Assembly (NCBI GenBank): GCA_004292745.1
Contig: RDXH01000160.1
Coordinates: forward strand, 1-33,129
DNA length: 33,129 nucleotides
From: Oscillatoriales cyanobacterium
Lineage (GTDB): Bacteria > Cyanobacteriota > Cyanobacteriia > Cyanobacteriales > Microcoleaceae
Direction of reading: 5' to 3'
Each line of letters starts with the position of its first letter. Within the stretch, counting starts at the first letter, position 1. The notes under the pieces are model-generated. The model made no database searches. It was given only the letters and a program-made list of their open reading frames with translations, and was not told the origin of the DNA. The position numbers and the translations under genes were made by a program. Positions 1 to 33,129 of this stretch are shown here, in pieces.

Positions 1-27
1 AAATTGCCGATCGACTGTGATAAAATT

Positions 28-366
28 ATGGAAGTACAACCCAGGGAAATTCGACGTTACACTACAGCAGAGGGTAGAGCGCCATTTACTGAGTGGCTTG
101 ATTCCCTGCGCGATCGGAATGTTAGATTTAGAATCAAGTCTAGGCTTGACCGAGTTGAGCAAGGTAATCTCGGAGATTTTAAGTCGGTGGGAGAAGGAGT
201 TTTTGAACTCAGAATTAATTATGGCCCAGGCTACCGCGTCTATTTCGGACAAGTTGGTTTGACAATTGTGGTAATCCTCATAGCTGGGGATAAAAGCACC
301 CAAGCACAAAACATTCAACAAGCTATAGAATACTGGAAAGATTATGAACAATGTGAAAATGCCTAG
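28..366 (+). CDS. RelE/HigB-like toxin, HI1419 (Gp49-like) family
   Basis: Predicted toxin of a type II toxin-antitoxin pair. The 112-residue protein fits the phage Gp49-like/HI1419 family of RelE-superfamily toxins, which are expected to act on mRNA at the ribosome. Family landmarks are visible: an FTEWLDSL segment near residue 22, a basic RIKSRLDRVEQGNLGD block, the YGPGYRVYF core strand and a GDKSTQ turn before a C-terminal helix rich in Tyr and Trp. An in-frame TTG lies at position 4, but ATG 28 gives the usual family length. The gene overlaps the antitoxin that follows, the usual toxin-first order of this family. Family assignment is firm; activity is inferred. Confidence 0.85.
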   Translation: MEVQPREIRRYTTAEGRAPFTEWLDSLRDRNVRFRIKSRLDRVEQGNLGDFKSVGEGVFELRINYGPGYRVYFGQVGLTIVVILIAGDKSTQAQNIQQAIEYWKDYEQCENA

Positions 367-625
367 GAGTGATAGCTACCGCGAGTACCTCATTGAATCT
401 CTGAAAGAGCCGGAAGAATCTGCTGGGTATCTTGAGGCTATCTTGGAAGAGAAAGATGCTGAACCTGAATTGCTCAGAAATGCAATTAGAAAGGTAATTG
501 AGGCTCGAATCAGGATGAATGCTCTTTCGGATTCAATTACTGTGGAAGATGGTGAGTTGGGCGTTGAGTCGGAATCAACGATGATTGAGGAATCAAAGTT
601 ATCGCGGGAAACAGCTAATTTGTAG
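344..625 (+). CDS. Antitoxin, HI1420 family, probably C-terminally truncated
   Basis: Partner of the preceding toxin. The N-terminal half (YREYLIESLKEPEESAGYLE, then LLRNAIRKVIEAR) matches the conserved start of HI1420-family antidotes, which normally continue into a helix-turn-helix DNA-binding domain. Here that second half is mostly missing. After RMNALSDSI comes an acidic stretch (TVEDGELGVESEST), then KLSRETANL and a stop, roughly where family members continue from a recognition-helix motif like LSRESLYRAL. The start may be ATG 344 or ATG 359; both overlap the toxin end. The protein could still neutralise the toxin, but autoregulation of the operon is doubtful. The truncation is judged from remembered family sequences, not an alignment. 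Confidence 0.75.
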   Translation: MNNVKMPRSDSYREYLIESLKEPEESAGYLEAILEEKDAEPELLRNAIRKVIEARIRMNALSDSITVEDGELGVESESTMIEESKLSRETANL

Positions 626-680
626 CTGATTGTAGCTTTTTTATAGATCGCACATGAGGTTAATCTAGATTATCGGTTGT

Positions 681-814
681 GTGGGGGCGGGTTTATCTAG
701 ATTGTTTGTTGGTATTAAATATTATTCGTAAAACCCGCCCCTACAGGTCATGTAGGGGCGGGTTTTACAAATAGTCTACGTCGGAAACCAAAAATATAAT
801 AAACCCGCCCCCGC
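681..814. repeat. Nested inverted repeat (G/C-rich cyanobacterial palindrome)
   Basis: The core is an 18-bp perfect inverted repeat at 728-745 and 751-768 (GTAAAACCCGCCCCTACA and its complement) around a 5-base loop. An outer pair at 681-694 and 801-814 (GTGGGGGCGGGTTT against AAACCCGCCCCCGC) is nearly perfect, so the whole stretch can fold as a hairpin within a hairpin. It follows the toxin-antitoxin pair and could act as its terminator, but it lacks a T-run and looks more like a dispersed palindromic repeat. Nothing coding is seen between 626 and 865. Confidence 0.8.
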
Positions 815-865
815 CCAAGGACAAAATTGCGTTGGATTAGCAAGAACAGAATTTATAATTGTTAA

Positions 866-901
866 GTTTCCATTCAATTAGTTTCCCCAGCGAGTGGGCA
901 G
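866..901 (-). CRISPR. Isolated relic CRISPR repeat
   Basis: This 36-base stretch matches the repeat of the neighbouring array at 33 of 36 positions. The differences are at repeat positions 25, 34 and 36, two of them at the terminal GGGGAC end. It lies 373 bases outside the array, beyond the array's left end, with no companion repeat. The decay and position suggest an old leader-distal unit separated from the array, which fits a trailer end on the left. Confidence 0.85.
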
Positions 902-1026
902 ATCTACCTTTTGAGCATTAGCTTGAGTGACTAAATCTCGAAGCACACCCCGGACAAATTTTTGGAGTGGTTTAAGAAGATTTTTTGGCATCTACAGATT
1001 AATCAAAATCAATAATTTACCTTAAT

Positions 1027-1257
1027 TTATCTTGTATGATCCCATACCTTTTTAACCCCATAAGCAGCCAGTCCTGCTACGGCTACAATTCCTGCGGCTG
1101 GTAGTGCAACAGCCGTTGTTGTTGTGAACCCTAAAACACCTAGAATGCCAGGAGCAGTAGTAGTTACTGTAGCCACTGTGACAGAACCTAAACCAGCTAC
1201 TGTTGAGGAAGCAGCCGTAATAGCACCTAAAATTGCAGAATCTTCATGATCTAACAT
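1027..1257 (-). CDS. Small hydrophobic, probably membrane, protein beside CRISPR array
   Basis: A 76-residue protein that I do not recognise. It has a short acidic start (MLDHEDS), then almost entirely Gly/Ala/Val/Thr sequence with two likely membrane helices (about residues 8-42 and 46-70), and a basic end (KKVWDHTR). On the minus strand, a GGGAG Shine-Dalgarno-like stretch sits about ten bases before the ATG, supporting translation. The start is only 17 bases from the left-most repeat of the array, and a relic repeat lies beyond its 3' end. If the array is transcribed leftward, this gene would sit immediately downstream on the same strand. A CRISPR-linked membrane peptide, a bacteriocin-like peptide or an unrelated small gene are all possible. 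Confidence 0.55.
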   Translation of the reverse strand: MLDHEDSAILGAITAASSTVAGLGSVTVATVTTTAPGILGVLGFTTTTAVALPAAGIVAVAGLAAYGVKKVWDHTR

Positions 1258-1274
1258 TAGTTAATTTCTCCCTT

Positions 1275-3050
1275 GTTTCCATTCAATTAGTTTTCCCAAC
1301 GAGTGGGGACAATAGGCGAGTTCGTAGTCCCCCCAACTTTGTTTAAAACGTTTCCATTCAATTAGTTTCCCCAACGAGTGGGGACAAAAACTGGAAAAAG
1401 TGGAAAAATAGCGGTAATACTAGCTTTCTGTTTCCATTCAATTAGTTTCCCCAACGAGTGGGGACATGAAGAAATCAAAAGTCATCTAATGTCTGTCTAT
1501 CCTTTCTACAGTTTCCATTCAATTAGTTTCCCCAACGAGTGGGGACATAACCTAAGTTGTTTTAAAAATGCGATCGCCACTTCGTTTCCATTCAATTAGT
1601 TTCCCCAACGAGTGGGGACTGAAGAAATTGGCGCAAGCCTGAACCAGTTACTTGTTTCCATTCAATTAGTTTCCCCAACGAGTGGGGACAGGTATTAGTT
1701 ATCTTGTGAGCCAAAGACACCTGTAGTGTTTCCATTCAATTAGTTTCCCCAACGAGTGGGGACGCTTTAAAAATTATGGCTGCACCAGTAACGCTAACCG
1801 CATCGTTTCCATTCAATTAGTTTCCCCAACGAGTGGGGACTTGAGTGACAGCAAGTTGCTGATTTAAGGTGTTTGGGGTTTCCATTCAATTAGTTTCCCC
1901 AACGAGTGGGGACGTCTCAACTAGAAGATTTGGGCAAAAAACTAGGTTTCCATTCAATTAGTTTCCCCAACGAGTGGGGACGGTAAATATCAATGCTTCT
2001 CCACAGGCTGCTCTTGCGTTGTTTCCATTCAATTAGTTTCCCCAACGAGTGGGGACGTTTCCCGACGGTCAAATACCCGCTTTCTTTACCGCGTTTCCAT
2101 TCAATTAGTTTCCCCAACGAGTGGGGACTCTTGTTGAATACTATAAACTAGCAGACAAAGACATCCTCTTAAGTTTCCATTCAATTAGTTTCCCCAACGA
2201 GTGGGGACAGAATACAACCAAAAAGAATTGACACTCTCAGGGCGTTTCCATTCAATTAGTTTCCCCAACGAGTGGGGACAACTAAATTAGCATGATCGTG
2301 GACATAACAGTTTCTGAGTTAACAATCGTTTCCATTCAATTAGTTTCCCCAACGAGTGGGGACATGACAGTATGACAGTAAAGGGCAAATAATAGCAGGT
2401 TGTGTTTCCATTCAATTAGTTTCCCCAACGAGTGGGGACAAAACGTATCGAGATCAATTAGAACGTCAGCTAGAGTTTCCATTCAATTAGTTTCCCCAAC
2501 GAGTGGGGACTCTACGACAGGTTTTGACATTGGCAATAGTATTCTAGGTAAATGTTTCCATTCAATTAGTTTCCCCAACGAGTGGGGACACGCAAATGTG
2601 CGCAACACGATTGCGTCAAATAGGAAGTTTCCATTCAATTAGTTTCCCCAACGAGTGGGGACAGCACAGGAAAGAGTGCAAGCATATGAAGATGTACTGT
2701 TTCCATTCAATTAGTTTCCCCAACGAGTGGGGACCCAAGACGTCATGAGCGGTGAGAAGACCTTCTCTATGGCGTTGCTAGGAGTTTCCATTCAATTAGT
2801 TTCCCCAACGAGTGGGGACTTGTACTGCTAGTGCAGCCTCATTGCTAGCTTGGACTCCTGCATTGTTTCCATTCAATTAGTTTCCCCAACGAGTGGGGAC
2901 ACCTATCAGAGGCCCCCTAGCGCCTAGTGACTGGGAAGTTTCCATTCAATTAGTTTCCCCAACGAGTGGGGACCGAATCAAAGGTGGCGAACCCTTTGAG
3001 GCGATCGCATACACGTTTCCATTCAATTAGTTTCCCCAACGAGTGGGGAC
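1275..3050 (-). CRISPR. CRISPR array, 24 repeats and 23 spacers
   Basis: Twenty-four 36-base repeats begin GTTTCCATTC and end GAGTGGGGAC on the plus strand. Every copy from 1350 rightward is identical; only the left-most (1275-1310) differs, by one base. Spacers run 32-49 bases (mean about 40) and all look distinct; the wide length range is typical of type III or I-D arrays. Read on the minus strand, each repeat carries a 5-bp stem (CCCCA/TGGGG) and ends ATGGAAAC, like the 5' tag of type III crRNAs. The decayed left end and a promoter-like site at the right end favour leftward transcription. No cas gene is present in the window, so effector type is inferred only. Spacers 4 (1547-1583) and 23 (2974-3014) each contain a HIP1 octamer. 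Confidence 0.97.
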
Positions 3051-3056
3051 TCACCC

Positions 3057-3087
3057 ATTATACACCCCATACAGCGCAACGTGTCCA
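3057..3087 (-). promoter_or_regulatory. Possible CRISPR leader promoter
   Basis: On the minus strand a perfect TATAAT (3062 down to 3057) stands six bases before the right-most repeat. A TGGACA box (3087 down to 3082, five of six bases of the -35 consensus) lies 19 bases further upstream, slightly longer than ideal. Together they could drive leftward transcription of the array. The region 3051-3305 would then serve both as CRISPR leader and as the divergent trpB upstream region. This is inference from motifs; transcription would start close to the first repeat base, which is unusually tight. Confidence 0.4.
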
Positions 3088-3269
3088 GAGGCCATTTGCG
3101 AGGACTCCCAAAAATCTCTCTAAAAACAAGCTGTCACCCACAATAAAAATCGCTGAAACCCTTACAGAGCAATATATCGAAGGCTCGAACGAACTTCCGC
3201 CATCCCAGCGATTTTTTGCAGCCCTCGCAAAATTACCCGATCGCCCACCGCCCCGCCCCATCGACTCGA

Positions 3270-3275
3270 TATAAT
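3270..3275 (+). promoter_or_regulatory. -10 element for trpB
   Basis: A perfect TATAAT lies 30 bases before the GTG chosen as the trpB start, giving a leader of roughly 24 bases. It also argues against the longer reading frame beginning at ATG 3216, which would start upstream of this box. No convincing -35 box is seen in the GC-rich stretch before it. Confidence 0.5.
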
Positions 3276-3305
3276 AAAATCTGTCCCATTATCCCCACAA
3301 AGTCC

Positions 3306-4544
3306 GTGACAGTCACACCCCTGCGTCTCACCACCGAAACCACCGCCCAACGCCCCGACTCCCTCGGCAGATTTGGCAAATTCGGCGGCAAATATGTCCC
3401 CGAAACCCTGATGCCGGCTTTATTTGAGCTCGAAGCTGCTTTCCACAAATACCGCAGCGAGCCCGAATTTCAACAGCAACTCCAACAATTACTCAAGGAT
3501 TATGTCGGCCGCCCCAGCCCATTGTATTTCGCCGAACGCCTCACGGAGCATTATGCTAAACCAGACGGGACTGGCGCGCAAATTTACCTCAAACGCGAAG
3601 ATTTAAACCACACTGGTGCTCACAAAATTAACAACGCTTTGGCTCAAGCATTGTTAGCAAAACGCATGGGTAAAAAGCGGGTAATTGCGGAAACGGGAGC
3701 CGGTCAACATGGCGTTGCTACTGCTACAGTTTGCGCTCGTTTCGGTATCGAATGCGTTGTCTACATGGGCGTTCACGACATGGAAAGACAGGCTTTAAAT
3801 GTATTCAGAATGCGCTTGATGGGAGCGGAAGTTCGGGGTGTTTCAGCGGGTACTGGAACTCTTAAAGATGCTACTTCTGAAGCGATTCGCGATTGGGTAA
3901 CAAATGTCGAAACAACTCATTACATTCTCGGTTCCGTAGCGGGGCCCCATCCTTACCCGATGATGGTGCGCGATTTTCATGCAATCATCGGTCAAGAAAC
4001 TCGCAGTCAGTGTCTAGAAAAGTGGGGTGGTTTGCCGGATATTTTATTAGCTTGTGTGGGCGGCGGTTCTAATGCTATGGGTCTTTTCCATGAGTTTGTT
4101 GGGGAAGAAACTGTTCGGTTAATTGGTGTTGAAGCGGCGGGCGAAGGTGTGGATACTGAGAAACACGCTGCTACTTTGACTAAGGGAACTGTGGGTGTTC
4201 TGCACGGGGCGATGAGTTATTTGTTGCAGGATAATGAGGGCCAAGTCATCGAGCCGCATTCGATTAGTGCGGGTTTGGATTATCCTGGTGTGGGGCCGGA
4301 ACATAGTTATTTGAAGGATGTTGGTAGGGCTGAATATTATAGTGTGACTGATGCACAAGCTTTGGATGCTTTTCAACGGCTGTCGCAGTTGGAGGGGATT
4401 ATTCCGGCTTTGGAAACTGCTCATGCGATCGCCTTTTTGGAGACTCTTTGTCCGCAGTTGACAGGTAATCCGCGCATTGTGCTGAACTGTTCTGGACGTG
4501 GTGATAAGGATGTGCAGACTGTGGCGAAGGTTCTGAATATCTAG
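3306..4544 (+). CDS. trpB: Tryptophan synthase beta subunit
   Basis: Catalyses the last step of tryptophan synthesis, condensing indole with serine using pyridoxal phosphate (PLP), normally in an alpha2beta2 complex with TrpA. The 412-residue protein shows the family landmarks: [19 protein letters not shown] at the N-terminus, [14 protein letters not shown] with the PLP-binding lysine at residue 107, the glycine-rich phosphate loop [10 protein letters not shown], and NCSGRGDKD near the end. The frame is open back to ATG 3216, but the extra 30 residues are unconserved, so the GTG encoding MTVTPLRL is preferred. No other trp gene is in view, the usual scattered arrangement in cyanobacteria. Confidence 0.96.
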
Positions 4545-4613
4545 TTTAACGGAATTTTGGGCGATCGCTCTGTAGGAATTAGTAATACCAATTTCATAAA
4601 GTAGCGCTAGATA

Positions 4614-4650
4614 TTACCCCCCCAACCCCCCCTTATTAAGGGGGGGCTAA
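4614..4650. repeat. C-rich/G-rich palindromic repeat
   Basis: Two runs of seven to eight C residues precede CTTATTAAG and a seven-G run, so the right half (CCCCCCCTTA/TAAGGGGGGG) folds into a strong hairpin of about ten pairs. Similar elements occur at 5226-5252, inside glyS (9670-9882) and inside the oxidoreductase gene (27248-27469), making this a dispersed family. It could also help terminate trpB transcripts. Confidence 0.8.
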
Positions 4651-4716
4651 GACTTCATCCATAGCACATCTTTAGAAAAATGATATAACAATTAACTTGC
4701 TCTCTCGGTTTATGTC

Positions 4717-5223
4717 ATGTACAAATCTTTAGTTTTGATGTCCCTGGGATTGCTAACAATCCTGCCTAATTTTTCCCAGCTAATTCCTACAGAATCGCCA
4801 CCACAAAATTCCATGAATACTAATCTTGCTTCTAGTTCAATTGCTGATTTAGAAAAAGCGGCTAACCAACAGATTAATCAATATCGAGCATCTAAGAAGT
4901 TGCCGCCACTTAGTGTCGATCCGCGAATTAGTCAGCAAGCCAGGATTCACAGCGAAAATATGGCTAGTGGGAAGGTTAAGTTTAGTCATGATGGATTTGA
5001 TGGCCGGGCGAAGGCGATCGCGATTCCCTATCAAAGTGTAGCTGAAAATGTGGCTTACAATATGGGCTTCAGCGACCCGGTACGCAATGCTGTTGATGGT
5101 TGGATTAAGAGTGATGGCCACCGTAAGAATATGGAGGGTCAGTTTAATTTGACTGGGATTGGGATTGCGAAAAATGCGAAAGGGGAGTATTATTTTACTC
5201 AGCTTTTTGTCCGTAGTCGATAA
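4717..5223 (+). CDS. Secreted CAP-domain (SCP/YkwD-like) protein
   Basis: The 168-residue protein starts with a short basic segment and a hydrophobic stretch (residues 3-21), a likely signal peptide or membrane anchor, followed by a Ser/Asn-rich linker. From residue 43 it is a single CAP domain like Bacillus YkwD. The cavity residues are present: His91 in KFSHDGFDGR, Glu110 in SVAENVAYN and His135 in GWIKSDGHRKNM. It ends with the YYFTQLFV strand. It is about as short as bacterial CAP proteins get, with no cell-wall or repeat domains. Function in bacteria is poorly defined; an extracellular role is inferred from the signal sequence. Confidence 0.88.
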   Translation: MYKSLVLMSLGLLTILPNFSQLIPTESPPQNSMNTNLASSSIADLEKAANQQINQYRASKKLPPLSVDPRISQQARIHSENMASGKVKFSHDGFDGRAKAIAIPYQSVAENVAYNMGFSDPVRNAVDGWIKSDGHRKNMEGQFNLTGIGIAKNAKGEYYFTQLFVRSR

Positions 5224-5225
5224 GA

Positions 5226-5390
5226 ACCCCCCCCTACCCCCCCCAAGGGGGGAAAAGAAGGAAGAAGGAAGAAGGAAGAAGGAAGAAAGTTTTAATTTAA
5301 CTGCAAATGCCCAATGACCAATGCCCAATGCCCCATGCCCCATTCCCAATGCCCCATGCCCAATGCCCAATTACCAATTACCAATTCTCA
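5226..5390. repeat. Composite repeat: C/G palindrome, GGAAGAA tract, CCCAATG heptads
   Basis: Three repeat types fill the gap between two genes: a C-run/G-run palindrome (5226-5252), about five copies of GAAGGAA (5253-5289), and heptads of the type ATGCCCA/ATGCCCC (5306-5377). The ATGs in the heptads open a false N-terminal extension of the next reading frame. Confidence 0.85.
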
Positions 5391-5393
5391 ATA

Positions 5394-6026
5394 ATGGAAT
5401 TTCCTAATTTTCAAGTGTGCGATCGCGATCTTCCCGATTCTCTCTTATCTTACTATTTGACCGCAGGGGCGATCGCTGTTGATACCGAAACCATGGGTTT
5501 GATGCCCTGGCGCGATCGCCTGTGTTTGGTGCAGTTGTGCAACCCGGAAGGTAAAGTTGTCGCGATCAAAATTGCTAAAGGTCAAAAAGAAGCGCCCAAT
5601 TTAAAGAAATTAATGGAAGCTGAGAATATTGAAAAAGTATTTCACTTTGCCCGCTTCGATATGGCAACAATGCGTTACAATTTAAGTATTGACATTGCGC
5701 CGGTTTTCTGCACTAAAATAGCTAGTAAACTTGCTAGAACTTACACTAACAGACACGGACTGAAAGAGTTAATTCTCGAACTGGAAAAGGTAGAATTAAA
5801 TAAAACTTCTCAAAGTTCTGACTGGGGAAATGCAATTAGTCTTTCCGACGATCAACTAAATTATGCTGCCAATGATGTTCGCTATTTGTTGAGTGCTAAA
5901 CAGAAGTTGACGGCGATGTTGCAGCGAGAGGAACGTTGGGAAGTTGCACAGCAATGTTTTCAGTGTTTGCCCGTTTTTGTAAGTTTGGATTTATTGCAAT
6001 ACAAAGATGTTTTCGAGCACGGGTGA
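5394..6026 (+). CDS. Ribonuclease D-like 3'-5' exonuclease
   Basis: A 210-residue DEDD-superfamily 3'-5' exonuclease consisting of the catalytic domain only, without the HRDC domains of E. coli RNase D. Metal-binding motifs are clear: Asp30 and Glu32 in AVDTETMGL (Exo I), the FHFARFDMATM segment with Asp89 (Exo II), and the YAANDVRYLL motif with Tyr157 and Asp161 (Exo III, DEDDy type). Short proteins of this kind are common in cyanobacteria and are expected to trim RNA ends. The frame is open back to 5307, but that extension is encoded by heptad repeats (MPNDQCPMPHAP), so ATG 5394 (MEFPNFQV) is chosen. Confidence 0.9.
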   Translation: MEFPNFQVCDRDLPDSLLSYYLTAGAIAVDTETMGLMPWRDRLCLVQLCNPEGKVVAIKIAKGQKEAPNLKKLMEAENIEKVFHFARFDMATMRYNLSIDIAPVFCTKIASKLARTYTNRHGLKELILELEKVELNKTSQSSDWGNAISLSDDQLNYAANDVRYLLSAKQKLTAMLQREERWEVAQQCFQCLPVFVSLDLLQYKDVFEHG

Positions 6027-6116
6027 TATCACCATAACATTGTAGGGACACGGCACTGCCGTCTCCTGATTTTTTACTAAAATTGATCTGCTATATAGCC
6101 TTTCTCAATCTTAGTG

Positions 6117-6155
6117 AGGTATGCCCAATGCCCAATGCCCTATGCCCTAGGCCCC
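6117..6155. repeat. CCCAATG/CCCTATG heptad repeat
   Basis: Five heptads of the ATGCCCA/ATGCCCT type lie between the convergent exonuclease gene and the PilB-like gene. They belong to the same STRR family as at 5306, 14677 and 18877. Confidence 0.8.
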
Positions 6156-6161
6156 ATATTA

Positions 6162-7256
6162 TTACTCAATATAGTGTTGATTCATCAAAGCTTCTATTTG
6201 ATCGTCAACATTTCTAATTACTTTTTCCAAGGCTGGTAAACCATCTAAGGGCAAGGGACCAAGTCGAGTGCGATCGCGAATTTGATTCACTTTTCGCTGC
6301 AATTCCTGAGCTAATTTTAGTGCATCCCGACTCAAATTAGACAACTGTTGCTGCTCATAAAACCTCAAAGCAGCCCCCCGCAACACTTGCAGCGTCGCTT
6401 CTTCACCGCCGCCCACAGGCATCACCCGCAAGCGCAATAACAAATGAGTTTCTTGATAAATTCGCTCAACTTCCACCTGTTCTATGTGTTCCACCCTACT
6501 CACAGGCATATCTGTCATCCGCTTCAACTCGTCGATGACTTCTTGAAACAATAGGGGATTGATATCTTCAAGCATTGATTTCAAAATGCCGTCTTGACTC
6601 CACAGAATCCGGCCTTGCAACGGCTGTCGCTCAAAAAACAGGCGGCCGATACCTTCTCGTAATATTTTGCCAAGCAATTCATGCAGCAATTGTCGCGCGG
6701 GTAATTTTGCCAAATGTTCCATGGGACTTGACAAGTGCAAGGGTTCTATCTCCAAAACTGGCAACCCGATTTCTGGGTGGGAAACCTCAGAATCTGGTTT
6801 AATTACTTTTGGCGCAGGTTTTAAGCCCAAGCTGTTGGGAGGTTCGGGTTCTGGCGCTGAGTGCACTGTTTCTGCTTTTGGCCATGACTGTACCGTTGTC
6901 TTGTTCCCCAGAGAGGGATTTGTCTGGGTAAAAGCTGCTGTGGTGGCTGTGGGCACTGCTTCTCTTGGTTGGTTAGCGTGCAGCAAGTATGCTGAGAGGA
7001 TTGAGTGCTGAGTTTCTGATGAAAGTTGCTCCGTGGTAACAGAGCAATTCATGTAAGCTAAAATTCGCTGTACATAGTCTAAAGCCGAGTCATCTTGTAG
7101 ATCGACTACGCCCAGTTTTAATATATTACCTTCTAGAGATAGAGGCAAAACTTGATAGTAAAGACAGGCTTCAAAGGGGACAACCGTATCGATTAATGAA
7201 AATATTCGATCGGTGTTGATGACCGTCGCTGAGTTTGTTGGAGATGTGTATACCAT
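6162..7256 (-). CDS. GspE/PilB-like protein lacking the ATPase module
   Basis: The 364-residue protein has an N-terminal domain (about residues 14-95) like the MshEN/T2SSE-N domain of secretion and pilus ATPases, with LPLSLEGNILKLGVVDL as its core. A proline-rich variable linker spans 100-165. A second domain (about 180-300) resembles the N2 domain of PilB: LLHELLGKILREGIGRLFFE, then GRILWSQDGILK, where the family has the ASDIHIEP and RYRIDGVL segments. It ends in a helical, coiled-coil-like tail (residues 305-360). No Walker A or B motif exists, so it cannot be a motor by itself. It may be a regulatory or scaffold partner of type IV pilus or secretion ATPases, and MshEN domains often bind cyclic di-GMP. 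The domain calls are by eye. Confidence 0.6.
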   Translation of the reverse strand: MVYTSPTNSATVINTDRIFSLIDTVVPFEACLYYQVLPLSLEGNILKLGVVDLQDDSALDYVQRILAYMNCSVTTEQLSSETQHSILSAYLLHANQPREAVPTATTAAFTQTNPSLGNKTTVQSWPKAETVHSAPEPEPPNSLGLKPAPKVIKPDSEVSHPEIGLPVLEIEPLHLSSPMEHLAKLPARQLLHELLGKILREGIGRLFFERQPLQGRILWSQDGILKSMLEDINPLLFQEVIDELKRMTDMPVSRVEHIEQVEVERIYQETHLLLRLRVMPVGGGEEATLQVLRGAALRFYEQQQLSNLSRDALKLAQELQRKVNQIRDRTRLGPLPLDGLPALEKVIRNVDDQIEALMNQHYIE

Positions 7257-7811
7257 TAGTTAATAAGTAATAGTTGGGGACAAGCGCGATCGCGCTTTTT
7301 GCGACACACCAACCTCATCCATCAAATTAAACGCTGTAACTTCCCTGACAGGGCAGAAGTCTGAAAGCTGAATGTTCTTTTGAATAAAAATCGTGAGTCC
7401 AAGTCCCCCCCTAGGATCGATCGTCCTTAATAGGGTTTTGTGACTAATTCACAAATTTTAAATATGCACCACAACTGAATAATTTATAGACAACCGCTTC
7501 AATTGACTTCAAATCATGATTTGTCAGGGCCCACATTTGGCAGCATCGCTCGGAGGCGTTGCTTGCTAGATACGTGAGTGTAATAGTTAATTTAGGATTA
7601 GGTAGAAAATCCTGAGAAGTCGATCGTGCTGCTAGTATCTTATCCTACCAAGCAGTAGTCGCAGTTAATTGCTCACAATTAAGCGATCGCGATCGCGTCA
7701 CTTTCAATTTAGCAATTGACACAAAATAAACCGGATCGGGAACTGATTTGTATCGAGCATAGAAGCAAAATGTTACAAATAATTAACTATTAGCAATGGT
7801 CTGCAACAGAT
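7257..7811. other. Gene-free interval between two minus-strand genes
   Basis: No convincing gene or RNA is visible in these 555 bases. It holds a 16-bp perfect palindrome with a HIP1 core (7282-7297, AAGCGCGATCGCGCTT) followed by a short T-run, and an overlapping double HIP1 (GCGATCGCGATCGC, from 7683). It probably carries the promoter of the PilB-like gene. Confidence 0.5.
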
Positions 7812-8945
7812 TCAGGAGCGATCGTTGCGGAGGGATTGAGCTGCTAAATAGAGTTTACTCCACTCGCCGATGACCTGATTGGTTTTCAATTTAAGTTCAG
7901 AGGCGATCGTCTCTACACTTTTACCTGCTTTGAGCGATTCTATCAAGTGCCGTTGAGCATCAGTCAGGCTTTGCCAATATTGCTCCCACTGACTAGGAGT
8001 CAAACCCAAACTATGTTCTTGCAGAGAAGTTTCCAGCCAACTAGCGACTAATTCGGGGGATTGTTTGACTGCGAACACCCGAATCGCGTGGTAGCTGACT
8101 TTTTCTCGCAAGCGGTAAATTTGCTTGATCGGAACATTCAAAGCTTCGGCGATAGCTTCCTGGGAACGCCCTTGGAGGTAAAGCCGCAGCCACTGAGAGG
8201 CCAGCGGATCGACTTGGGCGGCCAAATAAGCCTCAAATTCTGCCTGGACAATCTGCCGCTGAGCTTGCCGATCCTCCCAAGCTTGAGTTTCAAGATAGTC
8301 AGACATCGCCTGTTCGTCTAGTAGGCTGACTGGTTCATCTGTATCATCCGGTAGCACCTGTTCCGACACCAGCCGCACCCAGTCTCCTGCTGGGACTTGG
8401 GTTAAGCCGCCCCGCTGGGAACGCCGCAGGTAGTTGACAAAACGATACACCAGCAAGGGCTGGTTGCGGATCGGGCGCAAACAATATTCTTCTACAGTTG
8501 CTAGCAGCAAAGAATTTCGCAAGCGTCTGTCTGAGGTACATTCAGCAATCCAGGCGATTTGCTGCTGAAGATATCGATCGGAATTGAGCATTTCCTGGAT
8601 CACTTCTTGCAGCACATCCACCACACTCCGCTGTCTGTCGCGACTCAAAGACACCCACGCTTGGATTTTTTGTCGCAACACCACCAAACCGCCCAGTCGC
8701 CCGATCAAGTTGCGGTAAGCTTGTTCCGGCGGCAATCCCAGATACCGAGAAATCAAAATTCGATACAAAAAGTCGATCGCCCCAGTGGCGATCGCCAATT
8801 GAGTAGGATGGAGAGTGTCAAATCTATCTGGCTGGTTTCCCAACAGCCAGCGAACCACACTCTGGCGAGTGCTAGAATTTTCGTCCTGGCAATCTTTTTC
8901 CAGTCGAGACTTCCAATCTTGTGCTAGTTTTTCGGCCAAAGTCAT
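7812..8945 (-). CDS. HetZ-related protein
   Basis: The 377-residue protein resembles proteins annotated in cyanobacteria as HetZ-related, recalled from WLLGNQPDRFDTL, the LSRDRQRSVVDVLQEVIQEML helix, PLLVYRFVNYLRRSQRGGLTQVP and the C-terminal half. HetZ itself is a DNA-binding regulator of heterocyst differentiation, but this relative also occurs in species without heterocysts, so its target here is unknown. Residues about 258-285 (SQEAIAEALNVPIKQIYRLREKV) look like a sigma-factor-type helix-turn-helix, and a second one may lie near 340-365 (SVETIASELKLKTNQVIGEW). Cytoplasmic, with no membrane segment. It is divergent from glyS, with a 145-base shared upstream region. Confidence 0.75.
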   Translation of the reverse strand: MTLAEKLAQDWKSRLEKDCQDENSSTRQSVVRWLLGNQPDRFDTLHPTQLAIATGAIDFLYRILISRYLGLPPEQAYRNLIGRLGGLVVLRQKIQAWVSLSRDRQRSVVDVLQEVIQEMLNSDRYLQQQIAWIAECTSDRRLRNSLLLATVEEYCLRPIRNQPLLVYRFVNYLRRSQRGGLTQVPAGDWVRLVSEQVLPDDTDEPVSLLDEQAMSDYLETQAWEDRQAQRQIVQAEFEAYLAAQVDPLASQWLRLYLQGRSQEAIAEALNVPIKQIYRLREKVSYHAIRVFAVKQSPELVASWLETSLQEHSLGLTPSQWEQYWQSLTDAQRHLIESLKAGKSVETIASELKLKTNQVIGEWSKLYLAAQSLRNDRS

Positions 8946-9090
8946 GTGCTGCTGAGATACGATCTTTCTCCCCGATTTTACGTGGTATGCTGAATTTTTG
9001 AATCTTTTGGAGATATACGATCGTGCTGGAGGGCAACGCCCACGCGCGATCCGATAAATTACCCTAAACTAAATTCCATTACGGTGCGAT

Positions 9091-11442
9091 ATGACTGCAT
9101 TTTTATTAGAACTAGGTACAGAAGAATTACCCGCCTCCTTCGTCTGCGATAGTACCCAACAATGGCAGCGATTGATACCTGCAACCCTGGCGGAACAATT
9201 CTTGACAAACGACTCAATTAATGTATACGCTACTCCGAGACGTTTGGCTGTTCTCGTAACAGGACTGCCACTTCAACAATTAGACAGAGAAGAAGAGGTA
9301 AAAGGCCCCCCCGCTAGTTCCGCTTTTAAAGATGGGAAACCGACGAAAGCAGCCGAAGGTTTTGCCAAAAAGCAGGGTGTGGAAATAGAGGCTTTGGAAG
9401 TTCGCGCCACAGATAAGGGCGATTTTGTATTTGTCCTTAAAAAAATTCCGGGGCGGAGGACAGCGGATATTTTGGCGGAACTTGTGCCCCTGTGGATTAA
9501 CAAATTGGAAGGTAAAAGATTCATGCGGTGGGCCGACGGAGATTTAAAGTTTCCGCGCCCGATTCGATCGCTAGTAGCGCTACTTGATGATACTGTACTG
9601 CCAATTACATTAGTCAGCGGTTCGGATACAGTCAAGAGCGATCGAATTTCCCAAGGACACCGAGTTTTGTACACCCCCCCTACACCCCCCCTTGCTAAGG
9701 GGGGGACATTGATTCCTACACCCCCCCAGACTCAGGGGGGGACATTGATTCCTACACCCCCCCAGACTCAGGGAGAGACATTGATTCCTACACCCACCCA
9801 GACTCAGGGAGAGACATTGATTCCTACACCCACCCAGACTCAGGGAGAGACATTGATTCTTACTAAGGGGGGGACGGGGGGGGTTTCCATTCCCCAAGCA
9901 GAGGATTATGTCCAGTGTCTGCGCGCAGCTTACGTTGAAGTCAATCGCCAACAGCGCAAAAATCAAATTCAAGCCCAAGTAGAAGCAGCAGCCACAAAAC
10001 AAGGCGGTTACGCAGACATCAGCGATGATTTACTAGAAGAAGTAACCGACTTAGTAGAATGGCCAAACGCCGTAGTCGGCAAATTTGACGACGAATTTTT
10101 GATATTGCCGCCCGAAGTAATCACCACAATTATTGTCACCAACCAACGGTATTTTCCGATTCTCAAAAATCCTCAATACCCCGAACTTCTGCCCTACTTC
10201 ATTACAATTTCCAACGGCGATCCAGCCAAATCAGCCATCATAGCCGCCGGCAACGAGCGAGTAGTGCGCGCCCGATTAGCAGACGGTCAATTTTTCTACA
10301 AAGCAGACTTGGCAAAACCTTTAGAAGATTATTTGCCCAAATTAGAAACAGTCACTTTCCAGGAAGATTTGGGGACTGTACGCGCCAAAGTCGATCGCCT
10401 CTGCAAAATAGCCAATCTCCTGGTCAACCAACTGCAAATCCCTGAGACAGAACAAGCCGATGTCGCCAGAGCAGCCTTACTTTGCAAAGCAGACCTAGTA
10501 ACCCAAATGGTTTACGAACTGCCCGAAATGCAAGGAATCATGGGGCAGAAATACGCCCTAGCCAGCGGCGAATCAGAAGCAGTAGCCACAGCGATTTTTG
10601 AACATTATTTGCCCAAAGGTGCAGGCGACAATTTGCCCCAAACTCTCACAGGTCAAATTGTCGGAATCTCGGACAAACTAGATACATTAGTCAGCATCTT
10701 CGGCTTAGGAATGTTGCCGACAGGTTCCTCCGATCCCTTCGCCTTGCGCCGCGCCGCCAACGCCATAATCAACATTATTTGGGCAGCTCAGTTGCCAGTA
10801 AATTTACACAAATTACTCGCGCAAGTAGTAGCCGAATTTACCGCAATTCGCCCCGAAACCAGCCCTGAATTACTATCACAATTATCAGAATTTTTTATCC
10901 AAAGAATTCGGACTTTACTGGAAGAAGAAAAGAATGTCGATTACGATTTGGTAAATGCAGTTTTGGGAGAAAAAGACCCCGAATATACCGAACGAGCATT
11001 AAGAAATTTGTTAGACACTTTAGAAAGAACACTTTTCTTGCAACAAATCCGCAATGACAACACATTAGATAAAATCTACGAAACAGTGAACCGTTCAACC
11101 CGTTTAGCAGCTCAAGGAGATTTGGATAAAATTGAATTAGAACCGAAAAAAGCAGTGAAACCAGAATTATTTCAAAAATCGTCAGAACAAGCTTTCTACG
11201 ATGCAGTAGTGCAGTTAGTGCCGCAAACCCAGCTATCCAAACAAACCCGCAATTACCAACAATTAGTAGATAGTTTAACTGAAATTGCTCCGACAGTCAG
11301 CAACTTTTTCGACGGACCAGAAAGCGTTTTAGTGATGGATTCTGACCCAGAAATTAAGCGCAATCGGTTGAATTTATTAGGATTGTTGCGGAATCACGCG
11401 CGGGTGCTAGCAGACTTTGGGGCGATCGTCAATCGATCTTAG
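9091..11442 (+). CDS. glyS: Glycyl-tRNA synthetase beta subunit with in-frame repeat insertion
   Basis: Beta chain of the bacterial alpha2beta2 glycyl-tRNA synthetase, which charges tRNA-Gly together with GlyQ. It starts with the family sequence [18 protein letters not shown]. Conserved blocks follow, including [68 protein letters not shown] and [20 protein letters not shown]. At 783 residues it is about 70 longer than usual. The excess is residues 194-264, between SQGHRVL and SIPQAEDYV, where normal members have only a short link. That stretch is low-complexity Pro/Thr/Gln/Gly built from tandem 12-residue units. The frame stays open throughout, so the protein should be functional with a surface loop. 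Confidence 0.96.
9670..9882 (+). repeat. In-frame palindromic repeat insertion in glyS
   Basis: It starts with a C-run/CTTGCTAAG/G-run palindrome of the kind also found outside genes at 4614. Four 36-base units (9706-9741, 9742-9777, 9778-9813, 9814-9849) and a shorter degenerate fifth follow. Each unit encodes TLIPTPxQTQGx. Unit divergence is small: the first two keep CCCCCC where the later two have CCCACC, and only the first ends GGGGGG. This suggests insertion of one palindromic element followed by recent tandem amplification in multiples of three. Confidence 0.9.
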
Positions 11443-11625
11443 AAAGCCGATTTTAGAAAGCCACCAAACCTTTTGATGTAATATCAAAACCATTGGGATA
11501 GGAAACATCAAATTCTCTCATCTCCCCCTCTGCGCCCTCTGCGCCCTCTGCGGTAAAAAAAGCCCAAAAAACCGTAACCCATAAAAAAAGACAAAACCCG
11601 CAAAATAGGAAACATCACACAAATT

Positions 11626-12972
11626 ATGCCGATCGCTCATATCATAGGACTAGGAAAATCAGGAATAGCAGCCGCCAGACTGCTAAAACGCCAAGGATGG
11701 GAAATAACATTGAGCGATCGCTCATCTTCCCCAAACTTACTCAAACAGCAACAAGAACTAGCTACCGAAGGCATTAAAGTAGAGTTAGGTAAATCCTTTC
11801 AACCAGACGAATCTATACAACTAATAGTAGTAAGTCCCGGAGTTCCCTGGGACATTCCAGCATTAATCCAAGCCCGAAAATTAGGGATTGAAACCATCGG
11901 AGAAATGGAACTAGCGTGGCGCTATCTCAAATCTCCGTGGGTGGGAATTACCGGCACTAACGGGAAAACTACAACTACAGCTTTAATCGCAGCAATTTTT
12001 GCAGAAGCAGGACTCTATGCACCCGCTTGTGGCAACATAGGGTATGCCGCCTGCGAATTAGCCTTAGCCGAAAAACAGCCGGATTGGGTAATAGCAGAAA
12101 TCAGCAGCTATCAAATAGAATCTTCCTCATCTCTAGCACCGCGAATTGGCATTTGGACGACTTTCACACCGGATCATCTCAGCCGCCATAAAACTTTAGA
12201 AAATTACTACAATATTAAAGCCAAATTGCTGAAAAAATCCCAATTCCAAGTGTTGAACGGCGACGATCCGTATTTGCGGCAACAAGGAGTTGACCACTGG
12301 CCCGATGCGTGTTGGACAAGCGTCAAAGGTGAAACAGAACTGTTGGGCGATGCAGCTTTTGGGGCTTACATTAAAGACGGTTGGGTAATCGCTCAAAACC
12401 AGCAAATTCTGCCTGCTGATGCTTTGAAAATGGTGGGAGAACACAATTTGCAAAACTTGTTGATGGCGGTAGCAGCGACTAATTTGGCCCGAATCGATAA
12501 AAGTGCGATCGCCCAAGCCATTAGCAAATTCCCCGGAGTAGCCCACCGCCTCGAACATATCTGCACCTGGGAAGGCATAGATTTCATCAACGACAGCAAA
12601 GCCACCAATTATGACGCCGCCCAAGTCGGATTAGCCTCAGTAAGCGCCCCAGCAATTTTAATTGCCGGTGGCGATCCAAAAGAAGGCGAAGATAGCGCCT
12701 GGATTGATACCATCAAAGCCAAAGCTGTTGGGGTGTTGTTGATTGGAGATGCTGCGGGTATTTTTAGCGATCGACTCGAACAAGCAAATTACAACGCATG
12801 GGAAATCGTAGAAACAATGGAAAGAGCAATTAAGAGAGCAGCAGAATTAGGTAAACAAAATAATGCAAAAGTAGTGCTGCTTTCCCCAGCCTGTGCTAGC
12901 TTCGACCAATACCAAAACTTCGAGGAACGGGGAGACCATTTCCGACAATTATGCCTCGATACCCTAGCTTAG
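11626..12972 (+). CDS. murD: UDP-N-acetylmuramoyl-L-alanine--D-glutamate ligase
   Basis: Cytoplasmic Mur ligase that adds D-glutamate to UDP-MurNAc-L-alanine in peptidoglycan precursor synthesis. The 448-residue protein shows an N-terminal Rossmann-like domain starting [17 protein letters not shown], the ATP-binding loop [12 protein letters not shown] at 107-118, and the Mur-ligase signatures HRLE at 307-310 and NDSKATN at 322-328. The C-terminal domain contains [17 protein letters not shown], characteristic of MurD. Length is normal. ATG 11626 is preceded by a weak AGGAAA. The upstream gap (11443-11625) contains three copies of a CTCTGCG-type unit near 11530 and no gene. Confidence 0.97.
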
Positions 12973-13006
12973 ATTGGCTTCGTAGTCACGACTTTCCTCC
13001 TGATTC

Positions 13007-13102
13007 TATAGCAACTGCAAAGGCTGTTAAGGTATTGTGGTTATTGCTCCCTGCGACTCCGCTCAGGTAGCAATAACCAAAGCGCCTTTGCGACTGCTAT
13101 AT
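13007..13102. repeat. Long imperfect hairpin repeat
   Basis: The outer arms (TATAGCAACTGCAAAGGC from 13007 and GCCTTTGCGACTGCTATA ending at 13102) match except for one or two bases. An inner pair, GGTTATTGCT and AGCAATAACC, is perfect. It looks like a small dispersed non-coding element, and nothing in it codes. Confidence 0.7.
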
Positions 13103-13210
13103 ACAGCACTTCCCGCTGTTATGCGGTACACCTAATCGATCGCCAACCTTTAAAAAATTGGGAAATTTAATTGCTGCTACTGTACCTCGAAAGAGCGGGA
13201 ACCGCTGTAT
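13101..13210. repeat. Second inverted-repeat element
   Basis: It abuts the preceding hairpin. End arms at 13101-13117 (ATACAGCACTTCCCGCT) and 13194-13210 (AGCGGGAACCGCTGTAT) agree at 15 of 17 positions, and GTAC motifs lie inside both arms. It is about 110 bp long and non-coding, MITE-like in layout. No target duplication could be identified. Confidence 0.65.
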
Positions 13211-13310
13211 GTTATATCGTTTCCGGCTGCATCGTCAGGTGATTTAACCGCAGAGAACACAGAGGACACAGAGGGAGAGAATAGAGATCTGAATCATTCA
13301 GATGCTACCA
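13211..13310. repeat. Dispersed ~100-bp repeat, copy A
   Basis: It matches 23741-23841 over its whole length with only scattered changes, including the shared stretches CATCGTCAGGTGATTTAACC and ACACAGAGGACACAGAGGG. In this copy the right edge coincides with the 3' end of a decayed gene on the minus strand, and the other copy retains the same last few codons. Confidence 0.85.
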
Positions 13311-13500
13311 ATTCAGCAGCAGTTGCCGCTTCCAACATGGCTTGTTTCAACTTGGTCATTACTTCTCGATCCATTAACACTAAATCTTCAATAGTTGCCT
13401 CCCATTCATTTTAATAGTACCTGCAAAGGGTGCATCTGTGTTTGGCAAATATATTGGTAGAGGCGAAGCATGACCGCTGTAAATCTCTGGCGCGAGCTAA
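13294..13500 (-). pseudogene. Decayed small gene of unknown function
   Basis: On the minus strand, protein-like segments appear in successive frames. One reads GHASPLPIYLPNTDAPFAGT-IKMN. The next frame continues NEWEATIEDLVLMDREVMTK and LKQAMLEAATAAELVASE to a stop at 13294. The break after IKMN looks like loss of four bases from a repeated ATGA. A third segment further upstream (MTVDNLLARARDLQ) is again in another frame. No database match was recalled. The reconstruction is by eye and could be coincidence in part, but the helical 3' part is convincing. Confidence 0.45.
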
Positions 13501-13581
13501 TAAATTGTCTACGGTCATGCTAGAGCATCGTACAAAATCGGAATGCTCCCCCTGCAAACATCTTTTACGTTTGTATTGAGA

Positions 13582-13908
13582 CTAGGAATCGGTGCGGCAC
13601 TTATTTATTGTGTCAAAATTGCGCGATGATATTTGAAACTCTGGGTTACAACTCTCAGAGCGCTTTTTTTTCTCAATCTCCAAAATTTTCACCTCCGAAT
13701 TTAAACGCTGCTTCGATAAAACTTTAATTTCCTGTTCGAGTTGACGATTTCCCCGCAGAAAAAAATCTTGAGAATTAGAACGAAACAAACCGCTATTGAT
13801 TTGCTGAATTTGGCTGGGTGTCACCACTTGGGCTGACACAGCAACCGGAAATCCAAAAGATGCCGCCAGCCACAAGCTAGGGATTATCTGTTTGAGAAGG
13901 TTCTTCAT
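13582..13908 (-). CDS. Small exported hypothetical protein
   Basis: A 108-residue protein that I do not recognise. Residues 1-27 form a classical signal peptide (KNLLKQ, a hydrophobic core, then VSAQ as a likely cleavage site). The rest is polar and helical, with a charged region EQEIKVLSKQRLNSEVKILE that could form a coiled coil, and two cysteines in the tail. GAGGGA lies five bases before the ATG, a good ribosome binding site. The gene overlaps the end of the upstream minus-strand gene by 32 bases, so the two are probably co-transcribed. The last residues are polar and unconserved-looking. Confidence 0.65.
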   Translation of the reverse strand: MKNLLKQIIPSLWLAASFGFPVAVSAQVVTPSQIQQINSGLFRSNSQDFFLRGNRQLEQEIKVLSKQRLNSEVKILEIEKKKRSESCNPEFQISSRNFDTINKCRTDS

Positions 13909-14059
13909 GACTTTCCCTCGGATGTTTCACCTCAGTTGATTTTTCTGCTTCTGAGTTCAGGGCTAATTCATCTTCTTCGGCAATTTTTTCTTGCCATTCA
14001 ACAAGTTGTTGAAAAAGTTGGGGGCTAATTTGAAAGACAGGCTGATTGGTTTCTGACAT
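13877..14059 (-). CDS. Small acidic hypothetical protein
   Basis: A 60-residue acidic protein that I do not recognise. It starts MSETNQPVFQISPQLFQQLV, which looks like a compact amphipathic helix, and ends in a disordered Glu/Ser/Pro-rich tail. A GGAG lies five bases before the ATG, supporting translation. Its 3' end overlaps the exported protein gene by 32 bases in another frame, which suggests a two-gene transcript. No membrane segment is seen. Confidence 0.55.
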   Translation of the reverse strand: MSETNQPVFQISPQLFQQLVEWQEKIAEEDELALNSEAEKSTEVKHPRESHEEPSQTDNP

Positions 14060-14144
14060 ATTTACTCCAAAAATTTAGGCGCTTGGGTAACAGGAAAATT
14101 CCAGGCTGAGCTAGGGAACGAGTAGAAACGAGATTAAGCGATTG

Positions 14145-14555
14145 TTAAAGCTTCAGGAGCGACATGATGATGCCAGTGAAGGAACCGCCAAGTAAAGCTA
14201 CAGTAGCTAAGGTACTAATTCCAAAACCCACGGCTCTTTTTTCGGCAGCTTGATAGTAACCCCAAGCAAATAAAATGCGTCCAATTATCCAAACTGCACC
14301 GATAGCAGCGGCAAAAATGGGGCTGATAAATTGCGCGAAGAGCCACAGGGATGGCAAAAATAAAATCATTTGCTCTAAGGTGTTTTGCTGAACTCGCAAT
14401 ACTCTCTCAAAGTCTGGATTTCCTGTCACTTGGGGAGGAGAAACTTTGTATTTGAATCTAGCTCTACCGACGTTAATCGTGACAATAAAATAGAGTAATA
14501 GTGCTGAGGCGGTAACTAGGCTTGGCCAAAGTATGGCGTTTGTTTCTGTGAGCAT
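14145..14555 (-). CDS. MAPEG-family membrane protein
   Basis: A 136-residue protein with four hydrophobic segments (about residues 8-27, 60-80, 82-102 and 112-134), the layout of MAPEG proteins (membrane-associated proteins in eicosanoid and glutathione metabolism). The motif RVQQNTLEQMILFLPSLWLF, following FERVLR, is the family signature around helix 2 and contains conserved Asn and Glu residues linked to glutathione binding. In bacteria these may act as glutathione transferases or peroxidases; the substrate here is unknown. It is transcribed leftward and separated from the ABC exporter gene by a repeat-filled gap. Confidence 0.88.
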   Translation of the reverse strand: MLTETNAILWPSLVTASALLLYFIVTINVGRARFKYKVSPPQVTGNPDFERVLRVQQNTLEQMILFLPSLWLFAQFISPIFAAAIGAVWIIGRILFAWGYYQAAEKRAVGFGISTLATVALLGGSFTGIIMSLLKL

Positions 14556-14631
14556 GATTCGGGTATGATTTGAGTGGGGGTAGATGTACTAACTATAGCA
14601 ACTATCAAGATGATTAGGATACTTCTGATCG

Positions 14632-14765
14632 CTGAGCGAAGTCGAAGTGGACACTTCACTTCGACTTCGCTCAGTGTCCAATGCCCAATGTCCAATACCC
14701 AATGCCCAATGCCCTGTTTGGCCAATGCCCAATGCCCTATGCCCTATGCCCTATGCCCGATGCCC
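14632..14765. repeat. 18-bp inverted repeat followed by CCCAATG heptads
   Basis: A perfect 18-bp inverted repeat (14632-14649, CTGAGCGAAGTCGAAGTG, and 14657-14674) with a 7-base spacer is followed by about a dozen heptads of the type TGCCCAA/TGCCCTA. The palindrome may double as a bidirectional terminator between the ABC and MAPEG genes, but it resembles a dispersed repeat. Confidence 0.85.
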
Positions 14766-14767
14766 CA

Positions 14768-16516
14768 TTAATGCAATAACTCTTCTAATTGTTGCTGGTT
14801 CCACAAATATTGATATAGCCCTGGTTGTGCTACTAATTCTTTGTGAGTTCCTACTTGGACAATTTCTCCTTTTTCCATGACAAAAATGCGATCGGCACTA
14901 GCTGCTGCTGACATTTGATGGGAGATAAAGATGACTGTTTTGCGATCTGTTCCCGTTGCCAAATTCTTTAAAATGTCGGTAGCAGTCTGATTGTCAACGC
15001 TGGATAGAGCGTCATCTAAAATAAGTACCGGAGCGTCAACTAATAGGGCGCGAGCTAGGGCTGTCCGTTGTCTTTGTCCGCCGGATAATGTAATGCCGCG
15101 CTCGCCGACAATTGTTTTGTACTGCTGGGGAAAGTTGAGGATTTCTGGGTGAATTTGTGCTTGTTGGGCTGCGTGTTCAATTTCTGGCTGTTCTGCTAAG
15201 GGATTGCCGTAGCGGATGTTATTCTTGATGGTAGTACCGAAGAGAAAGCTTTCTTGGGGTACGTAGGCGATCGCCCCGCGCAATTCGGTTAATTTTACCT
15301 GAGTAATATCTAATCCGTCTACAAATAATTCACCTGGAGCAATATCCAGCAGTCTGGGGAGCGCATTAGCTAAAGTCGATTTCCCAGAGCCGATCGCCCC
15401 AACAATAGCTACAGTTTCTCCCGGTTGAATGGTAAAGTTAACGTTTTTCAGGGCGGGGATACTAGCACCTGGGTATTTATAATTTAGGTGGCGGGCTACT
15501 ATCTCGCCTTTAACTGGAGTTGGCAGTTCAATTGCATCAGTCCGATCGTAAATTTTGGGTTCGACGGTAAGGATTGATTCGATGCGATCGACACTGACTT
15601 CTCCCCGCTGATAAGCAGTAATTGTGAAGCCCAAAAGTGCTGTCGGAAACACCAAACGCTCGACATAAATCAGTAAAGCCACAAAATCGCCCACGCTAAT
15701 TTCACCCTTAGCAATGGAACCTCCCCCCGCTGCGAGCAAAACTAACAAACTCACACTTGCCAAACCGCCTAGTAAGGGGAAAATAAAATTGCGGGTTTTT
15801 GCTAATGTTAAATTAGCATCCAGCAATTTTGCGTTACAATCACCAAAAGCGCGGCGTTCGTTCTCTTCTTGAGCGTAGATTTTAATTACGGAAATGCCGC
15901 TCATATCTTCTTGAATCAAATCGCTCATCGCCGACAGTTCTTCCTGGACAGCTAGCTGCTGGATGCGCAGTTTGTCGCTAAATAATTGTACCAAAACTAG
16001 CATTAAAGGATAAACTGCGATCGCCAACAGAGTCAGCCGCACGTTAATTCCCAGCATCACGGGCAAAGTTAAAGCGTAAGCAAAGGCTGTATTCGCCAAA
16101 CTCAGCACCGCAAACCCCACCAAGCGGCGAATATTATCCAAATCGGAAGTAGCGCGGTTAATTAAATCCCCTACTGTATTGGCCGCAAAATAAGATGGTT
16201 CTAAAGTTAATAAATGATTAAATATTTGCTGTTTGAGGTCAAATTCGACTTGACGCCCCACGCCAAACAGAAAAATCCGCGACGCCATCCGAATCACCCA
16301 CATGATTGAGGCGAGTACCAGAATTAGCAACACGTAGTTTAAAACTTGGTCAAATTCGATCGCAACTTGCAGAGTGTCAACTGCATTCCGAATCAGCAGG
16401 GGAATGTAAACGCCCACAGCATTGACAATTAGCAGGGAAAAAACGCCCCAAAATGTCGCTTTCCAGTGGGGGCGCATATAAGCACCCAGTTTTTGCAGTC
16501 GAGAATAACGAGCCAT
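14768..16516 (-). CDS. ABC exporter, fused membrane and ATPase domains (MdlB-like)
   Basis: A 582-residue half-transporter expected to pump a lipid, drug or peptide out across the inner membrane. Residues 15-310 form a six-helix type I exporter domain, and residues 335-575 the nucleotide-binding domain. ATPase motifs are intact: Walker A GAIGSGKST (373-381), Q-loop YVPQES, signature LSGGQ (477-481), Walker B VLILDD (497-502) and the switch His in FISHQMS. Asp stands where the catalytic Glu is usual (ILDDALSSVD), as in the MdlA/MdlB and YheI/YheH group, which work as heterodimers. No partner gene lies nearby, so its pairing and substrate are unknown. The ATG is immediately preceded by a GGAAGAA tract. 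Confidence 0.93.
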   Translation of the reverse strand: MARYSRLQKLGAYMRPHWKATFWGVFSLLIVNAVGVYIPLLIRNAVDTLQVAIEFDQVLNYVLLILVLASIMWVIRMASRIFLFGVGRQVEFDLKQQIFNHLLTLEPSYFAANTVGDLINRATSDLDNIRRLVGFAVLSLANTAFAYALTLPVMLGINVRLTLLAIAVYPLMLVLVQLFSDKLRIQQLAVQEELSAMSDLIQEDMSGISVIKIYAQEENERRAFGDCNAKLLDANLTLAKTRNFIFPLLGGLASVSLLVLLAAGGGSIAKGEISVGDFVALLIYVERLVFPTALLGFTITAYQRGEVSVDRIESILTVEPKIYDRTDAIELPTPVKGEIVARHLNYKYPGASIPALKNVNFTIQPGETVAIVGAIGSGKSTLANALPRLLDIAPGELFVDGLDITQVKLTELRGAIAYVPQESFLFGTTIKNNIRYGNPLAEQPEIEHAAQQAQIHPEILNFPQQYKTIVGERGITLSGGQRQRTALARALLVDAPVLILDDALSSVDNQTATDILKNLATGTDRKTVIFISHQMSAAASADRIFVMEKGEIVQVGTHKELVAQPGLYQYLWNQQQLEELLH

Positions 16517-16593
16517 AGGAAGAAGGAAGAAGGAAGAAGGAAGAAGGAAGAAGGAAGAAGGAAGAAGGAAGAAGGAAGAAGGAAGAAGGAAGA
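16517..16593. repeat. GGAAGAA heptad tract
   Basis: About eleven tandem copies of AGGAAGA, nearly uninterrupted, abut the start codon of the ABC exporter gene. On that gene's strand the tract reads as TTCCTTC repeats, filling the place where its ribosome binding site would be. Short versions occur at 5253-5289 and 26611-26648. Confidence 0.9.
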
Positions 16594-16672
16594 GCGAAAA
16601 TTTGATTAATAAATGTCACAAACCACATTATATCTGTGGGCACACGATATCTGTGGATACAAGATATCTCTG

Positions 16673-16910
16673 AGGACACTCAAGCGAGCCCATAGGTGTT
16701 AACTTAAGCTGTCAGCCCGCCCCGTGTTCATTGGTCATCCCGCGAGTCCGACAGGGGTTTAAACCCCTGTCTAATAGAAGACAGTCCTCTTTTAGAGGAC
16801 TAAAGAGTTCTTCAGTCCTCTTTGAGAGGACTTGCGCTATTAGACAGGGACTTCAGTCCCTGGCGGGCTTTCGGCTTAAGTTGACACCTATGGGCTCGCT
16901 TGAGTGTCCT
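16673..16910. mobile_element. 238-bp inverted-repeat element (MITE-like)
   Basis: The ends are 37-base inverted repeats (16673-16709 and 16874-16910) differing at one base, followed inside by a further matching AGCCCGCC block. The interior is also fully self-complementary. It holds a perfect 22-bp palindrome (16750-16771), two hairpins of the AGTCCTCT/AGAGGACT type (16783-16801, 16814-16832) and a paired GTCTAATAG/CTATTAGAC. It encodes no protein; the 60-codon frame across it is a by-product. No clear target-site duplication is seen. It ends 80 bases before the groEL operator. A MITE is the likeliest explanation, though a structured RNA is possible. Confidence 0.8.
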
Positions 16911-16989
16911 TAGCCACCGGGAGCCGTCCAAATCCCCCCATCTACCCCTCGCACCCTTGGCGCCCAACCCAAACCAAAAATCGATCGAA

Positions 16990-17016
16990 TTAGCACTCAG
17001 CCTCAGAGAGTGCTAA
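16990..17016 (+). promoter_or_regulatory. CIRCE operator of groEL
   Basis: A perfect CIRCE element, TTAGCACTC, nine bases, GAGTGCTAA, lies 30 bases before the groEL start. CIRCE is bound by the repressor HrcA, which is released when GroEL is titrated by unfolded proteins, so the gene should be heat-inducible. Confidence 0.97.
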
Positions 17017-17046
17017 ATTTGCTATGTAAGCAAATGGAGACAAAAC

Positions 17047-18747
<1,701 letters not shown>

Positions 18748-18935
18748 TCATTAGTCAACAGTCATTAGTCATTAGTCAGCAGTCATTAGTCATTAGTCAT
18801 TAGTCAGCAGTCAGCAGTCAGCAGTCATTAGTTGACTGTTGACTGTTGACTGTTGTCATTAGTTACTAATTACCAATGCCCCATGCCCCATGCCCCATGC
18901 CCCATGCCCCCTTGCCCCATGCCCCCTTGCCCAAT
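18748..18935. repeat. STRR cluster: AGTCATT/AGTCAGC and TGCCCCA heptads
   Basis: Immediately after the groEL stop come about fifteen heptads of the AGTCATT, AGTCAGC and AGTCAAC kind. The array ends in GTTGACT units complementary to the earlier AGTCAAC ones, so it can fold back. From 18877 a second array of TGCCCCA heptads runs to about 18935. The AGTCAGC type recurs inside rnpB. Confidence 0.88.
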
Positions 18936-19009
18936 TACCGAACCGCTATATGTTTTGTATACTGCGTCTTGTTAAGAAACAGAAAATCTGCTTTAATTAA
19001 GCTATCTCC

Positions 19010-19283
19010 TTGACACTCCCCAGCCTAAAGGCATGGGGATTCTTAAGACTTTTCGGTCTTAATATCCCTATTGCTAGGGTTCCCAGGCTGACCACGTTTG
19101 CACGTAAGTGCGTAGTCATGTCTCCTCTGTGAATGTTTTGGGCGTAGACTTTCCCCCAGTCCGGGGGTAGGTTTTTAAATCTTGTCTGATCTGTTTATTC
19201 TCCCATATTCATTTGTTTAGATGGATGTTGTTATATTACTTAACAATGGAAAAAGCCGTCCTACAAGGACGGGGTTTTAAACC
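19010..19283 (-). mobile_element. IS200/IS605-type remnant without a transposase
   Basis: Read on the minus strand, it begins with a hairpin (CCGTCCT/AGGACGG arms at 19256-19272). It ends with a short AAGAC/GTCTT hairpin (19045-19060), then GAATCCCC, a bulged stem-loop (19018-19038) and GGAGTGTCAA. This layout resembles the ends of IS1341/TnpB-type elements in cyanobacteria, whose 3' part encodes a guide (omega/reRNA). Only about 270 bases remain, and no tnpA or tnpB frame is intact. A short reading frame ending at a TGA near 19117 may be the last tnpB codons. The family call rests on remembered end structures. Confidence 0.5.
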
Positions 19284-19435
19284 CAATTTTCTGATAAAAA
19301 ACTTTAAATTAAATTTTTGGATCATCAAGAGTTGTTGCGGGCGTAAAAGTGCTAGGCTGCACAAAATCTTTGAGTAAGTTAAACTATTTTTATCAAAATG
19401 CTTGAGCTTAACTTGCAACAGCTTGAAAAATACCC

Positions 19436-22400
19436 ATGCCGGAAGTTATCAACTGGTTTCAGTCATTCTTATCTAACTCTGTTGATGCTTTCCTAGAGTT
19501 CGATAGACAGCAAAAGTACATATCCGTTAATCCTGTTGCCGCCGCCTGGATGGGATTAGAACCTGTCGAAATAGCCAACAAAACAAGTCACGAATTACTG
19601 CAATTATATCCCAACAATCCAGCTCTAAAAAATATTATTGCACAGATAGATGCCTGCCTGCAACAAGTATTAATGACAGGGGAAAAAAGAATTGCTATCC
19701 ACGAAGTGACAGCAAAAGACGGCGGCATCAAAATTTACGAAACGGCTTACACGCCAGTTGTGGATGCCTCTAGCAACCAGATGCGGGTTTTCAGTGTTGG
19801 TCGAGATATTACCAGGCACTACCGCTGGCAACAGCAGAAAACTGAGCAGTTGCGCCACTCGAACCATTTACTATGCTTGAATGCCGCTAATACTCCCCTG
19901 GCAATGGTAGGCTGGGATGAAGATTTTCGGATCGTTGAGTGGTCGAAACGCGCTGAAGATATTTTTGGCTGGACATCGGATGAAATGATGGGTAGGGAAT
20001 TCGGCGACTTGGCTTTGGTTTGCGAGGAAGATATCGAGGCTGTCAGTGCGCTGCAACTCGAACTAGGAACCGGTAAAGCCAATACTTCAATTAACCGCAA
20101 TTATACTAAAAGTGGCAAAGTTATTTGGTGCCACTGGTTCAACTCTATTATTCGCAGCGGGGATAATTTTACCGTACTTTCTTTGGTGGAAGATATCACC
20201 GAACGCAAATTGTTAGAAACAGCACAATCCCAAGCTACTAGACTGACAGCAATGGTAGCTGATGTCGGGATTGCTCTGACTAAATACCCTCAAGATATCC
20301 TGATGCCATGCTGTGAGGCAATGGTTCAAAATCTGGATGTCGTTTCTGCTGAAATTTGGACTTTCAATTCTCAAGAAAATCTCTTGGAAATGCAGGCATC
20401 AGCCGGAAGTTATAGCGACCAAGACAATAATTCACGCTTTGTTGAACGAAAAATCAATGAGATTGCCCACAGTAAAAAGCCACAAATTAAATGCCAATTT
20501 GATTCTGATAATATTCAGATTAATACCAAAGAATCAGGAGAATCAATATTGGGAGATGGTGCGAAATTAGGAACTGTTAATTATCAAAAATTGCGAATTA
20601 ATTGCAGTTCAAAAAAATCTATTGTAACTTTTTCTGGCTACCCCTTGATTGTTGAAGAACGCTTAGTGGGAGTCATGGGAATTGTTAGCGCTCAACCGAT
20701 GACAGAAGCTTTTCTGGAAACTATAGGCTCGGTGGCTGATGTCATTGCTTTAGGCATCGAGCGCAAGCGTGCAGAAGCTGAATTAAAATCCGCTAGATCA
20801 TTCCTCACTTCAGTGGTAGAAAATCTGCCAGTGGGCGTGTTTGCTAAAGATGCTTCCTCCCTGAGATTTGTGCTGTGGAATAAAGCGGGAGAGACGATCG
20901 CAGGTGTTACTTCCGCTGAGGCGATCGGCAAAAATGACTACGATATTTATCCCAAAGAACAAGCAGATGTTTCCACAGCTCAAGATCGGGAAATTTTGAC
21001 CAGCTATCAAAACCAGTCCCGCGTCACCGAAATAGTCGAAGAACCTTTTCAAACTCGCCACAAAGGTATGAGAATACTGCACACTAGGAAAGTGCCCATT
21101 CTTGACTCCAAAGGCAATCCTCAATACGTTTTGGGTATTACTGAAGATATCACGGAACGCCGACAGGTAGACGAAAGTGTTCGTCTCTACGACCAAATTG
21201 TTGAAAATATGCAAATAGGTTTGTACGTCTACCATTTAGAAAATATTGATGATGACAGCACCTTAAGGGCGATCGCCTCCAATCCCGCTGCTACCAAGTT
21301 TACAGGATTAGAAATGGCAGATGTTCTGGGAATGACAATCGACGAGATTTTTCCCAAGTCGCGAGCGAAAAATATTCCCCAAGCATTTGCATCGGTAATT
21401 CGTAGCCAAAAAGCCTTAGAAATTGAAGATATTGAGTGCGATGAAAGCGATCGCATAACCCGCGCTTTTTCTATAAAAGCTTTTCCGTTACCCAACAACT
21501 GCGTCGGTGTAGCTTTTGAAAACATTACCGATCGCAAAACCCTAGAATTAGAACTAAAGCTAGCCTTGGAACAAACCGAACGTTCCGAACAACTGTTGCG
21601 CACAGTCCTTGACAAAAGCAGTGATTGGATTTTTGCAAAAGATCGAGATTTTCGATGTATTTTAGCAAACAATAGCTTTGCTAAAGGTATTGGTAAAAAA
21701 CTAGACCAAATTATCGGAAAATCTGATTTGGAACTGGTTATTCAAAAAGATATAATTGATACTTCTGCTGAAAATATTCAAAAAATACGCAAAGACGACT
21801 TGGCTGTATTAGCTGGTGAAAATATTCATAATCCCTGCGAACCAGCAACATTTGCTGATGGATCGATACATATTTTTGACACCCAAAAAGTCCCTCTCCG
21901 AGACCAGGAAGGTAATATATTTGCAGTGCTGTCTTTTGCTCATGATATTACTGAACGCCATAAATCTGAAGCCGCATTACGTAGAAGCGAAGCCAGATTT
22001 AGGTCTTTGGTAGTTAATATTCCCGGAGTAGTTTATCGGTGGTGGTGCGATTTTTCTGTCTGTTTTATTAGCGATGCAGTTTACTCGCTCACTGGTTATC
22101 CGGCTGCGGATTTTAGATTGCTTTCCGACAGAGTTTCGCGGACTTTTACCAGCGTTATTTATTCCGAAGATTTGGAGCAAGTTGAAGCCACGATTCGGAG
22201 GGGAATAGAAAATAAACAGTCCTACAGTTTGGAATATCGCCTGCTGGCGGCCGACGGTACGATTAAATGGGTGTGGGATAAAGGTTCTCCTGTATTTGAT
22301 GAAGATGGAAGCGTTTATTGTTTGGATGGGGTAATTTTTGATATTAGCGATCGCTACTATGCTAGAGAAGCACTGCAACAAAAAACTTCTGAGTTAGAAG

Positions 22401-23674
22401 CTGTTTTTCGTGCTCTACCCGATTTGTATTTCCGACTCAATGCTGAGGGCGTTATCTTGGATTATCTCTCAGGTAATTCATCGGATATTTATATTCCTGT
22501 ACAAGATTTTGTAGGCAAAAAAATGTTAGATGTTTTGCCGATAAATGTAGTAACCCAATTTGAACAATCTATTACTAAAACCTTAGAAAATAAGACACCT
22601 GTAACCTTAGAATATTCCCTAGAAACACCTGAAGATCCACAAATTTATGAAGCAAGATTTATGCCTTTCAAGGTTAATCAACTGATTATTATTTCTAGAA
22701 ACATCACCCTCAGAAAACAAGCTGAATCTAAATTAAAAGATAAAAATTACGAACTCAAGCAAGCTTTGAATCAACTAGGAAAAACTCAATCTCAACTAAT
22801 TCAAGCGGAAAAAATGTCTGGCTTGGGGCAGTTAGTTGCCGGAATTGCTCACGAAATTAATAACCCTGTAAGTTTTATTTACGGTAATGTCACCTACGCT
22901 CGCGATTATGCAAATAATCTATTGAAACTGTGTTGTTTATACCAAGAATATTACCCAGAACCAGTTTCTATTATCGCTGATTTTGCGGAAGAAATAGAAG
23001 TAGAATTTATGAAAGAGGATTTTCCACATCTGCTTAACTCCATTCAAATTGGAGCCGATCGCATCGGGAAAATAGTCTTATCTTTACGAACTTTTTCGCG
23101 TCTAGAAGAATCAGATATTAAACGTGTGGATCTTCATGAAGGCATTGATAGTGCTTTGTTAATTTTACAACATAAACTCAAAGAAAATGGTAGAACTCGC
23201 CCAATTGAAATAGTTAAAGAATATGGCGAACTGCCACTGGTACAATGCTATGCTGGACAGCTAAATCAAGTGTTTATGAATGTTTTAAGTAATGCGATTG
23301 ATGCTTTAGCAGATGTCAGACATAGAAAGTTGAAAGTGTCTAGTGGTTCGGAAACCCAAGGTCAAGATGTTCCTACTTTACCAGTACCTATAACTTCTAA
23401 CCCGTCACCTTGCATTCGTATTCGCACGGAGGTTATCGAAAGTAATCGGGTGGCGATCGCAATTTCGGATAATGGTCCAGGAATGGAAGAATCTGTTAAA
23501 TCTCGGATATTCGATCCATTTTTCACTACTAAACCTGTGGGAAAAGGTACTGGTTTGGGACTTTCGATCAGTTATCAGATTGTAGTAGAAAGACACTGTG
23601 GCTCCCTGCGCTGCATTTCTGCACCGGGAGGAGGGACAGAATTTGCGATCGAAATTCCTATTCGACAAAGATAA
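19436..23674 (+). CDS. Multi-PAS/GAF sensor histidine kinase
   Basis: A 1412-residue soluble sensor kinase. By eye it has seven PAS domains (about residues 10-130, 145-262, 455-575, 580-705, 715-845, 855-980 and 985-1100), several ending in the PAC-type motif DITER. A GAF domain lies at about 275-440. A coiled coil (1095-1130) leads to the dimerisation helix, with the phosphorylated His1139 in GIAHEINNPVSF. The ATPase domain shows the N-box NVLSNAIDAL, the G1 box DNGPGM, FDPFFTTK and GTGLGLSIS. No membrane helix and no receiver domain are present, and no response regulator gene is adjacent. The signal cannot be read from sequence; heme, flavin or redox ligands are possible for PAS domains. 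Confidence 0.93.
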   Translation: MPEVINWFQSFLSNSVDAFLEFDRQQKYISVNPVAAAWMGLEPVEIANKTSHELLQLYPNNPALKNIIAQIDACLQQVLMTGEKRIAIHEVTAKDGGIKIYETAYTPVVDASSNQMRVFSVGRDITRHYRWQQQKTEQLRHSNHLLCLNAANTPLAMVGWDEDFRIVEWSKRAEDIFGWTSDEMMGREFGDLALVCEEDIEAVSALQLELGTGKANTSINRNYTKSGKVIWCHWFNSIIRSGDNFTVLSLVEDITERKLLETAQSQATRLTAMVADVGIALTKYPQDILMPCCEAMVQNLDVVSAEIWTFNSQENLLEMQASAGSYSDQDNNSRFVERKINEIAHSKKPQIKCQFDSDNIQINTKESGESILGDGAKLGTVNYQKLRINCSSKKSIVTFSGYPLIVEERLVGVMGIVSAQPMTEAFLETIGSVADVIALGIERKRAEAELKSARSFLTSVVENLPVGVFAKDASSLRFVLWNKAGETIAGVTSAEAIGKNDYDIYPKEQADVSTAQDREILTSYQNQSRVTEIVEEPFQTRHKGMRILHTRKVPILDSKGNPQYVLGITEDITERRQVDESVRLYDQIVENMQIGLYVYHLENIDDDSTLRAIASNPAATKFTGLEMADVLGMTIDEIFPKSRAKNIPQAFASVIRSQKALEIEDIECDESDRITRAFSIKAFPLPNNCVGVAFENITDRKTLELELKLALEQTERSEQLLRTVLDKSSDWIFAKDRDFRCILANNSFAKGIGKKLDQIIGKSDLELVIQKDIIDTSAENIQKIRKDDLAVLAGENIHNPCEPATFADGSIHIFDTQKVPLRDQEGNIFAVLSFAHDITERHKSEAALRRSEARFRSLVVNIPGVVYRWWCDFSVCFISDAVYSLTGYPAADFRLLSDRVSRTFTSVIYSEDLEQVEATIRRGIENKQSYSLEYRLLAADGTIKWVWDKGSPVFDEDGSVYCLDGVIFDISDRYYAREALQQKTSELEAVFRALPDLYFRLNAEGVILDYLSGNSSDIYIPVQDFVGKKMLDVLPINVVTQFEQSITKTLENKTPVTLEYSLETPEDPQIYEARFMPFKVNQLIIISRNITLRKQAESKLKDKNYELKQALNQLGKTQSQLIQAEKMSGLGQLVAGIAHEINNPVSFIYGNVTYARDYANNLLKLCCLYQEYYPEPVSIIADFAEEIEVEFMKEDFPHLLNSIQIGADRIGKIVLSLRTFSRLEESDIKRVDLHEGIDSALLILQHKLKENGRTRPIEIVKEYGELPLVQCYAGQLNQVFMNVLSNAIDALADVRHRKLKVSSGSETQGQDVPTLPVPITSNPSPCIRIRTEVIESNRVAIAISDNGPGMEESVKSRIFDPFFTTKPVGKGTGLGLSISYQIVVERHCGSLRCISAPGGGTEFAIEIPIRQR

Positions 23675-23676
23675 TT

Positions 23677-23743
23677 TGTTATTGGTTATTGGTTATTGGT
23701 TATTGGTTATTCGTTATTCGTTATTCGTTATTCGTTATTCGTT
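23677..23743. repeat. TTATTGG/TTATTCG heptad repeat
   Basis: About nine tandem heptads follow the kinase stop, first TTATTGG and then TTATTCG units. A few TTATTGG units recur at 23842-23858 on the other side of the dispersed repeat. No gene is seen in 23675-23911. Confidence 0.88.
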
Positions 23744-23841
23744 ATATTGTTTCCGGTTACATCGTCAGGTGATTTAACCTTTCTAGAACACAGAGGACAC
23801 AGAGGGAGAGAATAGAGTTCTGAATAATTCCGATGCTACCA
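23741..23841. repeat. Dispersed ~100-bp repeat, copy B
   Basis: Second copy of the repeat at 13211-13310, in the same orientation. Its right end still carries, on the minus strand, codons equivalent to LVASE, the last residues of the decayed gene beside copy A, and is then cut off by heptad repeats. Confidence 0.85.
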
Positions 23842-23911
23842 TTGGTTATTGGTTATTAGGGCATGATATCATATCAAATAAAGATAGTAACTAAAACTCG
23901 GAAATATAAAC

Positions 23912-25093
23912 ATGGTATACAAAAGCATAAATACATCTAGTGGTGTTGGCAAACAAATTAAAGATGATGAGGATGATTCCTACGTTGATTATTTTTATGA
24001 CGATCCGGGGGCTCCGCCGGGAACTCTGGACTTAGAACCGGGCGCACCACCTCCCGATATTGTATTAATTGACTATTCCGAGACAACAGCTACTCGCTCC
24101 AAATTGGTAAATCCTCAAGACGCTGCTGCGTATTTAGATACAGAATCTGTGTCTTGGGTTGATATGTTGGGATTGGGAAATAAAGAAACTTGGCAGCAAA
24201 TGGGTCAAATATTTAATTTGCATCTGATGACTCAAGAAGATGTAGTTAATGTTCCCCAGCGACCGAAGGTAGTAGACTATGAAGACCATCTTTTAATTAT
24301 TGCATGGATGGTAATGATTAAACCTAATTCATTTAATTTTCATAAAGAACAAGTGAGTTTAATTTTGGGTAAACATTACTTGCTAACTGTTCAGGAAGAG
24401 CCGGACTATGATTGTTTTGACCCGGTGCGCGATCGCATCCGCAAAGGACAAGGAAGTATTCGCAAGCACGGAGCCGATTATCTGGCTTATACTCTATTAG
24501 ATTCGATTATCGATGGATTCTTCCCAGTATTAGAAGTTTATGGAGAGCTGATTGAAGAATTAGAGGACGAAGTGGTAGTCAGACCCACCCGTAAAACCCT
24601 GGAAAAAATCTATAAAATCCGCCGAGAATTGCTGACTCTACGTCGCGCCATTTGGCCACAGCGGGATGCAATTAATGCGCTAATTCGAGATAGCAGTGAC
24701 TTGATTAGTCCAGAGGTGCGAATTTATCTGCGAGACTGTTATGACCACACAGTGCAGGTGATGGATATGGTGGAAACTTATCGAGAATTGGCTTCGGGTT
24801 TAATGGATGTTTATCTGTCCTCAGTTGGCAACAAAATGAATGAAATCATGAAACTACTGACAGTGATTTCTAGCATTTTTATTCCCTTAACCTTTGTTGT
24901 GGGAGTGTACGGCATGAATTTTAATAGTGAGAAATCGCCATTGAATATGCCTGAGCTGAACTGGTATTTTGGTTATCCCCTTTGTTGGGCGCTGATGGTG
25001 ACGATCGCCTCTTCTTTAGTTTACTTTTTTTGGCGGCGCGGCTGGTTTGAAAATTTTTCCAGTATTAAAGATGATGGAAATCTAAAATCCTAA
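23912..25093 (+). CDS. corA: CorA-type Mg2+/Co2+ channel
   Basis: A 393-residue divalent-cation channel of the inner membrane, expected to be pentameric. The large cytoplasmic domain includes the CorA block ESVSWVDMLGLGN and a long helix leading to the membrane. The first membrane helix ends in the diagnostic pore motif YGMNF (GMN at 334-336), followed by the loop NMPELNWYFGYP and a second helix (about 357-375), then a basic RRGWF tail. The N-terminus has an unusual acidic, proline-rich extension (DDEDDSYVDYFYDDPGAPPG), absent from short CorA proteins but seen in some cyanobacterial ones. The gene stands alone. Confidence 0.95.
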   Translation: MVYKSINTSSGVGKQIKDDEDDSYVDYFYDDPGAPPGTLDLEPGAPPPDIVLIDYSETTATRSKLVNPQDAAAYLDTESVSWVDMLGLGNKETWQQMGQIFNLHLMTQEDVVNVPQRPKVVDYEDHLLIIAWMVMIKPNSFNFHKEQVSLILGKHYLLTVQEEPDYDCFDPVRDRIRKGQGSIRKHGADYLAYTLLDSIIDGFFPVLEVYGELIEELEDEVVVRPTRKTLEKIYKIRRELLTLRRAIWPQRDAINALIRDSSDLISPEVRIYLRDCYDHTVQVMDMVETYRELASGLMDVYLSSVGNKMNEIMKLLTVISSIFIPLTFVVGVYGMNFNSEKSPLNMPELNWYFGYPLCWALMVTIASSLVYFFWRRGWFENFSSIKDDGNLKS

Positions 25094-25114
25094 ATTGATT
25101 GACGAACGATCGCG

Positions 25115-25120
25115 TACAAT
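25115..25120 (+). promoter_or_regulatory. -10 element of rnpB
   Basis: TACAAT lies seven bases before the inferred 5' end of RNase P RNA at 25127. No good -35 box is at the expected distance, so this rests on position and one hexamer. Confidence 0.5.
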
Positions 25121-25126
25121 AAATTT

Positions 25127-25568
25127 GGGGAAAAAGTAGGCGCAGGCGGTTGCGGATTAATGAAAGTTAGTCTGAGGAAAGTCCGGGCTCCCGAAAGACC
25201 AAACTTGCTGGGTAACGCCCAGTGCGAGCGATCGTGAGGAGAGTGCCACAGAAAGATACCGCCAATTAGTGATTAGTCAGCAGTCATTGGTCGTTAGTGA
25301 GTAACTGAGGACTTGAGACTGGGAAGCAACAACTAATTTGGTAAGGGTGCAAAGGTGCGGTAAGAGCGCACCAGCAGCATCGAGAGGTGCTGGCTCGGTA
25401 AACCCCGGTTGGGAGCAAGGTCGGAGGAACTATGGTTGGTTTTTTACCAGTTCCGTTTTTGGGTACCGCTTGAGGCGTCTGGTAACAGGTGTCCCAGATA
25501 GATAACTGCCCTCGAAAATTGCTTGCAGTTGAGAGAACAGAACCCGGCTTATGTCCGACTTTTTCCCC
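25127..25568 (+). ncRNA. rnpB: RNase P RNA (bacterial type A) with a P12-region insertion
   Basis: Catalytic RNA that cuts the 5' leader from tRNA precursors. Conserved blocks are unmistakable: GAGGAAAGTCCGGGCTCCC, the TGGGTAACGCCCAGTGCGAG stem, GAGGAGAGTGCCACAGAAA, GGTAAACCCCGGTTGGGAGC, and AGAACCCGGCTTATG near the 3' end. The ends were set by the P1 helix: GGGGAAAAAGT at 25127-25137 pairs perfectly with ACTTTTTCCCC at 25558-25568. Between the ACCGCC and GGTAAGGGTGCAAAGGTGCGG blocks lies an extra segment of about 75 bases (25263-25340) containing heptad-like TTAGTGA, TTAGTCAGCAG and CATTGG units. AATTAGT and ACTAATT close it as a stem. Insertions at P12 are known from cyanobacterial RNase P RNAs. 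Confidence 0.96.
25263..25340 (+). repeat. STRR-like insertion within rnpB
   Basis: This segment replaces the short loop found here in compact cyanobacterial RNase P RNAs. Its units resemble the AGTCAGC/AGTCATT array after groEL. The closing arms AATTAGT and ACTAATT would place it as a hairpin extension outside the catalytic core. Confidence 0.7.
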
Positions 25569-25680
25569 CCCCAAATCCCCAGCAACAGGAAGTGCGGTAA
25601 CGGAGATGAAACAACCAATAACAAATAAGAAATAACAACTAACAACTAACAACTAACAAATAACAACTAACGAATTTAAG

Positions 25681-26406
25681 ATGAATCTTGTTTATCCAGC
25701 TCGTCAAAAAGAACTTGAAAAATTAGTAGAAAAAATAGGAATATCCCAGAAGCATTGTATTAAATGGCATCTAGTAGATTTAGCTTTGACTCATTCGAGT
25801 GCATCAGCTAAAGCAAATTACGAACAGTTAGAATTTGTCGGTGATGCTGTGGTGCGGCTGGCGGCATCGGAATTGTTGTTCGAGATTTATCCTGATTGTC
25901 CAGTCGGGGAATTTGCGGCGATTCGATCGATCTTGGTGAGCGATCGCATTTTGTCAAAAATTGCTGAAAGTTACGGATTCGATCGCTATTTGATTGTTGC
26001 CAGCAGTGCAGCCAGCGACAAAACAGGGGCGGAAAGCCGGCTAGCAGATGCCCTAGAAGCCTTACTGGCTGCCCTTTATTTGAGTACCCATACCTTAGAA
26101 TTAATTCGCCCTTGGTTAGACCTTCACTTTCAACGGCTAGCAACGGAAATCCGCAACGATCCGGCCCGCCAAAACTACAAAGCTGCTCTCCAGGAATTGA
26201 CTCAAGGTAAATACAAAATTTTGCCAAAATATAGTGTCAAAGAAACTGGTACAGTCCAGGGTGGTGAGGATCGTTTTACCGCACAAGTTCGACTTCAGGA
26301 AGAGTTACTAGCCGAGGGCAAAGGTCGATCGATCAAAGCTGCAGAACAAGCTGCGGCTCAGGCTGCTTTTAATAAATTAGTTAGTCAGTTGACAGTTGAC
26401 AGTTGA
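25681..26406 (+). CDS. rnc: Ribonuclease III
   Basis: A 241-residue double-strand-specific endonuclease that processes rRNA and structured RNAs. The catalytic domain carries the signature NYEQLEFVGDAVV (46-58) with its acidic metal ligands and the second acidic cluster LADALEALLAALYL. A double-stranded RNA-binding domain follows from about residue 163 (NYKAALQELTQGKY) to KAAEQAAAQAAFNKL. The last residues, SQLTVDS, are encoded by the first units of a GTTGACAG/GTTGACGG heptad array, so the natural stop has probably been displaced by repeat DNA. The gene sits 112 bases downstream of rnpB on the same strand, linking two RNA-processing genes. The gap has AACTAAC heptads and no gene. Confidence 0.96.
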   Translation: MNLVYPARQKELEKLVEKIGISQKHCIKWHLVDLALTHSSASAKANYEQLEFVGDAVVRLAASELLFEIYPDCPVGEFAAIRSILVSDRILSKIAESYGFDRYLIVASSAASDKTGAESRLADALEALLAALYLSTHTLELIRPWLDLHFQRLATEIRNDPARQNYKAALQELTQGKYKILPKYSVKETGTVQGGEDRFTAQVRLQEELLAEGKGRSIKAAEQAAAQAAFNKLVSQLTVDS

Positions 26407-26456
26407 CGGTTGACGGTTGACGGTTGACGGTTGACGGTTGACGGTTGACGGTTGAT
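26387..26456. repeat. TTGACGG/TTGACAG heptad array at rnc end
   Basis: About nine tandem heptads start inside the last seven codons of rnc and run about 50 bases beyond its stop. Short CTTCCTT units follow at 26611-26648 before the next gene. Confidence 0.88.
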
Positions 26457-26653
26457 TATTGGTTATTTGCTTGGGGCTACTAATCACAAATAACGATTAA
26501 CTAATCACAAAATAGGGTATGATTAATCAGGAATTTGTAAAATTGTAATATAGCAATCGCCTTGGCGATTAGGATATCTTTAGCTACTGAAACTATTGCT
26601 AGTATTACATCTTCCTTCTACTTATTACATCTTCCTTCTTCCTTCTTCCACAA

Positions 26654-27961
26654 ATGAAAATCGGAATAGCTGTATTGGGTGCTGGCCGCTGGGGAGTCAA
26701 TCTAATTCGCAACTTTTTAGAACATCCAAACAGCGAAGTTTTAGCGATTGTAGACCAAAATCCTGATTCATTGGCGGCCGTCAAAAAACAGTTTAATCTC
26801 AATGAAAATGTAATTTTAGCTAGTGATTGGGCTCAAGTGCAGGAATTGCCAGGGCTAGAAGCAGTGGCGATCGCCACTCCCGCCTCTACCCACTATACCC
26901 TCACAGCAGCAGCACTCAACAGTGGCTACCACGTTTTGGTAGAAAAACCCCTCGCCCTCAACAGCGGTGAAGCCCTAGAACTCTGCCAATTAGCCGAAAA
27001 ACAGCAGCGCCAACTCTTTGTGGATCACACTTATCTATTTCATCCAGGAGTCGATCGAGGCCAAGCCATTATTCAACAACATCAACTGGGAAATTTGCGC
27101 TACGGTTACGCCCAGCGCACCCATCTCGAACCCGTGCGACACGATGTTGATGCCCTTTGGGATTTAGCCGTTCATGACATTGCTATTTTTAATACCTGGC
27201 TGGCACAAACCCCAATTCAAGTAAGGGCGATGGGTAGTGTATTTCAGAAGGCAACCCCCCCCTCGCCCCCCCCAAGGGGGGAATTTAGAAGGCAATCTCC
27301 CCCAAGACAGGAAGTCAGAAGGCAATCTCTCCCAAGACAGGAAGTCAGAAGGCAACCCCCCCCTAACCCCCCCCTTGGGGGGCAATCTGGGCCTGAGCTT
27401 CCCCTTGGGCAACCCCCCCCTAACCCCCCCCTTGGGGGGCAATCTGGGCCTGAGCTTCCCCTTGGGGGGAAGGAAGAGGAAAAAAGTTCAGTTTCTCCTA
27501 CAATTTTTCCCCAAAATTCTTTAGAAGGACTAGCAGATTTAGTTTGGGTGACACTCACCTACCCAGACGGATTTCAAGCATTCATTCATCTGTGCTGGCT
27601 AAATCCCGACAAACAGCGGCGCTTAACAGTTGTTGGCAGTTTAGGAACTTTGATTTTTGATGAAATGTCGCCAGAAACACCCCTAATTTTACACCGAGGC
27701 AATTCAGATGCTGGGGGTGAAGAAAATAGTTTGGGAAGGGTTCGTGCAGGGGAGCAAACTATCCTTAAAAATCGGGAAATATTGACTTTAGAACCAGTGG
27801 AACCCCTGCGTCAAGTGTGCGATCGCTTTCTCCATTGCGTCCAAACAAATACTCCCTGCCCCACTTCTTCCGGCTCCCAGTCCGTCCAATTAATCCGCAT
27901 TCTTAGCGCTTTGAGCCAATCCCTAGAACTCGACGGACAACCATTAACTATTAGCCCCTAG
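26654..27961 (+). CDS. Gfo/Idh/MocA-family oxidoreductase with in-frame repeat insertion
   Basis: An NAD(P)-dependent dehydrogenase of the Gfo/Idh/MocA family, likely acting on a sugar or nucleotide-sugar; the substrate is unknown. The N-terminal Rossmann fold starts IAVLGAGRWGVNLIRNFL, and the family lysine is in HVLVEKPLAL. The catalytic-domain helix WDLAVHDIAIFNTWL carries the conserved Asp/His pair. From residue 199 to 272, between RAMGSVFQ and KEEEKSSVSPT, the protein has about 74 residues of Pro/Gly/Arg/Gln-rich sequence that do not belong to the family. The fold resumes with ADLVWVTLTYPDGFQAFIHL. Without the insert the length (about 360) is normal. It is probably a surface loop; activity is inferred to persist. 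Confidence 0.88.
   Translation: MKIGIAVLGAGRWGVNLIRNFLEHPNSEVLAIVDQNPDSLAAVKKQFNLNENVILASDWAQVQELPGLEAVAIATPASTHYTLTAAALNSGYHVLVEKPLALNSGEALELCQLAEKQQRQLFVDHTYLFHPGVDRGQAIIQQHQLGNLRYGYAQRTHLEPVRHDVDALWDLAVHDIAIFNTWLAQTPIQVRAMGSVFQKATPPSPPPRGEFRRQSPPRQEVRRQSLPRQEVRRQPPPNPPLGGQSGPELPLGQPPPNPPLGGQSGPELPLGGKEEEKSSVSPTIFPQNSLEGLADLVWVTLTYPDGFQAFIHLCWLNPDKQRRLTVVGSLGTLIFDEMSPETPLILHRGNSDAGGEENSLGRVRAGEQTILKNREILTLEPVEPLRQVCDRFLHCVQTNTPCPTSSGSQSVQLIRILSALSQSLELDGQPLTISP
27248..27469 (+). repeat. In-frame palindromic repeat insertion in oxidoreductase gene
   Basis: Three tiers are visible. A C-run/AAGG/G-run palindrome (27254-27282) comes first. Two 30-base units follow (27287-27316, 27317-27346) encoding RRQSPPRQEV and RRQSLPRQEV. 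Last come two exact 57-base units (27353-27409, 27410-27466) encoding QPPPNPPLGG followed by QSGPELPLG. All unit lengths are multiples of three, so the frame is preserved. Confidence 0.9.
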
Positions 27962-27970
27962 TTTCGCTCA

Positions 27971-30046
27971 TCAATCAAAGCCTTTAAACATGGCATTTTC
28001 TTTTAGCAAATCCGGGTGGTCAACAGCAGAATTTGATGGCTGAATAACAGGCAAAGAAATTACTACAGTAGCACCTTGATTGATACCCGCACTGTGGATT
28101 GTAATACTCCCTCTCATAGATTCCATAATTTTTCTAGAGATAGCCAAGCCTAAGCCATTGCCACCAAATTTGCGAGTAGTAGAGCCATCAACCATTACAA
28201 AAGGCTGAAACAATTTCTGCTGTTGTTCAGGATCGATACCAATTCCTGTATCTTTAATAGTCACCACTACCGATTCGGGGTCTTCGCTAAGGCTTGTCGT
28301 ATTTTCTCCTAGATTCCCGTTGAGTCGTTCGGGAATTTTGATTTTGTTAGATTCAATGTTTATGGATATAGTAATGCTGCCGAGTTCTGTAAATTTCACA
28401 GCATTACTCAACACATTCAAAAACACCTGCTTGAGTTTTTCCGGGTCTGCATAAACAGTAATAGGAGGGCTAGGGAGTGGCAAATGTAACTTCAAACCTT
28501 TTTCCTTAATCAGAATAGCCTGTAACTCAATAGCATCTTCCAGGACTTCAGTCATATCGATTACTTCAAACATCAGCGAGAAGGAACCGGATTCGATTTT
28601 AGCAATATCCAAAATATCATTAATGATATTTAGTAACTGCATAGCCGAGTCGTGAGCTCGCTGCAAAAAATCCATTTCCTCCTCTCGGTCATCGCAGTAG
28701 CCGTCTCGCACAATTTGCAGAAAACCAATAATCCCATTGAGGGGGGTTCTCAATTCGTGAGAAATATTTCGCAAAAACTCATCTTTTAACTGATTGGCAA
28801 CTTTTGCTTCCTTGGTGGCAACTTCCAATTCGTCTGCCCAGGATTTGAGGCGACCGACCATACTGTTGAGGGCATCGGCTAATTGATTGAATTCGCGAAT
28901 TTTGAGATTTTGTGGTACTGCTTGTGGCGCTTCTGTATCTACTTTTAGGGCGTAGTCTCTGAGTTTTTCCAAAGGACGAGCTAAGTCGCGAGACAAATAT
29001 AAAGTGGCGATGATACTAGCGCCTATTAAGCTCACAATCAGAATAAATAAAACCTGCTGAATTTCTTCCAAACCAGACAAGGCGTAATCCAAACGGGAGA
29101 CAGCTAAAATAATCCATTTGCTGTTTTCTTTTTGAGTTAAAGGGCTGGGGATAGCAGCGTAGCCAGCGAGCAATTCTACGCCATTTTTTTCAAAGGAAAA
29201 TAGGTGTAAAAAAGCTTGTCCTCCGGCGATCGCCCTTTTGAGCAGACTCTTGAGGCGATCGGCATCGGCTTCTTGGTCGATATTGCGTCCTACGCGGTCA
29301 ATATTGGGGTGAGCCAAAATTGTCCCATCTTGGTCGATCGCCACCGTATAGCCAGCCAGAGAGCCTTTGGGAGCACTGGTTTGGACTGGCAAGGAGGACT
29401 GCAAACTCAGAGCATAACTCAATTGGCGACTATTGCCACGACGAGTGTAAACGGGGGCACTCAACACCAAACTCACCTGACTTTCCTTCCCCTCTTGGCC
29501 CTGTTTGCTGGAATCGGAAAACTTCGCAGTAGAGGAAAGGGGATTTTTGTCCTTTTTTTTCCCCTGCTGCATATCTGGCCAAGACAGACTGATGTAGACG
29601 CTCTTGTCGTCGAGTAGAGCCTGTTGCTGCTGTAGCTTTGGCCAAAAATTAACCGGTGGCGAATTTGACAGAATCGGAATAGGACCACAGGTGGTGGCGA
29701 TGACTTGATTTGTCTGCAAATTAGTCAATTGCACGCAATCTACCTGAGTTGGCAACCGCTGCCCTAGTTGCGCGATAAACTTTTGATAATCTTTGGGTTC
29801 TACAGACTGTAGTATGGAGCTTTCCGAAGCGCCGATCAGATTCGATCTGAGTGATTTTGCCCACTGTTCAATAGTTTCTGCTTTTCTGACGGCACTTTCG
29901 GTCAGATTTTGACGTGCTGTTTCCAGAAGCGTCGATCGTGCTTTGCGATAGGTAACATACTCCCCCACCAGTAGAACGGGTACGCTGAGCAACAAAATCC
30001 GCGACAGTAAAATACGGCGAAAGGAGGATTGACCTAACTTAACCAT
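27971..30046 (-). CDS. Membrane sensor histidine kinase (Cache-HAMP-HisKA)
   Basis: A 691-residue sensor kinase convergent with the oxidoreductase gene. A first membrane helix (about residues 11-30) and a second (331-352) bracket a periplasmic Cache-like sensor domain containing VAIDQDGTILAHPN. A HAMP linker follows (353-405, RDLARPLEKL). The dimerisation helix has His430 in NISHELRTPLNGIIGF, and the ATPase domain shows NVLSNAVKF, DTGIGID and GNGLGLAIS. No receiver domain is present and no response regulator lies nearby. A lysine/serine-rich stretch (about 160-190) inside the sensor domain looks like a flexible loop. The ligand is unknown. Confidence 0.93.
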   Translation of the reverse strand: MVKLGQSSFRRILLSRILLLSVPVLLVGEYVTYRKARSTLLETARQNLTESAVRKAETIEQWAKSLRSNLIGASESSILQSVEPKDYQKFIAQLGQRLPTQVDCVQLTNLQTNQVIATTCGPIPILSNSPPVNFWPKLQQQQALLDDKSVYISLSWPDMQQGKKKDKNPLSSTAKFSDSSKQGQEGKESQVSLVLSAPVYTRRGNSRQLSYALSLQSSLPVQTSAPKGSLAGYTVAIDQDGTILAHPNIDRVGRNIDQEADADRLKSLLKRAIAGGQAFLHLFSFEKNGVELLAGYAAIPSPLTQKENSKWIILAVSRLDYALSGLEEIQQVLFILIVSLIGASIIATLYLSRDLARPLEKLRDYALKVDTEAPQAVPQNLKIREFNQLADALNSMVGRLKSWADELEVATKEAKVANQLKDEFLRNISHELRTPLNGIIGFLQIVRDGYCDDREEEMDFLQRAHDSAMQLLNIINDILDIAKIESGSFSLMFEVIDMTEVLEDAIELQAILIKEKGLKLHLPLPSPPITVYADPEKLKQVFLNVLSNAVKFTELGSITISINIESNKIKIPERLNGNLGENTTSLSEDPESVVVTIKDTGIGIDPEQQQKLFQPFVMVDGSTTRKFGGNGLGLAISRKIMESMRGSITIHSAGINQGATVVISLPVIQPSNSAVDHPDLLKENAMFKGFD

Positions 30047-30563
30047 AGGACATTTCTAAATTAAGGTGCGACACCTAACAACGACCATAGTGCAACAAAG
30101 CAGACCGACAGGCGCATCTGTCAAGGGTATTTTGCTGAAGAGACAAAACAGCTTCACAAGAATAGTTAAGCATAATTATAGGAGCCACGGTCATTGATTG
30201 GGTCAGGCGATCGATCTGGGAGCTATTCTAAAGGTAGAGGCAGAGCTATTCCCACTACTTCACTCAGTCCATGAGGCAACGGGAATCTGTAAGCTCGAAT
30301 GGTAGGGTGGGTCTGGTGGGTTTTTTGAACAATTGTCAGCCGTACAGGAAAGTAGATCGCCTTACCAATAGTAACAAGTGCGTCAGATAAGTCCAATTAA
30401 TTATATCTCTTTTAGCCAATTTGTAATCGCAATTTATGAATGAGATTGATTGGGTAAAATCCCTCTAAACAGTTGCTCAATAGGTTCTGGTGTCATCCAT
30501 TGTTTTACGTTCAGCCTGGATACCCTATCATACTATGATTACAAGAGATTTTTATAAAAAACA
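30047..30563. other. Gene-poor interval upstream of methyltransferase
   Basis: No convincing gene is seen. On the minus strand a 57-codon frame (30223-30396, TTG start) contains YRFPLPHGLSEVVGIALPLP, and near 30450-30515 a fragment reads KQWMTPEPIEQLFRGILPN. Both look like scraps of degraded genes but could not be assigned. The promoter of the membrane kinase should lie at its left end. Confidence 0.4.
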
Positions 30564-30746
30564 ATGTTAAGCTCAGGCATAATGCGTACCCCACAGGGTT
30601 TTTGGGACTGGTCAAATAATGAGATGATGGAATGGTCGATCGACTCTCACAACCCCCTAGGGAATGAACATCAGCTCAAACAGCCCATACACTTGCTGGG
30701 GATTATGGCGATCGATAATCATCTTTCTAGCTTACTTAATCGATGA
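30564..30746 (+). CDS. Possible 60-residue leader ORF
   Basis: A short frame (start MLSSGIMRTPQGFWDWSNNE) that I do not recognise. Its stop overlaps the methyltransferase start as ATGA, which could mean translational coupling, and the methyltransferase has no ribosome binding site of its own. However, the composition is not clearly protein-like, and the overlap may be chance. A degraded gene fragment is an equally good reading. Confidence 0.22.
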   Translation: MLSSGIMRTPQGFWDWSNNEMMEWSIDSHNPLGNEHQLKQPIHLLGIMAIDNHLSSLLNR

Positions 30747-31387
30747 AAAAAAACTCTAGTGACTATACCTATTATTACACAAATAATCGTCCCAGATATC
30801 ATCACGCTTATTTGCTATCCCCCCTTTTGGAAATGCTGGTAACACTGGAAGCTACCAGCCAGAAAAAACTCCGAGTTTTAGATCTCGGCTGCGGCAATGG
30901 TAGCTTGAGTCACGTCATCGCACAGCAGGGCTATGAAGTTGTTGGCGTTGATAATTCTGCACCAGGCATAGCAATTGCTCGTGAAAGTTTCCCGGAGTGT
31001 CAGTTTATCCAAGCAGATATTTACGCTCTCCCGGAAGTCGATCTACTGCATTCCTTTGATGTTGTCCTAGCCATTGAAGTAATAGAACATTTACTTTATC
31101 CAAAAGAACTAGCAAAAGCTGCCAAAAAATGTCTTAAGCCAGGAGGTACACTAATTATTTCCACTCCCTATCATGGTTATTTAAAAAATTTGATTTTAGC
31201 AATTACTGGTAAAATGGACAATCATTTTACTGTTCTTTGGGATAATGGTCATGTCAAGTTTTTTTCCGTCAAATCTTTGTCAAAAGTGTTAGATATTGAA
31301 CAATATACGGATATTAAATTTAGGTTTGCGGGTAGGTTGCCCTATCTTTGGAAATCAATGTTATGCTGTAGTAAGTCGATAAACTAA
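30743..31387 (+). CDS. Class I SAM-dependent methyltransferase
   Basis: A 214-residue methyltransferase of the UbiG/Methyltransf_11/23 type. The S-adenosylmethionine site is clear: VLDLGCGNGSL (motif I, residues 45-55), the acidic VVGVDNS strand end, and FDVVLAIEVIEHL (motif IV region with Glu-His), then LKPGGTLIISTPY. The acceptor substrate cannot be read. Small proteins of this type often sit in glycan or lipid modification clusters, but none is visible here. The following gap to the photolyase (31388-31542) is AT-rich with no gene. Confidence 0.9.
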   Translation: MKKNSSDYTYYYTNNRPRYHHAYLLSPLLEMLVTLEATSQKKLRVLDLGCGNGSLSHVIAQQGYEVVGVDNSAPGIAIARESFPECQFIQADIYALPEVDLLHSFDVVLAIEVIEHLLYPKELAKAAKKCLKPGGTLIISTPYHGYLKNLILAITGKMDNHFTVLWDNGHVKFFSVKSLSKVLDIEQYTDIKFRFAGRLPYLWKSMLCCSKSIN

Positions 31388-31542
31388 AGTAATTAATTTG
31401 TCGCGCAAGAATCTTAAATAATCGAAGTAAATCGGCAAGTTTAAGCTAACAAAAAAAAGGCAAAAAAACGCTGAATAAATTTCGTCAAGGAGATTTTTAA
31501 TAATTCTAAATAAGTCAAAAAAAAACTAATAAATTAAAAAAT

Positions 31543-33060
31543 ATGACTGTTGGTATTTGGATATTAGGCGATCAACTTTGGCAGAATCAAGCTGCGATCG
31601 CCAGCACAATTAATCTGAAAAAAATTCCCAAAATTATCTTAATTGAATCTTGGCAACACGTTCTTGAACGTTCCTATCACCAACAGAAGTTAGTTTTAAT
31701 TTGGTCGGCAATGCGGCATTTTGCGGCAGAATTACGGGACAGTGGCTATGAAGTTACTTATGCGAAAGCGGCGGATTTTGAAACTCCTCTAAAAGTTTGG
31801 ATTGAAACTGATAATATCACTGAATTGCGGGTGATGACACCGAGCGATCGACCTTTTTTACAAAAAATCCAAAACTTGCAACTTCCCTGCAAAATTAGTT
31901 TAATTGCTAACAACCAATTTTTGTGGAGTGAAGCAGAATTTAAAGATTGGGCATCCAGCCGGAAACGCCTGTTAATGGAAGATTTTTATCGAGTTAGTCG
32001 CCAGCGTTTCCAAGTTTTAATGGATGGAAATAAACCAGTGGGCGGTAAGTGGAATTTTGACAAAGAAAATCGCCAGCCACCAAAGGGTAAACTGAATGCA
32101 CCGCCAGCTATTTGGTTTGAGCCGGATGAAATAACTCAAGAAGCGATCGCCGAAGTTAAGGCTCTATCTTTCCCAACTTACGGAGATGTGGAACCTTTTC
32201 GCTGGGGGGTGACGCGAGAGCAAGCTTTGCAAGTGTTAAATAATTTCATCGCCCAACGTCTCCCCACCTTTGGCCCTTATCAAGATGCGATGGTAACGGG
32301 GGAGGAAACTATGTGGCATTCGCTTATTTCTCCTTATTTGAATATTGGGTTACTGCATCCTTTAGAAGTTATTCAAGCGGCGGAAACAGCCTACTTCGAC
32401 AATGACTTAAATTTAAACGGCGTTGAGGGTTTTATCCGCCAAATTCTCGGCTGGCGAGAATACATTCGGGGTGTTTATTTTTATGTGGATGCTGATTATT
32501 TTCAGAAGAATTGGTTCAACCACACTCAGCCTTTGCCGGAGTTTTTTTGGGATGCTAGCAAAACTGATATGAACTGTTTGCATCAAGTTTTAAGTCAAGT
32601 CGAAAGCACTGGTTACGCGCATCACATCCAGCGATTGATGATTTTGGGCAATTTTGGTCTAATTGCTGGCATCTCGCCGCAGGAGCTGGAAAACTGGTTC
32701 CACAGTGCATTTATTGATGCCTATGACTGGGTAATGCAGACTAATGTGTTGGGTATGGGTTTGTTTGCGGATGGGGGTGTGTTGGCGTCGAAACCCTATG
32801 CTGCGTCTGCGAACTATATCAATAAGATGAGCGATTATTGTCGGGGCTGTAAGTACGATCGCACGGTGCGATCGGGCGAAAATGCCTGTCCCTTCAATTT
32901 TTTCTACTGGGACTTCCTGGCGCGCCACCGGGAAAAATTGCAGTCGATCGGGCGCATGAGCTTCATTTTAGCCAATCTGGACAAAATGTCCTCCGCAGAG
33001 CTGGCAACAATTAGCCAAAAAGCCCATGAATGGTATTGTAAAACTTCATTAAGCTTATAA
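31543..33060 (+). CDS. Iron-sulfur cryptochrome/photolyase (FeS-BCP/PhrB type)
   Basis: A 505-residue flavoprotein of the deoxyribodipyrimidine photolyase-related family, whose studied members repair (6-4) DNA photoproducts or sense blue light. The N-terminal antenna-binding fold starts GIWILGDQLW. NFDKENR and the ILGWREYIRGVYF segment are typical. Four cysteines are placed as in the 4Fe-4S ligands of Agrobacterium PhrB: Cys345, Cys433, Cys436 and Cys449, with gaps of 88, 3 and 13, which is the PhrB spacing as I recall it. The FAD region includes MQTNVLGMGLFADGG. Repair versus signalling cannot be decided. No operon partner is seen. Confidence 0.93.
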   Translation: MTVGIWILGDQLWQNQAAIASTINLKKIPKIILIESWQHVLERSYHQQKLVLIWSAMRHFAAELRDSGYEVTYAKAADFETPLKVWIETDNITELRVMTPSDRPFLQKIQNLQLPCKISLIANNQFLWSEAEFKDWASSRKRLLMEDFYRVSRQRFQVLMDGNKPVGGKWNFDKENRQPPKGKLNAPPAIWFEPDEITQEAIAEVKALSFPTYGDVEPFRWGVTREQALQVLNNFIAQRLPTFGPYQDAMVTGEETMWHSLISPYLNIGLLHPLEVIQAAETAYFDNDLNLNGVEGFIRQILGWREYIRGVYFYVDADYFQKNWFNHTQPLPEFFWDASKTDMNCLHQVLSQVESTGYAHHIQRLMILGNFGLIAGISPQELENWFHSAFIDAYDWVMQTNVLGMGLFADGGVLASKPYAASANYINKMSDYCRGCKYDRTVRSGENACPFNFFYWDFLARHREKLQSIGRMSFILANLDKMSSAELATISQKAHEWYCKTSLSL

Positions 33061-33103
33061 GCAGTAGTAAGCAAAGATGGTAATATATAGTCAGGAGGTC
33101 AAA

Positions 33104-33129
33104 ATGAAACTACCTGACTACGCCAAAGC
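33104..33129 (+). CDS. Start of an IS607-type serine recombinase (partial)
   Basis: The last 26 bases encode MKLPDYAK before the window ends. This matches the typical N-terminus of IS607-family TnpA recombinases (MKLSDYAK followed by a MerR-like helix-turn-helix). An excellent AGGAGGT lies six bases before the ATG, so a real gene starts here. With only eight complete codons the call is tentative. If right, an IS607 element with a possible tnpB begins just downstream of the photolyase stop. Confidence 0.5.

Follow-up and report, generated by a model that had tools for sequence, protein, structure and literature searches.

Small dispersed repeats of cyanobacteria, the SDRs that Elhai and colleagues are said to have described in 2008, are reportedly about 21-27 nt long, dispersed, and often embedded in heptamer arrays. 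Repeats that come close to the case described here have also been reported elsewhere. The Rickettsia palindromic elements (RPEs; Ogata et al. 2000), as outlined in excerpts from Delihas 2007 (PMC2229807), are elements of 105-146 bp with open frames. The GTAG/CGTC REPs are mostly intergenic palindromes, some of which are intragenic, including copies in DNA polymerase I. For the intragenic REPs, Di Nocera et al. 2013 (PMC3733652) argue against a functional constraint, and they locate those in Xanthomonas recB at about one site. Heptameric G-rich repeats of the GGGNATC type from Nostoc and Xanthomonas are treated, with a focus on quadruplexes, by Rehm et al. 2015 (PMC4692102). Among the papers listed by the literature searches, none dealt with coding inserts of the type described below in Microcoleus.

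The analysis concerns a stretch of 33,129 nt from an Oscillatoriales cyanobacterium (referred to as the window), in which a gene for an oxidoreductase is interrupted, in frame, by an insert of dispersed repeats. The features of this gene and its insert are as follows.

26654..27961, plus strand: Gfo/Idh/MocA-family oxidoreductase gene carrying the insert, 435 aa (PF01408, E 7.9e-25; PF22725, 2.9e-9)
27248..27469, plus strand: in-frame dispersed-repeat insert, 222 nt or 74 codons, residues 199-272
27255..27281, minus strand: copy of the C/G element, its C-rich strand being the sense strand (C8-TCG-C8-AA-G6)
27301..27360, plus strand: pair of 30-nt units that agree at 27 of 30 bases
27351..27407, plus strand: first copy of a 57-nt unit, containing C8-TAA-C8-TT-G6
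27408..27464, plus strand: second copy of the 57-nt unit, an exact duplicate of the first
27470..27486, plus strand: purine-rich flank beside the insert, from sequence comparison with the arrays of relatives

The protein belongs to the Gfo/Idh/MocA family, as it has a Rossmann domain above the Pfam cut-off and the fold of the family (best match 3db2_B, Z 35.2, rmsd 2.2, 317 residues aligned). The initial annotation had described an in-frame insert of 222 nt with C and G runs, about 74 residues and two exact 57-base copies, and both coordinates and frame could be confirmed. Its two 30-base units are also present; units with a spacing of 30 nt begin at 27271, 27301 and 27331, the latter two being the similar pair. 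We read the purine-rich flank as what may be left of a GGAAGAA heptamer array, similar to the arrays that several relatives have at this site. A role of the insert as an RNA structure was considered and rejected, its transcript being predicted to be no more stable than shuffled sequences (z +1.41).

Two further repeat arrays were seen in the window. A CGGTTGA heptamer array (26407-26455) directly follows an RNase III-like ORF, which ends at 26406 and the last codons of which apparently derive from the array. A CRISPR-like array (845-3059) contains 25 copies of a direct repeat with the common core GTTTCCATTCAATTAGTTTCCCCAACGAGTGGGGAC, spaced, except for the first, by 68-85 nt.

For comparison, 80 orthologous oxidoreductase loci were fetched, resulting in 81 rows with the window, and 77 full-length proteins (76 orthologues and the window) were aligned, while L050, L076, L085 and L095 were left out as truncated. 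The segment at the insert position is the only strongly variable one, with 0-109 aa and 36 distinct lengths among the 77 aligned proteins; the next most variable segment spans 0-24 aa with 8 lengths. The orthologues have a clear junction at the insert position, and it was such a comparison that the initial annotation had called for. The length of 74 residues is correct for the insert itself, whereas the variable segment as defined by the orthologues is longer (window residues 200-291, 92 aa). These residues are predicted to form a disordered loop that joins two strands: the AlphaFold model has pLDDT values below 50 over most of this region, which sits between the strands at 189-195 and 296-302.

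Different repeats occupy this loop in different organisms. According to our reading of the sequences, several Microcoleus strains carry GGAAGAA or AGAAGTC heptamer arrays at the site, Nostoc relatives have GGGAGTA-type heptamers or GAGATGGGG-type units, one Kamptonema has a CCAATTA array, and many Calothrix have 0-3 residues. A segment of 10 aa or more is present at this position in 57 loci. In 30 of them, the insert DNA has a stronger tandem character than 99% of windows of equal length from the same gene, and for 21 of the 30 a period of 7, 14 or 21 fits best (the rows are related and not independent). The remaining 27 inserts do not exceed 99% of the control windows in tandemness. Sharing of 14-mers between inserts and gene-flanking DNA (mean 0.05 vs 0.009 in the control) is too weak to serve as a general proof of repeat origin. 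Given these 27 loci and the low 14-mer sharing, a repeat origin is not established for every orthologue.

The period-7 arrays found at the site in many orthologues raise the question of a contingency locus, where coding heptamer arrays slip and the frame switches the enzyme on and off. One natural allele fits this description: in L076 the frame is lost at the array, and the conserved downstream sequence resumes in another frame. However, this is 1 of 80 orthologous loci, a sequencing error in a G run is possible in L076, and the window allele lacks a pure heptamer array. We consider it very unlikely that the loop functions as such a locus.

Two sister strains are informative with respect to the origin of the insert. 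L031, which is a separate assembly, matches the window in the first unit and at the left junction and then diverges. In L063, a 149-nt MITE-like element, the ends of which match as inverted repeats, is found at the loop site, and both flanks are common with the window. The end sequence of this element occurs in 12 distinct contexts within 0.9 Mb of loci from the genome of the window (overlapping loci included). Among the orthologues compared, no clean before/after pair with a target duplication was found. The exact 57-nt duplicate might be taken to indicate an assembly artefact in which repeats were misjoined within the oxidoreductase gene, all the more as repeat-filled loops do break assemblies elsewhere (in 4 of 29 genomes, the two halves of a TrmJ-like gene are on different contigs), but the features shared with L031 and L063 argue against it and make an artefact extremely improbable.

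When 115 core contexts were lined up, the C/G element was found to be about 26 nt long with the consensus TTCCCCCC-TT-GGGGGGGG-YR-GGGGGGGG-TT. It is a small, dispersed and largely palindromic repeat, in which inverted repeats were detected. The core CCCCCTTGGGGGG has 167 copies (88+79) in the 5.9-Mb genome and the pattern read backwards has 2 (1+1), which shows that the element is more abundant than expected by chance. In the 29 genomes of the genus, including that of the window, the core has 167, 98, 82 and 45 copies in four genomes and 0-8 copies in the other 25; as at least 45 copies are reached in only 4 of 29 genomes, the expansion seems to be recent or patchy. A 10-mer of the GGAAGAA/TTCTTCC array is found within 45 nt of 32 of 85 element clusters, compared to 17 of 1261 noncoding control positions. 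The backwards control for this pattern was discarded as uninformative because the array is the same when read backwards. The window itself provides one instance of this association.

5237..5252, minus strand: intergenic copy of the element core, adjoining a GGAAGAA heptamer array at 5260-5287

The clusters were collected from sampled stretches which together contain about 119 of the genome's 175 exact 12-mers, and all cluster counts refer to that part. Initially there were 88 clusters, from which L138:160, L145:3809 and L189:4785 (10-mer/12-mer matches) were dropped as native sequence. L138:11304, which was first called genic, sits before a likely start and was entered as intergenic. The resulting 85 clusters comprise 68 in intergenic regions, 16 inside the open frame of a gene and one that forms a C-terminal tail. 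With a coding fraction of 0.774, as determined over 395 kb of unselected contigs, about 66 of the 85 would be expected to be genic (binomial 4e-30). Coding sequence extends on both sides of 12 of the 16 genic clusters, and a contig end lies on one side of the other 4. Our method would in most cases have entered a frameshifted genic cluster as intergenic; split genes were not apparent in 20 same-strand, close-flanked intergenic clusters which were inspected by eye, and the other intergenic clusters were judged by coding score alone.

Dispersed palindromic repeats are thus found in frame within conserved genes, since all but one of the 16 genic-cluster proteins (that in L181) have a Pfam match. 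Besides the window gene, the hosts identified by Pfam are DNA polymerase I, a nickel insertion protein, a hybrid histidine kinase, a WD40 protein, a GGDEF/EAL protein, an SNF2 helicase, PHO4 (two clusters), a SpoU methylase (TrmJ-like by reading), a glycosyltransferase, YjeF/Nnr, an HGSNAT-like protein, an FAD oxidoreductase and a radical SAM protein. The two PHO4 clusters are at contig ends and cover complementary parts of the profile (positions 2-161 in L156, 198-350 in L154), so that they probably represent one gene broken by the assembly, which would leave 15 genes and not 16. Both contigs stop within one KQEGTPVGG-type array. Two other observations may be added. In a FAD-binding protein of L132 (near 4004-4019), repeats supply the C-terminal tail and the stop codon. 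In L181, around 5412, a MITE-like element that encodes the peptide motif also seen in L063 adjoins a C/G element and is translated in frame by prediction, in the protein that lacks a Pfam match.

It had been suggested in the initial annotation that selection or structure has fitted this class of elements for read-through as a Pro/Gly-rich linker. In-frame inserts are indeed a phenomenon of the class, as all 16 recognised genic clusters are read through, and frameshifting in most genic copies was not seen among the recognised clusters. Because genic clusters were recognised in part by their open frame, the read-through count alone cannot test the frame. The phase, length and frame counts are based on the ten genic clusters recognised first, with 26 copies, before the list reached 16, and the group of other elements in the phase, length, open-frame and spacing tests held six clusters that were later recognised as genic. 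Phase 1 is used 19 times among the 26 copies, phases 0 and 2 are also found, and both orientations occur in genes, giving the peptides PPLGG, PPWG, PPKGG, PPRG and PQGG. The phase is not quite random (phase 1 in 6 of 9 single-phase genes, p 0.042), but this bias is too weak to prove design. Of the genic elements, 12 of 13 have a length of 2 mod 3, as do 38 of the 70 others. With respect to the six reading frames, five are open in 8 genic elements and all six in 5, while for other elements six are open in 51, five in 15 and four in 4; stops are no more frequent in copies from outside these ten genic clusters than in the genic ones. Distances between copies are divisible by three in 13 of 16 genic cases vs 12 of 25 elsewhere (Fisher 0.05), an excess which can be attributed to selection on the final frame, as this predicts such spacing.

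Taken as a whole, the open in-frame state of the recognised clusters and the weak excess of phase 1 are what a design for read-through could claim. On the other side are the usual unit length of 2 mod 3, the copies outside the counted genes, which are no less stop-free, the use of three phases and both orientations, the small share of genic clusters (16 of 85) and the filling of the same site by unrelated repeats in other lineages. A selected or structured linker seems very improbable to us. A mild bias of the element itself may contribute as an extra factor, and the in-frame state would be what remains once broken alleles have been lost.

Repeat-filled loops were also found in other genes, one of which is in the window.

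9682..9882, plus strand: PPLxKGG-family in-frame insert in the glycyl-tRNA synthetase beta subunit (ORF 9091-11442), residues 198-264

The initial annotation had counted two in-frame cases in 33 kb, of which this is the other one; the insert is real and in frame, but its repeat family is related to that of the oxidoreductase insert and not identical. In GlyS a single repeat family is found at one site; of the 28 aligned rows, 17 have the insert and 11 lack it (two of the rows are from one genome). The repeats in the linker of DNA polymerase I (PolA) differ by genome (25 rows). At a second PolA site (L001 query residues 624-649), there is an in-frame insert ETGFFTESAGHNEVF..KNPVS, which among the aligned rows is restricted to the genome of the window and G001. 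The peptide stretch of this second insert matches many places in the genus genomes that contain stops. The TrmJ-like loop contains, depending on the genome, KKEEGRR, VTDVTDV, SVVSCQLSVVS or PPP(W/R/L)GE types, and the nonamer encoding VTDVTDV is found in 27 of 29 genomes (zero in the control). The PolA and TrmJ-like loops behave like the oxidoreductase loop.

As for known systems, the C/G element resembles the SDRs in size, in its cyanobacterial host and in its heptamer setting, and its dispersal in 167 core copies is also in line with them, a likeness in general features as these are reported for SDRs. As with RPEs, in what the excerpts from Delihas 2007 (PMC2229807) relate, small repeats are tolerated in frame within conserved protein genes and intergenic copies also exist, but the RPEs have 105-146 bp, while the unit here is about 26 nt, is not a multiple of three, and shares one site with different repeats. 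The intragenic REPs, so far as passages of Di Nocera et al. 2013 (PMC3733652) describe them, are similar in that a mostly intergenic palindrome has some copies in genes, DNA polymerase I among them. The element differs from GTAG REPs, since GTAG is found in 24 of 84 elements and is internal, not at the end of the palindrome. Mobilisation by a RAYT was rejected: the core occurs in the fetched flank (mostly 1.5 kb) of 2 of 10 Y1_Tnp loci, both with Y1 matches that are short fragments, and there is no consistent Y1 transposase neighbourhood. Dispersed heptamer arrays that are over-represented in noncoding DNA of cyanobacteria are a common feature with the repeats treated by Rehm et al. 2015 (PMC4692102), but the main companion here is GGAAGAA and not GGGNATC. 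By analogy, the case appears to work like RPEs and intragenic REPs, the agents here being SDR-like elements and heptamer arrays.

We consider it very probable that permissive loops are passively and repeatedly colonised by dispersed repeats, and that purifying selection keeps the frame. As other cyanobacteria fill the same loop with different repeats, in-frame reading most likely reflects the survival of harmless insertions. As the loop connects two strands and can take 0-109 residues, alleles which keep the frame and are free of stops would survive while others are lost; the loop would be surface-exposed and nearly neutral in its effect on the enzyme. In the Microcoleus lineage, a purine heptamer array of the GGAAGAA type may have been the first to occupy the loop. 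C/G elements would then have entered by insertion, and the 57-nt and 30-nt segments would have been duplicated inside the insert thereafter, while in a sister strain a MITE-like element would have entered the same loop. The Pro/Gly-rich peptide would be a by-product of the C/G composition. The mechanism is an ordinary one, tolerated insertion and loss of frameshifted alleles, and it is the site-driven convergence that is unusually clear. A more far-reaching view, which we regard as unlikely, is that permissive loops in conserved proteins of cyanobacteria are recurrent coding safe harbours, where unrelated classes such as heptamer arrays, SDR-like palindromes and MITEs replace one another or nest, and that some of them may be reversible on/off switches of the enzyme, because each 7-nt unit gained or lost shifts the frame.

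These results suggest that filamentous cyanobacteria have repeatedly gained protein sequence from noncoding dispersed repeats, and that the site which is hit, and thus the tolerance of the protein, matters more than the identity of the repeat. An adaptive reading of loop lengths in PolA, the TrmJ-like protein and the oxidoreductase needs a test, and repeat-rich loops have to be reckoned with as they break assemblies and gene models. The choice between a neutral loop and a length switch becomes testable.
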